The position numbers and the translations under genes are program-made. Under the pieces are notes generated by a model that made no database searches, had not been told where the DNA came from, and saw only the letters and a program-made list of their open reading frames with translations. This document shows, one piece after another, positions 1 through 64,000 of a stretch of 64,000 bases of DNA (position 1 is its first letter; every line of letters begins with the position of its first letter). This stretch comes from Qipengyuania mesophila (lineage in GTDB: Bacteria; Pseudomonadota; Alphaproteobacteria; Sphingomonadales; Sphingomonadaceae): contig NZ_JAIGNU010000001.1 of assembly GCF_019711655.1 (NCBI RefSeq), positions 558,001-622,000 of the forward strand. The letters are read 5' to 3'.

Positions 1-1
1 C

Positions 2-1696
2 GGATGCACCACGCCGTCGGGCGGCGACGAGATCATCGTTACCGGGGCGAAAGCCGACACCGCTAGCCAGAGGCGTGCCCCGCCGCCCCCTCCGCCGCCG
101 CCCCCACCCGCAGCGTCGCCGGACTATGCGCCTCCGCAGGCGGTCGTCGTTACCGGTTCGCGCATGCGGAACGGAGCGGTCATGGAATCGGCTTCGCCAG
201 TGACGGTCGTGACGTCGGACGAGGTCATCGACTCCCAGAGCGGCACGGTCGTCGTCGATCCGGGCTATCGCTATTTCCCGCCGGTTTTCGTGCCGACCCC
301 GCCCAGCCGCGACCAGTATGACGGCGAGGAAGTGTCCCCGGTCAAGCTGGTCTCCGGCGAGCCGGTCTCGACCTTTTCGGTCGATGTCGACACCGGCGCC
401 TATGCCAATGCGCGACGGTTCATTTCCGAAGGGCAGATGCCGCCAAAGGGAGCGGTGCGGACCGAGGAGTTCATCAACTACTTCCGCTACGACTACCCCC
501 GCCCCGGCAGCCCGGCACAACCCTTCACGGTCAACACCGACGTCGCGGCCAGCCCGTGGAACACCGATGCCCGGCTGCTGCGGATCGGCCTGTCCGGTTA
601 CGACATGCCCGCGCAGGAGCGGCCGCCGGCCAATCTCGTCTTCCTGCTCGACGTTTCGGGTTCGATGGCGAGCCCCGACAAGCTGCCGCTGGTAAAGACC
701 GCGATGCGTCAGCTGGCCGGACAGCTCTCCGCGAAGGACCGCGTCGCGATCGTCGTCTATGCCGGCGCGGCGGGCCTGGTGCTCGAACCCACCAACGACG
801 AGCGCAAGATCAGGGATGCGCTCGAGCAACTCGAGGCCGGCGGTTCGACCGCAGGCGGCGCGGGGATCGAACTCGCCTATCGCATTGCCGAGAGCAGCCG
901 CATCGCGGGCGGCGTCAACCGCGTGATCCTCGCCACCGACGGCGATTTCAATGTCGGCACCTCCGACCGCGATGCGCTGGTCGAGCTGATCGAAAAGAAG
1001 CGCGAGAGCGGCGTTTCGCTGTCGGTGCTCGGCTTCGGGCGCGGCAATCTCAACGACGCGATGATGGAGCAGGTCGCCGACGCCGGGAACGGCAATTATT
1101 CCTACATCGACAGCGCTCTCGAGGCGCGCAAGGTGCTCGGCGACGAGATGGGTGCAACGCTCTTCACCATCGCCAAGGACGTGAAGATCCAGGTCGAGTT
1201 CAACCCCGCCGTGGTCGGCCAGTACCGCCTGCTCGGATACGAGAACCGCGCGCTGCGCGAAGAAGATTTCGACAATGACGCGGTCGACGCCGGCGATATC
1301 GGCGCCGGCCACCAGGTGACCGCAATCTACGAGATCGTGCCCGCCGGTGCGAAGGGCTGGATCCCCGCCCGCCGCTACGAGGACGAGCCCGATGCGCGCG
1401 CGAGCGACCTTGCGGCGGAGGCCGCCTTCGTCAAGCTGCGCTACAAGCGCCCCGACGGCGACACCTCGCAGCTGCTGAGCCACGTCGTGCCCGCTTCGGC
1501 GCTGCGGAGTGCGCAGGCGCCGCGCGGAGACTTCGCCTTCGCCACCGCGGTCGCGGCCTTCGGCCAGAAGCTGCGCGGCGACGCCCTGCTGGGAAGCTAT
1601 TCCTATCCGCAGATCGTCGCGCTGGCAGGCCCGCAGCGCGACTTCTGGCGGCAGGAGTTCCTCCAGCTGGTGAAGACCGCCGATACACTCGAATAG
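2..1696 (+). CDS. von Willebrand factor A domain protein, YfbK-like (5' end outside window)
   Basis: The frame is open from base 2, so the true start lies upstream; the first visible residues are G-C-T-T-P-S, compatible with the end of a lipobox. Next come a proline run, two short segments that read like TonB-receptor plug starts (EIIVTG, then VVVTGSRMR with SPVTVVTSDEV), the N-terminal domain of YfbK-type proteins, and a vWA domain. The metal-site motif is DVSGSM (near 650-666), with the later Thr in GGSTAGG and Asp in ATDGDFN. The C-terminal part matches the YfbK C-terminal domain. The family is an exported or lipidated vWA protein of unclear function, sometimes called a Ca-activated chloride channel homologue. 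An internal ATG at 164 exists but would cut off the plug-like region. Confidence 0.88.
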   Translation, partial: GCTTPSGGDEIIVTGAKADTASQRRAPPPPPPPPPPAASPDYAPPQAVVVTGSRMRNGAVMESASPVTVVTSDEVIDSQSGTVVVDPGYRYFPPVFVPTPPSRDQYDGEEVSPVKLVSGEPVSTFSVDVDTGAYANARRFISEGQMPPKGAVRTEEFINYFRYDYPRPGSPAQPFTVNTDVAASPWNTDARLLRIGLSGYDMPAQERPPANLVFLLDVSGSMASPDKLPLVKTAMRQLAGQLSAKDRVAIVVYAGAAGLVLEPTNDERKIRDALEQLEAGGSTAGGAGIELAYRIAESSRIAGGVNRVILATDGDFNVGTSDRDALVELIEKKRESGVSLSVLGFGRGNLNDAMMEQVADAGNGNYSYIDSALEARKVLGDEMGATLFTIAKDVKIQVEFNPAVVGQYRLLGYENRALREEDFDNDAVDAGDIGAGHQVTAIYEIVPAGAKGWIPARRYEDEPDARASDLAAEAAFVKLRYKRPDGDTSQLLSHVVPASALRSAQAPRGDFAFATAVAAFGQKLRGDALLGSYSYPQIVALAGPQRDFWRQEFLQLVKTADTLE

Positions 1697-1717
1697 GCCG
1701 CTTGGCAGGCGGGGCGG

Positions 1718-2479
1718 ATGATGGCTAAAGCGAGCGCCATGCCGATCCGCCCCGTCATTGTCATTCTGGCCGGAGCCCTGCTGACGGGCACGAGCGCCTA
1801 TTTGCTGGCCGAACCGATGGCGCCGCACTTCATCGACCGGCTCGAGGACCAGGCTTCGCAGGCGATCGCCGAGGCCGGCGGCAGTGCCGTGACTGCGCGC
1901 TTCGCCAACGGTGTCGGATCGCTCTCGCGCCACCCGCTGCTCTCGGGCGGCGAGAAGCTCGACGAGGAGACCCGTGCCGAAGTGGCCCGGGCAGTCGCAT
2001 CGATCCCCGGCGTTGGCGGGGTGACCTGGTCGGATGGCACGCTGCGCGCCGAAAGCGACGAGCCCGCCTACCAGCCGCTCCATTGCCAGGAGGACGTCGA
2101 GGGACTGCTCCGCACCCGATCGATCCGCTTCGAGGAAGCGAGTAGCGCGCTGCTGCCCGCGAGCCGAATGCTGCTCGACGAGGTCGCCGAGGCGCTGCGC
2201 CCCTGCCTCGGCTCGATCGTGGCGATCACCGGTCATACCGACGATCAGGGTTCGGAACCGGGCAATATCGCGCTCAGCATGCAGCGCGCGCGGGTGGTGC
2301 GCGAAGCGCTGGTCCGCCGCGGCATCCCGCGCGATGGCCTTCGCGCCAGCGGGGTCGGCTCGAGCCATCCGGTCGAGGGCCTTGCGCCGAGCGATCCAGC
2401 CAATCGCCGGATCGAATTCTCGGTCATCCGCACCGAGCCGCTCCACCCGACCCCGGTCGACACGCCGGGAGCGCGCTGA
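1718..2479 (+). CDS. OmpA-family peptidoglycan-binding protein
   Basis: The product is about 253 residues. It has an N-terminal hydrophobic segment (IVILAGALLTG), a middle region resembling a BON-like module, and a C-terminal OmpA/MotB domain. The OmpA domain shows GHTDDQGSEPGN, the QRARVVREAL helix and the terminal NRRIEF signature, which in this family contacts diaminopimelate of peptidoglycan. It is probably an inner-membrane-anchored or periplasmic cell-wall-binding protein. ATG codons occur at 1718, 1721 and 1739; the last leaves the hydrophobic segment nearest the N-terminus and is a fair alternative start. Its stop overlaps the next ATG (TGATG), so the next two small genes are probably co-translated. 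Confidence 0.85.
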   Translation: MMAKASAMPIRPVIVILAGALLTGTSAYLLAEPMAPHFIDRLEDQASQAIAEAGGSAVTARFANGVGSLSRHPLLSGGEKLDEETRAEVARAVASIPGVGGVTWSDGTLRAESDEPAYQPLHCQEDVEGLLRTRSIRFEEASSALLPASRMLLDEVAEALRPCLGSIVAITGHTDDQGSEPGNIALSMQRARVVREALVRRGIPRDGLRASGVGSSHPVEGLAPSDPANRRIEFSVIRTEPLHPTPVDTPGAR

Positions 2480-2583
2480 TGCCGCTGTGGTTCGAACTCG
2501 CCGCGCTGATGGTTGCCGCCTATGGTGCCGGGGTCGGCATAGGCTGGGCCCTGTGGGGCCGCCAGGAACATGAGGAGGACTAG
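2479..2583 (+). CDS. 34-residue single-pass membrane protein
   Basis: A short frame starts inside the stop of the OmpA gene (TGATG) and stops three bases before the GTG of the next gene. The product is 34 residues: MPLWFELAALMV, then a Gly/Ala-rich hydrophobic stretch ending GWALWG, and a charged tail RQEHEED. One transmembrane helix with a charged C-terminus is evident. The tight packing on both sides favours real translation. I do not recognise a family. Its placement suggests a membrane partner of the OmpA protein or of the next protein. Confidence 0.55.
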   Translation: MPLWFELAALMVAAYGAGVGIGWALWGRQEHEED

Positions 2584-2586
2584 CCC

Positions 2587-3066
2587 GTGAACGAATTGCT
2601 GCAGACCTACTGGCCCCTGATCGTCGCCGCGCTGGTCGTCGGCATCGCCATCGCCTGGTATGTGTTCCACGCCTCGCGCCGGACGCGCGTGACCGGCACC
2701 AGCCGCGACGTGCTCGATGAAGGCGCGGCACCGGCGGAACGCAACCGCGCGCTGATCGACAGCGCCCCCGCGGCAACGCCGATGGAGCCGCCCGCCGGTG
2801 TGGCGCCCACTGCGCCCTCGGCAGGGACCGACGATTTGACGCGGATCAAGGGCCTCGGCCCCAAGCTCGCCGCAACGCTTCATGGGCTGGGCGTCACGAG
2901 TTTCGCGCAGATCGCCTCATGGGACGAAAACGAGATCGACCGGATCGATGCCGAGCTCGGCCGTTTCCAGGGTCGAATCCGCCGCGACGACTGGGTCGGC
3001 CAGGCGAAGTTTCTGGCCCAAGGCGACGATACCGGCTTCGCCGAACGTTACGGAAAGCTGAGCTGA
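2587..3066 (+). CDS. membrane-anchored helix-hairpin-helix protein
   Basis: The product is 159 residues from a GTG start. Residues about 10-28 form one transmembrane helix (LIVAALVVGIAIAWYVF). A Pro/Ala-rich linker follows, then a C-terminal helix-hairpin-helix-like module with DLTRIKGLGPKLAATLHGLGV and FAQIASW. Such modules occur in sphingomonad proteins related to the C-terminal extension of NADH dehydrogenase or ribosomal proteins and usually bind nucleic acid or protein, but no function can be assigned here. The gene directly follows the 34-residue frame and closes the OmpA group. Confidence 0.75.
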   Translation: MNELLQTYWPLIVAALVVGIAIAWYVFHASRRTRVTGTSRDVLDEGAAPAERNRALIDSAPAATPMEPPAGVAPTAPSAGTDDLTRIKGLGPKLAATLHGLGVTSFAQIASWDENEIDRIDAELGRFQGRIRRDDWVGQAKFLAQGDDTGFAERYGKLS

Positions 3067-3130
3067 CGGCGGAACAATATCTCTCCTTCGGCATTCGAGT
3101 CCATTGGGTCGGTATGCGAGGAGAGCGAAT

Positions 3131-3493
3131 ATGGGTCAGCAACTACGCGTGCTCGTCGCCGAGGATGAACTCATCGTCGGCTACGACCTGTGCGATACGG
3201 TCGCCGAAGCCGGTTACGACGTCGAAGGGCCGTTCGAGGATTTGTCCTCGGCCATGCTCGCCTATCAGCGGTCCAAGCCCGACATCGCCATTCTCGACGT
3301 CCAACTGGGCGACGGAATCGTCTATCCGCTCGCCGAGCAGATGATGGCCGAAGACGTGAAGGTGATCTTCCACTCCGGCCAGTTGACCCCCGGCGAGGTC
3401 TCGCAACGCTTCCCCAACGCGCAGGCCTTGAGCAAGCCGTGCCCGCCTGCCGCGGTGATCGACAGCATTCAGCGCGCGGCCGACGCGGCCTGA
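3131..3493 (+). CDS. single-domain response regulator (receiver only)
   Basis: The product is 120 residues with only a CheY-like receiver domain. The acidic pair is in LVAEDE, the phospho-acceptor Asp in AILDVQL, the Thr/Ser position in FHSG and the conserved Lys in LSKP. There is no output domain. Similar orphan receivers in sphingomonads act as phosphate sinks or connect to HWE/HisKA_2 kinases, but no kinase is nearby. The start was placed at 3131 because GAGGAG lies just upstream; an in-frame upstream start at 3104 would add nine atypical residues. Confidence 0.85.
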   Translation: MGQQLRVLVAEDELIVGYDLCDTVAEAGYDVEGPFEDLSSAMLAYQRSKPDIAILDVQLGDGIVYPLAEQMMAEDVKVIFHSGQLTPGEVSQRFPNAQALSKPCPPAAVIDSIQRAADAA

Positions 3494-3580
3494 CGGTTCC
3501 GTTCCGGGGCTGCCGGAACGTCGGGACGGCATCATCCATTCTCCAGGCAGAACCCATGCTCTGTCAGGAAAGGAAGCCGC

Positions 3581-3967
3581 ATGTCGCTCCCCAAGATGAT
3601 CGCCGCCCACCCGCAAGTGAAGAACGAGACCGAAGAACTCGTCCTCGCCGCGCGGCACGCCATGCTCTGTTCGCTGTTCTGCACCAGCTGCGCCGACGCC
3701 TGCGTGGCTGAGGACATGGACATGGCGCAGTGCATCCGCAATTGCCTCGACTGCGCCGATGTCTGCGCCGCGACCGCGCGGCTCGCCACGCGTCGGACGG
3801 CGCAGAATATCGAGGTGCTGCGAGCGCAGATCGAAGCCTGCATCACGGCCTGCGAGACCTGCGCGGAGGAATGCGCGGGCCACGACAACCCGCACTGCAA
3901 GCTTTGCGCCGAAATGTGCCGCGAATGCGCGGAGGATTGCCGAAAGGCGTTGCCGCTGGTGAAGTGA
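3581..3967 (+). CDS. four-helix-bundle copper-binding protein (Csp-like)
   Basis: The product is 128 residues with 17 cysteines, arranged mostly as CxxxC and CxxC along four predicted helices (Cys 30/34/37/41, 51/55/58/62, 87/91/94/98, 106/109/113/116/120). This is the pattern of the cytosolic copper storage proteins (Csp3, DUF326), in which Cys line the bundle core and bind many Cu(I). No signal peptide is visible, so it is likely cytoplasmic. GGAAAGG lies just before the ATG. The gene stands alone between the receiver gene and gcdH, followed by a GC-rich hairpin. Confidence 0.88.
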   Translation: MSLPKMIAAHPQVKNETEELVLAARHAMLCSLFCTSCADACVAEDMDMAQCIRNCLDCADVCAATARLATRRTAQNIEVLRAQIEACITACETCAEECAGHDNPHCKLCAEMCRECAEDCRKALPLVK

Positions 3968-3981
3968 GTGATCCCAAGCCT

Positions 3982-4001
3982 GCGCGGGTCTTGCCCCGCG
4001 C
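3982..4001 (+). terminator. GC-rich hairpin after the copper-storage gene
   Basis: GCGCGGG and CCCGCGC form a perfect 7-bp stem around a 6-base loop, 14 bases after the preceding stop codon. No T-run follows, so it is only a possible terminator or a stability element. Confidence 0.35.
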
Positions 4002-4043
4002 GGGCAACCCTGCCAGTGGCACGGTTGAAACAGAGGAGACCAC

Positions 4044-5224
<1,181 letters not shown>

Positions 5225-5228
<4 letters not shown>

Positions 5229-5869
5229 TCAGGCTTCACGGATATTATCGCAGCTCGACCTCCTACCGCCTGCGCATCGCGCTGGAGCTGAAGCGGCTCG
5301 AATACGAATATGTCCCGGTAAACCTGCTTACCTCCGAACAGAAGGGCGAAGCCTTCACCAGCCGCAACCCGTTCGGCTCGGTCCCGCTGCTCGAGGTCGA
5401 CGGCAGGGACTACGTCCAGTCGATGGCGCAGATCGAGTGGCTCGACGAGGCCTTTCCCGAGCGCCCGCTGCTGCCCGAGGCCATCGAGGACCGCTACGTC
5501 GCGCGCGAACTGGCCTATGCCATCGCCACCGAGCTGCATGCACCGCTCAACCTGCCGGTACTCAAGTATCTCGCCAACGAATACGGCAAGTCGCAGGACG
5601 AGATCGGCGCCTGGTATCGCCACTGGCTCGCCCGGACGCTCGATCCGCTCGAGGCGCGCCTCGCGCAGCTCGACACGGGCGAATTCCTGTTCGACGCCCC
5701 CGGCTTCTTCGAGGTCTGCCTGCTGCCGCAGGTCTATAATGCGCGGCGCTTCGAGTTCGATTTCGGCGACAAGCCGCATATCGAGCGGATCGAAAAGGCC
5801 TGCCTCGCATTGCCTGAATTCCAGCGCGCCCATCCCGACGCGCAGCCCGACAACCCAGAAAACCAGTAA
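5225..5869 (+). CDS. maiA: maleylacetoacetate isomerase (zeta-class GST)
   Basis: The product is 214 residues with a thioredoxin-fold N-terminus carrying the zeta GST motif [17 protein letters not shown], where the SS pair binds and activates glutathione, and a helical C-terminal domain. It isomerises maleylacetoacetate to fumarylacetoacetate in tyrosine/homogentisate degradation. The start is TTG at 5225, which overlaps the gcdH stop by three bases. The fumarylacetoacetate hydrolase gene follows 12 bases on, completing two consecutive pathway steps. Confidence 0.9.
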
Positions 5870-5881
5870 GAGAGGCCAACC

Positions 5882-6892
5882 ATGAAGCTCGCCACACTCA
5901 AGGACGGAACCCGCGACGGCAAGCTGGTGGTCGTGTCGAAGGACCTCACCCGCTATTGCGCCGCCGACAACATCGCGCCGACGCTGCAGGCCGCACTCGA
6001 CAATTGGGAAGAGATCGCGCCGAAGCTCGAGGCGCTCTACACTGACGTCGAGCATCAGGCCGTGCCGTGCGAGCGCTTCCACGAGCGCGAGGCGCATTCG
6101 CCGCTGCCGCGCGCTTACCAGTGGGCCGACGGCTCGGCCTACATCAACCACGTCGAACTGGTGCGCAAGGCACGCGGCGCCGAGGTGCCGGAGAGCTTCT
6201 ATCACGACCCGCTGATGTATCAGGGCGGCAGCGACACCTTCCTCGCCCCGCGCGACGACATCCCGCTCAAGGACACCAGCTGGGGCTGCGACATGGAAGG
6301 TGAGATCGCGGTCATCACCGACGACGTGCCGATGGGCGTGTCGAAGGAGGATGCGGCGGGCCACATCAAGCTGGTCATGCTGGTCAACGACGTTTCGCTG
6401 CGCGGGCTGATCCCGGACGAGCTGGCCAAGGGCTTCGGCTTTTTCCAGTCGAAACCCGCCAGCGCCTTCAGCCCCGTCGCGGTGACCCCCGACGAGCTTG
6501 GCGATGCCTGGCAGGGCAGCGTCATCCACCTGCCGTTGATGGTCGACTACAACGGCCAGCCCTTCGGCCGGGCCAATGCCGGGGTCGATGCGACCTTCAG
6601 CCTCGCCGACCTCGTCGCGCATGCCGCCAAGACACGCGATCTCGGCGCTGGGACGATCATCGGTTCGGGCACCGTCTCCAACCAGGGCCCCGACGGCGAT
6701 CCCGGCAAGCCAGTGGCAGAGGGCGGTCTCGGCTACAGCTGCATCGCCGAAATCCGCATGATCGAGACCATCGCCCAGGGCGAAGCCAAGACGCGCTTCA
6801 TGGCGCCGGGCGACACCGTCCGCGTCGAGATGAAGGACGCCGAAGGGCATTCGATCTTCGGCGCGATCGAGCAGGTGGTCGTCCAGGCCTGA
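5882..6892 (+). CDS. fumarylacetoacetate hydrolase family protein
   Basis: The product is 336 residues, the length of the bacterial FAH-like enzymes next to maiA. It has the metal-binding region SWGCDMEGEIAVITDDV and the FQSKPASAFSP segment. It is expected to cleave fumarylacetoacetate to fumarate and acetoacetate, the last step of tyrosine breakdown. AAGAGAGG precedes the ATG. Homogentisate dioxygenase is not in the window. A bidirectional hairpin follows and separates it from convergent genes. Confidence 0.88.
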   Translation: MKLATLKDGTRDGKLVVVSKDLTRYCAADNIAPTLQAALDNWEEIAPKLEALYTDVEHQAVPCERFHEREAHSPLPRAYQWADGSAYINHVELVRKARGAEVPESFYHDPLMYQGGSDTFLAPRDDIPLKDTSWGCDMEGEIAVITDDVPMGVSKEDAAGHIKLVMLVNDVSLRGLIPDELAKGFGFFQSKPASAFSPVAVTPDELGDAWQGSVIHLPLMVDYNGQPFGRANAGVDATFSLADLVAHAAKTRDLGAGTIIGSGTVSNQGPDGDPGKPVAEGGLGYSCIAEIRMIETIAQGEAKTRFMAPGDTVRVEMKDAEGHSIFGAIEQVVVQA

Positions 6893-6898
6893 TGCGAA

Positions 6899-6922
6899 AA
6901 GGGCGGCTAGCCGGCCGCCCTT
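6899..6922 (-). terminator. bidirectional hairpin terminator between convergent operons
   Basis: AAGGGCGGC and GCCGCCCTT form a perfect 9-bp stem with a 6-base loop. Read on the minus strand the stem is followed by TTTT, the normal form of an intrinsic terminator for the acyl-CoA dehydrogenase transcript. It may also stop the plus-strand fah transcript. Confidence 0.75.
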
Positions 6923-6944
6923 CCCACTCGGCTGCTCGCTTCGC

Positions 6945-8108
6945 CTACATCGAGCGGGCGATCAGCATCTTCATGACCTCGTTCGAACCGCCGAAGATGC
7001 GCGCGATGCGCGTGTCGCGATACATGCGCGCGATCGGGTATTCGTTGATATAGCCCGCCCCGCCGTGGAGCTGGAGGCACTTGTCGACCACCTCGCTCTG
7101 CAGCTCGGTGACCCAGTACTTGGCCATCGCCGCGGTCGCCACATCGAGCTCGCCCTTGAGCAGCTTGGCGATGCAATCGTTGACGAACACGCGCGCCGCG
7201 GTGCCGCGCGCCTTGAGGTCGGCGAGCACGAACTGGGTGTTCTGGAAATCCCAGATCGTCTGCCCGAAAGCCTTGCGGTTCTTGACGTAGTCGAGCGTGA
7301 CTTCGAGCGCCTTCTCGATCCCCGTCGCCGCGCCCATGGCGATCACCAGGCGCTCCTGCGCAAGCTCGCCCATCAGCTGGTAGAAGCCCTTGCCCTCGAC
7401 CCCACCGAGCACGTTTTCCGCCGGGACGAAGACATTGTCGAAGAACAGCTCGGAGGTATCCGCCGCGTCGAGCCCGACCTTGTCGAGCTTCTTGCCGCGC
7501 TGGAAGCCTTCCGCCCCCTCGGTCTCGAGCAGCATCAGCGAGATGCCCTTGGCGCGCTCGTTGGGATCGGTCTTGGCCACGACGATGATGAAATCGGCGG
7601 TCTGGCCGTTCGAGATATAGGTCTTGGACCCGTTGATACGGTAGCCGTTGCCATCCTTGAGCGCGGTGGTGGTGATGCTCTGGAGGTCGCTGCCGACGCC
7701 CGGTTCGGTCATGGCGATGGCGCTGACCAGTTCGCCGGTGACCAGCTTGGGCAGGTATTTCTGCTTCTGCTCCTCGGTCCCGTGGCGCACCAGATAAGGA
7801 AGAATGATGGTATTGTGCAGGCTCGCAGCGAAGCCTTCGACGCCGTGCTTGGCCTGCTGGTCGATCACCACCATGTCGTGGCGGAAGTCGCCGCCATGGC
7901 CGCCGTATTCCTCGGGGACCGAGACGCCGAGCAGGCCCGCCGCCCCCGCCTCGTTCCAGAACTCGCGTTCGACCTGGCCGTCCTCGCGCCATTTCATGAT
8001 CCGCTTCTGCGGCGCGTGCTGCTGGTAGAACTTGCCCACGGCATCGGCGAAGATGGCGATCTCCTCGTCTTCCATGAACTCGGGCTGGGGTACGTCGATT
8101 ACGGGCAT
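6945..8108 (-). CDS. acyl-CoA dehydrogenase
   Basis: The product is 387 residues with all three acyl-CoA dehydrogenase domains. Flavin and substrate signatures are clear: SAIAMTEPGVGSDLQ, NGSKTYISNG, LQLHGGAGYINEYP and the terminal IFGGSNEVMKMLIARS. The final motif resembles long-chain and isovaleryl-type enzymes, but chain-length specificity cannot be read. It introduces the first double bond of beta-oxidation and would pass electrons to ETF. The start at 8108 has AGAGG upstream. The enoyl-CoA hydratase gene lies 43 bases upstream on the same strand. Confidence 0.9.
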   Translation of the reverse strand: MPVIDVPQPEFMEDEEIAIFADAVGKFYQQHAPQKRIMKWREDGQVEREFWNEAGAAGLLGVSVPEEYGGHGGDFRHDMVVIDQQAKHGVEGFAASLHNTIILPYLVRHGTEEQKQKYLPKLVTGELVSAIAMTEPGVGSDLQSITTTALKDGNGYRINGSKTYISNGQTADFIIVVAKTDPNERAKGISLMLLETEGAEGFQRGKKLDKVGLDAADTSELFFDNVFVPAENVLGGVEGKGFYQLMGELAQERLVIAMGAATGIEKALEVTLDYVKNRKAFGQTIWDFQNTQFVLADLKARGTAARVFVNDCIAKLLKGELDVATAAMAKYWVTELQSEVVDKCLQLHGGAGYINEYPIARMYRDTRIARIFGGSNEVMKMLIARSM

Positions 8109-8151
8109 CTCTCTGGTCCTCTCGGGTGTTCTCGTGTCGCGCTGAAGGGTC

Positions 8152-8910
8152 TTACTTGCCCTTCCAGTTCGGCGCGCGTTTCTCGGCAAATGCGGCGGCG
8201 CCCTCGCGTGCGTCCTCGGAAACGAAGACCGGCGCGATCAGCTGCGTCTGACGGGTGTAACGCTCGTCCATCGGCCAGCCGCGCGACTGCTTGATGACCT
8301 GCTTGGAGACGCGCACCGCGAGCGGGCCGTTGGCGACGATGCTCTTGGCAAGGTCCTTCGCGCCGGCCAGCGCATCGTCGGTCACGCGGTTGATCAGGCC
8401 GAGTTCGTAGGCGCGCGCGGCGGTGATGAAATCGCCGGTCAGCGCCAGCTCCATCGCGATCCGTTCGGGAATCTGGTCGGGCAGCATCATCACCCCGCCC
8501 GCCGCCGCGACGAGGCCGCGCTTGACCTCGGGAATGCCGAATTTCGCGCCCGCATCGGCGACCACGAGGTCACAGGCGATCATCAGTTCGAGCCCACCGG
8601 CGAGCGCATAGCCCTCGACCGCGGCGATCAGCGGCTTTTCGGGTGGCTTCTGTACGATGCCGCCGAAGCCGCGTCCCTCGATGCTGGGCGACTCGCCGCG
8701 CAGGAAGCCCTTGAGGTCCATGCCCGAGCAGAAGGTGCCGCCCGCGCCGGTCAGGATGCCGACCCGCAGGCTATCGTCGCTGTCGAGCCGGTCCATCGCC
8801 GCGGCGATGCCTTCCGCCGCGGCCTTGGTCATCGCGTTCTTGGCTTCGGGACGGTTGATCGTGACGACCAGGATGCCGTCCTCCTCGCTCGTCAGTACCT
8901 CTTCGCTCAC
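8152..8910 (-). CDS. enoyl-CoA hydratase/crotonase family protein
   Basis: The product is 252 residues with the crotonase fold. The oxyanion-hole segments are TFCSGMDLKGF and EGYALAGGLELMIACD, and the C-terminal AFAEKRAPNWKGK is typical of family members in beta-oxidation clusters. In this subfamily the residues at the usual two catalytic Glu positions (GGVMMLPD region) are not clearly Glu, so hydratase versus another crotonase reaction is open. GTG at 8910 was chosen because GGGAGAGAGG lies just before it. It is divergent from the thiolase and probably co-transcribed with the acyl-CoA dehydrogenase. Confidence 0.85.
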   Translation of the reverse strand: MSEEVLTSEEDGILVVTINRPEAKNAMTKAAAEGIAAAMDRLDSDDSLRVGILTGAGGTFCSGMDLKGFLRGESPSIEGRGFGGIVQKPPEKPLIAAVEGYALAGGLELMIACDLVVADAGAKFGIPEVKRGLVAAAGGVMMLPDQIPERIAMELALTGDFITAARAYELGLINRVTDDALAGAKDLAKSIVANGPLAVRVSKQVIKQSRGWPMDERYTRQTQLIAPVFVSEDAREGAAAFAEKRAPNWKGK

Positions 8911-9005
8911 ACCTCTCTCCCATTGCAATTTGAAACTTGCCTTGCGCCATTGCTGGGCTACGCTTACGCAAACGTCAACCGTTATCAGAGCTGAGAGGAA
9001 GAGCC

Positions 9006-10268
9006 ATGGCCGAAGCCTATATCATCGACGCAGTCCGGACGCCGCGCGGCATCGGCAAGCCCGGCAAGGGCGCGCTGTCGCACCTCCATCCGCAGCATCT
9101 CGCGGCCACCGTGCTCGGCGCCTTGCGCGAGCGCAACGACCTCGACACGACGACGGTCGACGACATCATCTGGTCGACCAGCAGCCAGAACGGCAAGCAG
9201 GGCGGTGACCTCGGCCGCATGGCTGCGCTCGCGGCGGGCTATGACATCAGCGCCAGCGGCACCACGCTCGACCGCTTCTGCGGCGGCGGCATCACCTCGG
9301 TGAACCTCGCTGCTGCAACGGTGATGAGCGGCATGGAAGACTGCGTCATCGCCGGCGGCACCGAGATGATGAGCTACACCGCCGCCTTCGCCGCCGAACA
9401 GGCCAATGCCGGCCTGCCCCCCCGGCTGATGGGATCGGGCAACGAAGCGCTCGACGTGCTCCACCCGCAGAGCCACCAGGGCGTCTGCGGCGACGCGATC
9501 GCCAGCATGGAAGGCATCGACCGTGAGGCGCTCGACGCGCTCGCGCTGGTCAGCCAGCAGCGCGCCAAGCGCGCGATCGACGAGGGCCGCTTCGACAAGT
9601 CGGTAGTGCCCGTGCTCAACGAAGACGGCAGTGTAGCGCTCGACCACGAGGAATTCCCGCGCCCCGAAACCACCGCGGAAGGCCTGGCCGCGCTCAATCC
9701 GAGCTTCGCCAAGCTCGCCGATTTCGAGATCGGCGGCACGACTTTCCGCAAGCAGATCAACCGCAAGTATCCCGATCTCGAGATCGAGCACTTCCACCAT
9801 GCCGGCAACAGCTCGGGCGTGGTCGACGGCGCGGCGGCGCTGCTGATCACCTCGGAAGGCTACGCGAAAGAACACGGCCTCAAGCCGCGCGGTCGCATCG
9901 TCGCCTACGCCAACCAGGGCGACTGCCCGACGCTGATGCTCAACGCCCCCGTCCCGGCGGCGAAGAAGGTGCTCGAAAAGGCGGGCATGACCAAGGATGA
10001 CATCGACGTCTGGGAAATCAACGAGGCCTTCTCGGTCGTCGCCGAAAAGTTCATCCGCGACCTCGATCTCGACCGCGAGAAGGTCAACATCAACGGCGGG
10101 GCGATGGCATTGGGCCATCCGATCGGCGCGACGGGCTCGATCCTCATCGGCACCGCGCTCGACGAACTCGAGCGTTCGGGCGGCCGGTACGGCCTCGTCA
10201 CCATGTGCGCCGCAGGCGGCATGGCACCGGCGATCATCGTTGAGCGGGTCGACGATTTCGTCGGTTGA
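9006..10268 (+). CDS. acetyl-CoA C-acetyltransferase (thiolase)
   Basis: The product is 420 residues. The nucleophilic Cys lies in TTLDRFCGGGITS. Further motifs are WEINEAFSVV, NGGAMALGHPIGATG with the catalytic His, and MCAAGGMAPA with the second Cys. It performs reversible thiolytic cleavage of 3-ketoacyl-CoA, closing the beta-oxidation spiral begun by the divergent genes. Start at 9006 follows GAGAGGAAGAG. Degradative versus biosynthetic thiolase cannot be separated; the FadA/FadI-like length and the neighbours favour degradation. Confidence 0.9.
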   Translation: MAEAYIIDAVRTPRGIGKPGKGALSHLHPQHLAATVLGALRERNDLDTTTVDDIIWSTSSQNGKQGGDLGRMAALAAGYDISASGTTLDRFCGGGITSVNLAAATVMSGMEDCVIAGGTEMMSYTAAFAAEQANAGLPPRLMGSGNEALDVLHPQSHQGVCGDAIASMEGIDREALDALALVSQQRAKRAIDEGRFDKSVVPVLNEDGSVALDHEEFPRPETTAEGLAALNPSFAKLADFEIGGTTFRKQINRKYPDLEIEHFHHAGNSSGVVDGAAALLITSEGYAKEHGLKPRGRIVAYANQGDCPTLMLNAPVPAAKKVLEKAGMTKDDIDVWEINEAFSVVAEKFIRDLDLDREKVNINGGAMALGHPIGATGSILIGTALDELERSGGRYGLVTMCAAGGMAPAIIVERVDDFVG

Positions 10269-10278
10269 CGCCGCATGA

Positions 10279-11382
<1,104 letters not shown>

Positions 11383-11492
11383 CCTGCCACTCGCCCGAGC
11401 GGGCTTGATCGGACCATCCGCAAATTCCCGCTTCGCTTGCCCAAAGCGATCCCGGCTTTCGCAGGGGTCGCGCTTTGGTTAGGGCTGGATAC

Positions 11493-12614
11493 GTGACCTC
11501 GATCGCCACCCTTGCCGATTTGCGCAGCGCGTGCCGCCTGGTGATCAAGGTCGGTTCGGCTTTGCTGGTCGAACGCGGCGCGCCGCGTGCCGATTGGCTC
11601 GCCACGCTCGCGGCCGAAATCGCGGAATTGCGCCAGCACGCGGAGGTGATCGTCGTCTCCTCGGGCGCGATCGCGCTCGGCGCGGCCCGCCTCCGCCTCG
11701 CGAAAGGTGGGCGCGGCAGCCTCGCCGATGCGCAGGCTTCGGCTTCGGTCGGCCAGGTCGAACTCGCACGCCTGTGGTCCGACGCGCTGGGCCTGCACGG
11801 CATCACCGCGGCACAGATGCTGGTGACCTTGGGCGATCTCGAGGATCGGCGGCGCTATCTCAACGCCTCGGCCACGCTCGCGCGGCTGCTCGAAGCCGGC
11901 GCAGTGCCGGTGGTCAACGAGAACGACAGCGTCGCCACCGAGGAAATCCGCTTCGGCGACAACGACCGCCTCGCCGCCCGCGTCGCGCAGGCGGCGGGGG
12001 CCGATGCGGTGCTGCTGCTCTCGGACGTCGACGGCCTCTACGACCGCGATCCGCGCGAGGCCGGCGCGGTGCTGCTCGAGCGAGTCGACGGCGTCACGCC
12101 CGAAATCATGGCCATGGCCAGCGGCGCATCCTCCTCGGGGCTCGGATCGGGCGGGATGCGCGCCAAGCTGCAGGCAGCGCAGATCGCCGAACGCGCGGGG
12201 ATCGCCCTCGTCATCGCCAACGGCACCCACCCCTCCCCGCTCACGCGCGCACTCGACCAGGGGATCGGCACGCTGTTCCTCCCACAGGCCGATGCCAGCG
12301 CGCGCAAGGCCTGGCTCGGCGGTCGCCTCGCGCCCGCGGGCGTGCTCTCGGTCGATGCCGGCTGTATGAACGCGCTCGATCAGGGCGCCAGCGTGCTGGC
12401 CGCCGGTATCATCGAGGTCGAGGGCGATTTCGCCCGCGGCGACCTCGTCGCGGTCCACGGGCCCAAGGGCGAACGCCTGGGCCAGGGGCTGGTCGAATAT
12501 ACCGCGAGCGAATGCCGTGCGATCCTCGGCCTGCGGCAGGAGCAGCAGGCCGACCGGCTCGGCTATGCCCCGCGCGCCGCGGTGATCCACCGCGACCACA
12601 TGGTGCGCGCATGA
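11493..12614 (+). CDS. proB: glutamate 5-kinase
   Basis: The product is about 373 residues with an amino-acid kinase domain (VIKVGSALLV, VVSSGAIALG, VVNENDSVAT, GDNDRLAARVA, LLSDVDGLYDRDP) and a C-terminal PUA domain. It phosphorylates glutamate to glutamyl-5-phosphate, the first step of proline synthesis. GTG at 11493 (TSIATLADLR) is preferred; a TTG at 11475 would add six residues, and neither has a strong ribosome site. proA is not adjacent. The stop shares ATGA with the next gene. Confidence 0.93.
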   Translation: MTSIATLADLRSACRLVIKVGSALLVERGAPRADWLATLAAEIAELRQHAEVIVVSSGAIALGAARLRLAKGGRGSLADAQASASVGQVELARLWSDALGLHGITAAQMLVTLGDLEDRRRYLNASATLARLLEAGAVPVVNENDSVATEEIRFGDNDRLAARVAQAAGADAVLLLSDVDGLYDRDPREAGAVLLERVDGVTPEIMAMASGASSSGLGSGGMRAKLQAAQIAERAGIALVIANGTHPSPLTRALDQGIGTLFLPQADASARKAWLGGRLAPAGVLSVDAGCMNALDQGASVLAAGIIEVEGDFARGDLVAVHGPKGERLGQGLVEYTASECRAILGLRQEQQADRLGYAPRAAVIHRDHMVRA

Positions 12615-13522
12615 CGATCGCGCTGACCGGGGCCACCGGCTTCGTCGGGCAGGCGGTACTCGATGCCTGCCGCCGCGCAGGCGAGCCCGTCTGCGCGCTG
12701 ACCCGGCGGCCGCAGGAGGCCTGCGAGCATGTCACATGGGTCGAAGGCGATTTGGCCAGCGCCGGCGGCCTCGGCCTGCTGTGCCGCGATGCCGACGCGA
12801 TCGTCCATGTCGCCGGCCTCACCAATACGCCCGACCCGGCCGAGTTCGAAGAGGCCAATGTCGGCGGGACCGAGCGGCTGATCGGCGTCGCCAGGGAAGC
12901 CAGGCTGAAGCGCTTCATCTTCGTGTCCTCGCTCTCCGCGCGCGAACCCGGCCTGTCGGCCTATGGCGCCTCCAAGGCGCGCGCCGAAAAGCTGGTCGAG
13001 GCGAGCGGGCTCGACTGGACGATCGTCCGCCCGCCGGGCGTCTACGGACCGCGCGATATCGACTATTTCGAGATGTTCCGCAGCGCGAAATACGGCTTCG
13101 TGCCGCTGCCTCCCGGCGGAGCCAGCTCGATCATCCATGTCGACGACCTCGCGCGGCTCCTGCTCGCGCTGGTCGATGCCCCGCCCGCGCTCGTGCGCCA
13201 CCGCATCTTCGAACCCGACGACGGGCGCGAAGGCGGCTGGGCGCACAAGGAACTCGCGCGCGCGATCGGCAAGGCGGTGGGCCGCCCCGTCTTCGCGCCG
13301 CACCTTCCGCGCCCCGTGCTCGAAGCTGCCGCCCGGTTCGACCGGCTGCTGCGCGGCGACAAGGCGCGGCTGACCGCCGACCGGGTCGGTTACATGACCC
13401 ACCCCAACTGGGTGGCGCGCTCGGCCTACACGGTCCCGGCCGCCGTGTGGCAACCGCGTATCGAGGGCGAAGAGGGGCTCGCCGCCACTGCCGATTGGTA
13501 CCGCGCGGAAGGCTGGCTCTGA
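12611..13522 (+). CDS. NAD(P)-binding epimerase-like protein (complex I NDUFA9 type)
   Basis: The product is 303 residues with an extended SDR fold. It has the nucleotide motif GATGFVG, the catalytic-type Tyr and Lys in SAYGASKARAEK, and RPPGVYGPRD. It resembles the NDUFA9-like oxidoreductases that in alphaproteobacteria accompany complex I or housekeeping clusters. The substrate is unknown. It overlaps proB by four bases, so the two are co-translated. Confidence 0.82.
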   Translation: MTIALTGATGFVGQAVLDACRRAGEPVCALTRRPQEACEHVTWVEGDLASAGGLGLLCRDADAIVHVAGLTNTPDPAEFEEANVGGTERLIGVAREARLKRFIFVSSLSAREPGLSAYGASKARAEKLVEASGLDWTIVRPPGVYGPRDIDYFEMFRSAKYGFVPLPPGGASSIIHVDDLARLLLALVDAPPALVRHRIFEPDDGREGGWAHKELARAIGKAVGRPVFAPHLPRPVLEAAARFDRLLRGDKARLTADRVGYMTHPNWVARSAYTVPAAVWQPRIEGEEGLAATADWYRAEGWL

Positions 13523-13536
13523 AAGTCTGGACTTTC
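13521..13536 (+). terminator. short perfect hairpin at the end of the proB operon
   Basis: GAAAGTC and GACTTTC pair perfectly around two bases, overlapping the stop codon of the preceding gene. There is no T-run, so termination is uncertain; it may instead be the upstream boundary of the tRNA unit. Confidence 0.35.
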
Positions 13537-13571
13537 GCGCGCGATTGCACGAAAGGCGCGGGACGCCATGG

Positions 13572-13647
<76 letters not shown>

Positions 13648-13671
13648 TCGGATCCCGATCGCTGGCCCGCG

Positions 13672-14427
13672 CTAGAGGAAGGGTTCCTCGCCCGGCTTGT
13701 GGATGCCGCATTCGACCTTGTCCCAGCCCGACCAGCGACCTGCGCGGGGATCTTCGCCCTCGCCCACCTGGCGGGTGCAGGGCGAGCAGCCGATGCTGGG
13801 GAAGCCACGTTCGACCAGCGGGTGGCGCGGCAGGTCGTGCGCTTCGAAATAGGCGGCGATATCCTCCGCCGACCAGTCGATCAGCGGATTGATCTTGAGC
13901 CGGCCCTGCGCGTCGGAAGTGTCGATCTCGAAGCGCGGCAGGTTCGCCCGTGTCGAGGACTGGAAGGCCTTGCGTCCGGTGAAGCTCGCGTCGAAGCCCG
14001 CGAGCGCTTTCGCCAGCGGCTTGACCTTGCGCAGGTCGCAGCAGCCGTCGGGGTCGTAGGACCAGCGCAGCCCGCTCGCGTCGCGCGTTTCGAGATCGGC
14101 AATCTCGGGATAGAGGTCGATGCGGTTGAGCCCCAGCCGCTCGGTCAGCTCGTCGCGATAGGCGAGCGTCTCGGGGAAATGCTTGCCGGTCTCGAGGAAC
14201 AGCACCGGCACCGTAGGATCGACCTGCGCGATCAGGTGCAGCAGCACCGCGCTCTCGGCGCCGAAGCTAGACACCACCGCCATGTCCCCCACCAGGTTGC
14301 CCTCGATCACCGCGCGCAGCCACTCCTCAGTCTCGCTCCCGCGGAACATGCGGTTGAGGCGGATGGCGTCCTGCTCGGTGAAGCGGGGCCCCGTGTCGAG
14401 CCGGTCGATGGCGCGCAACTCGTTCAT
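13672..14427 (-). CDS. cysH: adenylyl-sulfate/phosphoadenylyl-sulfate reductase
   Basis: The product is 251 residues. It has the PP-loop-type nucleotide site SSFGAESAVLLHL, the cysteine pair in DGCCDLRKV and the pair in GCSPCTR that together ligate a [4Fe-4S] cluster, and the catalytic Cys in ECGIH near the C-terminus. The cluster cysteines point to the APS-reducing bacterial type. It forms sulfite, which the upstream cysI product reduces further. It is the last gene of the cobA-DUF2849-cysI-DUF934-cysH operon, overlapping DUF934 by four bases. Confidence 0.94.
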   Translation of the reverse strand: MNELRAIDRLDTGPRFTEQDAIRLNRMFRGSETEEWLRAVIEGNLVGDMAVVSSFGAESAVLLHLIAQVDPTVPVLFLETGKHFPETLAYRDELTERLGLNRIDLYPEIADLETRDASGLRWSYDPDGCCDLRKVKPLAKALAGFDASFTGRKAFQSSTRANLPRFEIDTSDAQGRLKINPLIDWSAEDIAAYFEAHDLPRHPLVERGFPSIGCSPCTRQVGEGEDPRAGRWSGWDKVECGIHKPGEEPFL

Positions 14428-14849
14428 GCGTGGCGCTTGGCCCAGATCGGCGTGCGCGCGTCGGCGGCGGTCTGGTAGACTTCGGGCCAGCGCGCGAAGG
14501 CCGCGTCGACATCGTCCATGTCGAGCTGCTGGTCGGGCTCGAAGGCGTCGAAGCCGCAGCGGCGCATATAGGCGAGCTGGTCGACCAGCACGTCGCCCAC
14601 CGCGCGCAGCTCGCCGTCATAGCCGGCTTCGCGCAGGATACGGGCGGAGGAATAGCCGCGCCCGTCGCCGAAGGCGGGGAAGTTCACCTCGACCAGCGCC
14701 AGCCGTTCGAGATGCGGCAGCAGCGCGCGGGCATCGTCGCCCGGCTCGATCCGCACCGCGGAGGCATTCGACTGGTCGAGAAAGGAATCGACGGTCACCG
14801 CCGGATGGTCGACGGGCTCGTCGTCGCGATAGCGCAGCGTCTCAGCCAT
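14424..14849 (-). CDS. DUF934 family protein
   Basis: The product is 141 residues with family signatures such as VEVNFPAFGDGRGYSSARILRE and AVGDVLVDQL. DUF934 is a small cytoplasmic family found almost exclusively beside sulfite reductase and cysH in proteobacteria; its role is not established but is linked to sulfite reduction. It overlaps both neighbours (8 bases with cysI, 4 with cysH), indicating translational coupling. Confidence 0.9.
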   Translation of the reverse strand: MAETLRYRDDEPVDHPAVTVDSFLDQSNASAVRIEPGDDARALLPHLERLALVEVNFPAFGDGRGYSSARILREAGYDGELRAVGDVLVDQLAYMRRCGFDAFEPDQQLDMDDVDAAFARWPEVYQTAADARTPIWAKRHA

Positions 14850-16476
14850 AGAGCGCCTCCTTGAAGGGGTTCATGCCGATGCGGCGATAGGTGTCGAGGA
14901 AGCGCTCGCCGTCCTGGCGCTCGCGTTCGTAGACGCTGGTGACGGTCTCGACCGCATCGACGATGCCGTTCTCGTCGAAGCCGGGTCCGGTGATCTTGGC
15001 GAGGCTGACGTCCTCCGCCTCGCTGCCGCCGAGCAGGAGCTGGTAGTTCTCCACCCCCTTCCGGTCGACGCCGAGGATACCGATATGGCCCGCATGGTGG
15101 TGGCCGCAGGCATTGATGCAGCCCGAGATCTTGAGCTTGAGCTGCCCCAGCGTGGCGGTCTTGCCGGTCTCGGCAAAGCGCTCGGAGATCTTCTGCGCGA
15201 TCGGGATCGAGCGGGCATTTGCGAGGCTGCAATAATCGAGCCCCGGGCAAGCGATGATGTCCTCGATCGTATCGAGATTGGGGCTGCCCAGCCCGGCCTC
15301 GTCGAGCGCGGTCCACAGCGCGTGGAGATCGGCCTTGCGGACATGCGGCAGGACCACGTTCTGCGTGTGCATCACGCGCAGCTCGTCGAAGCTGTAATCC
15401 TTGGCGAGGTCGGCCATTAGCCGCATCTGCTCCGCCGTGGCGTCGCCGGGGATGCCGCCGACCGGCTTGAGGCTGATCACCGCCGCGACATAGCCGGCTT
15501 CCTTGTGCGGCACGGTGTTGCGGTCGACCCACAGCGCGAAATCGGGATCGCTGCGATCGATCGTCTCGGGGGTACCCGCCTCGAACAGCGGGTCCTCGAA
15601 ATAGGCCTTGATCCGCTCGAGCTCGGCCAGCGGCGGTTCGACGCCCTGGTCGAGCAGATGCGCGAATTCCTCCTCGACTTGGCGCGTGTATTCCTCGGCG
15701 CCCAGTTCGTGGACGAGGATCTTGATCCGCGCCTTGTACTTGTTGTCGCGCCGACCGTAGCGGTTGTAGACGCGCAGGCAGGCTTCCGAATAGGTCACCA
15801 ACTGGTCGAGCGGGACGAAGGAATTGATGCAGGGCGCGATCATCGGGGTGCGCCCCATGCCGCCGCCGACATAGAAGGCCGCGCCCAGCTCGCCCGCCTC
15901 GTTCTGCACGATCTGGATGCCGATGTCATGCAACCGCATGGCTGCACGATCGGTGTCGCTGGCGATCACCGCGATCTTGAACTTGCGCGGCAGATAGCTG
16001 AATTCGGGGTGGAAACTCGACCATTGGCGCAGAAGTTCGGCATAGGGGCGCGGATCCGCGACCTCGTCCGCCGCGGCGCCCGCGAAATGGTCCGAGCTGA
16101 TGTTGCGGATGCAATTGCCGCTGGTCTGGATGGCATGCATCTCGACCTTCGCGAGATCGGCGAGGATATCGGCCGCTTCCTCCAGCCTTATCCAGTTGTA
16201 CTGGATGTTCTGGCGGGTCGTGAAATGGCCGTAACCGCGGTCGTATTTCTCGGCGATGTCGGCCAGCGCATGCATCTGGCGGCTGTCGAGCGTGCCATAG
16301 GGGATGGCGACGCGCAGCATGTAGGCGTGGAGCTGGAGGTAGAGGCCGTTCATCAGCCGCAGCGGCTTGAACTGGTCCTCGGTAAGCTTGCCTTCGAGGC
16401 GGCGTCGCGCCTGGTCGCGGAATTCCTCGACGCGAGCATCGACCATCGCCTGGTCGTAGCTATCGTATTTGTACAT
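14842..16476 (-). CDS. cysI: nitrite/sulfite reductase hemoprotein (assimilatory sulfite reductase)
   Basis: The product is 544 residues with the duplicated sulfite/nitrite reductase fold. The siroheme/[4Fe-4S] cysteines are in ACPGLDYCSLAN and SGCINACGHHHAGHIG, in the expected C-x5-C and C-x3-C arrangement. The N-terminal half has HFTTRQNIQYNW and SGNCIRNI. It reduces sulfite to sulfide by six electrons. The start at 16476 overlaps the DUF2849 stop (TGATG). No separate flavoprotein subunit is present, suggesting a ferredoxin donor. Confidence 0.93.
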   Translation of the reverse strand: MYKYDSYDQAMVDARVEEFRDQARRRLEGKLTEDQFKPLRLMNGLYLQLHAYMLRVAIPYGTLDSRQMHALADIAEKYDRGYGHFTTRQNIQYNWIRLEEAADILADLAKVEMHAIQTSGNCIRNISSDHFAGAAADEVADPRPYAELLRQWSSFHPEFSYLPRKFKIAVIASDTDRAAMRLHDIGIQIVQNEAGELGAAFYVGGGMGRTPMIAPCINSFVPLDQLVTYSEACLRVYNRYGRRDNKYKARIKILVHELGAEEYTRQVEEEFAHLLDQGVEPPLAELERIKAYFEDPLFEAGTPETIDRSDPDFALWVDRNTVPHKEAGYVAAVISLKPVGGIPGDATAEQMRLMADLAKDYSFDELRVMHTQNVVLPHVRKADLHALWTALDEAGLGSPNLDTIEDIIACPGLDYCSLANARSIPIAQKISERFAETGKTATLGQLKLKISGCINACGHHHAGHIGILGVDRKGVENYQLLLGGSEAEDVSLAKITGPGFDENGIVDAVETVTSVYERERQDGERFLDTYRRIGMNPFKEALYG

Positions 16477-16772
16477 CAGATCACCCAATTACCGATATCG
16501 GGATCGGCAGGCTTGAGGGTCAGGTCGGGGCGAACGGTCGGGCCGAGCGCGCGGACGCGCTCCTTGATGTGCGACGGCCGGGGGGAGCCCTCGTGCATTT
16601 CGGCATCGACCGCATAGGGCGAGTTAACCCGGCGCGCGGCTTCCTCGCGGCGGGCGATCTCGTCCTCGCCACCGGTCACGTCGGCGGCGTCCTCGACATG
16701 GATCGACCAGTCGCTGCCGGTCCACCAAGTGACCGCCCCGGTCTTGAGGTCGTTGCCGGTGAGTAGCCTCAT
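16476..16772 (-). CDS. DUF2849 family protein
   Basis: The product is 98 residues, beginning MRLLTGNDLKTGAVTWW and ending NWVI. DUF2849 proteins are small and nearly always precede sulfite reductase in alphaproteobacteria; function unknown. A longer in-frame extension upstream is only read-through across cobA and is rejected because cobA covers it. It overlaps cobA by four bases. Confidence 0.88.
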   Translation of the reverse strand: MRLLTGNDLKTGAVTWWTGSDWSIHVEDAADVTGGEDEIARREEAARRVNSPYAVDAEMHEGSPRPSHIKERVRALGPTVRPDLTLKPADPDIGNWVI

Positions 16773-17527
16773 CGTGCAGCCTCCTGCGCCTGGCGCGCGA
16801 GCGCCGCGGCATTGCGTGCTGTCACCTCGCCGATCACGATCAGCGCCGGGCTGACGACCGCCTCGCGCTCGACCAGCTCGGGCAGGCCCGCGAGTAATCC
16901 GCGCAGCACGCGCATTTCGGGCCGCGTGCCGTTCTCGATCACCGCCACGGGCATGTCGGGCGCGAGCCCGTCCTCGATCAGTTTCTCGGCGATCTGCGGC
17001 GCGGTCTTGACGCCCATGTAGATCACCAGCGTACGGCCCTTGCCCGCAAGGCCGGCCCAGTCCTGGTCTTTCAGCCCCTTGCACTGGCCGGCGACGAAGC
17101 TGACGATGGAGGACGCCTCGCGATGCGTCAGCGCGATCTGCGCCGCCGCCGCGGCGCCATTGGCCGCGCTGATGCCGGGGACGACTTCGACCGGCACGCC
17201 GGACTGGTGCGCGACCTCGGCTTCTTCGCCGCCGCGCCCGAAGATGAAGGGATCGCCCCCCTTCAGGCGGACGACGTCCTCGCCCGAGCGCGCGATGCGC
17301 ACCAGGAGGTCGCTGATTTCCTGCTGCGGCAGGGTGTGGTGCGAACGGCGTTTGGCGACCGAGATCAGCTCGGCATCCTTGCGCGCCAGGGCGAGGATCG
17401 CCGGGTCGACGAGACCGTCATGGACGATGACGCGCGCGCGTTCGATCAGCCGCGCGGCGCGGATTGTCAGGAGGTCGGGATCGCCCGGCCCTGCGCCAAC
17501 GAGAAAGATGGTTCCGGTATTTGACAT
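16769..17527 (-). CDS. cobA: uroporphyrinogen-III C-methyltransferase (siroheme synthesis)
   Basis: The product is 252 residues with the SUMT signatures VGAGPGDPDLLTIRA, VRLKGGDPFIFGRGGEE and PGISAANGAAAAAQIALTHR. It methylates uroporphyrinogen III twice to precorrin-2 for siroheme, the prosthetic group of the downstream sulfite reductase. CysG-type dehydrogenase/chelatase domains are absent. The start at 17527 lacks a clear ribosome site; an in-frame ATG at 17563 would add 12 residues and overlap a palindrome. Confidence 0.93.
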   Translation of the reverse strand: MSNTGTIFLVGAGPGDPDLLTIRAARLIERARVIVHDGLVDPAILALARKDAELISVAKRRSHHTLPQQEISDLLVRIARSGEDVVRLKGGDPFIFGRGGEEAEVAHQSGVPVEVVPGISAANGAAAAAQIALTHREASSIVSFVAGQCKGLKDQDWAGLAGKGRTLVIYMGVKTAPQIAEKLIEDGLAPDMPVAVIENGTRPEMRVLRGLLAGLPELVEREAVVSPALIVIGEVTARNAAALARQAQEAAR

Positions 17528-17552
17528 GGCCGCAAGATGCGGATCGCGGCCA

Positions 17553-17564
17553 ATTGGCGCCAAT
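17553..17564. promoter_or_regulatory. 12-bp perfect palindrome upstream of the sulfur operon
   Basis: ATTGGCGCCAAT is self-complementary and sits 26 bases upstream of the preferred cobA start. It could be an operator for the cobA-cysH operon. No regulator gene is adjacent. Confidence 0.4.
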
Positions 17565-17624
17565 CACAATGCGTGTTCGGTGTGGAAGCCGAGATTTTGA
17601 AACCGGCGCTGTGCGCCCGGCAAC

Positions 17625-18692
17625 CTATTCTTTCGCGGTCGAAGCCCCGCCCTTGCCCTGCGCCATGATGTCGATCAGCCGGTCGAACTGGTCGCTCGAG
17701 CGGATGTGAAGGTCGCGCTGCGGGAAGGGAATTTCGACGCCGTTCTCCTTGAACAGCCACCACAGTTTCTTGAGCACTGCGCTGCGCACATTGCCCACGC
17801 CCTCCTCCGGATCCTGGATCCAGCAGTGGATGATGAAATTGACCGAACTGTCGCCGTACTCGCTCATCCACACGGTCGGCGGGGGAGCCTTGAGGATCCG
17901 GTCGCAGCTCTTCGCCGCTTCGAGCATCAGCTCTTCGGCGAGCTTCATGTCGGCTTCGTAGCTGACCCCGACGGGCACCTGCATGCGCACGTTCTTCGAC
18001 GAGTAGGACCAGTTTTCGACCTGGTTGATCATCAGATTTTCATTGGGGATCAGATATTCGCGCTGGTCGCGCGTGGTAACCGAGACCGCGCGTATGCCGA
18101 TCTTGCGGATCTGGCCGAAACTCTCGTTGCCCGCCATGTCGGTCACCGCAATGACGTCGCCCGGCTTGATCGAGCGGTCCATCAGCAGGATGATCCCCGC
18201 GATCAGATTGCCGAAGGTCTTCTGCAGACCGAAACCGATCGCCAGACCGAAGGCGCCCGAGAACACCGCCAGCGCCGTGAGGTCGATCCCGAGCAGGTCG
18301 ATCCCGAGGAAGAAGGCCGCCGCCCAGACGAGGATCGTGACGATCTTCTCGGCCAGCAATTGCTGCGCCTCGTCGAGCCGGGTCATCCGGCGCATCAGGC
18401 GCCGCCCCATCTTGCTGACGAACCAGGCGAAGACGAGAACGCCGACGATCACCGCGCTGACGATCAGCACGTCGAACAGCGAGATACGGAAGGATCCGAA
18501 CGACAAGGCCACGGCGTCGAGCGTGTCGATCACCGAGCCGACCGTCTCGCTCTTCGAGCTCAGCGCCTCCTTGGCGCCTTCGGCGGCGGCGACGGCGCTC
18601 TCCTCCCTGACCGGCTCGGCCAGGCTCCAGGCCTGTTCAACCGGAGGAGCGGAGGCGGTACTGGCCACGCTGGTCGGGGTTTCGCCCTGCAC
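17625..18692 (-). CDS. MscS-family mechanosensitive channel
   Basis: The product is 355 residues from a GTG start. A polar N-terminus is followed by three transmembrane segments. The pore-lining Gly/Ala-rich helix is GAFGLAIGFGLQKTFGNLIAG, and the beta domain contains RSIKPGDVI and LIPNENLM. It opens under membrane tension to relieve hypo-osmotic shock. It lies two bases after metC on the same strand and probably belongs to that transcript. Confidence 0.92.
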   Translation of the reverse strand: MQGETPTSVASTASAPPVEQAWSLAEPVREESAVAAAEGAKEALSSKSETVGSVIDTLDAVALSFGSFRISLFDVLIVSAVIVGVLVFAWFVSKMGRRLMRRMTRLDEAQQLLAEKIVTILVWAAAFFLGIDLLGIDLTALAVFSGAFGLAIGFGLQKTFGNLIAGIILLMDRSIKPGDVIAVTDMAGNESFGQIRKIGIRAVSVTTRDQREYLIPNENLMINQVENWSYSSKNVRMQVPVGVSYEADMKLAEELMLEAAKSCDRILKAPPPTVWMSEYGDSSVNFIIHCWIQDPEEGVGNVRSAVLKKLWWLFKENGVEIPFPQRDLHIRSSDQFDRLIDIMAQGKGGASTAKE

Positions 18693-18694
18693 GT

Positions 18695-19906
18695 CTATCC
18701 TTCGTTCATCGCCGCGAAGCCCTGCGCGAGGTCGGCGATCAGATCGTCCTTGTCTTCGAGTCCGATCGATAGCCGGATGGCATGGCGATCCTCAAGCCCC
18801 CATCCCGGCGGGGGCCAGGACATGACGCTGCGCACCGGCTCGACATCGAAGGGGAGCGCGAGGCTCTCGAATCCGCCCCAGCTGTAACCGATGCCGAACA
18901 GGCGCAGCGCATCGACCAACCGGCAGCGCGCGGCGTCGTCGCGACCCTTGAGCACGAAGCTGAAGAGGCCGCAGCCGCCGGTAAAGTCGCGTTGCCAGAT
19001 CGCATGGCCAGGCGTGCCCGGGAGCATGGGCGAGAGGACGTGCGCCACATCGTCGCGCGCGTCGAGCCATTCGGCGATGGCGAGCGCGGTCGCGCTCTGG
19101 CGGTCGAGCCGCACGCCCATGGTCCGCAATCCGCGCAGGGCCAGCGCGGCATCGTCGGGCGACACCACATGGCCCAGCTGCTGCGCGCCCAATCGCAATC
19201 GGCGATACCAGCGCTCGCCCGCGCTGGCGGCACCCATCATCACGTCCGAATGACCACCGACATGCTTGGTCAGCGCAGTGATCGATATATCGCAGCCGTG
19301 CTGGAGCGCCTGGAAGCCGAGCGCTGTCGCCCAGGTATTGTCGACCAGGCTCACCGCGCCCTTTTCGCGGGCGATGCGCGCCAATGCCGGGATGTCGCAG
19401 ACTTCCATCGTCAGGCTGCCCGGCACCTCGAGCATCACCGCGCGCGTGCGCTCGCAAAAAGCCGCTTCGTAGGCCTCAAGGTCGAGCGGGTCGAAGAAAC
19501 GGTGCTCGATGCCAAGGCCCTTCAGCAGGCCCGTCGCGGCGTTGCGCGTCGGGTCATAGGAATTGTCCGCCACCAGCAGCACGTCGCCGCTGCGCAGCGC
19601 CGCCAGCAGGGCACCGACCAGCGCGGCAAGGCCGCTGGGATAGAGCACGGTTCCCGCCGCGCCCGGCTCGAGCGCGGTCAGCGCCTCGGACAGCGCCCAT
19701 TGCGTCGGCGCGCCGCGGCGGCCGTAGAAGAACTGCCCGTCCGCATTGTGCGCCTTGCGCTCCCTCAGCTCGGTGCAATCGGCATAGAGATGCGTGCTCG
19801 CGCGCCAGACCGGCGGATTGACGACATGCTGCGCGAAATCGCCCGAGCGCCCCCCTGTGACGAGGCGTGTCGCGCGCCGGTCATTGGCATCGTCTCCCCC
19901 CGCCAT
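18695..19906 (-). CDS. metC: cystathionine beta-lyase (PLP enzyme)
   Basis: The product is 403 residues. It has the Cys/Met-metabolism PLP fold with the Schiff-base Lys in ITALTKHVGGHSDV and YPSGLAALVGALLA at the cofactor site. It would cleave cystathionine to homocysteine, pyruvate and ammonia. ATG at 19906 is two bases after the sseA stop; the ribosome site is weak, fitting coupling to sseA. Sulfur genes on both sides support the role, though cysteine-desulfhydrase activity is possible. Confidence 0.88.
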   Translation of the reverse strand: MAGGDDANDRRATRLVTGGRSGDFAQHVVNPPVWRASTHLYADCTELRERKAHNADGQFFYGRRGAPTQWALSEALTALEPGAAGTVLYPSGLAALVGALLAALRSGDVLLVADNSYDPTRNAATGLLKGLGIEHRFFDPLDLEAYEAAFCERTRAVMLEVPGSLTMEVCDIPALARIAREKGAVSLVDNTWATALGFQALQHGCDISITALTKHVGGHSDVMMGAASAGERWYRRLRLGAQQLGHVVSPDDAALALRGLRTMGVRLDRQSATALAIAEWLDARDDVAHVLSPMLPGTPGHAIWQRDFTGGCGLFSFVLKGRDDAARCRLVDALRLFGIGYSWGGFESLALPFDVEPVRSVMSWPPPGWGLEDRHAIRLSIGLEDKDDLIADLAQGFAAMNEG

Positions 19907-19908
19907 GG

Positions 19909-20742
19909 TCAGCGCGACGCCCCCTTTCCCTTTGGCGTGCCCGGATCGCCGCCCCATTCGAGCCAGCTGCCGTCGTAGAGTGCGACGTCGTCCCTGCCCG
20001 CAAGATGCAGGCCGAAGGCGAGGACGCAGGCGGTCATCCCGCTGTTGCAGGAGGTGACGACGGGCTTGTCCGGATCGACACCGGCATCGGCGAACAGCGC
20101 GGCAATTTCGCCGGGTGCGCGATAGGTGCCGTCCTCGGCGAAGAGCTGCGGAAAATGCAGGTTTGCCGCGCCGGGAATATGACCTTCGGATCCGCTGGCC
20201 TCCTCGCCTGCGAAGCGCGCGGCATCGCGCGCGTCGACGACCTGCTCCGCGCAAGCCTCGCAGTTGGCGAGCATCTCGGCCTTGGTGCGGACTTCGCGGA
20301 CCGGGCTCGGCAGGGGAAAGTCGGTCTGGGCGCAGACTGCGGGGCCCTCGTCGAGGCTCCGACCTTCGGCCTTCCACTTGGCGAGGCCTCCGTCGAGAAT
20401 GGCGACGTTCTCGAAGCCGTAGAGCCGGAAGATGAACCAGGCGCGCGCGGCGCTCCGGATCTGGCTGTCGTCATAGAGGACCACCCGGTCGCCGGGCGCG
20501 ATCCCCAGCCTGCCCAGCCGGTCGGCGAACTGCCTCGCGCTGGGCAGCGCTTTGGGCACGTCCGATGCCGGATCGACGAAGGTGAACAAGTCGAGGAAAC
20601 GGGCGCCCGGGATATGCGCCGTGTCGAAATCGGCGGCGGCGTTGCGGGGCGAGTCGGGCAGATGCAGCGTGGCATCGAGCACGACGAGGCCGTCCGCCCC
20701 GAGCCGGTCGGCAAGCCATTGGGTCGAAACGAGACTATCCAT
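19909..20742 (-). CDS. sseA: 3-mercaptopyruvate sulfurtransferase (tandem rhodanese)
   Basis: The product is 277 residues with two rhodanese domains. The second has the active-site loop SCNSGMTAC, where the first Cys would carry persulfide; the loop resembles the CG-S-G-x-T motif of mercaptopyruvate rather than thiosulfate transferases. It moves sulfur from mercaptopyruvate to thiols or cyanide. It is first in the sseA-metC-mscS unit. Confidence 0.88.
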   Translation of the reverse strand: MDSLVSTQWLADRLGADGLVVLDATLHLPDSPRNAAADFDTAHIPGARFLDLFTFVDPASDVPKALPSARQFADRLGRLGIAPGDRVVLYDDSQIRSAARAWFIFRLYGFENVAILDGGLAKWKAEGRSLDEGPAVCAQTDFPLPSPVREVRTKAEMLANCEACAEQVVDARDAARFAGEEASGSEGHIPGAANLHFPQLFAEDGTYRAPGEIAALFADAGVDPDKPVVTSCNSGMTACVLAFGLHLAGRDDVALYDGSWLEWGGDPGTPKGKGASR

Positions 20743-20779
20743 CTCCGCCCGGTTAGCGGGCGCAGCGGGCGAAGTCGAG

Positions 20780-21880
20780 CTAGGCAAGCTCGCGCTGGGC
20801 GATCGGGGCGTAGCTGCGCGGTCCCTCGTCGAGGTTGAACGGCTGGACGCGCGAGCCGCCGGGAACGCCCTGTCCGACAACGAAGGTCTTGACCAGCGCC
20901 TCTTCGCCCGGGCCGTCGATCCGCACGCGCAACAAGGGCACGAGCAGCGGGTGGCGGCCCTGGCGGATGACATGCGCCTGCGCGAGCGGCAATTGCACCT
21001 GTCCCTCGATCGTGGCGCTCTGGTGCGGCCCGATGCGCGCGATCTCGTGGCGCCGCTCGAGGGCGGTCGCGGCGGTGGCGAGCTGCTGCTCGACCGGCAG
21101 CGCGGCATGCGCCGATACGAGGTCGAGCCCCACCGCCAGTTGGGTCAACGGCGCGCCGGTGCGGTTGGCGAGCGTCATGCGATACTTGAGCGTCGCGAAG
21201 GCGGCGCTGCGGATGAGCTTCTCGTGCTCGATCGACACCGCGAGGGCATCGGGCAGCGACGCGGCGGGCGTCGCGCCGGCGCTGGCGACGACCGGGCGCT
21301 CGATTTCGGGCACCACGGCCTCGCGCCGGCGCTGCCAGGCGACGAAGCCCGCGCCGAGCAGCGCGAGGAGGCCCGCGACCGCAGCGACGGGCAGCCACCA
21401 GGGAAACTCCTCGCCCGGCGCCTCGGTCTGCGGCGTGGCCGTTGCGGTGGTTGCCGGAAGAGGGTCCGCGGGAGTCGGAAGTGCTCGCGGCGCTGTCGTT
21501 TCGGGCGCGGTATCGGCCTGCGGCGGCGGCGCGGAGGCCTGCGGCTGCGCCGGGCTGGTCGCCACCGCTCGCTGCGTCACCGTCGGGAGCGGGCTCGGCA
21601 CCGGCGTCGGCCCGGCGGTCGGGACCCGCGTCGGCTGCGCGGCCGGCGTCGCGCTCGGCTGCGGCGTCGGGGTCGCCGCAGGGGTCGGGGTCGGCGTGTT
21701 CACGGCGCGCGGCGCGATGGGGACGCCGGCGCGAGTGTCGGCGGGCCCCTGCGCCTGCGGGCTCGCCGTGGGCGTCGGTGCGGGCTGGAGCGAGAAATCG
21801 CTCGCCGACTGCGCTTGCGCCATGGACGGCAGTGCGGCGGCAAGGGCGAGCAGGGAAAGGCGGGTCGAAAGGTGCTTCAC
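20780..21880 (-). CDS. exported Pro/Thr-rich protein with one transmembrane helix, function unknown
   Basis: The product is 366 residues from GTG at 21880. The signal peptide is KHLSTRLSLLALAAALPSMAQA. About 150 residues dominated by Pro, Thr, Ala and Gln follow, with repeated PTP, TPTPT and PAQP words. A transmembrane helix (WWLPVAAVAGLLALLGAGFVAW) is followed by a C-terminal soluble domain of about 135 residues. I do not recognise that domain; it is rich in beta-type segments. An upstream in-frame ATG at 22009 overlaps queF and would hide the signal peptide, so it was rejected. Confidence 0.7.
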   Translation of the reverse strand: MKHLSTRLSLLALAAALPSMAQAQSASDFSLQPAPTPTASPQAQGPADTRAGVPIAPRAVNTPTPTPAATPTPQPSATPAAQPTRVPTAGPTPVPSPLPTVTQRAVATSPAQPQASAPPPQADTAPETTAPRALPTPADPLPATTATATPQTEAPGEEFPWWLPVAAVAGLLALLGAGFVAWQRRREAVVPEIERPVVASAGATPAASLPDALAVSIEHEKLIRSAAFATLKYRMTLANRTGAPLTQLAVGLDLVSAHAALPVEQQLATAATALERRHEIARIGPHQSATIEGQVQLPLAQAHVIRQGRHPLLVPLLRVRIDGPGEEALVKTFVVGQGVPGGSRVQPFNLDEGPRSYAPIAQRELA

Positions 21881-21996
21881 GGGGGATCGTTTCGCAGGAA
21901 AAGGCGCACAGTGCGGAGCCGCGCTGAATAGGTACTGAAGCGCGCGCTTCCAAGCCCCGGCTTGCGCTGGCGAGCGCTTCGCGGCAGGAGCGCGGC

Positions 21997-22455
21997 ATGA
22001 GCGACACACCTGCCCCCAAGTTCCTCGGCGCGAATACCGCGCTGCCCGCCTCGCCCGACGAGGCCGAGCTCGACTACGTCCCCAACCCGCGCCGGGGCCA
22101 GCTCTACATGGTCCGCTTCGCCGCGCCCGAATTCACCTCGCTGTGCCCGGTCACCGGCCAGCCCGACTTCGCGCACCTCGTGATCGACTACGCCCCCGGC
22201 GAGACGATCGTCGAATCGAAGAGCCTCAAGCTGTTCCTCGGATCGTTCCGCAACCATTGCGGCTTCCACGAGGACGTGACCGTCGGCATCGGCCAGCGGC
22301 TGTTCGACGAGATGCGGCCGCAGTGGCTGCGCATCGGCGGCTATTGGTACCCGCGCGGCGGCATCCCGATCGACGTCTTCTGGCAGAGCGGCGCCCCGCC
22401 CGCAGGCCTGTGGCTGCCCGACCAGGGCGTTTCCTCCTATCGCGGACGCGGCTGA
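21997..22455 (+). CDS. queF: NADPH-dependent 7-cyano-7-deazaguanine reductase
   Basis: The product is 152 residues, the short unimodular QueF form. The catalytic Cys is Cys50 in [14 protein letters not shown], and the substrate-binding ESKSLKLF and FRNHCGFHE segments follow. It reduces preQ0 to preQ1 in queuosine synthesis. GCAGGAGCG precedes the ATG. Other que genes are not in the window. Confidence 0.95.
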
Positions 22456-22458
22456 CGG

Positions 22459-24231
22459 ATGAGCGGCGCGCCGGCGCGAATCCCGCTGCCCGAACGCCTC
22501 GAGCGCGATCCGGGCGCGCTGGCCGAGGAACTGCGCGCGGTCGTCGCGCGCGATCCGCGCAACATTGGCGCCTGGCGCTGGCTCGGCCGCGCGCTGCGCA
22601 GGGTCGGCGAGGAGGACGCGGCGGGCGAGGCCGAGATGGCCGCGATCCGCGCTACCGCGCTCGAACCGCAAATGGTCTCGATCGCCGCGGCAATGCTCGA
22701 CAACGACCTGCAGACCGCCGAACGACTGCTGCGCCAGCGGCTGCGCGACCAGCCGACCGATGCCGCGGCGATCAGGCTGATGGCCGAACTCGCCGCGCGG
22801 ATCGGCCGGCTCGGCGATTCGGAGACACTGCTGCGCCGCGCGCTCGAACTCGCCCCCGGCTTCACCGCCGCACGCGCCAACCTCGCCAACGTCCTTTACA
22901 AGCAGAGCCGCTACGAAGAGGCCGCCGCGGTGCTCGACGAGGTCATCCTGCGCGACCCCGCCAACCCCGGCAACCGCAACCTCATGGCCGCGACGCTCGG
23001 GCGGATCGGCGATTACGACGAGGCGCTCAGGCTCTATGCCGAGCTGGTCGAGACCTTCCCCGACCACGCCAAGCTGCAGATGAGCTACGGCCACATGCTC
23101 AAGACGGTCGGGCGGCAGGAGGACGGCGTCGCCGCCTATCGCGCGGCGCTGGCGGTGCAGCCCGATCTCGGCGAGGTCTGGTGGAGCCTCGCCAATCTCA
23201 AGACCGTGAAGTTCACCGACGAGGACGTCGCCGCGATGGAGGCCGCGCTGGCGGGCGATCCGGGCCACGAGGATGCGCTCCACCTCCATTTCGCGCTCGG
23301 CAAGGCCTATGCCGACCGGCACGAGGCCGAGGCGAGCTTTCGCCACTACGATCGCGGCAATGCGCTGCGCAGCGAGGAGCTGGGCTACGAGCCCGGGACG
23401 ATCACCGCGCTGGTCGACCGGACGATCGAGGTCCTCACCCCCGATTTCCTCGCCGCGCACGAGGGCGTCGGCGATCCGAACCCGGACCCGATTTTCATTC
23501 TCGGCCTGCCGCGCGCGGGTTCGACGCTGCTCGAACAGATCCTCGCCAGCCACAGCCAGGTCGAAGGCACGATGGAACTGCCCGACATCCCCGCCATCGC
23601 CATGCGCGAGGCGAAGAAGGCCGGCGGCGAGCTGCGCGACTGGCCCGATGCGGTGGTCGAGCTGCCGCGCGAGCGCTTTGCCGAGCTGGGCGAGGAATTC
23701 CTCGCCCGTACCCGCGTCCAGCGCAAGAGCGGCAAGCCCTTCTACATCGACAAGCTGCCCAACAACTGGAGCTATGCCGGTTTCATCCACCTGATCCTGC
23801 CCCATGCGAAGATCGTCGACGCGCGCCGCCATCCGCTGGATTGCTGCTTCTCGAACTTCCGCCAGCATTTCGCCAAGGGCCAGGGCTTTTCCTATTCGCT
23901 CGACCACATCGGCCGCTACTACGCCGACTACGTGCGCGCGATGGACCATTACGATGCGGTCCTGCCCGGCCGTATCCACCGCGTGATCCACGAGCGCCTG
24001 CTCGACGATCCCGAGACCGAGGTGCGCGCGATGCTCGCCTATCTCGGCCTCCCCTTCGAGGAGGCCTGCCTCGCCTTCCACGAGACCGACCGCGCGGTGC
24101 GCACCGCCTCGTCCGAACAGGTCCGGCGTCCGATCAACCGCGACGGCGTGGGCCAGTGGCAGCCCTTTCGTGCGTGGCTGGGCCCGCTGGAAGCGGCCTT
24201 GGGCGATCTTCCGCAAACCTACGCGCGCTAG
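22459..24231 (+). CDS. TPR-repeat sulfotransferase family protein
   Basis: The product is 590 residues. The N-terminal half is a series of TPR-like helical repeats (for example AAVLDEVILRDPANPGNRNLMAA). The C-terminal half is a sulfotransferase domain with the 5'-phosphosulfate loop FILGLPRAGSTLLEQIL near residue 349 and the 3'-phosphate region RRHPLDCCFSNF. It would transfer sulfate from PAPS to an unknown acceptor. It begins 3 bases after queF and is followed by a TonB receptor, a recurring sphingomonad pairing. Confidence 0.9.
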   Translation: MSGAPARIPLPERLERDPGALAEELRAVVARDPRNIGAWRWLGRALRRVGEEDAAGEAEMAAIRATALEPQMVSIAAAMLDNDLQTAERLLRQRLRDQPTDAAAIRLMAELAARIGRLGDSETLLRRALELAPGFTAARANLANVLYKQSRYEEAAAVLDEVILRDPANPGNRNLMAATLGRIGDYDEALRLYAELVETFPDHAKLQMSYGHMLKTVGRQEDGVAAYRAALAVQPDLGEVWWSLANLKTVKFTDEDVAAMEAALAGDPGHEDALHLHFALGKAYADRHEAEASFRHYDRGNALRSEELGYEPGTITALVDRTIEVLTPDFLAAHEGVGDPNPDPIFILGLPRAGSTLLEQILASHSQVEGTMELPDIPAIAMREAKKAGGELRDWPDAVVELPRERFAELGEEFLARTRVQRKSGKPFYIDKLPNNWSYAGFIHLILPHAKIVDARRHPLDCCFSNFRQHFAKGQGFSYSLDHIGRYYADYVRAMDHYDAVLPGRIHRVIHERLLDDPETEVRAMLAYLGLPFEEACLAFHETDRAVRTASSEQVRRPINRDGVGQWQPFRAWLGPLEAALGDLPQTYAR

Positions 24232-24288
24232 CAATTTCCTTGCGCCCGGCCACGGCTTTGCGTGGCAATTGTGCCATACAATCGACAG

Positions 24289-24307
24289 AAAGCTGTGTGC
24301 AATCGAC
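24289..24307 (+). promoter_or_regulatory. direct repeat CAATCGAC x2 at 11-bp spacing
   Basis: CAATCGAC occurs at 24289-24296 and 24300-24307, one helical turn apart, about 80 bases before the TonB receptor start. This could be a tandem binding site for its regulator. No regulator can be named. Confidence 0.35.
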
Positions 24308-24332
24308 CGAGGGGGGCCCGTCGGGCTTGGCA

Positions 24333-24354
24333 AACCGCCTGAAAAATGGCGGTT
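24333..24354 (+). promoter_or_regulatory. leader hairpin before the TonB receptor
   Basis: AACCGCC and GGCGGTT form a perfect 7-bp stem with an A-rich 8-base loop, 31 bases before the ATG. It could stabilise or control the leader, or end the sulfotransferase transcript; no T-run follows. Confidence 0.4.
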
Positions 24355-24385
24355 ATGTGACTGGGTCGTATTTAGGGAGGTAAAC

Positions 24386-26839
24386 ATGCCATTCGAGCCT
24401 TCGACGCGTCGCCTGTCTCTTGCCGCGAGCCTGCTCGCCGGGACGGCCCTGTCGATTTCCACGCCGGTCCTCGCGCAGGACACCGGGGACACCGCGGCGA
24501 CGGCACCGACCGACCGCAACGTCATCATCGTCACCGCCAACAAGCGCGAACAGGATTTGCAGGACGTTCCCGCCTCGATCACGGCATTCGGGACCGAGAA
24601 GCTCGACCAGCTCCAGGTCAACGAGCTGCAGGATGCAGTCAAGTTCCTCCCCTCGGTCACCATCCAGACCGCCGCGCCGGGCTTCAGCCAGATCTATTTC
24701 CGCGGTGTCGCGAGCGGCGAGAACGCCAACCACTCGGCCTCGCTGCCGACCGTCGGCACCTATCTCGACGAAATGCCGATCACGACCATCCAGGGCGCGC
24801 TCGACATCCATGCCTATGACCTCGCGCGGGTCGAGGCGCTCGCCGGGCCGCAGGGCACGCTCTACGGCGCCAGCTCGATGGCGGGCACGATCAAGATGGT
24901 CACCAACCAGCCCGACTATGGCGACAGCTACGGGGCGATCGACCTCGAGGGCAACATGGTCGCCCATGGCGACCTGGGCGGGACGATCGAAGGCTTCTAC
25001 AACTTCGCCCTGTCCGACCGCGCCGCGCTGCGCGTGGTCGGCTGGTATCGCCACGACGGCGGCTACATCGACAACATCCCCGGCAGCCGCACCTACCCGA
25101 CCTCGGGCATCACGCAGAACAATTCGGCTTTTGTCGAGGACGACTACAACGACGTCGACACCTATGGCGGCCGCATCGCGCTCGGCATCGAACTCGACGA
25201 CAACTGGACGATCCGCCCGACCGTGATGGGCCAGGTCCAGACCGCGCATGGCAGCTTCGCACAGGAACGCTCGACCGCGGTCAACGACGATTTGCAGACC
25301 GTGCAGTACAATCCCGAATATTCGAAGGACAAATGGCTGCAGGCGGCGCTGACCGTCGAGGGCAAGATCGGCAATTGGGACCTGGTGGCGACCGGCGGCG
25401 GGTTGTGGCGCAAGGACCGGGTCGAATCCGACTATTCGGACTACGCCTATTTCTACGATGCTCTCTATGGCTACGGGGCCTATTTCTACGACAACAATTA
25501 CGACCTCGTCAGCCCCAACCAGTACATTCAGGGCGGCGACAAATACCGCCGCGCCTTCGGCGAAATCCGCATTTCGAGCCCGCAGGATGCGCCCGTGCGC
25601 TTCATCGGCGGCCTGTTCGCGCAGCGCCAGAAGCACGAGATCACGCAGAACTACATCGTCGACGGCATCGCCGACATCAATGTGGTGCCCGGCACCGGCA
25701 GCGATATCTGGCTGACCCGGCAGGATCGCACCGACCGCGACTATGCGGCCTTCGGCGAGATCAGCTTCGACGTTACCGACGCGCTGACGCTGACCGGCGG
25801 CGCGCGCCTCTACAAATACAAGAACTCGCTGATCGGCTTCTTCGGCTATGCGCAGAACTTCTCCTCGCGCACGGGCGTTTCGGCCTGCTTCACCACCGAC
25901 GGACCGCCGCTCAACGAAAATCCCGGCGGGACGCTGGCCGCGCCGGTGGTCGACGGCACGCCCTGTACCAATCTCGACAAGACCACGTCCGATACCGACG
26001 CGATCTACAAGCTCAACGCGACCTACACGATCAATCCCGACGTGCTGGTCTATGCCACCTGGTCGCAGGGCTTCCGCCCGGGCGGCATCAACCGGCGCGG
26101 GACGCTGCCGCCCTATGGCCCGGACTCGCTCGACAATTACGAGTTCGGCTGGAAGACCCGTTTCGGCGACGTCACCTTCAACGGCGCGATCTACCAGGAG
26201 GACTGGAGCGACATCCAGCTGTCCTTCCTCGGCGAAAACGGCCTCACCGAAATCCGCAATGCCGGGATCGCCCGCATCCGCGGGATCGAAGCCGATTTCA
26301 CCTATGCCGCGAACGGCCTCACCCTGTCGCTTTCGGGCAGCCTGAACGATGCGGAGATCCGCCGCGATTTCTGTCGTATCGCCAACCCGGATTTCGATTG
26401 CACCTTCGATCCGGGCGATGGTCGGACCAACGCGCTGCTCGCTTCGGCGGGCACCGCCCTGCCGGTGACCGCCAAGTTCAAGGGCAATGCGCTGGCGCGC
26501 TACGAATTCCCGCTCGGATCGTGGGATGCGCATGTTCAGGGGGCGGTTGCCCACATCGGCAAGCGTCGCAGCGACCTGCGCGACTTCGAGAACGCGCTCA
26601 AGGGCTTTTTCGACCCCTACACCACGGTCGATCTGAGCTTCGGGGTGAAGAAGGACGGCATGCGGTTCGAACTCTTCGCCACCAACCTGTTCGACGAACG
26701 CGGGGTGATCAACAGCGGGGTCCAGTGCCTCGAAACCACCTGCGGCGATCCCGACGGGCTCAGCACGACGGGCGGCGTCTTCTACGATGTCGTGATCAAG
26801 CCGCGGATCGTCGGGCTCAAGGCCGGGTTCGATTTCTGA
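24386..26839 (+). CDS. TonB-dependent outer-membrane receptor
   Basis: The product is 817 residues. A signal peptide (to about residue 30, ending VLAQ) is followed by the plug domain (IIVTANKREQDLQDVPASITAF, then VEALAGPQGTLYGASSMAGTIK) and a 22-strand barrel ending in ...KAGFDF with terminal Phe. It imports a large or scarce nutrient using TonB energy; the ligand is unknown, though this sphingomonad subfamily is usually linked to organic substrates rather than siderophores. A strong AGGGAGG lies before the ATG. An amino acid permease follows after 4 bases. Confidence 0.94.
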   Translation: MPFEPSTRRLSLAASLLAGTALSISTPVLAQDTGDTAATAPTDRNVIIVTANKREQDLQDVPASITAFGTEKLDQLQVNELQDAVKFLPSVTIQTAAPGFSQIYFRGVASGENANHSASLPTVGTYLDEMPITTIQGALDIHAYDLARVEALAGPQGTLYGASSMAGTIKMVTNQPDYGDSYGAIDLEGNMVAHGDLGGTIEGFYNFALSDRAALRVVGWYRHDGGYIDNIPGSRTYPTSGITQNNSAFVEDDYNDVDTYGGRIALGIELDDNWTIRPTVMGQVQTAHGSFAQERSTAVNDDLQTVQYNPEYSKDKWLQAALTVEGKIGNWDLVATGGGLWRKDRVESDYSDYAYFYDALYGYGAYFYDNNYDLVSPNQYIQGGDKYRRAFGEIRISSPQDAPVRFIGGLFAQRQKHEITQNYIVDGIADINVVPGTGSDIWLTRQDRTDRDYAAFGEISFDVTDALTLTGGARLYKYKNSLIGFFGYAQNFSSRTGVSACFTTDGPPLNENPGGTLAAPVVDGTPCTNLDKTTSDTDAIYKLNATYTINPDVLVYATWSQGFRPGGINRRGTLPPYGPDSLDNYEFGWKTRFGDVTFNGAIYQEDWSDIQLSFLGENGLTEIRNAGIARIRGIEADFTYAANGLTLSLSGSLNDAEIRRDFCRIANPDFDCTFDPGDGRTNALLASAGTALPVTAKFKGNALARYEFPLGSWDAHVQGAVAHIGKRRSDLRDFENALKGFFDPYTTVDLSFGVKKDGMRFELFATNLFDERGVINSGVQCLETTCGDPDGLSTTGGVFYDVVIKPRIVGLKAGFDF

Positions 26840-26843
26840 TCCG

Positions 26844-28127
26844 GTGACCACGCCGAACGACACCACGGAAAGGCCGGGCCGCAAGCTCGGCCTTTTCGCT
26901 GCCATCGCGCTGGTCGTCGGCAACATGATCGGATCGGGCGTGTTCCTGCTGCCCGCCAGCCTCGCCCCCTTCGGCTGGAACGCCGTTTTCGGCTGGCTGG
27001 TGACCATTGCCGGGACGCTGGTGCTGGCCTGGCTGCTGGCAGTGCTGACCAAGGCGCTGCCCGCGGCGCGCGACCCGATGGGTTTCGTCGAGGAGGGCTT
27101 CGGCGAGGTGGCCGCCTTCCTCGTCGCCTGGATCTACTGGGTCTCGGTGTGGACCGCGGTGGTCTCCATCGCGGTGGCGGCGATCAGCTATCTCTCGGCC
27201 TTCGTCCCCTGGATCGGCGCGACGCCGATGGCGCCCGCGCTGTGTTCGATCGCGCTCGTCTGGGCGATGACGCTGATCAATCTGCGCGGGGTGCATGCGG
27301 CGGGCAATTTCCAGATCCTGACGGTCGTACTCAAGACGCTGCCGCTGCTCGCGGTGATCGTCGTCGCGGCGATCGTGCTCGGCAATGGCAGTGCCGAAAT
27401 CCGGCCCTACGAGGCCGCGACGATCAACGGCACCGATTTGCGCGGTGCGGCGACGCTGACGCTGTTCGCGCTGCTCGGCTTCGAATGCGCCAGCCTCGCC
27501 GCGGCGCAGGTCGAGAACCCCGAGGTCAACGTGCCGCGCGCGACCATGTGGGGCACGGCGCTGACCGGCCTCATCTACCTGCTGGTGTGCTCGGCGGTCG
27601 CGCTGATGCTGCCCGAGGCGGAGGCGGTGGCCTCGCCCGCCCCGCTGGCGAGCTTCGTCGCGCGTTACTGGTCGGAAGAGGCGGCATCGCTGGTGACCGT
27701 CTTCGCCATCATCAGCTGCGTCGGCGCGATCAACGGCTGGGTGCTGATGCAGGGCGAACTGCCGCGCAACATGGCGATGCGCCGGATGCTGCCCACGTGG
27801 TTCGCACGGACCGACGCGCGCGGCACGCCGCTGCAGGCGCTGATCGCCTCGAGCGTGATCGCGACGCTCTGCCTGCTGCTCAACGCCAGCCGCTCGATGC
27901 AGGCGATCTACGAATTCGTGCTGCTGCTTTCGACCAGCGCCGCGCTGTGGCTCTATCTCGCCTGCGCGCTCGCCGCGTGGCGGCTGCGCATCGCGCGCAT
28001 GGTCGCGCTGCCGGGCGCCGTCTACGCGGTCTGGACCTTGTGGGGTGCGGGCTGGGAAGCGAGCGGCTGGAGCCTGGTGCTGATGCTCGCGGGCCTGCCG
28101 CTCTACTGGTGGGCGCGGCGCCGCTAA
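26844..28127 (+). CDS. APC-family amino acid permease
   Basis: The product is 427 residues from a GTG start, with about twelve transmembrane helices. TM1 carries the APC unwound motif GNMIGSGVFLLPASL. TM6-type GFECASLAAAQVENPEVNVPRA resembles arginine/agmatine and basic amino acid exchangers. It follows the TonB receptor by four bases, suggesting a coordinated outer- and inner-membrane route for an amino-acid-like compound. Its stop overlaps the stop of the convergent TetR gene. Confidence 0.9.
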   Translation: MTTPNDTTERPGRKLGLFAAIALVVGNMIGSGVFLLPASLAPFGWNAVFGWLVTIAGTLVLAWLLAVLTKALPAARDPMGFVEEGFGEVAAFLVAWIYWVSVWTAVVSIAVAAISYLSAFVPWIGATPMAPALCSIALVWAMTLINLRGVHAAGNFQILTVVLKTLPLLAVIVVAAIVLGNGSAEIRPYEAATINGTDLRGAATLTLFALLGFECASLAAAQVENPEVNVPRATMWGTALTGLIYLLVCSAVALMLPEAEAVASPAPLASFVARYWSEEAASLVTVFAIISCVGAINGWVLMQGELPRNMAMRRMLPTWFARTDARGTPLQALIASSVIATLCLLLNASRSMQAIYEFVLLLSTSAALWLYLACALAAWRLRIARMVALPGAVYAVWTLWGAGWEASGWSLVLMLAGLPLYWWARRR

Positions 28128-28720
28128 GCCGCCAGCGTATCGAGCCAGCGCGCGGCCAGCTCGCCCGCCTGCTCGGCGCTGAAGGGCGCGCCGCCGAGCG
28201 ACAGTTCGAGCCACAGCCCGTCGATCAGCGCGGTCAGCGCGATCGCGGTCAGCGCCGGGTCGGCGAGCTGCGGGCACCATGCGACGAGCAATTGCTCGAG
28301 CCCCTCGCGGAAGTCGCCATAGACCTCGGCCCGCACCGCCGCGACGGCGGCATCGCTGCGCGTCAGGCTCCAGAACGCCACGTAGCTCGCGAGCAGCTCG
28401 GGCGAGGCGATCGGCGGGCGGAAGCTGGCGGTGAGATAGGCGAGCACGCGCGCGCGCGGGTCCCCTCCCGCCTCGGCGACCGCCTCGGCCAGCGCCTGCT
28501 CGATGCGCGCGCCAGTCCAGCGATAGGTTTCGGCGATCGCCTCGGATACGCCCGCGAAATAATGCCGCAGCAGGCCGGGGGAGACCCCCGCCTCGGCGCA
28601 GATCGCGCGCACCGAGACTCCCGCCGCACCCCTCGCGGCGAGCACGCGTCCGGTCGCCTCGATCAGGCTCTGGCGGCGCGCATCGGGAGCGGCGCGGGTA
28701 AAGGCCGGTTGTGTGGTCAT
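28124..28720 (-). CDS. TetR-family transcriptional regulator (BetI-like)
   Basis: The product is 198 residues. The N-terminal helix-turn-helix is GVSVRAICAEAGVSPGLLRHYFAG, and the ligand domain is BetI-like (C-terminal LIDGLWLELSLG). BetI proteins respond to choline-type ligands, matching the divergent Rieske oxygenase, but the ligand here is inferred. The gene starts 39 bases from the divergent Rieske start, with a palindrome between them that is the likely operator. Confidence 0.9.
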   Translation of the reverse strand: MTTQPAFTRAAPDARRQSLIEATGRVLAARGAAGVSVRAICAEAGVSPGLLRHYFAGVSEAIAETYRWTGARIEQALAEAVAEAGGDPRARVLAYLTASFRPPIASPELLASYVAFWSLTRSDAAVAAVRAEVYGDFREGLEQLLVAWCPQLADPALTAIALTALIDGLWLELSLGGAPFSAEQAGELAARWLDTLAA

Positions 28721-28726
28721 GGCAAG

Positions 28727-28750
28727 CTTGTTATACGAACGTATAGCAAG
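28727..28750. promoter_or_regulatory. TetR operator candidate between divergent starts
   Basis: CTTGTTATACG and CGTATAGCAAG form an inverted repeat with 11-bp arms, one mismatch and a 2-base AA centre. It fills most of the 39 bases between the TetR and Rieske start codons, so binding would block both promoters and the Rieske ribosome site. Confidence 0.75.
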
Positions 28751-28759
28751 GAGGGCGCG

Positions 28760-29926
28760 ATGGCAACGCAGGCGGATGTACTTGGTCAACCAGACCCGCT
28801 CGACGGCTGGAGTCTCCCGGCCTGGACCTATCACGACGAGGAATTCCACCGCCTCGAACTCGACCGCATCTTCCGCCCCAGCTGGCAGGTCGTCTGCCAC
28901 GTCAGCGATATTCCGAGCCAAGGCGACTGGCACACGCTCGATCATTGCGGCGAAAGCGTCATCGTCGTGCGCGGCAAGGACGACGTTCTACGCGCTTTCA
29001 CCAATGTCTGCCGCCATCGCGGCTCGCGGCTGGTCGACGGCGCCGCCGGCTGTGCGAAGAAGCTCGTGTGCCCCTACCATGCCTGGACCTACGATCTCGA
29101 CGGCCGGTTGACCGGCGTTCCCGACAGCGCCAGCTACCCCACGCTCGACAAGACCCGCGCCGGACTGGTTCCGGTCGAACTCGAGAGCTGGCGCGGCTTC
29201 GTCTTCGTCCGGCTGGAAGACGACGGTGGCCCGTCCGTGGCGCAGATGATGGCGCCCTACGAAGCCATGATCGAACCCTATCGCTTCGAGGACCTCGGCG
29301 CGCTCGGCCGGGTCACTCTGCGCCCGCGCGACGTCAACTGGAAGAACGTCGGCGACAATTATTCGGACGGTCTCCACATCCCCGTAGCCCACCCGGGTCT
29401 CACCCGTCTGTTCGGGAAGAGCTACGGCGTCGAGGCCGAGGCGAATGTCGATCGCATGTGGGGCGACATGGTCGAGCGCGAGAGCGCCAACCTGTCCGAA
29501 CGCATGTACCAGAGGCTGCTGCCGCCGGTCCCGCACCTGCCCAAGGAAAGCCAGCGCCACTGGCTCTACTTCAAGCTGTGGCCCAACGTCGCCTTCGACA
29601 TCTACCCCGACCAGGTCGACTTCATGCAATGGCTGCCGACCGGGCCGACCACCTGCCTGATCCGCGAGATCAGCTATGTCCTGCCCGACGACAGGCGCGA
29701 AATGCGCGCCGCGCGCTACTGCAATTGGCGGATCAACCGCCAGGTCAATGCCGAGGACACAGCGCTGATCACCCGCGTGCAGGGTGGCATGGCCTCGCGC
29801 AGCTTCTCGATGGGCCCGCTATCCGACAGGGAAGTCTGTCTCAAGCACTTCTGCAAGCGCATGCGCGACATCATTCCCGAAGCGCGCCTCGAGCGCCAAC
29901 CCGCTGCCGGCTGGAGCCATACATGA
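28760..29926 (+). CDS. Rieske non-heme iron oxygenase, alpha subunit
   Basis: The product is 388 residues. The N-terminal Rieske domain has the [2Fe-2S] ligands in CRHRGS and CPYHAW. The catalytic domain has the iron-site region NWKNVGDNYSDGLHIPVAHPG. The protein resembles Rieske enzymes acting on quaternary amines (choline, glycine betaine, proline betaine) more than aromatic dioxygenases, and no beta subunit follows. A BetI-like regulator and amino acid permease support an amine substrate; this is inference. Its stop overlaps the next start as ATGA. Confidence 0.88.
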   Translation: MATQADVLGQPDPLDGWSLPAWTYHDEEFHRLELDRIFRPSWQVVCHVSDIPSQGDWHTLDHCGESVIVVRGKDDVLRAFTNVCRHRGSRLVDGAAGCAKKLVCPYHAWTYDLDGRLTGVPDSASYPTLDKTRAGLVPVELESWRGFVFVRLEDDGGPSVAQMMAPYEAMIEPYRFEDLGALGRVTLRPRDVNWKNVGDNYSDGLHIPVAHPGLTRLFGKSYGVEAEANVDRMWGDMVERESANLSERMYQRLLPPVPHLPKESQRHWLYFKLWPNVAFDIYPDQVDFMQWLPTGPTTCLIREISYVLPDDRREMRAARYCNWRINRQVNAEDTALITRVQGGMASRSFSMGPLSDREVCLKHFCKRMRDIIPEARLERQPAAGWSHT

Positions 29927-31530
29927 CCAAGCAATACGACGCCGTGATCATCGGCGCAGGCCATAACGGCCTCGTCTGCGCCTTCTACCTCGCGCAGGCG
30001 GGCCTCAAGGTGCGGATCGTCGAGCGGCGAGATGTCGTCGGCGGAGCAGCGGTGACTGAGGAATTCCATCCGGGCTTCCGCAATTCGGTGGCGAGCTACA
30101 CCGTCAGCCTGCTCCAGCCCAAGGTCATCCGCGACATGCGGCTCCACGACCACGGCTACCGCGTGATCGAGCGCCCGATCTCGAACTTCCTGCCGCAGGA
30201 GGATGGCGGCTACCTCAAGCTCGGTGGCGGGCTCGAACGGACGCAGGCCGAATTCCGCAAGTTCTCCGATGCCGATGCCGAGGCACTGCCCGCCTACTAC
30301 GATGCGCTCGAGGGCGTGGCCGAAGTTCTCCGCGACCTCGCGCTCAAGAGCCCGCCCAATGTCGGCGAAGGTCTCCGCACGCTGCTTTCGGGCGCGGCGC
30401 AAGGCTGGGGCATGGCCAAGCTCGGGCTCGAAGCGAAACGCGACATTCTCGACCTCTTCACCAAGTCGGCGACCAGCTTCCTCGGCCAGTGGTTCGAGAG
30501 CGAGGCGGTCAAGGCAGCCTTCGGCTTCGATGCGGTGGTCGGCAACTATGCGAGCCCCGATACGCCGGGCAGCGCCTACGTCCTGCTCCACCACGTCTTC
30601 GGTGAGGTCAACGGCAAGAAAGGCGCCTGGGGCCACTCGGTCGGCGGGATGGGCACGATCACGCAGATCATGGCCGATGTCTGCCGGAAATGCGGGGTCG
30701 AGATCAGCCTCGAAGCGCCGGTCGCCGAGGTTCTGGTCGACGGCGATGCAGTTGCCGGCGTCCGCCTCGAAAGCGGCGAGGAGATCGCGGCGAAGCGGGT
30801 CATCGCCAATGTCGGACCGAAGCTGCTCTACGGCAAGATGCTAGCGGAGGGCCACCAGCCCGAGGATTTCCGCCGCCGTATGCGCGGCTTCAAGGCGGGT
30901 GGCGGCACCTTCCGCATGAATGTCGCGCTCAGCGAACTGCCCCGGTTCACCGCCCTCCCCCAACCCGGCGAGCACCACCAGTCGGGCATCATCCTCGCCC
31001 CGACGCTCGAATACATGGACAAGGCCTTCCTCGACGCGAAGGCGCATGGCTGGTCGAAGAAACCGATCGTGGAAATGCTGATCCCGAGCACGGTCGACGA
31101 CAGCCTCGCCCCTCCCGGACAGCACGTCGCCAGTCTGTTCTGCCAGCAATTCGCACCCGAACTCCCGGACGGACGGAACTGGGACGAAGAGGAAGACGCA
31201 GCCGCCGACACCATCATCGACACGGTCGAAGCGGTCGCGCCCGGCTTCCGCGCCTCGATCCTCGGGCGGCAGGTGCTCAGCCCCAAGGGTCTCTACGACA
31301 AGTTCGGCCTCGTCGGCGGCGACATCATGCATGGCCATATGAGCCTCGACCAGCTGTGGTCGGCGCGGCCTGTGCTCGGCAACGGCGCCTATCGCGGACC
31401 GGTGAAGGGCCTCTACATGTGCGGCGCTGGCACCCACCCGGGCGGCGGTGTCACCGGCGCGCCGGGCCACAATTGCGCGCGCGAGGTCATTTTCGACCGC
31501 GGCAACTGGCGGAGGTTTTCGGCGATTTGA
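29923..31530 (+). CDS. FAD-dependent oxidoreductase, phytoene-desaturase/PYROXD2 type
   Basis: The product is 535 residues. The N-terminal FAD-binding motif is VIIGAGHNGLVCAFYLAQAG with RRDVVGGAAVTEEF, and the C-terminal FAD segment is YMCGAGTHPGGGVTGAPGHNCA, typical of the PYROXD2-like group. Members are desaturase or oxidase flavoproteins with mostly unknown substrates. Four-base overlap with the Rieske gene means the two proteins are made together, probably acting in succession on one compound. Confidence 0.88.
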   Translation: MTKQYDAVIIGAGHNGLVCAFYLAQAGLKVRIVERRDVVGGAAVTEEFHPGFRNSVASYTVSLLQPKVIRDMRLHDHGYRVIERPISNFLPQEDGGYLKLGGGLERTQAEFRKFSDADAEALPAYYDALEGVAEVLRDLALKSPPNVGEGLRTLLSGAAQGWGMAKLGLEAKRDILDLFTKSATSFLGQWFESEAVKAAFGFDAVVGNYASPDTPGSAYVLLHHVFGEVNGKKGAWGHSVGGMGTITQIMADVCRKCGVEISLEAPVAEVLVDGDAVAGVRLESGEEIAAKRVIANVGPKLLYGKMLAEGHQPEDFRRRMRGFKAGGGTFRMNVALSELPRFTALPQPGEHHQSGIILAPTLEYMDKAFLDAKAHGWSKKPIVEMLIPSTVDDSLAPPGQHVASLFCQQFAPELPDGRNWDEEEDAAADTIIDTVEAVAPGFRASILGRQVLSPKGLYDKFGLVGGDIMHGHMSLDQLWSARPVLGNGAYRGPVKGLYMCGAGTHPGGGVTGAPGHNCAREVIFDRGNWRRFSAI

Positions 31531-31583
31531 CCGCTCCCCGAGCGGTGCTACGCCTGTGCGAAATCCAGAAAGGAATTGTCCGA

Positions 31584-32978
31584 ATGCGTGCCAGCCTGAT
31601 TGCCGCGAGCCTGCTCGCCCTTGCCGCCGCTCCCGCCTCCGCGAAGAGCACCCCGGCCGCCGTGCAAGAGGTCGTCGACCTCTCGAAACAAGCGATCGGG
31701 ATCCGCTCGGTGCGCGGCGACGGCAACGAGACCGGCAAGGTCGCGGAACTCTTCCGCGACACGCTGCTCAAGGGTGGATGGTCGGCCGACGACATCGAAA
31801 TCGTCCCAGTCGACGATACTGCCTACCTGATCGCGACCTGGCCCGGCAGCGATCCCTCGCTCGGCCCGATCGTCATTTCCGCGCATATGGACGTAGTCGA
31901 GGCCAAGCCCGAGGACTGGGAGCGCGATCCCTTCACCGCCGTGGTCGAAAACGGGATGCTCTATGGCCGCGGTTCGAGCGACACCAAGTTCGACGCGGTC
32001 CAGGCGATGGTCGCCACGATCCTGCTGCGCCAGCAGGGCTTCAAGCCGAAGCGCAGCATCGTCATCGCCTATTCGGGCGATGAAGAGACGACGATGATCA
32101 CCTCCAAGATGATCGCCGAGAAGCTCAGGGACGCCAAGCTGGTGCTCAATGTCGATGGCAATTCGGGCGTCCTCGACGAGACGACCGGCAAGCCCGCATA
32201 CTGGGTCTGGCAGGGCGCCGAGAAGACCTATGGCGACTTCAAGCTCGAGGTCACCAATCCCGGCGGCCACAGCTCGGCGCCCACCGACACCAATGCTATC
32301 GCCCAGCTTTCTGCTGCGCTGGCGCGGATCGGCGCCTATCGCTTCACCCCCGAGGTGAACGACATCACCCGCGACTATTTCACCAAGGCGGCCGATTTCG
32401 AGGGCGATCCGCTGCTCGCCGCCGCCATGCGCGCCTTCGCCAAGGACCCCGAAGACAAGGCTGCGATCGCTGTATTGCGCGCCAACCCGGCCACAATTGG
32501 TTCAATCGGCACCACCTGCGTGCCAACGATGATCGAAGGCGGGCATGCGCTCAATGCACTGCCGCAGCGCGCCACCGGCTACGTCAATTGCCGCATCTTC
32601 CCGGGGCACTCGAAAGCCTCGATCATCGCCGAGCTGAAGGACGTCGCCGACGAACCCGCGCTGACGATCGAGGAGATCAATCCGGAGTATGTCACCGAGG
32701 CCGATGCCTCGCCCTACGACAAGACCTTCGTCGATGCCGCGACCAAGGCGATCCGCGCCTCCTTCGGCAATGTCCCGATCATCGCCTCGCAATCCTCGGG
32801 CGCGTCGGACTCGATGTGGTACCGTGCGCTCGGCGTGCCGAGCTACGGCGCGAGCGGCACCTTCATGAAGGACAGCGACGGCTATGCGCACGGGCTCAAC
32901 GAGCGCGTGCCGATCACCAATATCGCCAAGAGCATCGACTACTATCACGTGCTGCTGACCGAACTGGCGTCGAAGTGA
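31584..32978 (+). CDS. exported M20 family metallopeptidase
   Basis: The product is 464 residues with a signal peptide (to ...PASA). Zinc-site motifs are SAHMDVVEA, YGRGSSDTK and YSGDEETT; the dimerisation domain contains NPGGHSSAPTD. It would cleave a terminal peptide or amide bond in the periplasm, like sphingomonad M20/M25/M40 dipeptidases. AAAGGAA precedes the ATG. It overlaps the amidohydrolase start (GTGA). Confidence 0.9.
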   Translation: MRASLIAASLLALAAAPASAKSTPAAVQEVVDLSKQAIGIRSVRGDGNETGKVAELFRDTLLKGGWSADDIEIVPVDDTAYLIATWPGSDPSLGPIVISAHMDVVEAKPEDWERDPFTAVVENGMLYGRGSSDTKFDAVQAMVATILLRQQGFKPKRSIVIAYSGDEETTMITSKMIAEKLRDAKLVLNVDGNSGVLDETTGKPAYWVWQGAEKTYGDFKLEVTNPGGHSSAPTDTNAIAQLSAALARIGAYRFTPEVNDITRDYFTKAADFEGDPLLAAAMRAFAKDPEDKAAIAVLRANPATIGSIGTTCVPTMIEGGHALNALPQRATGYVNCRIFPGHSKASIIAELKDVADEPALTIEEINPEYVTEADASPYDKTFVDAATKAIRASFGNVPIIASQSSGASDSMWYRALGVPSYGASGTFMKDSDGYAHGLNERVPITNIAKSIDYYHVLLTELASK

Positions 32979-34240
32979 GGGCGCTCGCCCTCGCCGCCGC
33001 GCTGATCGCCGCGCCCGCCTCGGCGGGGTCGCTCTATGTCGAGACCGGCGGGCTGCTCGATGTCGCAAGCGGCACAATTGCGGCGGGGCAATGCATCCTC
33101 GTCGAAGGCGAACGCATCGCGCGCGTGGAGGCCTGCGGGACCACCCCCGAAGGAGCCGAGCGGATCGACTGGTCGGCCTTTACCGTCCTCCCCGGCCTCA
33201 TCGACCTGCACACGCACCTCGCCGATGCGGGGCAGGACGCCGACCTCGCGCTGCCGCTCAAGACTTCGCCGCAGCTGACCGCGCTGACCGGGGCGCACAA
33301 TGCCAAGGTTACGCTCGAGGCCGGCTTCACCACCGTGCGCGACGTCGGGACCTATCGCGGGCTGACCGACGTCGCCTTGCGCGATGCGATCGATCGCGGG
33401 CTCGTCCCCGGGCCGCGCATGTTCGTGGCGGGCGCTTATCTCACGCATCCGGGCGGGGGCGGCGAATTGAACGGCGTGGTCCCCAACGACCAGCTGCCCG
33501 CCGACATGCGGCTGGGCGTGCTGACAACCGCAGAGGACGCGCGCGAAAGGGCCGAATTCCTGTTCGACCACGGCGTCGACTTTCTCAAGATCATCGCCAC
33601 CGGCGCGGTGCTCGCCATCGGCACCGAGCCCGGCGAGCCCGAGGTGACCGAGGAGGAGATGCGCGCCGCGATCGCCGTGGCCGAGGCGCATGGCAGCTAT
33701 GCGACCGCGCATGCGCATGGCGCCGAGGGAATCAAGAACGCCATCCGCGCCGGCGTCCGCAGCATCGAGCACGCCAGCCTGATCGACGAGGAAGGCCTTG
33801 CCATGGCCGAGGCGCAGGGTGTCTGGCTGGTGATGGACGTCTTCAACGGCGACTGGATCGACGAGGTGGGCACGCGCGAGGGCTGGCCCGAGGAATATCT
33901 GCGCAAGAATCGCGAGACCACGCAGATCCAGCGCGACAATTTCCGCCGCGCGGTCGAGATGGGCGTGCCGCTCGCCTTCGGCAGCGACGCCGGCGTCTAT
34001 CCGCATGGCATCAATGCGCGCCAGTTCGCCTATATGGTCGCAAACGGCATGACTCCGGCGCAGGCGATCCGCGCGGCAACGCTGAGCGCCGCAACGGTGA
34101 TCGGGCACGAGGACGAGCTGGGATCGATCGCGCCGGGCAAATATGCCGACCTTATCGCGGTCGCAGCCGATCCGCTGGACGATGTCACCACGCTAGAAGA
34201 CGTCGCCCATGTAATGAAAGGCGGCGCGCTGGTGCGCTAA
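32975..34240 (+). CDS. exported amidohydrolase (Xaa-Pro/Xaa-Arg dipeptidase-like)
   Basis: The product is 421 residues from GTG, with a signal peptide (RALALAAALIAAPASA). Metal ligands are in DLHTHLAD, KIIATGA (bridging Lys), HAHG, EHASL and SDAGVYPHG, the order of the metal-dependent hydrolase fold. Relatives hydrolyse N-acyl or dipeptide bonds. Translational coupling to the M20 peptidase suggests a two-enzyme periplasmic peptide/amide route feeding the permease. It is the last gene of the GC-rich part of the window. Confidence 0.88.
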   Translation: MRALALAAALIAAPASAGSLYVETGGLLDVASGTIAAGQCILVEGERIARVEACGTTPEGAERIDWSAFTVLPGLIDLHTHLADAGQDADLALPLKTSPQLTALTGAHNAKVTLEAGFTTVRDVGTYRGLTDVALRDAIDRGLVPGPRMFVAGAYLTHPGGGGELNGVVPNDQLPADMRLGVLTTAEDARERAEFLFDHGVDFLKIIATGAVLAIGTEPGEPEVTEEEMRAAIAVAEAHGSYATAHAHGAEGIKNAIRAGVRSIEHASLIDEEGLAMAEAQGVWLVMDVFNGDWIDEVGTREGWPEEYLRKNRETTQIQRDNFRRAVEMGVPLAFGSDAGVYPHGINARQFAYMVANGMTPAQAIRAATLSAATVIGHEDELGSIAPGKYADLIAVAADPLDDVTTLEDVAHVMKGGALVR

Positions 34241-34708
34241 GGGGAAAGATCGGTAGAACCGATGGCGGAGAGGGATGGATTGGCCTTCGTTTCGCTTCGG
34301 CCCTCTGCGGCGCTTTCGCGCCTCCGAGTCCGACCCTGAGGGTTCTCAGCCGCTCGCGTATCCGCCCCGGCCCATGCCTGGCGGCATAGGCCCGTGGCGG
34401 TGCGGTCAGTCTGGTCGCAACTTGTCTCCAATTGAAGCAGATATCCCAAAAGCCAACAATCTCAGTCCATGAGCCTCTTTGCCATTCGACTGTGCGACAT
34501 AGCGGCGGGGCTAGCGGACTGCCTATCGCGAGGCCTCCGACAGTTGTGCCCTCATTACCCTCACCGGCAGGTGCATTTGCTTTAACAAGGCCGCTGGGAA
34601 CGAACGGGCGAGAGGCCCATTCTCTTTAAGTCGGGATGGCTCGCGTCAGTTTAGCTGCCAGCGCTGTCAGCCGCCTCGAAGACCAGACGTGGCTCAAGGA
34701 GAAGGAGC
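34241..34708. other. 468-bp intergenic stretch at a compositional boundary
   Basis: No convincing gene is seen. It opens with a small hairpin (ATCGGT-AGA-ACCGAT, 34249-34263). At 34263-34281 the sequence TGGCGGAGAGGGATGGATT resembles the reverse complement of a tRNA-Ser 3' end, without an intact T arm. GC bias falls through the stretch. It ends with AAGGAGAAGGAG before the PQQ dehydrogenase GTG. Confidence 0.5.
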
Positions 34709-36625
34709 GTGGGGCCAAACTCGTTGGCGCGCTCGACACCAAAGCGTTCAGACGCATCATTTTCCCGCCATAGTAGGTGGTCACTTGCGCTTTTGGCCGG
34801 ATGTATCTTGCTTTCAGGGTGCGATACGACATCCGAGACACCTGACGGAAGCAGACAGGCTTCCAAGGCTGTGCCGCATGGCACCTTCAACCCGGCGCCA
34901 CGCAAGTCGTCCGGCGATTGGACGAGCCAAGCTGGAGATTTCGCCAACAGCCGATACAGCGAACTTTCCGATATCAACGAGAAGAACGTCGACCAGTTGA
35001 AAGTGGCTTGGACCTTCTCCGACGGTGCTCTCTACGGTCACGAAGGCGCTCCGCTCGTTCAGGGAGACACTATGTATGTTGTCTCTCCATTCCCCAACCG
35101 CTCTTATGCACTCGACCTGACGAAGCCGGGCGCTCCGATCAAGTGGATGTATTCACCCAACCCGTCGCCTATGGCAATCGGCAAGGCGTGTTGCGATGCG
35201 GTCTTGCGCGGCTGGGCGATCGGCGACGGCAAGCTTGTCTACAGCCTGCTCGATGCGCACGTCGTTGCGGTCGATCTCAAAACCGGCAAAGAAGTGTGGC
35301 GCACCGAGATGGCGGACGTCTCGAAGGGCGTGACCATGACGAGTTCGGCATTCATCGCTGATGGCAAAGTTTTTGTCGGAAACTCGGGCGGGGAACTCGG
35401 CGTGTCCGGGTGGGCCGCGGCGCTGGACCTCGCAACGGGCAAGGAATTATGGCGCGCCTATTCGGTAGGTGACGACGAGCACACTCTGATTGGTGACAGG
35501 TACAAGCCTTTCTACCCGCACCTCAAAGGCGAGGACCTTGGGCTCAAGACTTGGCCCAAGGGAATGGCCCAGCACGGGGCGGGAGCAGTTTGGGGCTTCT
35601 TCAGCTACGATCCCGAAACCAACCTAATTTTTTACGGAACGTCCAATCCTGGCCCTCGCGTTCCGGTCCAGCGCCCGGGAGACAACCTGTTCTCGAGCGC
35701 TGTCTTCGCCCGTGATGCAGATACGGGCGAGGCAGTCTGGGCCTATCAGTTCACACCACACGATCAGTGGGACTACGACGGCGTCAACGAGATGATGCTG
35801 CTCGATCTTCCGATTAACGGAAAAATGCGGAAGACGATCGTGCACTTTGATCGGAACACCTACGCGTATGTCCTCGATCGCGAGACCGGTGAGGTGCTCA
35901 AGGCTGACAATTTCGCTTACCAGAACTGGTCGACCGGTTTCGATTATGAGACGGGTCGACCCATCGTTGATCCGGCGATGGAACCCAAGCCGGAAAAGAC
36001 GCTCGACCGTATTTGCCCGCCAGACATCGGTCAAAAAGACTGGGAGCCCCCCGCCTACAGCCCGCAGACCGGGCTAGTCTACTTGGGTGCATTCAACATC
36101 TGCATGAAGTTGACCAACCACAAGGTCAGCTACATCGCTGGCACGCCCTATGACGGGATGGAGATGGAACGGTTCAGTGTCGACGGCCCCGACGGCGACT
36201 GGGGTCAGTTCATCGCCTGGGATCCAATCGAGGGACATGCTGCCTGGCGCATCCCAGAAAAATTCATGGTGATGTCGGGAGCACTGGCGACCGCGGGTCA
36301 TCTCGTTTTCTATGGCACAAGTGATGGCTGGTTCCGTGCGGTCGACGCGCGCAACGGGAAAGTGCTCTGGCAGCAGAAGCTATCGAGCGGAATTATCGGC
36401 CAACCGATGACTTACCGGGGACCCGACGGCGTCCAGTATATCGCCATCGCCAGTGGCGTAGGCGGCGCGGCAGGTGTGCAAGCCGGGCGCGACGGTTACC
36501 CGCCGCGGGGCTCCACGCTCTACGTCTTCTCGCTGAACGGAAAACAGGTCGAAGGCACGCATAGTAGCGCGGCGCACCCCGAAGGCGAAGCACCCCAGCA
36601 GGGCGCTCCCGGGAGCCGCGGATGA
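34709..36625 (+). CDS. PQQ-dependent alcohol dehydrogenase, lanthanide-type, lipoprotein
   Basis: The product is 638 residues from GTG, an eight-bladed quinoprotein. The signal has a lipobox at ILLSGC38, so it is predicted to be lipid-anchored. PQQ-site residues are the vicinal disulfide Cys161-Cys162, Glu229 (GGELG), Asn313 (TSNPG) and catalytic Asp355 in WDYDGVNE. Asp357, two residues on, is the extra ligand that marks XoxF-like lanthanide enzymes; calcium enzymes have Ala. It oxidises an alcohol in the periplasm and feeds cytochrome c. It overlaps the next gene (ATGA). PQQ synthesis genes are not here. Confidence 0.9.
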   Translation: MGPNSLARSTPKRSDASFSRHSRWSLALLAGCILLSGCDTTSETPDGSRQASKAVPHGTFNPAPRKSSGDWTSQAGDFANSRYSELSDINEKNVDQLKVAWTFSDGALYGHEGAPLVQGDTMYVVSPFPNRSYALDLTKPGAPIKWMYSPNPSPMAIGKACCDAVLRGWAIGDGKLVYSLLDAHVVAVDLKTGKEVWRTEMADVSKGVTMTSSAFIADGKVFVGNSGGELGVSGWAAALDLATGKELWRAYSVGDDEHTLIGDRYKPFYPHLKGEDLGLKTWPKGMAQHGAGAVWGFFSYDPETNLIFYGTSNPGPRVPVQRPGDNLFSSAVFARDADTGEAVWAYQFTPHDQWDYDGVNEMMLLDLPINGKMRKTIVHFDRNTYAYVLDRETGEVLKADNFAYQNWSTGFDYETGRPIVDPAMEPKPEKTLDRICPPDIGQKDWEPPAYSPQTGLVYLGAFNICMKLTNHKVSYIAGTPYDGMEMERFSVDGPDGDWGQFIAWDPIEGHAAWRIPEKFMVMSGALATAGHLVFYGTSDGWFRAVDARNGKVLWQQKLSSGIIGQPMTYRGPDGVQYIAIASGVGGAAGVQAGRDGYPPRGSTLYVFSLNGKQVEGTHSSAAHPEGEAPQQGAPGSRG

Positions 36626-37185
36626 TGCGTACAGCTGGGATCATCGCCGTTGCAATCGCGTCCGCCGCATTCGGTGCAGCGACCACGGGATGGGCAGTGC
36701 ACACCGGCCGCGGGACCGGGCTCAGCCCGGCAGTTTTGAGTAACACCGGCTACGATGGTCCCGCGGCGGTCCCGCTCGGCGATCTGGCGGGTGGCGCAGT
36801 CCCCCGCGGACCGATCGAGATGAAGAACCCGCTTGGCAGCGGCCCCGGCGTGATCGCCGAGGGCAAGAAGATGTTCAACGCGATGAACTGTTCCGGCTGT
36901 CACGGCTATACCGGCGGCGGAGGCATGGGCCCCCCGCTCAACGATGGCTACTGGCGATATGGCGGGGCCCCCGCGCAGGTCTACAAGTCAATCTTCGAAG
37001 GCCGGCCACAAGGCATGCCGGCTTGGGGCGTTGCCCTGCCACCGGAAGAGATTTGGCAGCTTACCGCCTTCGTCGAATCGCTGGGGGGTTCGGTAAAGCC
37101 TGGCCAAGCGTACGACTCTCGTTTGGGCGATGACCATGAGGGCAGTACCTCCAAGGCAGGCTCGCCCATCTTGGAAGGCCAATGA
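36622..37185 (+). CDS. periplasmic c-type cytochrome
   Basis: The product is 187 residues with an N-terminal hydrophobic export segment. The single heme site is NCSGCHGYTGGGGMGPPL, with the axial Met in QGMPAWGVALP. It is the natural electron acceptor for the preceding PQQ dehydrogenase and donor for the following oxidase. It overlaps both neighbours by four bases. A long Gly/Pro-rich linker precedes the heme domain. Confidence 0.9.
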   Translation: MMRTAGIIAVAIASAAFGAATTGWAVHTGRGTGLSPAVLSNTGYDGPAAVPLGDLAGGAVPRGPIEMKNPLGSGPGVIAEGKKMFNAMNCSGCHGYTGGGGMGPPLNDGYWRYGGAPAQVYKSIFEGRPQGMPAWGVALPPEEIWQLTAFVESLGGSVKPGQAYDSRLGDDHEGSTSKAGSPILEGQ

Positions 37186-38219
37186 TCGGGAAGGCTCCGC
37201 TCAGCTACATGGCCGACGGTGGAAGTCGCAGCGCCCTCGCGCTTCAGTCGCTTGCCTGGGGCTTTACTGCCATCTCGGTGGCGGTGATCATCATCATCGC
37301 AGTTCTAATTGCTTTGGCTATCCGCCGTTCGCGCGCGCGGGCGAAGACCGCCCTTTTGCAAGACGTAGCCCGCGATGGTGATGGTCTTGCGCTGATCTGG
37401 TGGGGTGTCGGGCTCTCGCTCCCGGTCCTCGTGGCCATGGCGATATGGAACTTTCTAACCACTCGCCTTCTTGCGGAGCAGCCGAGCGACCCGGCCTTGA
37501 CGGTCCAGGTAACAGGGCATCGGTGGTGGTGGGACATTCGCTATCAGTTGGATGGCTTGGAGATCGCGACGGCCAACGAGCTGGTAATCCCGGTCGGCAC
37601 TCCAGTCCTCTTGCAGCTTTCGAGCGGCGACGTAATCCATGACTTCTGGGTGCCCAAGCTGGGTCCCAAGATGGACATGATCCCCGGCCGTACCAACCAG
37701 ACATGGTTGCAGGCCGACGTGGCGGGAACCTATCTCGGTCAATGCGCAGAATATTGCGGGCTCGAGCATGCGCGGATGGCCTTTACCGTACACGCAGTTC
37801 CCCCTGGACAGTTTCGCGAATGGGTGGCTCGCGAAGTCCTGCCGGCCGCCGGAACCACAGCAGCATTCGACAATGCCGCTCCATCGAATGCCGCGGCTGC
37901 ATCTCAATCGTCCACTCCGGCTTCGGAAAATCCTGATGCGCTTCTCGCCGCGCAAACCGCGCAAGCGCTTTTCGAAAGTCGTTGTGGCGCCTGTCACACC
38001 GCACGCGGCACCGCAGCCGGCGGCATCATCGGTCCGGATCTAACTCACTTTGCGTCACGTCGAACGATCGCCGCCGGATGGATGCCGAATACCCCAGCCA
38101 ATCTCGACCGGTGGCTCACAAACCCTCAGGCGATCAAGCCAGGTGTCGATATGCCGCGCGTCCAACTGACCCCCAACGAGCGAAAGCGCATTGTTACCTG
38201 GCTGGAGGGTCTCGAATGA
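37182..38219 (+). CDS. coxB: cytochrome c oxidase subunit II with fused cytochrome c (caa3 type)
   Basis: The product is 345 residues. Two transmembrane helices are followed by the CuA cupredoxin domain (HDFWVPKLG and QCAEYCGLEHARM, all ligands present), a Ser/Ala-rich linker and a C-terminal cytochrome c domain with CGACH and a distal Met. The fused heme is the caa3 hallmark. It takes electrons from cytochrome c and passes them to subunit I. It overlaps both neighbours by four bases. Confidence 0.93.
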   Translation: MIGKAPLSYMADGGSRSALALQSLAWGFTAISVAVIIIIAVLIALAIRRSRARAKTALLQDVARDGDGLALIWWGVGLSLPVLVAMAIWNFLTTRLLAEQPSDPALTVQVTGHRWWWDIRYQLDGLEIATANELVIPVGTPVLLQLSSGDVIHDFWVPKLGPKMDMIPGRTNQTWLQADVAGTYLGQCAEYCGLEHARMAFTVHAVPPGQFREWVAREVLPAAGTTAAFDNAAPSNAAAASQSSTPASENPDALLAAQTAQALFESRCGACHTARGTAAGGIIGPDLTHFASRRTIAAGWMPNTPANLDRWLTNPQAIKPGVDMPRVQLTPNERKRIVTWLEGLE

Positions 38220-40213
38220 GCACCGCCTACGACGACGCTGCAACCCAACTGGGCCGCGCACATTCCGCTGAACCCGTCGACCAGCGAGAACCGGCCTCGC
38301 CGATTCCCGCCGAGATCGCCCAGACCCTCGAGCTTGCCTGGGCCGAAGCTGCGGGGCTCAAAGGATGGCTTGGGTCAGTCGATCACAAGGTGATCGGCAT
38401 ACGATACCTCGTCACGGCATTCGCGTTTCTGGTCATCGGTGGACTGGAGGCGCTAACCATGCGGGTCCAGCTGGCCGGACCAAACAGCGACCTACTTTCG
38501 CCCGAACAGTACAACCAGCTGTTTTCCATGCACGGCGTGACGATGATCTTCCTCTACGCACTGCCGATCCTATCAGGCTTCTCGAATTACCTCTGGCCAC
38601 TGATGTTGGGGAACCGCGACATGGCGTTTCCCCGGCTCAATGCGCTCAGCTACTGGCTATTCCTGGCGGCGGGAGCTTTTCTCTACGTGAGCTTTCCGTT
38701 GGGTGCAGCCCCGAACAGCGGCTGGTTCGACTACGTTCCCCAGGCGTCGGCCGAGTTCAATCCGGGACCCAATATCGATGTGTACTGCGCCGGACTGATC
38801 TTTCTCGGAATTTCGACGACGGTGGGCTCGGCGAATTTCATCGTGACCCTCTTGCGTATGCGCGCGCCGGGCATGAGCATCAACCGGCTACCGATCATCG
38901 TATGGGGCACCCTGACTGCGTCAGTCGCCAACTTGTTCGCCATACCGGCTGTCAGCCTTGCTTGCCTAATGCTGTTCATGGACCGCAACCTTGGCACACA
39001 TTTCTTCGAGATAGGCGGAGGGGGGCAGCCGCTACTGTGGCAGCACCTGTTCTGGATGTTCGGCCACCCCTGGGTTTATGCAATTGTGCTGCCAGCGATG
39101 GGGATGGTTTCAGACGCGCTGCCGGTTCATTGTCGGCGTCCGCTGGTGGGCTACACGCTCGTTGCAATGGCAACGGTAGCCACGATGGTCGTCGGCTTCG
39201 GCGTCTGGGTCCATCACATGTTCGCCACCGGGCTGCCGACGCTGGCGATGAGCTTTTTTTCAGCCGCGAGCTTCGTAATTGCCATTCCCAGTGCGATCTC
39301 GGTCTTCGCGTGGATCGCAACTATCGGGACCGGTCGCGCGCGCATAACGACACCGTTCCTGTTCTTCACATCGGTCATCTTGCTGTTCGTTATCGGCGGG
39401 GTTTCGGGGGTCATGACGGCAAGTCTCGCCCTCGACTGGCAACTGACCGATACCTACTTCGTCGTCGCCCACCTTCACTATGTCCTGATTGGCATCAACC
39501 TCTTCGCGGTAGTGGGCGCGATCTATCACTGGTTCCCCAAGATGACCGGGCGGATGATGGACGAACGGACGGGCAAATGGATCTTTGCGCTCATGTTCAG
39601 TGGGTTCAACATAGCGTTCCTGCCCATGCACCTTCTCGGCCTTCTGGGCATGCCACGCCGGGTCTATACCTATGGCGCCGGGATGGGTTTTTCAGGCACC
39701 AATCTGGTCATCACGATCGGAGCCTTCCTCTTCGCCCTCGCCCTCTTGTGGTTCTTTATCGAGATTGCTCGCGCACGCGTTTCGGGCCGGTTTGCCGGAC
39801 CCAATCCCTGGGATGGTCCGACACTGGAATGGGCCACGACATCGCCGCCGCCCGTTTACAATTTCGGGATCATTCCGCTCGTCGCCTCGCGCCATCCACT
39901 CTGGGAGGAGCGGCTCGATGAAAGCAATTCGGACCGGTCCCTATTCGCCGAGGGTTTCCTGCTCGATCGAGACAAGGAGACCATTGCCGTTACACCGCTT
40001 GATGGTGAGCCCGATGTGATCCTGAAGATGCCTTGCGATAGCTGGCTGCCAGCCGCCCTTGCCCTTGCACTACTCGTGTTGTTCGGGGGCATGCTGCTGA
40101 TGTCGCCGTGGATCGGCGGAGTGGGGCTGTTGGGGGTGTTGGTCATCCTTGCCTTGTGGTTCCAACCGCATTCCGCGCCTGCAGACGAAGAAGAGGTTCG
40201 CGTCTATGGCTGA
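38216..40213 (+). CDS. cytochrome c oxidase subunit I with atypical proton channels
   Basis: The product is 665 residues. Heme and CuB ligands are present: His106 (MHG), His284 (GHPWVY), the pair HH333-334, and His419 and His421 (AHLHY). The cross-linked Tyr288 and the channel-mouth Asp (NRDMAFPRLN) are present. However, the D-channel Glu of HPEVY is Trp286, and the K-channel Lys (T-G-x-K) is Ser362 in PSAISVFAW. A C-terminal extension adds two or more helices. It resembles the CoxN-type alternative oxidases. It overlaps subunit II (4 bases) and subunit III (8 bases). Confidence 0.93.
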   Translation: MSTAYDDAATQLGRAHSAEPVDQREPASPIPAEIAQTLELAWAEAAGLKGWLGSVDHKVIGIRYLVTAFAFLVIGGLEALTMRVQLAGPNSDLLSPEQYNQLFSMHGVTMIFLYALPILSGFSNYLWPLMLGNRDMAFPRLNALSYWLFLAAGAFLYVSFPLGAAPNSGWFDYVPQASAEFNPGPNIDVYCAGLIFLGISTTVGSANFIVTLLRMRAPGMSINRLPIIVWGTLTASVANLFAIPAVSLACLMLFMDRNLGTHFFEIGGGGQPLLWQHLFWMFGHPWVYAIVLPAMGMVSDALPVHCRRPLVGYTLVAMATVATMVVGFGVWVHHMFATGLPTLAMSFFSAASFVIAIPSAISVFAWIATIGTGRARITTPFLFFTSVILLFVIGGVSGVMTASLALDWQLTDTYFVVAHLHYVLIGINLFAVVGAIYHWFPKMTGRMMDERTGKWIFALMFSGFNIAFLPMHLLGLLGMPRRVYTYGAGMGFSGTNLVITIGAFLFALALLWFFIEIARARVSGRFAGPNPWDGPTLEWATTSPPPVYNFGIIPLVASRHPLWEERLDESNSDRSLFAEGFLLDRDKETIAVTPLDGEPDVILKMPCDSWLPAALALALLVLFGGMLLMSPWIGGVGLLGVLVILALWFQPHSAPADEEEVRVYG

Positions 40214-40811
40214 GCCGCGTACGCTTGAGCAGACCTTGCCAGTTCACGGACAGGGCCTCGTCGGTACACCGTGGTGGGGAATGCTGTGCGTGATCGCGAC
40301 CGAAGGGGTCCTGTTCGCCTATTTGATCTTTTCCTACGCCTATTTGGCGACCCAAGGCCCTGCAGCCCACTGGCCGCCTACCGGAGGTCCGCCATCCTTG
40401 GCCATCGCGATTCCGGCGACAATCGTGTTGCTTGCTTCTAGCGGTACCGCAGAGTGGGGGAAACGCGCGGCCCGCGCTCGCAGGGTCCTTACCGCGAGGC
40501 TAGCCTATGGCCTCACGATCATTCTCGGCCTCCTGTTCATCGCTCTCAGCATGAAAGAATGGTCCGACAAGCCGTTCGGGCTGAACGAGAACAGCTACAG
40601 TTCTATCTATTTCCTGCTTACCGGCACTCACCTGACGCACGTGGCTGCTGGCATCGTGGCCCTGGTCGTGGCGCTCGTGTGGAGCCTGCAGGGCAGGATC
40701 CATGCTGGGCATGAACAGCATCGCACGCTGGTGACGTTGTACTGGCACTTTATCGACGCAGTGTGGCTATTCGTCTTTGCAACGATCTACCTCGGACCCA
40801 GGTTGGCATGA
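40206..40811 (+). CDS. cytochrome c oxidase subunit III
   Basis: The product is 201 residues, the short bacterial subunit III form with about five transmembrane helices. The conserved helix-3 region (GTHLTHVAAG) and the terminal LYWHFIDAVWLFVFATIYL are clear. It supports assembly and stability of the oxidase core. It starts inside the end of the subunit I gene. Confidence 0.92.
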   Translation: MAEPRTLEQTLPVHGQGLVGTPWWGMLCVIATEGVLFAYLIFSYAYLATQGPAAHWPPTGGPPSLAIAIPATIVLLASSGTAEWGKRAARARRVLTARLAYGLTIILGLLFIALSMKEWSDKPFGLNENSYSSIYFLLTGTHLTHVAAGIVALVVALVWSLQGRIHAGHEQHRTLVTLYWHFIDAVWLFVFATIYLGPRLA

Positions 40812-41242
40812 GCGACCTGCCCCCTCTCGTTAATGCCGTCTCGCACCCTGCGCCGCTCAGGAATGACCTCCCTCGTTGGCGGATCGTGCTTGGTCTCGTG
40901 CTTGCCCCGTCAGCCTTCGCTCTGCAGGTCGTGGTCAGCTATGCGCTGGCAGCGGACGCCTGCGGCGAAGGAGGCGCATCTCTGATTGGGTTGGCAGCGA
41001 TCAATCTCGTCGCACTGGCTCTGATCATTGTCGGTCTAGGCACATCGATCGCCAACTACCGCCGCACCCGAAGCGAGGGTGAGGGGAGCCACCGCGCGGT
41101 ACAGTCACAAGGCGATGGCAGATCACGCTTCCTGGCCTATTTCGGGCTTTGCACGAGCGGGGTCTTCGCACTCGCAGTGCTAGTCCAACTCACCTCGATC
41201 CTCGTAATGCATCAATGTCTCGGCTTACCCACTCTACCCTGA
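40808..41242 (+). CDS. small membrane protein of the oxidase operon, unknown
   Basis: The product is 144 residues with three predicted transmembrane helices (VLGLVLAPSAFALQVVVSYAL, LAAINLVALALIIVGLG, SGVFALAVLVQLTSILV). I recognise no family. It overlaps subunit III (ATGA) and the ctaG start lies within its last 30 bases, so its translation is tied to oxidase production; it may be a small accessory subunit. Confidence 0.75.
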   Translation: MSDLPPLVNAVSHPAPLRNDLPRWRIVLGLVLAPSAFALQVVVSYALAADACGEGGASLIGLAAINLVALALIIVGLGTSIANYRRTRSEGEGSHRAVQSQGDGRSRFLAYFGLCTSGVFALAVLVQLTSILVMHQCLGLPTLP

Positions 41243-42078
41243 CCCTCGCATTCTTGGTCGAAGCCGCACCCGCCCTAGCCCATGGCGACGAGAGCCAAAC
41301 TGGCTGGAGCATCGAGCCGGTCGCTCTCAGCCTGCTTTTGCTGTCCGTGACACTCTACGCAAAGGGATGCCGGCGAATGAGCGGGCGCCAACGTGACGCG
41401 ATCGCTCCGCCCTGGCGCGTGATCGCCTATGTGGGCGCGGTCGTCACTCTGGTGTTGGCGCTGTTCTCGCCAGTAGACAGGCTCGCGGACCAGAGCTTCG
41501 CCTGGCATATGGCTCAGCATTTGTCGCTGATGCTTGTCGCTGGCCCTCTCTTGGCGCTGGGAAATGCGCATCTGGTGGCATTGCTGGCACTTCCGCTCGG
41601 GCCACGTCGGAAGGTGGGGCGGTCTATCAATAGCGCTCCTGTGGCCAGATCGGCTGCGGGCAGCCCGTTCTCTCCGCCAGTCGCAGCGCTCGTTTTCGCC
41701 GCAGGCCTTTGGCTTTGGCACGCGCCAAGTATGTTCGAAGCCGCTCTGGCCGACCCTATCCTGCACACAGTCGAGCACCTGACCTTCCTCGTCACCTCAG
41801 CGGTGTTCTGGAGGATGGTCTCGACTGCCGGCGACCGCAGGATGAGCGGGATGAGTGCGCTCGTTCTGGTCACGCTGGTGTGCTTGCAAGGGAACTTGCT
41901 CGCCGCGCTGCTTACCTTGGCACCGCAACCGATTTACCAGACTTATGCTGCCAACAGGCTAGCCGATCAACAGCTCGCCGGCCTCCTGATGTGGTTGCCT
42001 GCTGGCCTTATCTATCTCGTCAGCAGCCTCTGGGCACTTCGATCGCTATTCGCGCCCCGGGCCCGGACAGGTCCCTGA
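41215..42078 (+). CDS. ctaG: cytochrome c oxidase assembly factor CtaG, caa3 type
   Basis: The product is 287 residues with about seven transmembrane helices. Conserved histidines lie in WHMAQHLSLML, LWLWHAPSMFEAAL and HTVEHLTFL. The caa3 CtaG family is needed for CuB/oxidase assembly, unlike the Cox11-type CtaG. It starts 28 bases before the end of the small membrane gene and lies two bases before the next gene. Confidence 0.88.
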   Translation: MSRLTHSTLTLAFLVEAAPALAHGDESQTGWSIEPVALSLLLLSVTLYAKGCRRMSGRQRDAIAPPWRVIAYVGAVVTLVLALFSPVDRLADQSFAWHMAQHLSLMLVAGPLLALGNAHLVALLALPLGPRRKVGRSINSAPVARSAAGSPFSPPVAALVFAAGLWLWHAPSMFEAALADPILHTVEHLTFLVTSAVFWRMVSTAGDRRMSGMSALVLVTLVCLQGNLLAALLTLAPQPIYQTYAANRLADQQLAGLLMWLPAGLIYLVSSLWALRSLFAPRARTGP

Positions 42079-42079
42079 G

Positions 42080-43021
42080 ATGGCAAAGCCCAACTATTTT
42101 CGCGAGAACCTCGTTCTATTTGGAGCCCTAGCGGCCAATCTCGGTATCGCAGTTGCGAAATTCATCGCTGCCGGGATCACCGGATCTTCGGCAATGTTGT
42201 CTGAAGGATTTCACTCAGTAGTCGACAGCTTGAACCAGGTCCTCCTGCTATATGGCAAGCACAGGTCGGGTAAGCCGCCCAATCGCAAGCACCCGTTTGG
42301 CTATGGTCGCGAATTGTATTTCTGGGCGTTCGTGGTGGCGATTCTCGTCTTTGCCGTTGGCGCGGGGCTCTCCTTCTACGAAGGCCTGACGCACTGGCGT
42401 CGCCCCGAACCCCTGCGCGATCCGACGGTCAACTACATCGTCCTGGGCATTGCCATCATCCTTGAAGGAACCAGCTGGACAATAGCCCTGCGCGAATTTC
42501 TGGCTGCCAAAGGAGATCAAGGCATCTGGAGCGAGTTTAGGCGGTCGAAAGATCCATCCGTGTTTGTGGTCCTTTTTGAGGATACGGCGGCGCTTGCGGG
42601 GCTAATAGTGGCAGCCGTGGGTGTCTGGGCGAGCCACGTCTTCGATGCTCCAAGGATCGACGGAATGGCATCCATGGTGATTGGTGGAATTCTCGCGATG
42701 GTTGCCGCGCTCTTGGCGCGTGAGGCCAAAAGCCTTCTGATTGGTGAAAGCGCCGATACTGAGCTGGTGGGCAAGATCAGAGATCTTGTCGAGGCAAAGG
42801 ATTGGGTTACCGGTGTCAATCATGTTCGAACAATCCACACTTCTCCTCGCGAGATCTTTGTTGCCATCAGCGCAGACCTCGAAGATCATATAACAATCGG
42901 CGAAGGCGAAAAATTCATCGAAGCGCTTGAGACTGAGCTGCGTACAGAGATACCCGAGCTCTCATCGATTTATGTCCGCCCCGAAGCACGAGAAGATGCA
43001 GCGCGGTTGACGAGCGACTGA
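42080..43021 (+). CDS. cation diffusion facilitator transporter
   Basis: The product is 313 residues. The TM2 metal-site motif is SEGFHSVVDSLNQ and the TM5 region is LFEDTAALAG, a variant of the usual HxxxD. A cytoplasmic C-terminal domain follows. CDF proteins export Zn, Fe, Mn or Co; the altered second motif resembles the ZnT9-like branch. It follows ctaG by one base and may be the last gene of the respiratory operon. Confidence 0.88.
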   Translation: MAKPNYFRENLVLFGALAANLGIAVAKFIAAGITGSSAMLSEGFHSVVDSLNQVLLLYGKHRSGKPPNRKHPFGYGRELYFWAFVVAILVFAVGAGLSFYEGLTHWRRPEPLRDPTVNYIVLGIAIILEGTSWTIALREFLAAKGDQGIWSEFRRSKDPSVFVVLFEDTAALAGLIVAAVGVWASHVFDAPRIDGMASMVIGGILAMVAALLAREAKSLLIGESADTELVGKIRDLVEAKDWVTGVNHVRTIHTSPREIFVAISADLEDHITIGEGEKFIEALETELRTEIPELSSIYVRPEAREDAARLTSD

Positions 43022-43180
43022 ACAGGCTTGGGTATCAAGCGGCGCGCGCTCATATCATTGTCGGGTGAAGTCAATTTTGGTGGGCGCTTGCCTCCGCTTA
43101 CGGCAAATCCGTGAGACCCGAGGGTATATCGAAACAGCCGGTGCCTGTGTCCGGATCATCTGTAAACTCGGCAAAGTCGC

Positions 43181-44095
43181 TTAAAGCCCTTCTTTCCCGG
43201 TGGGTGTGTAAGACACACGGCGCAGCCGCCAAGAAGGAACGTCATCTGGTAGTGTTTCGTGTGCAGAAATGCCCTTCGGGATTGCGACTCCATCGACGGC
43301 AGCAACGATATATCGCCCGGACTCTCGCAATCGGATCTTTGCGTCGGGCCAGGACTCCTGGAGCCTGTCCTCCACTTTCTTCGCTTCTTTTGAGAGGCCG
43401 CTGCCTTCCAACTCCCTTGGGTAGCCATCGAGAAGCTCGGCGGATGCACTCCGAGTAGCGCTCACTCCATCGAGCACGATGGAAACGGCGATGATTAGCG
43501 CCGCCAGACTATCTGCCCACCATAAACCCAGCCCGATACCGGCAATGCCCGCAATCCCCGCCAAGCCGGTCTGCCAGTCGGCCTTCTGCATAAGTGAATC
43601 TGTGTAGAGCACCTTATCCCGCAACCTTTTGGCGATCGGTTGCTTTTTTCGACCTAGTATTACCGGGGGTATGACGGAATACGCCAGCGCTGCGATCATG
43701 AGCCAGCCAAGCCAGAATGTCTCGCCAAAAAAAGTTACTGCCCCGATTGTCGGATGCTCCGCTTTCATCAGCCCTGAGCCGTTGGTGAAGACGAGATAGA
43801 GACCTAGGAAGGTCAGAACGACCGCTGACGCGAAGAAGGCAAGGGTATTAGCCTTGAAATAACCGAAAGGAAATTTTCTAGTGGGAATGCGGGGCTCCAG
43901 ATGCGCTGCCACCAGGAAGGTAATGGCTGGAATTAGTCCGAGCATATCTTCAAAAAAGGCTGTCTTCATGGCCTGACTGGCACCCATGGTCAGATACATT
44001 ACGACTACAACCGTGCTCATCCATCCAAGCGTCATCCACTCAAGGCGCTTGGCCTTTTTCATGTCTTCCCTAAGGCTCTCAGGTATCTCCGTCAT
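43181..44095 (-). CDS. cation transporter (CDF superfamily), divergent member
   Basis: The product is 304 residues with about six transmembrane helices. The CDF TM2 motif is replaced (LGLIPAITFLVAAHLEPRIP), and the TM5 site reads SLMQKADWQTGLAG. The HxxxD pairs typical of CDF are thus only partly present, so metal specificity is unclear. It is convergent with the preceding CDF gene and overlaps the upstream small binding-protein gene (ATGA). Confidence 0.78.
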   Translation of the reverse strand: MTEIPESLREDMKKAKRLEWMTLGWMSTVVVVMYLTMGASQAMKTAFFEDMLGLIPAITFLVAAHLEPRIPTRKFPFGYFKANTLAFFASAVVLTFLGLYLVFTNGSGLMKAEHPTIGAVTFFGETFWLGWLMIAALAYSVIPPVILGRKKQPIAKRLRDKVLYTDSLMQKADWQTGLAGIAGIAGIGLGLWWADSLAALIIAVSIVLDGVSATRSASAELLDGYPRELEGSGLSKEAKKVEDRLQESWPDAKIRLRESGRYIVAAVDGVAIPKGISAHETLPDDVPSWRLRRVSYTPTGKEGL

Positions 44096-44544
44096 TTGCT
44101 CGCCTTCTCGATGAGCATAATCCAACCATTCTCTCCGTTCATCATCGCAAATCTTGGCACCTTCAGATCTTTGGGCGGCTTGCCCAGCCGTCCTTGGGCA
44201 GAACCAAAGTGCACAGCCTTCTTCCAAGGAGAGGATCGTGGAAATTCGCCGAAAACCAGATCAAGCTTGCCCTGCTCGATCTGTGAAAGCAGGTCCTCGC
44301 TATCTCCGCGAGACAGCTGCACTTTTGCGCCTGTCTTCTTGAGGACACGCTGAAGAGTCCGACGACTGGGTTCGTCCATCTTGGAGCCTATGACGACCCC
44401 CAATCTGAGCGTGTGCGTTCGTTCGACACGGTCCGTTGTTCCCGAAGGATCGCGCGGCATGGAGCACGCGCAGGCCAGCGAAGCAGCGATGGGAATAGAG
44501 ATGAAGCGGAAAATTGATTTTGAGCGTTGGTGGTGCAAACTCAC
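44092..44544 (-). CDS. small exported substrate-binding-like protein
   Basis: The product is 150 residues with an N-terminal export segment ending SLACACS, a possible but imperfect lipobox. The remainder (LRLGVVIGSKMDEPSRRTLQ, LLSQIEQGKLDLVFGEFP) matches one half of a family-3 solute-binding fold, about half the usual length. It overlaps the transporter gene, suggesting a binding or sensing partner. Truncation versus natural short form cannot be decided. Confidence 0.7.
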   Translation of the reverse strand: MSLHHQRSKSIFRFISIPIAASLACACSMPRDPSGTTDRVERTHTLRLGVVIGSKMDEPSRRTLQRVLKKTGAKVQLSRGDSEDLLSQIEQGKLDLVFGEFPRSSPWKKAVHFGSAQGRLGKPPKDLKVPRFAMMNGENGWIMLIEKASK

Positions 44545-44878
44545 CTCTCGGAATTCAGCATTTGTCGTAATGGTGCCGCACCGAATTAATGCTCAAATCC
44601 ATGCTTGAGTTCCGCCACAGGCGGCCACCATAAGGCATATCGTGTGGCAAGTGGCGAGCGCCGCACCTTATGCGAGCAGACCTCAACTTGGATGCATAAA
44701 TTAGAAGTGCCCTCGCAGTGCGATTCTGAACTGGCCTGAACCGTTCTGCATTTCGTCGCATGAGGACCACGGTCCACACCACCTAAGAAACATCGCCGGT
44801 CCGCCACCATTGTCTTGTTAAGTGGCGAGTCCTTTCCGCGGGCAGCCGACCCGAGACGACAAGGAAGGTGCGTATCGA
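44545..44878. other. 334-bp divergent intergenic region
   Basis: It lies between the minus-strand binding-protein/transporter pair and the plus-strand SDR gene. It contains two short inverted repeats (CCGCC-ACA-GGCGG near 44611 and GGACC-AC-GGTCC near 44762) and AAGGAAGG before the SDR start. No gene or consensus promoter is clear. Confidence 0.5.
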
Positions 44879-45748
44879 ATGCGACAGTCTCAATCATTCC
44901 AACCCGCGATACATGAAGAGCCTCGCATGCCTGGCACAGAGGACAAGATGGCGGACAAGCCCGATTGGCGTCCGCGGTATCCAGGCTCGGGGCGCCTAGT
45001 CGGCAAGGTAGCCTTGGTGACGGGCGGGGATAGCGGCATCGGCCGTGCGGTCGCGGCTTTGTTCGCACGCGAGGGTGCCGATGTTGCGATCATCTATATG
45101 GCCAACGAGGAGCGCAAAGATGCCGAGCATACGATGGCGATCATCGAAAGCGAGGGTCGCGAGGGTCTTTGCCTTCAAGGCGATGTTGGCTGCCGCCAAT
45201 TCGCGGAAGAGGCGGTGACAGAAACTGTCGAAACGCTGGGCCGGCTTGACATATTGGCCAATATTGCAGGCGAGCAGCATCCCGACGACGAGGTGACGGA
45301 CATCACCGAAGCGCAGCTCCGCCGGACCTTTCAAACCAACATCTATTCCATGTTTTTTCTCGTACAGGCGGCGCGACCGCACCTCAGGAAGGGCAGCGCT
45401 ATTATCAACTGCACCAGCGTGACCATGTACGAGGGCTCAAGGAACTTGCTGGACTATTCCTCAACCAAGGGCGCAATCACCGCTTTCACGCGCTCGCTAT
45501 CGAAAAGCTTGGCAGAAGACGGCATCCGCGTAAATGCCGTCGCGCCGGGCCCAATCTGGACGCCGCTCAACCCCTACGGCGGACAGCCTCCCGAGGAAAT
45601 GGAGGATTTTGGCAAGAATACACCAATGGGCCGGCCTGGCCAACCAAACGAGGTGGCCCCGGCCTTCCTGTTCCTCGCATGCGAAGACGCGAGTTATATG
45701 TCGGGACAGGTTCTACACCCCAACGGGGGCAGCATAGTCGGAAGCTAA
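44879..45748 (+). CDS. SDR family oxidoreductase (YghA-like)
   Basis: The product is 289 residues. It has an N-terminal extension (PRYPGSGRLVGKVALVTGG), the nucleotide motif TGGDSGIG, the catalytic Ser (NCTSVT) and Tyr/Lys (YSSTKGAIT), and PGPIWTPLNP. This extended form is common in stress-induced bacterial SDRs related to YghA and general stress dehydrogenases. AAGGAAGG precedes ATG 44879; an in-frame GTG at 44822 lacks one. A DUF3008 gene follows. Confidence 0.9.
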   Translation: MRQSQSFQPAIHEEPRMPGTEDKMADKPDWRPRYPGSGRLVGKVALVTGGDSGIGRAVAALFAREGADVAIIYMANEERKDAEHTMAIIESEGREGLCLQGDVGCRQFAEEAVTETVETLGRLDILANIAGEQHPDDEVTDITEAQLRRTFQTNIYSMFFLVQAARPHLRKGSAIINCTSVTMYEGSRNLLDYSSTKGAITAFTRSLSKSLAEDGIRVNAVAPGPIWTPLNPYGGQPPEEMEDFGKNTPMGRPGQPNEVAPAFLFLACEDASYMSGQVLHPNGGSIVGS

Positions 45749-45766
45749 CCGATAAGGAGAGAATAG

Positions 45767-45952
45767 GTGCCAGCAGAATCCAAAGCTCAACAGAAGGCGG
45801 CAGGTGCCGCACTCAGCGCGAAACGGGGGGACACCGACAAAAGTGATCTTCAGGGCGCATCCCAAGAGATGTATGACTCGATGACCGAAAGCGAGCTTGA
45901 GGAATTGGCCAGTACGAAGCGGGAAGGCAAACCTGAACACACCTCCAAGTGA
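45767..45952 (+). CDS. DUF3008 family small protein
   Basis: The product is 61 residues, very polar: PAESKAQQKAAGAALSAKRG and MYDSMTESELEELASTKR. The family is small, probably disordered, and often stress-associated. GTG start with AAGGAG upstream. It lies 18 bases after the SDR gene and is probably co-transcribed. Confidence 0.85.
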   Translation: MPAESKAQQKAAGAALSAKRGDTDKSDLQGASQEMYDSMTESELEELASTKREGKPEHTSK

Positions 45953-45962
45953 GCCATTACGA

Positions 45963-46187
45963 TCACGGCTCTGCGCTCTCTTGAGACACACCATCCAGCA
46001 ACCAGAGCCCGCTGCGGTCGCGCGTTATTTCGGCAATCATCTCGCCCTTGGTCCAAAGCTCGACGTGCCGGGCATCTGTTTCGGTGGCGAGAACATTAAA
46101 AGCGGCTGCAGCGTTGTTGCCCTCGAACTCAATCTTCTTGGGTTCCCCAAGACCATCAGCTTTGAAGATCAGTTTGTAGCTCGGCAT
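45963..46187 (-). CDS. small beta-rich protein, 74 residues
   Basis: The product starts PSYKLIFKADGLGEPKKIEF and ends with RSGLWLLDG. The alternating hydrophobic pattern suggests a small beta fold, and it resembles the 66-residue protein at 46661-46861 in order of motifs (Y-x-L, F-x-x-L, R-x-x-x-G-x-W). Function is unknown. It is convergent with the DUF3008 gene. Confidence 0.65.
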   Translation of the reverse strand: MPSYKLIFKADGLGEPKKIEFEGNNAAAAFNVLATETDARHVELWTKGEMIAEITRDRSGLWLLDGVSQESAEP

Positions 46188-46660
46188 ACGCTAGACCTTA
46201 CTCAGGTTCAGTTGGCTTTATGAAGCGCAGAGGGTTTAGGGTTACTGCATGGGCAGTGGGCAATTCGGCTTACCTTGAAATGCGGCGCTGGCACACAATC
46301 CGTCAGATGGCAGAATAAGTCCGTCGTTTGAGACTTTAGCAAAAGCAGAGATCGATAGCCAGATAAGAAGGCCGGTCGCGAAGGGACAGAGCAGCAGGAC
46401 ATTTGAGAATTAGAGCTTCTCTCGGAATAAATCGCCAGATTCTGCGGCGCGGCCGCACATTACTTCGGTCGCGCACCCAATCTCGTCGAGCACTGGCTGT
46501 TCGCAAGGCCCCGCGTGATGTCGGCTATCGGTCAGCGGGTACCGGCGATGATGTGCCAATCACGCTCACGGCAAGTCGCACTAGGAGAGCCATCATATGT
46601 CAAATCGATTTCCGCTTATGACGTCGCTAGACGCGATTCCCGTCGCTTCGGAGAAGGGTT
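46188..46660. other. 473-bp intergenic region between two related small genes
   Basis: No supported gene. Several frames run through it, one starting at ATG 46597 after AGGAGAG, but it overlaps the better-supported gene at 46661 in another frame and has poor coding quality. It presumably holds promoters for both small genes. Confidence 0.4.
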
Positions 46661-46861
46661 ATGGCGCTTTATTCCCTACACTACACGCTTTCCGGAGAGC
46701 CGAAAGTCGATGCGCGCATGGAGTACAACTCCGACGACTTAGAAGGGATTTTTTCCAAGCTGGAACGCATTCAAGGGCTCTCGACGGCGGTGCTGTACGA
46801 GGACGACAAACAACTCGGCGTTGTACGGCGAAACGCGGCAGGTATATGGGAAATTGGGTGA
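46661..46861 (+). CDS. small beta-rich protein, 66 residues, related to 45963-46187
   Basis: The product starts MALYSLHYTLSGEPK and ends RRNAAGIWEIG. GGAGAAGGG lies at the right distance from the ATG. It shares the motif order of the 74-residue neighbour, so the two may be an old duplication. Function unknown. Confidence 0.65.
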   Translation: MALYSLHYTLSGEPKVDARMEYNSDDLEGIFSKLERIQGLSTAVLYEDDKQLGVVRRNAAGIWEIG

Positions 46862-46876
46862 CAGCAGGCCTGCTTG

Positions 46877-47434
46877 ATGTCTGATACGTCCGACTGGCTC
46901 ATTTCGTGGGGAGAAATCCTCGACACCGCGCTAAGCGCGCTGCTCTTCTATGTATTGATAGTGGCGATGGTGCGCTTGGTGGGCAAACGCGCGACCGCGC
47001 AGCTCAACAACTTCGACTGGATTGTAAATATTACCGTCGGCAGCCTGGCAGCATCGGGCATCCTGCTAAAGACGGTCCCGGCATTGCGCGCGGTCGTAGC
47101 AATTGCCGTAATAGCTCTTCTTCAAGTGCTCATTACGGTCCTAGCGAGACGGGTTTCCTGGGTGTCGCAACTGGTAAAAGCAGAGCCTACGCTCCTCGTT
47201 GACCGAGGCACATATTTGCAGTCTGCACTACGCAAGACACGCATCGCGGAGGAAGAAGTTTGTGCCGCCTTGCGAGCGCATGGGCTGGCTCAGGTTGATG
47301 ATGCGAATTGGGTCATCCTGGAGACCGACGGCCAGATGAGTGTCATTCCGAAAACGAGTACCGAAATCGATGAAGCGAGCACAATGGGTGACGTAGACCG
47401 CAATTGCGGCGCCCAGGAGGCTGAAAACGGCTGA
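46877..47434 (+). CDS. DUF421 (YetF-like) membrane protein
   Basis: The product is 185 residues with three N-terminal transmembrane helices (ALSALLFYVLIVAMVRLVGKR, FDWIVNITVGSLAASGILL, VVAIAVIALLQVLITVLA) and the soluble YetF C-terminal domain (EPTLLVDRGTYLQSALRKTRI, EEEVCAALRAHG, WVILETDGQMSVIPK). Family function is unknown, with links to spore and stress physiology. ATG at 46877 is immediately preceded by an in-frame TTG. Confidence 0.88.
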   Translation: MSDTSDWLISWGEILDTALSALLFYVLIVAMVRLVGKRATAQLNNFDWIVNITVGSLAASGILLKTVPALRAVVAIAVIALLQVLITVLARRVSWVSQLVKAEPTLLVDRGTYLQSALRKTRIAEEEVCAALRAHGLAQVDDANWVILETDGQMSVIPKTSTEIDEASTMGDVDRNCGAQEAENG

Positions 47435-47444
47435 TAAATGTTAC

Positions 47445-48209
47445 ATGAAGGGATCGAGGCCTGACGCTCGGCGTAGATTGCCCATGCAATCTTACTCCGA
47501 CCCCTCGTCCCTCTTCATTTCGGTGGACCCCGCTAAGCTTGAACGAGCATTGAGGGATCACGTCGATGCGCCCGACTTTCCCTGCGTCGGAGCAAAATCG
47601 GCGATGGCGCGGGGGACCCTGAAGATGGTCTCAGCTTGGTCGATGACCAGCGCTTGGGACGATATGCGTATCCACCACGAACTGCTCGAATGGAGTGAAA
47701 GATACCGCAGCGACCCGGATGGACTACGTAGCTTGGCGGTCGTCTTCTCTGGTCCCAATGATCTTAGCGAAGAGGAATTCGAGGCAGCGATGTGGGAGCG
47801 ACTTCAATCCTTGGCTCATAAGGATGCGTGGCTCGGTCAGCCATATGACCCACGAGTGAGTGCCTCCCCCGATAGCCCGCACTTTTCGCTGAGCTTCGGC
47901 AAGGAAGCCTACTTCGTAGTTGGCCTCCATCCGGGCGCTTCACGCCCCGCTCGACGCACGGTCTATCCAACTATGGTCTTCAACCTGCACGATCAGTTTG
48001 AGAAATTGCGAGAGCAAGGACAATACGAGCGCATGCGGGAACGCATTCTCGCCCGTGACGTCGATCTATGCGGCTCGATCAACCCGATGCTTGCCCGTCA
48101 CGGAGATGGCAGCGAGGCACGACAATACAGCGGTCGGCCGGTAGACCAGGACTGGAAATGCCCCTTCAAGGACCCCCGGACGAATGACGACCCGAATTCC
48201 GCCGCGTAG
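47445..48209 (+). CDS. YqcI/YcgG family protein
   Basis: The product is up to 254 residues. Family features include FPCVGAKSAMARGTL, LGQPYDPRVSASPDSPHFSLSFG and YFVVGLHPGASRPARR. Bacterial YqcI proteins are heme-binding-like or of unknown function; a Cys-Pro in WKCPF closes the protein. Start may be ATG 47445 or ATG 47484; neither has a strong ribosome site. It overlaps the DUF1989 gene by 26 bases. Confidence 0.85.
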   Translation: MKGSRPDARRRLPMQSYSDPSSLFISVDPAKLERALRDHVDAPDFPCVGAKSAMARGTLKMVSAWSMTSAWDDMRIHHELLEWSERYRSDPDGLRSLAVVFSGPNDLSEEEFEAAMWERLQSLAHKDAWLGQPYDPRVSASPDSPHFSLSFGKEAYFVVGLHPGASRPARRTVYPTMVFNLHDQFEKLREQGQYERMRERILARDVDLCGSINPMLARHGDGSEARQYSGRPVDQDWKCPFKDPRTNDDPNSAA

Positions 48210-48765
48210 CGGTGTAGCATTTACCCTCGACACGGATCAGGAGCTCGTGGTGATCGACCCCGAGGGCGGGCAGGTGAGCGACCTGCTTGCCTACGGCAGG
48301 GAAGATCCTCGCGAGGTAATCTCCAATGGGCGTACCTTCGACTACGAAGAGACAACGCGCCTCACTTCCGGCAACGCGCTATGGTCCAACCGATCAGAGC
48401 GATTGTTGGAGATCGTCGAGGACACCGTTGGTGAGCACGACTTTCTGCTGACGCCCTGTTCGACAGATACCTTTCGCCACTTCTATCCCGACAAGCCTGT
48501 CCACCCCGGCTGTTTCGGGAATCTAGCTCGCGCGCTCGGGCCCTTCGGCATAGAGGAACACACCATTCCTACGGCTTTCAATGTCTTCATGAATGTCCCG
48601 GTCGATCAGGAAACGGGACGTTTGTCCGTCCAGCCGCCGCAAACGACCCCGGGAGATTTCATCCGCTTCCGAGCCTGCAAACCGCTGATTGTGGGCCTAA
48701 CAGCTTGCTCGGCCTATGCGTCAAACGGGGGAAGCTTCAAGCCGATCGACTACAGGATCGAATAG
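48184..48765 (+). CDS. DUF1989 (urea carboxylase-associated) family protein
   Basis: The product is 193 residues with IPPRSGVAF, EGGQVSDLLAY, LTPCSTDTFRHFYPD and AYASNGG. DUF1989 proteins are associated with urea carboxylase and with guanidine/urea metabolism; no such gene is adjacent here, but the YqcI-DUF1989 pair recurs in other bacteria. Its start lies inside the preceding gene. Confidence 0.88.
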   Translation: MTTRIPPRSGVAFTLDTDQELVVIDPEGGQVSDLLAYGREDPREVISNGRTFDYEETTRLTSGNALWSNRSERLLEIVEDTVGEHDFLLTPCSTDTFRHFYPDKPVHPGCFGNLARALGPFGIEEHTIPTAFNVFMNVPVDQETGRLSVQPPQTTPGDFIRFRACKPLIVGLTACSAYASNGGSFKPIDYRIE

Positions 48766-48789
48766 TGCGGCACCGTCCCAGCGAGTGCG

Positions 48790-49611
48790 ATGCCTGCTTT
48801 GACGGCAGTGCCTGCGGCCAGTAGCGAGCACCTCCAACGGGAGTTCGTTATGCTGATGAACCGATTTCTTCGCGGCCGATTGCGCCACGATCTGAGCGAG
48901 GTGGAGCTCACTGCGCTCGAGAACGCAGTTTCCCGCACGGTCGCACTTGGTCCGAGAGAAACGCTGGTGGAGCGCGGAGATCGCCTTGAGCACAGCTATT
49001 ATCTCATCGAGGGCGTCATGCTACGCCACCTCGATGATCGACTGGGACAGCGCCAGCTGCTGGAGGTAAACATCCCGGGAGACTTCGTCGATTTGCATGG
49101 CTATGCAATGAAGCGTCTGGATCACAGCGTGCAATCGCTCACAGCCGTCAGATTGGCAGAAGTCCCCCACACGGAGCTTAGCCGGCTTGTGGCGACGATG
49201 CCTCACCTTGCCCGGGCACTCTGGTTCTCCACTCTTCTCGACGCGGCAATGCACAGGGAATGGATCTTTAGGCTCGGTCGGCTCAATGCCGAGGGCCGCA
49301 TCGCTCACCTTATCGTCGAACTCGCAGAACGATTGCGACTAGTTGGCCTCTTCGAGGAGGGCGAACTTCCCATTCCTCTTCTGCAACGGGACTACGCCGA
49401 AGCCTGCGGGATCTCTCCTGTGCATGCCAATCGCAGCTTCAGAACCCTCAAAGAGCGCGGAGCGATAATGATGAAGGGAGAGGCCCGATTGCGGATTCTC
49501 GACGAAAAGCAACTACGCGATCTGGCGCAGTTCGACAGCTCCTACCTTTACGGGACCGGGCTGTTGGGCCTGGAAGCGCTCGTGGATCGCAACGAGCGTG
49601 CCGACCGCTGA
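48790..49611 (+). CDS. Crp/Fnr family transcriptional regulator
   Basis: The product is 273 residues. A cyclic-nucleotide-binding-like sensor domain (ETLVERGDRLEHSYYLIEGVM, IPGDFVDLHGYAM) is followed by a C-terminal winged helix (RDYAEACGISPVHANRSFRTLKERGAI). The four FNR cluster cysteines are absent, so it is not an iron-sulfur FNR. Sphingomonads have many such regulators for oxygen, NO or stress. It is 25 bases after DUF1989. Confidence 0.9.
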   Translation: MPALTAVPAASSEHLQREFVMLMNRFLRGRLRHDLSEVELTALENAVSRTVALGPRETLVERGDRLEHSYYLIEGVMLRHLDDRLGQRQLLEVNIPGDFVDLHGYAMKRLDHSVQSLTAVRLAEVPHTELSRLVATMPHLARALWFSTLLDAAMHREWIFRLGRLNAEGRIAHLIVELAERLRLVGLFEEGELPIPLLQRDYAEACGISPVHANRSFRTLKERGAIMMKGEARLRILDEKQLRDLAQFDSSYLYGTGLLGLEALVDRNERADR

Positions 49612-49707
49612 AGAAATTACGACTTGCATCATAACCGGGCCACCGCATCTTACAATTGAGGTCCCGAACAAAGAACCAAGCCTTCACCTTCAGACGGTGT
49701 GTGTATT

Positions 49708-49733
49708 GGAACGGGGTATGAACCTTAAACGTT
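49708..49733 (+). promoter_or_regulatory. sigma-EcfG general stress promoter
   Basis: GGAAC (49708-49712), a 17-base spacer and CGTT (49730-49733) match the alphaproteobacterial EcfG consensus exactly. Transcription would begin near 49740, directly before an 8-bp perfect hairpin (GCGCGAGA and TCTCGCGC, 49743-49761). It would serve the small acidic gene and probably fumC. Confidence 0.7.
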
Positions 49734-49816
49734 TGTGAAGGAGCGCGAGATGTTCTCGCGCCGGGTGGTCTGGCGTCCTTGTCCCAACCCCGGACCCGCA
49801 GGCCGCCCGTTAATCC

Positions 49817-50044
49817 GTGTCCTACGGCCGGCAGCGCAAGGCGTTGCGGTCTCAACAATCCCAAGTTTCCGAATGCGAGCAAGCGATGGCCAAAGAAGAC
49901 CTGGACAAATCCGATCTCCCAAAAAGCGAGAACCCAAGCAAAAATAGCGAACTTGCGGATTCTATTCGGAATCAGTCGACCGTTGAGCCCGATGATTATC
50001 CTTCGGAAAAGGGGAGGGAAACGCCGGCCAATCCCGAGCGGTAG
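49817..50044 (+). CDS. small charged disordered protein
   Basis: The frame opens at GTG 49817, with an ATG at 49886 giving 52 residues (AKEDLDKSDLPKSENPSKNS, ending ETPANPER). It is rich in Lys, Asp, Glu, Ser and Pro and has no hydrophobic core, as in small stress-induced hydrophilic proteins. It sits just below the EcfG promoter. Neither start has a strong ribosome site, so the gene is tentative; the rest of the 49612-50165 gap shows only the promoter and hairpin. Confidence 0.4.
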   Translation: MSYGRQRKALRSQQSQVSECEQAMAKEDLDKSDLPKSENPSKNSELADSIRNQSTVEPDDYPSEKGRETPANPER

Positions 50045-50165
50045 ACGGCCGAATCTCGGTCCCCTTGTCGCGGGGTCCCGCAACTTCGTGAGAATTCCTA
50101 TTGATCGGCCAACTGCTCGCCCCGAAAGGCATCACGCCATTCACCTTGATGATGAAAGGAGGGCT

Positions 50166-51551
50166 ATGAGCGACACGCGCACCGAATCCGACTCCATCGG
50201 GCCGATCGAAGTTCCGATAGGCGCATATTGGGGAGCGCAAACCCAGCGCAGCCTACAGAACTTCCCCTTCCCCATACACCAGCGGATGCCGATCCAGATA
50301 GTTCACGCCCAAGCAGCGGTGAAGCTGGCGGCCGCACAGGTCAATCGGAAGCATGGCCTTGATGTGGTGCTCGCCGATGCAATTGAAGCAGCGGCCAAGG
50401 TCGTGATTGCGGGTCGGTATGACGACCAGTTTCCGCTGACCATCTTCCAGACGGGCAGCGGCACGCAGACCAATATGAACGTGAACGAGGTCATCGCGGG
50501 AATCGCCAACGAGAATCTCGCCGGCACGCGTGGTGGCAAGACTCCGGTGCACCCCAATGACCACGTGAACAAGTCGCAAAGCTCCAACGATAGCTTTCCC
50601 ACGGCACTGCACGTTGCGACGGTGCTGACGTCGCGGCACCAACTGCTGCCTGCCATGCATGCCCTTCAGTCGGCGCTCGACCGCAAGGCCTGCGCCTTTG
50701 CCGACATCGTAAAAATTGGACGCACCCATACGCAGGATGCAACGCCCCTGACGCTGGGACAGGAATTCTCGGGCTACTCCGCACAGATTGCCAGTTGCCG
50801 AGAGCGCATCGAAGCGTCGATCGAGCGTGATCTCCGTGTCCTCGCAATCGGCGGGACGGCGGTCGGGACGGGACTAAATGCGCCGGAGGGGTGGCGCAGC
50901 GAAATGGTGGCGGCGATTTCCGAGATCACCGGCGAGCAGTTCCACGAGGCCGACAACTCCTTTGAACAGCTCGCGGCCAAGGACGGCCTCGTTTCCTTTT
51001 CGGGCGCACTCAACACCCTCGCTGTAGCCCTGAACAAAATCGCCAACGACATTCGTCTGCTCGCCTCCGGCCCGCGATCGGGCCTCGGCGAACTGACGCT
51101 GCCAGCAAACGAGCCGGGGAGTTCGATCATGCCGGGCAAGGTCAATCCGACACAGGTCGAAATGCTGACGATGGTGTCGGCACAAGTCATTGGTAATCAT
51201 CAGGCAACAACCGTCGGGGGGATGCAGGGCCAGTTCGAACTGAACACCTTCATGCCCTTGATCGGATCGAACGTTCTGCGTTCGATCGAGTTGCTGGCCA
51301 TCGGAATGGCCAGCTTCGCAGAGCGCTGTGTCGAGGGCATCGAAGCCAATGAGGAGCGCATCGCGGAATTGGTCGATCGCTCGCTGATGCTGGTTACCGC
51401 GCTGGCCCCCGAGATCGGCTACGACAACGCTGCTGCCATTGCAGAGCACGCGCTAGTCAACGGCCAGACCCTCAGAGAGGCAGGCATGGAACTCGGCATT
51501 GTCGATGCCGAAACCTTCGACCGCCTCGTGCGGCCGAGCAAGATGGTTTAG
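50166..51551 (+). CDS. fumC: class II fumarate hydratase
   Basis: The product is 461 residues. The superfamily signature is GSSIMPGKVNPTQ, with SGSGTQTNMNVNE, HPNDHVNKSQSSND and GRTHTQDATPLTLGQ. It interconverts fumarate and malate without an iron-sulfur cluster, so it is oxidation-resistant, which fits a stress promoter upstream. AAAGGAGGG precedes the ATG. Its accessory-region position suggests it may be a second fumarase; that cannot be seen here. Confidence 0.95.
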   Translation: MSDTRTESDSIGPIEVPIGAYWGAQTQRSLQNFPFPIHQRMPIQIVHAQAAVKLAAAQVNRKHGLDVVLADAIEAAAKVVIAGRYDDQFPLTIFQTGSGTQTNMNVNEVIAGIANENLAGTRGGKTPVHPNDHVNKSQSSNDSFPTALHVATVLTSRHQLLPAMHALQSALDRKACAFADIVKIGRTHTQDATPLTLGQEFSGYSAQIASCRERIEASIERDLRVLAIGGTAVGTGLNAPEGWRSEMVAAISEITGEQFHEADNSFEQLAAKDGLVSFSGALNTLAVALNKIANDIRLLASGPRSGLGELTLPANEPGSSIMPGKVNPTQVEMLTMVSAQVIGNHQATTVGGMQGQFELNTFMPLIGSNVLRSIELLAIGMASFAERCVEGIEANEERIAELVDRSLMLVTALAPEIGYDNAAAIAEHALVNGQTLREAGMELGIVDAETFDRLVRPSKMV

Positions 51552-51561
51552 AAATTCGTTT

Positions 51562-51579
51562 CGTCACGGTCGCGTGACG
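51562..51579. terminator. hairpin between convergent fumC and psd
   Basis: CGTCACG and CGTGACG form a perfect 7-bp stem with a GTCG loop, 10 bases after the fumC stop. No clear T-run. It could serve both convergent genes. Confidence 0.45.
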
Positions 51580-51600
51580 CGAGAACTGCGAACTTAGGTT

Positions 51601-52479
51601 TCAAGCGCTTGTGTATCCAGCTGCTACAGGGTCGGGCGAATTGCCCATCATTTCTCCGAGACGCACCGACCTTTCGGGCTTCCAGCTTTCGTTGAAGACG
51701 ATGCTGTTCTGTTGGAACAAGAGAATCACGGTAGAACCCAGAAGGAAACGGCCCATTTCCTGTCCCTTCTCCAATACGATCGGTTGAGATGCATAATCCC
51801 AGGCGGAGACCTCACCGGTTCGCTTTGGGTTGACGATACCATGCCAGACGGTTTCCATGCTCCCGACGATTGTCGCTCCGACGAGCACCATCACGAAGGC
51901 CCCGTGCTCGCCCGAGTCAAACACGCACACAACGCGCTCGTTACGGGCGAACAGGTTCCGCACTCCGCGAGCAGTTGCTGGGTTCACCGAAAACAAGGAG
52001 CCAGGCACGTAGACCATCCGGGTCAGCCGGCCAGTACAGGGCATGTGCAGCCGATGATAATCCTTCGGCGACAGGTAGAGGTTTGCAAAACTGCCGTGGC
52101 GGAACTGGGCCGACAAGGCAGCGTCTCCGCCGAGCAGGTCGGTAGTCGTGAATCGATGTCCCTTGGCCTGCAGGATATGATGGTCGTCGATTGCCCCTAT
52201 CTGGCTGATCGCACCGTCGACCGGACTTACAAAATCGGCCTCTGCCAATGGCCGGGCACCGGCTCTCAAGGGTCGGCCAAAGAAATCGTTGAAGGTCTTG
52301 TAGCTCTCAAGATCGGCGCTTTCGGCCTCGTTCATATCGACGCCATATTTCCGAGCGAACCAGCGGATAAAGCTGGATGTCATCCGACCCTTTTTTGCAC
52401 GAGCGACGCTGCCGGCGAGTTCGGTCAAACGCTGTTTTGGCAGCAGATACTGAATCAGGACACCAAAGCGATCAAACAT
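51601..52479 (-). CDS. psd: phosphatidylserine decarboxylase
   Basis: The product is about 292 residues. The pyruvoyl-forming motif is FLLGSTVILLF (LGST, Ser becomes the pyruvoyl group); YKTFNDFFGRPL, SPVDGAISQIG and YLSPKDYHRLHMP are also typical. It makes phosphatidylethanolamine in the inner membrane. ATG at 52479 follows GAAGGTTGGA and aligns with the usual N-terminus (FDRFGVLIQYLLPK); an ATG at 52575 would add 32 residues. Confidence 0.92.
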   Translation of the reverse strand: MFDRFGVLIQYLLPKQRLTELAGSVARAKKGRMTSSFIRWFARKYGVDMNEAESADLESYKTFNDFFGRPLRAGARPLAEADFVSPVDGAISQIGAIDDHHILQAKGHRFTTTDLLGGDAALSAQFRHGSFANLYLSPKDYHRLHMPCTGRLTRMVYVPGSLFSVNPATARGVRNLFARNERVVCVFDSGEHGAFVMVLVGATIVGSMETVWHGIVNPKRTGEVSAWDYASQPIVLEKGQEMGRFLLGSTVILLFQQNSIVFNESWKPERSVRLGEMMGNSPDPVAAGYTSA

Positions 52480-52734
52480 TCCAACCTTCGAGAAGAGAGT
52501 AACGATAACAAAGCGACCGCAGATCACTCTGCCCGCAACCCGGTCATTCTGCCAACGGCCCGAGTTCGCCAGCAATCGTAAACCTACGCTCCGTCACCAG
52601 TTTTGAACTGGTCATTTTTCGACCAGCGTGGCTTATTCTGCGGCGCTGCCATCCTCAATTTGCGTAGTGACCGCTTCGTCGCATGGCAATCATTCGCGAG
52701 CGCTAACTAGTAGTCGGAGATACGAGACCGTGAG

Positions 52735-53337
52735 CTAGTCTCGTTGGAGCGAAGATGGCCCACTCGCTGCGTGTTCGATATAAAGATCTGCTCGCCAATC
52801 CACATCGAGCAGCAAGCCATGATCCCTCGGCTCGATCATGGATGAATTTGGGAGATCCAGATTGCGGGCTCCTCGATCACCCGTCAGCTTGAGCAGCTCT
52901 GCGAAGGTTTTGCGCTCGAAGCCTGCAGGGCATCCGGCATTGCCGTCTTCATATCGAGTGTAAGTAGTGCCTTTGCCTGATGCTATCTGTCGCAGGTGCA
53001 TTGCGCTCATTATCGGCATATCGGCGAGGCCGATGACGACACGATCGTGGCGCATTGCGGCAGCTACACCCGCGGCGATGGATGTTCCCATGCCCTTTAA
53101 GGCATCAGCATTTACGACTTCCTCCCAACCGGCCGGCACGCGGACAGACGAGTGCTCGCCGATCACCAGGAACCGCTCGTGAAAGCCCGCTTGCTCTGCC
53201 GCGTCGGCGGCCCAACGCCACAGGGGCTTGCCCTTGTAAGGACTGCTAAGCTTGTCGCCGCCAAATCGCTCACTGCGACCGGCTGCGAGCAGGATGAATG
53301 CGATCGTCCGGTCAGGCACCGGTACACAGCCGTTCAT
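52735..53337 (-). CDS. MocA-like nucleotidyltransferase (molybdenum cofactor)
   Basis: The product is 200 residues with the NTP-transferase signature ILLAAGRSERFGGDKL and the metal-site region GLADMPIMSA. MocA-like enzymes attach CMP to the molybdenum cofactor for xanthine-oxidase-family enzymes, which matches the upstream subunits. The start lies inside the end of the xdhC-like gene (26-base overlap). It is the last gene of the molybdenum hydroxylase operon. Confidence 0.85.
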   Translation of the reverse strand: MNGCVPVPDRTIAFILLAAGRSERFGGDKLSSPYKGKPLWRWAADAAEQAGFHERFLVIGEHSSVRVPAGWEEVVNADALKGMGTSIAAGVAAAMRHDRVVIGLADMPIMSAMHLRQIASGKGTTYTRYEDGNAGCPAGFERKTFAELLKLTGDRGARNLDLPNSSMIEPRDHGLLLDVDWRADLYIEHAASGPSSLQRD

Positions 53338-54163
53338 ATTGCGCGACCACTTCGGCCAGCGCGGACAGCGCCATCGCCGCGGGGGTCTTGCATGAAGGGA
53401 TAAGGCCAACCGGGCTGCGGATGCGCGCAATCTGCTCTTCAGGTACGCCGCGACCGGTCAGGCTGAGCGAGCGGACCTCACGCGCTCTTTCCCCGCCCTG
53501 GGCGCCCACGAAGAACACATCGCTCGCAAGCACTTGTTCGAGCAGCGCCATTTCCCATTCATGGTCGTGAAACAGAAAGAGCGCCGCGGTCCATCGATCG
53601 AGCAGACAATTCGGTGCCGGTTTGTCGAGCGACAGGTGGGTCTTGTTGTAGGTCGTCACATCCAGCCGCAAGGTTGTGGCCAGTTCCTCCACATACTCCA
53701 ACTCCGGTCCCTCGCCGAAAACCGCCAATCGCAGGGAGGGCAGGTAGCGGCGTATCGCAAGTCGTGATTTGCACGGAAGGGTAAGATCGGCGGGGGTGCG
53801 CTTCGCCAACTGGCTCCTAGCCATACGACAGGCCGTCCGGTCCGGGAATGGATCGAGCAGGATGTCGAGCCCTCCACCGCATGGCAGCCGGAAGTCGATC
53901 TTTCCCGATCCCGCACCATAACGGATCACCCGCGGCTCGGCACAATCGAGGAGGTCCGATGCGAGCTGCGCTTCGAGGCAGCCATCGGAGAGACTTCCGA
54001 CCGTCGACCCATCGGCCTTTACAGCCAGTTGAGCACCCAGCCGCCGTGAGAAGCTGCCCTCGATACCGACGATGGTGCACAAGCCGACGCCCGGCTCGCA
54101 GGCCGCGGTAAGCGCCTCATGGTCCTCGTCGATGACCTCGGTCGCATCCAGCTGCCCCAGCAT
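53312..54163 (-). CDS. XdhC/CoxI family maturation protein
   Basis: The product is 283 residues. The N-terminal XdhC domain has LCTIVGIEGSFSRRLGAQLAV and GSLSDGCLEAQLA; the C-terminal part is a Rossmann-like domain (LRLAVFGEGPELEYVEEL) with VFFVGAQGGERARE. XdhC inserts sulfurated molybdenum cofactor into xanthine-dehydrogenase-family enzymes. ATG 54163 overlaps the stop of the large subunit gene by one base. Confidence 0.88.
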   Translation of the reverse strand: MLGQLDATEVIDEDHEALTAACEPGVGLCTIVGIEGSFSRRLGAQLAVKADGSTVGSLSDGCLEAQLASDLLDCAEPRVIRYGAGSGKIDFRLPCGGGLDILLDPFPDRTACRMARSQLAKRTPADLTLPCKSRLAIRRYLPSLRLAVFGEGPELEYVEELATTLRLDVTTYNKTHLSLDKPAPNCLLDRWTAALFLFHDHEWEMALLEQVLASDVFFVGAQGGERAREVRSLSLTGRGVPEEQIARIRSPVGLIPSCKTPAAMALSALAEVVAQYERLCTGA

Positions 54164-56352
54164 CAGTCGGGCATCGCTGCCAGGACGCGCTCGGGCGTCA
54201 TCGGGTAATCGAAAATGCGCGCCCCACAGGCATTGTAGATCGCATTCACGATCGCCGCCGCCCCGCCGCACATTCCGAGTTCGCCAATGCCCTTGGCCTG
54301 GATCGGGCTCGCCGCAGGATCGCGCTCCTCGACCAGGAGAACCTCGAGGTCGGGCACGTCGCGATTCACGGGCACGTGGTATTCGGCGAGGTCGCAATTG
54401 ACGAGATGCCCGTCGCGCGGATCGAATTCGAGCGCCTCGGTAAGCGCGACACCGATGCTCCACGTGATGCCGCCCAGGCATTGCGATCGCGCTGTCTTGT
54501 GGTTGAGTACGCGGCCGAAACCGAACGCGCCGAGCATTCGATCGACCCTCGTCTCCCCGGTGAAGCGATTGACGCGTACCTGCGCGAAAAACGCCCCGAA
54601 ACCGGAGGCGGTGTAGTCGTCCTCGATGTCGCCTGGCTCATAATGACCCTCGCGAACGATATCCTTTCCATCGAGCAAGTCGACCAACGCCTCGCCCGAA
54701 GCGGCCGTGCCGTGCGCAAGATCGAGGTCGGTTTCTTGCACCCCCAGCTTGTCCGCGATTTCCTCGCGAATGGCCTTGCATGCGACATAGACCGCCGAAC
54801 CGGTGGAAGCGGCGCCCCAGCTGCCGCCAGAGCCCGGTCCTCGCGGATGGCGGGTGTCGCCCAGGTCGACGAGGATGCTGTCGGGCGCGAGGCCGAGCAT
54901 TTCTCCCGCGAGCTGGGCCAGGATGGTATAGGTGCCGGTGCCGATATCGGTCATGTCGGTTTCGACCAGCGCGGTCCCGTCGGCCTTCAGGGTAACGCGG
55001 GCTCTCGCTTCGGCGATATTGTGCACTCGCGCCGCGCTGGCCATGCCGGTGCCGACCCACCATTCACCATCCCGCGAATGGCGCGGCTTGCGCAGTCCGC
55101 TGTCCCAACCGAACGCCTCCGCACCCTGCTTCAAGCACTCCGCGAGCTTGTGCGAGGAGAACGGCAGGTCTTCCTCCGGGTTCTGGTCCGGGATGTTTCT
55201 GAGGCGCAATTCGACCGCATCGATACCCACCTTTTCGGCCAGCACGTCCATCGCGCTTTCGAGTGCGGGCATGCCCACCGCCTCGCCGGGAGCGCGCACC
55301 GAACCCGCGGTCATCCGATGGACACGGGCAACCTCGAGCATCAGTTCGCGATTTTCGCCACCGTAGAGGAAGTGCGAGGATTGCAGGACCGGTTCGACGA
55401 AGGTTTCGCCCGGTAGGTTCGACGCCAGCGCATAATGGCCGAAGCCTATCAGCCTGCCGTCCTCCCCCGCTGCAAGCCGCAAGCGCTGTGTCGTTTCGGA
55501 GCGCCGCATGATGCATTGGAAGACCTGCTGTCGGGAAAGGGCGACCCTGACCGGTCGCCCCAGTTCCTTGGCTGCTATCGCCGCCGCGACGACTTCTTCG
55601 CTGATCCCGAGCTTGGAGCCGAACCCTCCGCCGACGAAGCGCGAGATCAGGCGAATGTCCACCTCCTCCATGTTCAGCGCGTCGGCCAGCTCGCTGATAT
55701 TGTAGTTGAGCATCTGCAGCGACGCGTGAACCGTCAGCTTGTCGCCATCCCACCGGGCGATGGCGGCGTGCGGCTCCATTGCCGCCGAGGCGTGACCCTT
55801 GGTCGTATAGGTGACATCGACGGTATGAGCGGCCTTGGCCATCGCATGGGCGAGGTCGCCCTGCCGGACGGTCTCGTCTTCCTGTTCTTCCGGCTCGACA
55901 GCCTGGGGATCGAGAGGAACCCCCTCCTCTTCGCGGTACTCTACGGCGAGATGTTTCGCCGCGTCGCGGGCCTGCTCGAAGGTTTCTGCCACCACGAGGG
56001 CAATGGGCTGGCCCCAGTAGCAGACCGTTTTCGGCCCCTGTTGGGGAGCTTCGTCGGCCGTACCTTGCGCCGCGCGGGTAATGAGTTTGGGATCGTCGAT
56101 GACTGCGATGACGCCCGGCATGCCCAGGACGGCATCCTTGTTGATGCTCAGAACCTTTCCGCACGTAATGGTTGATGTCGCCAGCACGCCCTCGGCACAG
56201 CCATCCACGGCGTATTCGGCGGCATAGGGAGCTGTTCCGGTGACCTTCGCCAAGCCTTCGATGCGAGGAATGGCCTTGCCAAGCACCCCCTGCTTCATCG
56301 CGTCGAGACGGTTGGACCGGTCCGGCTTGTCCTGTTTCATATGGGCGGTCAT
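54163..56352 (-). CDS. molybdenum hydroxylase large subunit (PaoC-like)
   Basis: The product is 729 residues with the aldehyde oxidase/xanthine dehydrogenase molybdopterin domains. FVGGGFGSK, GSVRAPGEAVGMPALESAMD, GGSWGAASTGSAVY and the catalytic Glu in AKGIGELGMCGGAAAIVNA are visible. It would hydroxylate an aldehyde or heterocycle. The closest match by shape is periplasmic PaoABC, but no Tat signal is found on the small subunit, so the complex is likely cytoplasmic. Confidence 0.9.
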   Translation of the reverse strand: MTAHMKQDKPDRSNRLDAMKQGVLGKAIPRIEGLAKVTGTAPYAAEYAVDGCAEGVLATSTITCGKVLSINKDAVLGMPGVIAVIDDPKLITRAAQGTADEAPQQGPKTVCYWGQPIALVVAETFEQARDAAKHLAVEYREEEGVPLDPQAVEPEEQEDETVRQGDLAHAMAKAAHTVDVTYTTKGHASAAMEPHAAIARWDGDKLTVHASLQMLNYNISELADALNMEEVDIRLISRFVGGGFGSKLGISEEVVAAAIAAKELGRPVRVALSRQQVFQCIMRRSETTQRLRLAAGEDGRLIGFGHYALASNLPGETFVEPVLQSSHFLYGGENRELMLEVARVHRMTAGSVRAPGEAVGMPALESAMDVLAEKVGIDAVELRLRNIPDQNPEEDLPFSSHKLAECLKQGAEAFGWDSGLRKPRHSRDGEWWVGTGMASAARVHNIAEARARVTLKADGTALVETDMTDIGTGTYTILAQLAGEMLGLAPDSILVDLGDTRHPRGPGSGGSWGAASTGSAVYVACKAIREEIADKLGVQETDLDLAHGTAASGEALVDLLDGKDIVREGHYEPGDIEDDYTASGFGAFFAQVRVNRFTGETRVDRMLGAFGFGRVLNHKTARSQCLGGITWSIGVALTEALEFDPRDGHLVNCDLAEYHVPVNRDVPDLEVLLVEERDPAASPIQAKGIGELGMCGGAAAIVNAIYNACGARIFDYPMTPERVLAAMPD

Positions 56353-57331
56353 CCCGCGCCCTCCGCTGCGGGTTCGAGGACGGCGTGAAGCGCGCGCCGG
56401 GCGAGCGGGATCTTGAAATCGTTTTCGCCAAAGCCCCGCGCATCTGCGAGAAGGATGTCGGCAGCGCGATCGATCGTTTCGCTTGTCGGCGGCTGGCCGA
56501 TCAAGGCTTCGCCGACACGCGGATCGTGCCAGGGCTTGTGCGCCAAACCGCCGAAAGCAAGGTCCGCCCGCGTGAACAGACCGTCTTCCATCTCGACGAT
56601 GGCGGCGACCGAGACCAAGGCAAAGGCATAAGACGACCGCTCGCGCACCTTGCGGTAAATCTGGGTGCCCCCCACCGGAGGCGGCAGGGTGATAGCCGTA
56701 ATGATTTCGCCCTCTTCGAGGACGTTCTCACGCCAGGGCGTATCGCCCGGCAGGCAATGGAACTCGCGGACCGGTACCGTCCGCTTCTCCCCATTGGCCG
56801 TCGCAATATCGACGCTGGCGTCCAGGGCGCTCAGCGCGACCGCCATGTCTCCGGGATAGGTCGCGATACATTGCTCGCTCGTGCCAAGGATGGCGTGCAA
56901 TTTCGCGACCCCATCGATCGCGCCGCAGCCGCTGCCCGGATCGCGCTTGTTGCAGGGCTGATCGACATTGGTGAAGTAGAAGCACCGCGTTCGCTGACAC
57001 AGGTTCCCCCCGTTCGTCGCCTTGTTGCGGAGTTGCTGCGTCGCGCCGGAAAGAATTGCGCGTGCCAGGACCGGATAATCGGCACGAACGCGGGGATGGA
57101 CGGCGGTGGCGGTGTTTGTTGCCAAGGCTCCGAGAGAAAGTCCGCCAGCCTGCGTGTCCTCGATCTCGCCGAAACCGATCCGATTAATGTCCGCGAGCTT
57201 TTCCGGCGTTTCGACCTGCAGCTTCATCAGGTCGAGGAGGTTGGTGCCCCCGGCGATCGCCATCGCGCCGTCGTCTGCGACGACGCGGGTCGCCTCCTCA
57301 ATCGTCCGCGGCCTGCCATAAGCGAAGGGTC

Positions 57332-57335
<4 letters not shown>
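56349..57335 (-). CDS. molybdenum hydroxylase FAD subunit (PaoB-like)
   Basis: The product is 328 residues, a CO-dehydrogenase-flavoprotein fold with the FAD segment AIAGGTNLLDLMKL. Between the FAD motifs lies CQRTRCFYF and, later, PCNKRDPGSGC, four cysteines that bind an extra [4Fe-4S] cluster in PaoB and 4-hydroxybenzoyl-CoA reductase. Overlaps both neighbours by four bases. Confidence 0.9.
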
Positions 57336-57838
<503 letters not shown>

Positions 57839-57883
57839 GAGCGCCTCCTCTATCCAACAACAAACAGAAGGGCGAAGGTGTCC

Positions 57884-58124
57884 TCAGCCCTCAAAATTGC
57901 CAGCGACCAGGCTATCAAGATCGGCGCCCCTCGCGATCTGGAGAAAAAGATCATGCCTTGGCGGGTCAGTTTCTTCATGCCGAAGTGCGGCGAGAATCTT
58001 CGCAACATCACGCTCCTTTGGTTACGGGGCTGGCGAAGATTCCGTCCTTTTTACGCGCTGCGGTTTTGGGGCCGATAGCGGACCGTCCGCTCTTGGCTTC
58101 ACCTTCGGCAATATAGACATCCAC
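57884..58124 (-). pseudogene. small gene interrupted by an apparent one-base frameshift
   Basis: From GTG 58124 the frame reads DVYIAEGEAKSGRSAIGPK, then KKDGIFASPVTKGA and a stop. The adjacent frame, in step if one G of AAAGGAG (58013-58019) is removed, continues ERDVAKILAALRHEE and ends LDSLVAGNFEG. Joined, the product would be about 79 residues with consistent codon use on both sides. A real overlapping arrangement is possible: ATG 58008 starts a third-frame 52-residue peptide ending at 57850. I do not recognise a family. Confidence 0.4.
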
Positions 58125-58158
58125 GGGCCCATACGTCGTTGCGAGACGTTACCGTTCC

Positions 58159-58938
58159 ATGACCATGCACTACACGCGCACGGGGCGCGGAAAACCCCTC
58201 CTCCTTGTCCACGGACTGGGGGCGACCTGCGGCTCGTGGGACACGATCTCGCCTGCGCTTTCTCAAGTCAGGGAGGTAATTGCCGTAGACCTGCCCGGCC
58301 ATGGGCAGACACCCGAAGTGGCCGATAGCGGCACGTTCGGCGGACTCGCGCGCAGTCTGGACGACTGGCTCGGAGCCGAAAATCTCATCGGGGTCGATAT
58401 GGTGGGCAGTTCGATGGGCGCTCGCCTGGTGCTCGAGATGGCGCGGCGCGGCCAAGCGGGCGCGGTCGTCGCACTGGATCCGGGCGGCTTCTGGCAGGGG
58501 TGGGAGCGCACCTTCTTCAAGGCCACTATAACGCCATCGGTTGCTCTGGTTCGCGCGCTGCGACCGGCGCTTTCTGCCATCACCGGAAATGTCGCAGGCC
58601 GGACCGCGCTCATGGCACAGCTCTCTGCAAGGCCGTGGGCGCTCGATCCGGCGTTCGTTGCGCGTGAGCTAAAGTCATTGGCCAATACGCGCACCGTCAA
58701 TCCGCTTGTGAAGGACCTCGCCAACGGCGCGATGCAAAAGGGCCCTGCGGCAACGGATGCGCCCGTTGTCATCGGCTGGGGACGCAAGGATCGGCTATGT
58801 CTTCCGCAGCAGGCGGATCGCGCGATGCAAGCCTTTCCTGAAGCGATGCTGCACTGGTTCGAACGTAGCGGACACTTCCCAATGTGGGATCAGCCAGAGG
58901 AGACCGTTCGCGTGATACTGGATGCAACGAGCATCTAG
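58159..58938 (+). CDS. alpha/beta hydrolase
   Basis: The product is 259 residues. The oxyanion motif is LLVHGLGATCGSW, the nucleophile elbow GSSMGA (Ser), the acid GWGRKDRLC (Asp) and the His in RSGHFPMWDQP. All triad residues are present; the substrate is unknown. It is divergent from the small frameshifted gene. Confidence 0.88.
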   Translation: MTMHYTRTGRGKPLLLVHGLGATCGSWDTISPALSQVREVIAVDLPGHGQTPEVADSGTFGGLARSLDDWLGAENLIGVDMVGSSMGARLVLEMARRGQAGAVVALDPGGFWQGWERTFFKATITPSVALVRALRPALSAITGNVAGRTALMAQLSARPWALDPAFVARELKSLANTRTVNPLVKDLANGAMQKGPAATDAPVVIGWGRKDRLCLPQQADRAMQAFPEAMLHWFERSGHFPMWDQPEETVRVILDATSI

Positions 58939-59019
58939 CACTCGAAATAATACTGCAACTGGGTGATTAGCAAAACGGGGGCCTATGCAGGGGCTGGTCC
59001 CATTGCAAAGTCCTTTGTT

Positions 59020-59035
59020 GGTCCGCTAGCGGACC
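59020..59035. repeat. 16-bp perfect palindrome with a related copy at 58077
   Basis: GGTCCGCTAGCGGACC is self-complementary. The word TAGCGGACCGTC(C/T)GCT, which it partly contains, also occurs at 58077-58092. Both lie in gaps on either side of the alpha/beta hydrolase gene, suggesting a small dispersed repeat. The rest of 58939-59193 shows nothing. Confidence 0.55.
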
Positions 59036-59193
59036 GTCTGCTTTCGTCCGTCGATCTTCAAATTCGGCCGAACGGATTGCCGATCAATTCTGAGTTTCGC
59101 GGTGACTACAAGGGCGCGTCAAGATTGGTCCATCGTCGACGGCTAGGCCCTCATAACTTTCTGCTTGTGCGGGCGGCGCTGCTGCAAATTCGA

Positions 59194-61506
59194 TTACCCT
59201 GTGGCCTCTCTCGCGGCGAAACAGGGCTGCTCGAAAAGCTCTTGTATGGCGTATGCGGGGAGAGGTTTGCTGAAGAGGTAACCCTGTACGAAACCACATC
59301 CCTCATCGCGCAATATCTGGCATTGTTCTTGGCTTTCCACCCCTTCAGCGAGCGTGTCCATCCCGAGCGCCTCGGCCAAAGTGGTGATGGCGCGGATTAC
59401 CGCGTTGGCGTTGGTTCCCTTTGCGGTAAGGTCCCGCACGAAGCTCTGATCGATCTTGACCTTGTCGAATGGGAAGCTGCGCAAGTAGCTAAGCGATGAA
59501 TATCCCGTTCCGAAATCATCGAGGGCGATCCGCACGCCAAGCTCGCGAAGGCTGTGAAGCATGCCGAGCGTCCGTTCGACATCCACGATGAAGACGCTCT
59601 CCGTAATCTCGAGCTCGAGGCGGTTGGGCTGGAGCCCTGAGTTCGTAAGGGCTTGGAGAATCGTGGACGCAAGTCCGGGAGCGGAGAACTGTTTCGGTGA
59701 AATATTGACAGCGACCGTCAAATGGTCTGGCCACTCGCATGCCGCGCGACAGGCTTCGCGCACAACCCAGTCACCTATCTGGAGGATCAAGCCTGTTTCC
59801 TCGGCGAGCGGGATGAATTCGGTTGGACTGATCAAGCCCCGCTTTGGGTGGTTCCAGCGTATCAGTGCCTCGAAGCCCTCGAGCCGTTCCTTTCTTAGGC
59901 AATAGAGCGGTTGGAAATAGAGCTCGAATCCACCGTCCTTGATCGCCAAGCGAAGGTCCAGCTCCATCTCTCGCCGCCGACGCGCCTGTTCGTCGAGCGA
60001 GGGCTCGAAGAAATGAAAATCCGACTTTCCTTCCTTCTTCGCGCGATAGAGCGCGAGGTCGGCGTGTTTCAGCAAATCGACGCCGTTTTCGGCATCCATC
60101 GGGGCTACGGCGACGCCCACGCTGGCCGAACAGTCAGCCGTCTGCCCATCGATCTTGATCTGTCGCTCGAAGCATTCCTGCACACGCTGTGCGATGGGAA
60201 GCAGGCTCTCCTCCTCGTCCTCGACAACCATGAGGACTGCGAACTCGTCGCCACCCAGTCGGGCGACTTGGGCCTCTGCGAGTTCATCGACGAGGCACTG
60301 CGCCACGAACCGCAGCAGCGCGTCGCCGGCAGGATGGCCGAGCGTGTCGTTCACGACCTTGAAGTCATCGAGGTCGCAATAGGCCACCAGCACTCGCTCG
60401 TTCCCCTTGCGACGGATCAATGCCTGGTCGAGCTGTTCGATGAAGAGTTTGCGATTGGGCAGATTGGTTAACCCATCGTGCAGGCCGACATGAATGATCC
60501 GCCGCTCACGCTCCTCGATTGCCTCCACCATAGCATTGAAGCTCGACGCCAGTCGTCCGACTTCATCGTCGGTCTCGACCTGGACGATGATGTCTTCGCC
60601 CCGACCGAAGCGGCGGACCGCATCGTCGAGTGCTGACAAGGGACGGGTGATACCTCGCGCAATACGCCAGCCCAATGCCACGACCAGTACCAATCCGGTC
60701 GTTCCGACCAGTGCAAGCAGGTATTTCAAGACTGCATATTCCGCGAGTGCCTTGGCGAGCGAGTGTCGCAAGACGAGGCGCGGTGCGAGCCCATCCTGCA
60801 GGCTTGGCAGGCTGCTCACCCAATAGAGATTGCGCGCGGCATCGTTCGCCTCGACTACAGTCCCCGGCGGTCCCGACGTCGCGATAGCGGGAAGTTCTTC
60901 CTGGAGCTGGACGCTGGCTCCGAAATCGACAGCGGCGAGTTCGGCCAAACGGGCCATGGCTGCCTTGTCCAAGGGTGAAGCAAGCACGAGCCAGCCGGCA
61001 AGATCGGGGACCTCGATCGGAGATGCAGTCGCCAGCGCCAATTTGCCGCCGAGTTCGATCACGCCCTTGTTCTTGCCGGAATCGAGTTCGCCCCAGATGT
61101 CCTCTACCGGGGGCAGGCGGCTAGACCCGTCGCTGATGATGGTTCCATCGAGGCCGACCACGAACGCGCTCGCGGCCTGCGACCGGTCCCGCAGGTTTCG
61201 CAGGGCGCTTGAAAGCGTTGGCTCGTCTCCGGTCGCGAGTGCCTCGCGGAAGCCGAAGTCGCGCGCCAACACGTCGGTTGCTGCGCGCATCTGCCTTGCC
61301 CGCAGATCGACAATTTCGTCGAAGACACGAGCGCTGGCAGCCATGTCGCGGCTGGCGGAACTCTCGCCGAACCGCTCTATGCTGGCGTTCACTACGACCA
61401 TGACCACGGCGAGGACAGCGGCGAAGAGCCCCGCATAAAGCACGGCTATGCGCAGCTTGAGCGAAGAGAAACTCGGCAGGGCAAGGCGCGGAAAGACGGT
61501 TCTCAC
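59194..61506 (-). CDS. membrane GGDEF-EAL protein
   Basis: The product is 770 residues: TM1 (about 19-41), a periplasmic sensor region of about 215 residues, TM2 (about 258-283), a HAMP-like segment, a GGDEF domain (RLGGDEF at 416-422, intact) and an EAL domain (EALIRW at 546, with [13 protein letters not shown]). Both c-di-GMP synthase and phosphodiesterase active-site signatures are present; no product-inhibition RxxD site is seen before GGDEF. It overlaps the blue-copper gene by four bases (ATGA). Confidence 0.92.
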
Positions 61507-62123
61507 CGCAAGCGCACCGAAATCTTCTGGTCCGTTGCGCCATTCACCTGCTTTACGACCTCACCGGAAGGCGTACGGATACGGGGATGCCAGACGGTTA
61601 GCCTCGCGGTTCCCGCCGGCACTCCCGAAAGCGTTACATAGCCATTCGCGTCGGTCTTGCCGGCAAATGGGGTGTCGACGACGCGAATATAGCCACGCAT
61701 CTTGTCGTGAATATTGCATCCCAGAGCCACGGATCCGCTGACGGGGAAAGTGTGCGTGCGCGACTGGTCACGACCATAGAGATCGATTTCGAACCGCGCA
61801 GGCTTTGAGAAACTGTAGATCGAGTGACGCACCCGATCGAGGTTCGGGAAGGCTACGGTACTGCCGCGAGCGACCACGAGCGTACCGGGTACGAAGGCTT
61901 CGTCCTTCTGGGCCATGGCCATCCGCCAGGGAAAAGTGATCCGCGTGTTCCTAGCCGACGGACTGTCAAGTTCTATGACGGCGTCACGCACCGGAACGCC
62001 TCTTTCGTCGACCACCTGCACCTTGATGGACCCAGCAGAGGCTGCGCCTGCGATCGAGGCGGGCACGGCTAGCAAAGCGGCGAGTAAGGCGAATGCGCGT
62101 AAGGACACCACCTGCGCATACAC
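61503..62123 (-). CDS. exported blue-copper-like protein (methylamine utilization-like)
   Basis: The product is 206 residues with a signal peptide (to ...AASA). A cupredoxin-like core has His100 (RHSIYSF) and Cys136-x2-His139-x2-Met142 (GCNIHDKM), the type-1 copper ligand set. A carboxypeptidase-regulatory-like beta region follows ([24 protein letters not shown]). The family is annotated as methylamine utilization protein, but no methylamine dehydrogenase is here. It is upstream of, and overlaps, the GGDEF-EAL gene. Confidence 0.85.
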
Positions 62124-62194
62124 AGAAGCCGGTTAATAAAACGTCCGCAGAGGGTTAACCGCTTTTCCATCATATGTTGCAAGAAGCTACCGCT

Positions 62195-63118
62195 ATGAAT
62201 CAGCTCCTGAGATATGCGACGTTACCGGTGGCGCTGGCTATCTCCCATGCACCAGTGGCCGCGCAAGACGCTCTGCCTGAGAAGGAGGCGGTGCCTCAGC
62301 CTTCGTCGATCGGATCCTTCACGGATTACAACGCCAAGCTGTTGCTCACCAACGGGGTCAGCGCGATTGACGGCGCCAGCGGCGGTGGAATCTCCGATTG
62401 GGCCACAATCGCCGGCCGGCAGGAAAGCCGTGGTGTGGGCTTTCAGGCGCATGTCACGGCAGTCCTCTTGCCCGACTATCTTTACCAGTCGCACGGCCTC
62501 TCGGTGGGCATCGCCGACCGGCTCGAACTATCCTATGCGCGGCAGAATTTTGACACGCGGGAGGTCGGGGCCGCACTTGGGCTCGGCCGAGGCTACACGT
62601 TCAATCAGGATATCTTCGGCGCCAAGGTCCGGCTCTTCGGCGATGTCGTTTACGGTGATGAACTGCTTCCGCAGGTATCCGCCGGAGCGCAATACAAGCG
62701 CAGCCTCGATGGCCCCATCGTAAACGCAGTGGGCGCTGCGCATGACAACGGCCTCGATTTCACCCTCAGTGCGACCAAGCTGTTCCTCAGTAGGAGCATA
62801 TTGGTCAACACGACTGCAAGGCTGACAAAATCGAACCAGAACGGATTGCTCGGCTTCGGCAGCCACGCAAACGATGGCTATGCGCTGCACTTTGAAGGAG
62901 CGGTTGCCTATCAGTTTTCGCGACGGTTCGTCTTGGGGGGTGAATTCCGCAGCAAGCCCGATAATCTCGGCCTTGGGGAGGATGACTGGTTGGACATCTT
63001 TGCCGCCTACGCGCCAACCGACAATCTGACACTGACGGCTGCCTATGCCGATCTGGGATCGATCGCGACCTTCGGCGGTCAGCGCGGCGCTTTCCTGCAA
63101 GCGCAAATTGCCTTCTGA
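62195..63118 (+). CDS. DUF3034 outer-membrane beta-barrel protein
   Basis: The product is 307 residues with a signal peptide (ALAISHAPVAAQ). It has alternating amphipathic strands and a terminal AFLQAQIAF, consistent with a barrel. DUF3034 has no assigned function. ATG 62195 (MNQLLRY) is preferred over ATG 62174. It is divergent from the blue-copper gene with about 70 bases between, so the promoters may be shared. Confidence 0.85.
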   Translation: MNQLLRYATLPVALAISHAPVAAQDALPEKEAVPQPSSIGSFTDYNAKLLLTNGVSAIDGASGGGISDWATIAGRQESRGVGFQAHVTAVLLPDYLYQSHGLSVGIADRLELSYARQNFDTREVGAALGLGRGYTFNQDIFGAKVRLFGDVVYGDELLPQVSAGAQYKRSLDGPIVNAVGAAHDNGLDFTLSATKLFLSRSILVNTTARLTKSNQNGLLGFGSHANDGYALHFEGAVAYQFSRRFVLGGEFRSKPDNLGLGEDDWLDIFAAYAPTDNLTLTAAYADLGSIATFGGQRGAFLQAQIAF

Positions 63119-63129
63119 CGGAGAGATCG

Positions 63130-63660
63130 ATGTTGTGTAGCGCCATCCTTGCCCTGTTTTTCATGCAACAGCCCCCCGCGGACACTATCGACTGGGACGA
63201 GGAGTTCAGTGTCGAAACGGTGGAGCGCGATCCGTCCACTGGCGAGGTGCCAACCGACCCTTACGACCAGAGCAACGCCAATGCCGGGGCTGTTCCCTTC
63301 GAGGGTGAGTCGATGGCTGCACGGTTTGGAGGTCAGGACGGCATCCGGCGTATCGTCGAGCGCTTCGTCGATTTGAACTTCGCCGACCCGCGGATCGCCG
63401 CGATCTTCGAGGGCCATGACGAAGTGCGATTGCGCCGAACGCTGTTCGAGCAATTCTGCTACATTCTCAATGCGGGTTGCGACTATACCGGCCGCGACAT
63501 GCGCAGTTCGCACGAGGGGCTCGGCAGCCGCAAGGCGGATCTCAACGCCGTCGTTGAGAACCTCCAGCAGGCGATGCACGAAGAAGGCGTGCCATTTGCG
63601 GCGCAAAATCGCTTGCTCGCGAAGCTTGCGCCGATGAAGGGTGACGTCGTCGAGCGCTGA
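63130..63660 (+). CDS. group 1 truncated hemoglobin
   Basis: The product is 176 residues. A short hydrophobic N-terminus (LCSAILALFFMQQ) and an acidic linker precede the globin (FGGQDGIRRIVERFVDLNFADPR). The proximal His is in MRSSHEGLG, the usual trHbN position. The N-terminus suggests export or membrane attachment, unusual for these cytoplasmic proteins. It is 11 bases after the DUF3034 gene. Confidence 0.88.
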   Translation: MLCSAILALFFMQQPPADTIDWDEEFSVETVERDPSTGEVPTDPYDQSNANAGAVPFEGESMAARFGGQDGIRRIVERFVDLNFADPRIAAIFEGHDEVRLRRTLFEQFCYILNAGCDYTGRDMRSSHEGLGSRKADLNAVVENLQQAMHEEGVPFAAQNRLLAKLAPMKGDVVER

Positions 63661-63770
63661 AAGGCCCTGATTTCAATTCTGCAGTGGCAAGATCGGCCGG
63701 ACGAGCGGACTGGCTGTTCTCAGGCATTTCTGATCAGTGGACGAACGTCCAGTCTGAGGGCGCAAAGCAG

Positions 63771-64000
63771 TCATTGGCCGAAGCAACTCCACCATTCCGG
63801 CCAGCTCACCTTCCGCGGCGTCCGCGTCGCGTTCCAGACAGTCTTCTGCTCCGCCACTGAGAGCTGTCGGTCGCCAAGGCGATTGAGAGCTTTCTCCACG
63901 ATCCACGGATTGATTTCCCATCGAACGCGATCTTTGTCCGTCGGGTATTTCTTGATGGCAATGCCGAGCGGTTCGAGGATGGCATCCATACCAAGCCCGA
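63771..64000 (-). CDS. unidentified gene, possibly running past the window edge
   Basis: The frame stays open to the right edge; ATG 63989 gives 72 residues ending WPEWWSCFGQ. It contains a basic, Trp-rich segment (KYPTDKDRVRWEINPWIVEK). I do not recognise it. The start may lie outside the window. Confidence 0.5.
   Translation of the reverse strand, partial: GLGMDAILEPLGIAIKKYPTDKDRVRWEINPWIVEKALNRLGDRQLSVAEQKTVWNATRTPRKVSWPEWWSCFGQ

Follow-up and report, generated by a model that had tools for sequence, protein, structure and literature searches.

A predicted copper protein and a dCache receptor as putative core of a modular gene cluster with outer-membrane barrel and truncated haemoglobin

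Genes of the locus

The window, that is the whole stretch of 64,000 nucleotides of Qipengyuania mesophila DNA that was analysed, contains four genes arranged as two divergent pairs (Table 1). On the reverse strand the gene for a predicted copper protein (CU) and the gene for a receptor with GGDEF and EAL domains (GE) overlap by 4 bp, and on the forward strand the gene for a truncated haemoglobin (GLB) starts 11 bp past that for a DUF3034 barrel. The GGTTAA/TTAACC motif of the stretch between the pairs was also found in 18 of 26 divergent stretches of related Sphingomonadales (28 loci, two of which, L080 and L097, have empty stretches), as compared with means of 2.0 in shuffled sequences and 0.8 in random windows. 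The same 26 stretches contain neither FNR-type nor TTAA-N7-TTAA boxes, and a scan of positions 62000–64000 for sigma-70 promoters and terminators gave no match.

Table 1. Features of the cluster with their positions in the window
Feature	Position	Strand	Description
GE	59194..61506	-	receptor, inner membrane: dCache sensor, HAMP, GGDEF and EAL; 770 aa, GTG start
SEN, sensor part of GE	60652..61506	-	residues 1-285: TM, periplasmic dCache, TM
GGDEF domain of GE	60022..60480	-	residues 343-495; PF00990 2.1e-37; RLGGDEF motif intact
EAL domain of GE	59263..59958	-	residues 517-748; PF00563 2e-74; motifs EAL, DDFG, KID, AEGVE, QGY present
CU	61503..62123	-	cupredoxin with export signal and C-terminal carboxypeptidase-regulatory-like stretch
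CU His100	61824..61826	-	first predicted copper ligand; invariant 40/40
CU C136-N-I-H139-D-K-M142	61698..61718	-	other predicted copper ligands; C, H and M each invariant 40/40
Divergent intergenic region	62124..62194	.	GGTTAA/TTAACC motifs
DUF3034 outer-membrane barrel	62195..63118	+	PF11231 1e-89; ORF opens at 62174, relatives favour start at 62195
GLB	63130..63660	+	group 1 truncated haemoglobin; N-terminus export-type; PF01152 6e-9
GLB Cys110...Cys117	63457..63480	+	probable disulfide; both invariant 45/45
GLB His128	63511..63513	+	proximal (F8) haem ligand; invariant 45/45

Conservation and co-occurrence

DUF3034 is present in 46 of 397 Pseudomonadota genomes, distributed over 15 families, and at 36 of the 46 DUF3034 loci all four gene types lie together, each of the other genes within 5 kb of DUF3034. 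One locus with a GGDEF-EAL gene devoid of this sensor (L045) and one with a Ser/Thr kinase receptor and no adjoining globin (L074) were left out of the 36. The grouping is far above chance. A preliminary description of this DNA had proposed a conserved four-gene module, a claim borne out by these counts, and the genes, far from meeting rarely, co-occur in linkage as well as in genome counts. A degraded second copy in genome G078 (L077) and a duplicate of the window's region (L079) are excluded from the locus counts, and two loci apparently of the same genome (L049 and L124) are counted in both locus sets.

Across the 397 genomes CU and SEN occur together in 60, CU alone in two (G019 and G052, with no SEN at the threshold) and SEN alone in one (G119), whereas DUF3034 and GLB occur together in 46, DUF3034 alone in none and GLB alone in two. 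By genus the respective numbers are 37, two and one for CU and SEN, and 29, none and two for DUF3034 and GLB. The thresholds (100 bits for CU, 140 bits for GLB, 1e-20 for SEN) were chosen after the score lists had been seen, and Fisher values on the co-occurrence ignore phylogeny. Among the 133 CU genes with at least 100 bits in the fetched loci, which were picked around DUF3034 or CU matches, a SEN gene is found within 1.5 kb in 122 and within 300 bp in 117, leaving 11 with no SEN gene inside 1.5 kb; CU genes of lower score, such as the one at L138 (93.8 bits), lie outside this set. In six genomes (G124, G136, G148, G354, G321 and G015) CU and SEN are unlinked, yet both are retained. Linkage and presence/absence together demonstrate, at the level of gene content, that CU is tied to inner-membrane receptors whose periplasmic dCache sensor is of one kind. 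Co-regulation could also produce such linkage between CU and SEN, with no contact between the proteins.

By the same type of comparison DUF3034 proves to go together with a truncated haemoglobin that has export signals, a conserved cysteine pair and a proximal histidine, and the DUF3034-GLB pair to be nearly confined to genomes with the CU-SEN pair. CU was found in 45 of the 46 DUF3034 genomes, the exception being G078, which has DUF3034 and GLB but neither CU nor SEN; conversely, fifteen genomes with CU and the sensor have no GLB. A second barrel family is present in 18 of the 397 genomes, all of which contain CU and SEN, and 17 of its 20 matches lie within 3 kb of CU, suggesting that this family can stand in for DUF3034. 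Judged from gene content, the cluster of the window represents one form of a broader modular system, with CU and the dCache receptor as core (60 of the 63 genomes having either) and DUF3034 and the globin as an add-on that is nearly always accompanied by the core. An all-against-all comparison of neighbouring ORFs at 126 loci revealed no further module gene: the largest cluster of true neighbours comprises seven loci, and the seven largest clusters of neighbour ORFs consist almost entirely of other frames of the four genes (in the largest, more than half of the ORF coincides with one of these genes in 484 of 498 cases).

The receptor and its outputs

Pfam matches of GE are EAL (2e-74), GGDEF (2e-37), HAMP (9e-9) and, above its cut-off, dCache_3 (PF14827, 1.1e-7), and Pfam, structural model and fold matches agree on a dCache receptor in which a long N-terminal helix precedes the double Cache domain and a transmembrane segment lies on either side. 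The AlphaFold2 model of SEN (pLDDT 92.6) matched dCache receptors including LuxQ, also in its LuxP-bound complex (2hj9), DctB and the CHASE4 domain of IsmP (8wct); the likeness to LuxQ and CHASE4 is one of fold only, with TM-scores of about 0.4–0.6, and the SEN sequence profile found no meaningful relative in the PDB. Since no column is invariant in the alignment of 46 of the 124 sensors, no conspicuous docking surface emerges.

The GGDEF and EAL motifs of the window's GE are both intact, in agreement with the c-di-GMP enzyme assumed earlier as output. In an alignment of 112 rows, in which the window's GE is counted twice, the E of EAL, the DD and the K are intact throughout, and the GGDEF motif is exact in 48. 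As the EAL residues checked are intact and GGDEF is often decayed, lowering of c-di-GMP is likely the common output of the family. The 124 SEN ORFs comprise 111 with HAMP-GGDEF-EAL, two with HAMP-GGDEF that are truncated where the stretch ends, five with HAMP and another output, four that stop after a HAMP-like stretch and two uninformative ones. The other outputs are, by Pfam, a cyclase (L225), a histidine kinase (L222) and a Ser/Thr kinase (L234) and, by eye, a PAS-kinase (L251) and a Ser/Thr kinase (L074). Thus, beside CU the sensor is kept and the output is exchanged between GGDEF-EAL, histidine kinase, nucleotide cyclase, Ser/Thr kinase or none, and the sensor tree contains five output changes. 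With five cases the deviating outputs are few, and no more than two of them stand in one well-supported tree group. Of the biofilm control suggested in the preliminary description the c-di-GMP output stands; the step to biofilm is conjectural, and in a few genomes the output is a kinase or cyclase.

The copper protein, the barrel and the globin

A profile of 40 aligned CU proteins matched in the PDB Cu nitrite reductase (5e-7), a blue copper protein (3e-5) and amicyanin (7e-3). All four putative copper ligands (His, Cys, His, Met) align with the nitrite reductase match and His-Cys-His with the second match, and all four are invariant in the 40 proteins, the window's included, contrary to the earlier reservation that they might not be conserved. 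By profile match CU is a type-1 copper protein of cupredoxin fold with predicted copper binding. Its C-terminal stretch matches PF13620 (1.6e-7) slightly below cut-off. In plasmid annotations the family is called 'methylamine utilization protein'. Such a function finds no support: no methylamine dehydrogenase gene recurs beside CU in the neighbour comparison, and PF02975 (methylamine dehydrogenase) has no match in the window's genome, a weak search given that 14 control genomes were also silent.

DUF3034 of the window scores 300.9 bits (cut-off 25), and its AlphaFold2 model has 12 strands (pLDDT 81.5) and matches FapF best, besides porins, OmpG and Omp33. The alignment holds 37 of 45 collected proteins, the partial DUF3034 of L054 having been dropped. 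By sequence the only solved structures matched were Ika8/Ika4 over 38 residues, which was taken as spurious.

GLB of the window matches PF01152 with 36.5 bits (cut-off 21; 6e-9), and the best-scoring solved relatives of a profile of 45 globins are HbN entries (1e-24). Phe is found at CD1 in 44 of the 45. These alignments assign GLB to the group 1 truncated haemoglobins, a 2/2 globin with proximal His. A lipobox pattern is matched in 30 of the 45, and most of the other 15 start, by eye, like Sec signal peptides. The window's GLB begins MLCSAILALFFMQQ, which is short and contains no basic residue, and therefore its export rests mainly on the relatives. The export expected from the first inspection is thus predicted for most of the family but is weakly marked in the window's copy; copper and haem-type proteins both look exported, as had been supposed.

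A possible trans-envelope mechanism and its alternatives

How could these proteins act together? The cluster is probably a trans-envelope sensory system with CU as periplasmic partner of the receptor, a partnership that gene linkage and joint retention support well. CU would dock on the dCache domain in the manner of LuxP with LuxQ or NspS with MbaA, and the signal would be the state of CU, either oxidised versus reduced or copper-loaded versus copper-free. This state would be supplied by the outer-membrane part: the barrel may open access to the outside, and a small molecule, or a donor or acceptor of electrons, may react with the periplasmic globin, which would hand the change to CU. HAMP would then flip the output, in the window c-di-GMP turnover. 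Given copper plus haem, we infer redox as signal, the leading candidate and quite possible; copper or haem supply as signal appears rather less likely. Tentatively, a new receptor class could be envisaged in which a blue copper protein, as removable redox 'ligand', informs a dCache receptor about electron supply or reactive molecules at the surface, a barrel and an exported, disulfide-locked haemoglobin forming the outer end of a chain barrel-haem-copper-receptor that would lead the signal through both membranes and have interchangeable ends.

Alternatively, the receptor may read the occupancy of CU and not its redox state, the barrel importing copper or haem and CU and the globin binding them. 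For CHASE4 domains of Pseudomonas aeruginosa, which SEN resembles in fold, binding of haem, Cu2+ or Fe3+ is reported (PMC13277305). At three loci (L223, L224, L227) the pair of CU and second barrel comes after genes for a TonB-dependent receptor and a PiuC-like protein (names by eye), which also speaks for such a supply sensor. However, at the 126 loci the set has no recurrent neighbour for uptake or efflux, and a complete type-1 site of His, Cys, His and Met, as found in 40 of 40 CU proteins, belongs typically to electron carriers, not to copper chaperones; this explanation is rather unlikely.

Detoxification of NO or O2, one of the roles suggested in the preliminary description, would have the globin dioxygenate NO with CU as its electron donor and only an incidental linkage to the c-di-GMP enzyme. 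Cupredoxins are electron donors in denitrification, among solved structures HbN entries score best with the globin profile, and Cu nitrite reductase is the best PDB match of CU. Yet HbN needs TyrB10 and GlnE11 for NO dioxygenation, and none of the 45 globins has either: at these positions, mapped by hand from the alignment of GLB profile and HbN, B10 is Leu, Val, Ile or Met (one Asn) and E11 Leu, Phe or Ile. The absence of the distal Tyr and Gln disfavours NO dioxygenation by GLB. Moreover, the Cu nitrite reductase family has only four weak matches in the window's genome, none above cut-off, and fifteen genomes with CU and sensor do without this globin, so that detoxification seems improbable. 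Even less probable is a control from inside out, similar to LapD, with the cytoplasmic c-di-GMP state relayed to CU, globin and barrel, whose effect would lie at the cell surface, in adhesion or secretion. The DUF3034 model comes closest in fold to the amyloid secretion barrel FapF, albeit other barrels were matched as well, and the exact GGDEF motif is kept in a minority of the rows. LapD, on the other hand, is catalytically dead, unlike the receptors here with their intact EAL residues, and kinase and cyclase outputs suit signalling from outside in.

Relation to known systems

No account of the module turned up in a search of the open literature. DUF3034 was mentioned, in the passages retrieved, in connection with other matters; the globin of an Acidithiobacillus paper belongs to group 2 and is unrelated, and in a paper on cable bacteria the globin domains are fused to cytochromes. 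If the trans-envelope reading is true, it would provide a function for DUF3034, for a family of truncated haemoglobins with export signals and for the copper protein that annotations call 'methylamine utilization protein', all of them frequent in Pseudomonadota, and a testable route from extracellular redox or metal state to c-di-GMP level, and the natural exchanges of output suggest ready-made reporters.

GLB shares with HbN the fold, the proximal His (45 of 45) and the CD1 Phe, and differs by its export signals, its invariant cysteine pair and its hydrophobic distal pocket. CU has in common with amicyanin, besides the profile match, the copper loop with the spacing C-x2-H-x2-M, and is unlike it in having no recurrent methylamine dehydrogenase gene, an extra C-terminal stretch and a receptor as partner. 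YfiBNR is an envelope-spanning c-di-GMP control in which a diguanylate cyclase has a periplasmic redox-sensitive partner; Pfam domains of YfiR or the OmpA-like YfiB are absent from the four window proteins. In HmsCD, likewise a c-di-GMP control spanning the envelope, HmsC is, according to the excerpt consulted, a periplasmic protein with cysteine pairs linked to the diguanylate cyclase HmsD (PMC8846402). Here, in contrast to both, the partners are predicted copper and haem proteins. The CHASE4 receptors IsmP/PA2072 and PA0847 of P. aeruginosa reportedly respond to haem, copper or Fe3+ and share with GE a periplasmic Cache-type sensor and a c-di-GMP output, a relation by fold and not by sequence; they bind the cofactor themselves, and the excerpts of the source mention no cupredoxin partner (PMC13277305). 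In LuxP-LuxQ, with LuxQ among the fold matches of SEN, and in NspS-MbaA, in an excerpt described as a bifunctional c-di-GMP receptor system (PMC8967002), a periplasmic partner likewise meets an inner-membrane receptor. That partner is a substrate-binding protein, whereas here it is, by profile, a cupredoxin, to which an outer-membrane barrel and a globin are added and beside which the outputs are exchanged.

The gene cluster and its conservation

All four genes of the preliminary description were found in the window where it had placed them: a membrane receptor with dCache sensor (GE), an exported type-1 copper protein (CU), the outer-membrane barrel DUF3034 and a truncated haemoglobin (GLB). 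The molybdenum hydroxylase genes next to them are outside the module.

Features of the window in and around the cluster
Feature	Position	Strand	Description
Molybdenum hydroxylase genes	53312-57838	-	Fer2, FAD and MoCo subunits (Pfam), one ORF XdhC-like by eye; adjoin the cluster
GE	59194-61506	-	N-terminal TM helix, periplasmic dCache_3-type domain (PF14827, 1e-7, Pfam), second TM, HAMP, GGDEF, EAL
CU	61503-62123	-	4 bp overlap with GE
CU/DUF3034 stretch	62124-62194		between the divergent genes
DUF3034	end 63118	+	divergent from GE and CU
GLB	63130-63660	+	divergent from GE and CU; starts 11 bp past DUF3034
Two adjacent small ORFs (L001)	63673-64000 and beyond		past the globin; KKGQSGNPxGRP motifs, which we take to resemble DUF5681

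How widely is this arrangement conserved? Among 397 Pseudomonadota genomes (requested completeness 90%) DUF3034 (PF11231) occurs in 46, from 15 families and 29 genera, and the surroundings of all 46 were examined. The order CU GE DUF3034 GLB on a single strand is found at 27 loci and a divergent form like that of the window at seven; DUF3034 and GLB stand alone at five, DUF3034 GLB CU occurs at two and five other patterns occur once each. All four gene types, each within 5 kb of DUF3034, are together at 36/46 loci (a count that leaves out L045 and L074), which bears out the grouping put forward in the preliminary description. In a wider sample, the best-scoring 80 named loci of at least 581 relatives, skewed to Alphaproteobacteria, GLB adjoins DUF3034 in 78 and the contig ends there in the other two; the four types lie within 5 kb in 56, and DUF3034 and GLB alone in 17, one of which (L107) has a CU-GE pair about 6 kb away. 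Thirteen plasmid records carry DUF3034, three of them examined in detail: the Novosphingobium sp. EMRT-2 plasmid has the gene order of the window, one plasmid of Caballeronia sp. SBC1 has DUF3034-GLB-CU-GE and another DUF3034-GLB-CU with a short 'cache domain-containing protein'.

Decayed copies were also seen. A 37-codon match to the GLB C-terminus (G375:C1:2564158-2564268, L250) lies in a congeneric genome that has no DUF3034, CU or sensor matches and looks like loss of the cluster. At L077 (G078:C3) a second DUF3034-globin pair is decayed; that genome also has an intact copy, no CU and no sensor.

GGTTAA/TTAACC, chosen once the sequences had been viewed, is present in 18 of the 26 stretches compared between divergent CU and DUF3034 genes in Sphingomonadales (that of the window and 25 others, from related genomes); shuffled sequences gave a mean of 2.0, and random windows from these loci 0.8. 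The motif resembles a CtrA half-site, a reading that, if true, would link the module to the motility programme.

Association of the copper protein with the receptor

Profile searches of the 397 genomes detected CU in 98 genomes at 1e-6 and 62 at ≥100 bits, GLB in 109 at 1e-6 and 48 at ≥140 bits, and the sensor part of GE (SEN; TM, periplasmic dCache, TM) in 61 at 1e-20, thresholds that were picked after the score lists were viewed. CU and SEN occur together in 60 genomes, CU only in two and SEN only in one; the corresponding counts are 46, 0 and 2 for DUF3034 and GLB, 45, 17 and 1 for CU and DUF3034, and 44, 17 and 2 for SEN and DUF3034. At genus level they are 37, 2 and 1 for CU-SEN and 29, 0 and 2 for DUF3034-GLB. 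Fisher values are tiny in a calculation that ignores descent, and unlinked cases matter more for the CU-SEN association. Ten of 69 SEN matches lack CU within 3 kb, and for nine of them the CU family is present in the genome; likewise, 12 of 69 CU matches lack SEN within 3 kb, with the SEN family present in the genome for ten. In G190 and G335 the DUF3034-GLB pair and the CU-receptor pair are found at separate loci of the same genome.

CU genes away from DUF3034 often adjoin another barrel-like family of about 415 residues, for which one of five members tested matched Pfam BBP2 at 7.6e-4, below the cut-off. The studied loci hold 20 ORFs of this second barrel, none further than 2.4 kb from CU and three inside DUF3034 clusters; genome-wide it occurs in 18/397 genomes, each of which also has CU and SEN, and for 17 of the 20 genome-wide matches CU is no more than 3 kb away. 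DUF3034 or the second barrel is present in 57 of 62 CU genomes (exceptions G021, G052, G064, G145 and G148) and, among the 335 genomes without CU, in G078 only. A third barrel-like neighbour, judged a barrel by eye, is common to L225 and L243. At L223, L224 and L227 CU and the second barrel come after two genes that by eye are PiuC-like and code for a TonB-dependent receptor, respectively, so that a link to iron is possible there.

At which end of the receptor does CU act? Of 133 CU genes of ≥100 bits, a non-random sample from loci selected around DUF3034 or CU, 122 lie within 1.5 kb of a SEN gene, 117 of them at no more than 300 bp, and the other 11 have no SEN gene in that range. The output is HAMP-GGDEF-EAL in 111 of 124 SEN ORFs and HAMP-GGDEF in two that are truncated where the retrieved sequence stops (L111, L107). 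Others carry a cyclase (L225, Pfam), a histidine kinase (L222, Pfam), PAS and kinase (L251, by eye) or a Ser/Thr kinase (L234, Pfam; L074, by eye), or stop just past a HAMP-like stretch and lack an output domain (L138, L155, L156 and L157, Lysobacterales/Rhodanobacter loci); L086 and L104 are uninformative. The sensor tree (46 rows) has five output changes, the minimum for five states being four; its starred branches alone force fewer than five, and the Ser/Thr kinase and no-output states may be one event. Receptors with odd outputs adjoin a CU gene, a weaker one in L138 (93.8 bits), and a constant CU with changing outputs is as expected for a CU that is part of the sensing end.

As for the common output, an alignment of 111 receptors, to which the window's copy was added a second time (112 rows), keeps the Glu of EAL, the two Asp of DDFG/DDYG and the Lys of KID in 112/112 rows and an exact GGDEF in 48, so c-di-GMP hydrolysis is the common catalytic capacity; judged by its motifs, the window's GE may both make and hydrolyse c-di-GMP.

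Properties of the proteins

The window's CU has no cupredoxin match in Pfam. A profile of 40 aligned CU proteins matched, among solved structures, Cu nitrite reductase (5e-7), a blue copper protein (3e-5) and amicyanin (7e-3). All four predicted copper ligands line up with Cu nitrite reductase; with the blue copper protein His, Cys and His line up and Met is opposite Arg. The ligands (His100, Cys136, His139, Met142) are invariant in 40/40 proteins, in line with the type-1-copper-like protein of the preliminary description. Plasmid records annotate CU as 'methylamine utilization protein' or 'carboxypeptidase regulatory-like domain-containing protein'. At L251 a MauG/di-haem cytochrome c peroxidase-like protein, by eye, lies between a CU relative and the receptor, there a PAS-kinase carrying the same sensor as GE; this neighbour may be the source of the first name.

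A profile of 45 GLB globins matches the group 1 truncated haemoglobin HbN (1e-24), and all 45 carry Cys110, Cys117 and the proximal His128. The export-like N-terminus claimed for GLB would fit the lipobox pattern of 30/45 globins, but the N-terminus of the window's copy is short and hydrophobic, without a basic residue. Among the 15 others the L050 globin seems to have a lipobox too; the L063 globin seems to have lost its lipobox Cys.

The DUF3034 model (37 sequences, pLDDT 81.5) has 12 strands and a Gly-rich, conserved N-terminal stretch that is modelled poorly; the predicted fold is nearest in the PDB to outer-membrane barrels (FapF, porins, OmpG, Omp33). The modelled sensor part of GE (46 sequences, pLDDT 92.6) appears similar to Cache receptors including McpH, PctA and LuxQ periplasmic domains (also LuxP complex 2hj9) and DctB, with the IsmP CHASE4 domain at rank 45 and TM-scores of about 0.3-0.6; by sequence, the sensor profile has no meaningful relative in the PDB.

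What could the receptor sense?

Based on the linkage, co-occurrence and swap data we propose that CU would act in the periplasm as partner of the dCache receptor. We further propose that the redox or copper state of CU would be read out. Electron transfer seems to us the likeliest signal, since haem-type proteins adjoin CU (the globin and, in one locus, the MauG-like protein). NO dioxygenation by the globin, a form of the NO detoxification also envisaged in the preliminary description, is disfavoured by a distal pocket predicted to be hydrophobic at B10 (22 Leu, 12 Val, 8 Ile, 2 Met and a single Asn in 45) and E11 (36 Leu, 8 Phe, 1 Ile), positions placed by hand from an ungapped HbN alignment in which Tyr33 of HbN is visible. 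The E11 residue of HbN is Gln58; the HbN entries in the alignment have Val there.

Among the matches listed for open PMC literature, judged by title and abstract start, no description of this cluster was found, and in the two papers that mention DUF3034 the passages concern other subjects. 'Copper' and 'cupredoxin' are absent from the main text of a census of c-di-GMP stimuli (PMC8846402). A serious rival to electron transfer is that the supply of copper or haem is itself the signal, in line with the CHASE4 receptors of P. aeruginosa, for which binding of haem, Cu or Fe is reported (PMC13277305).
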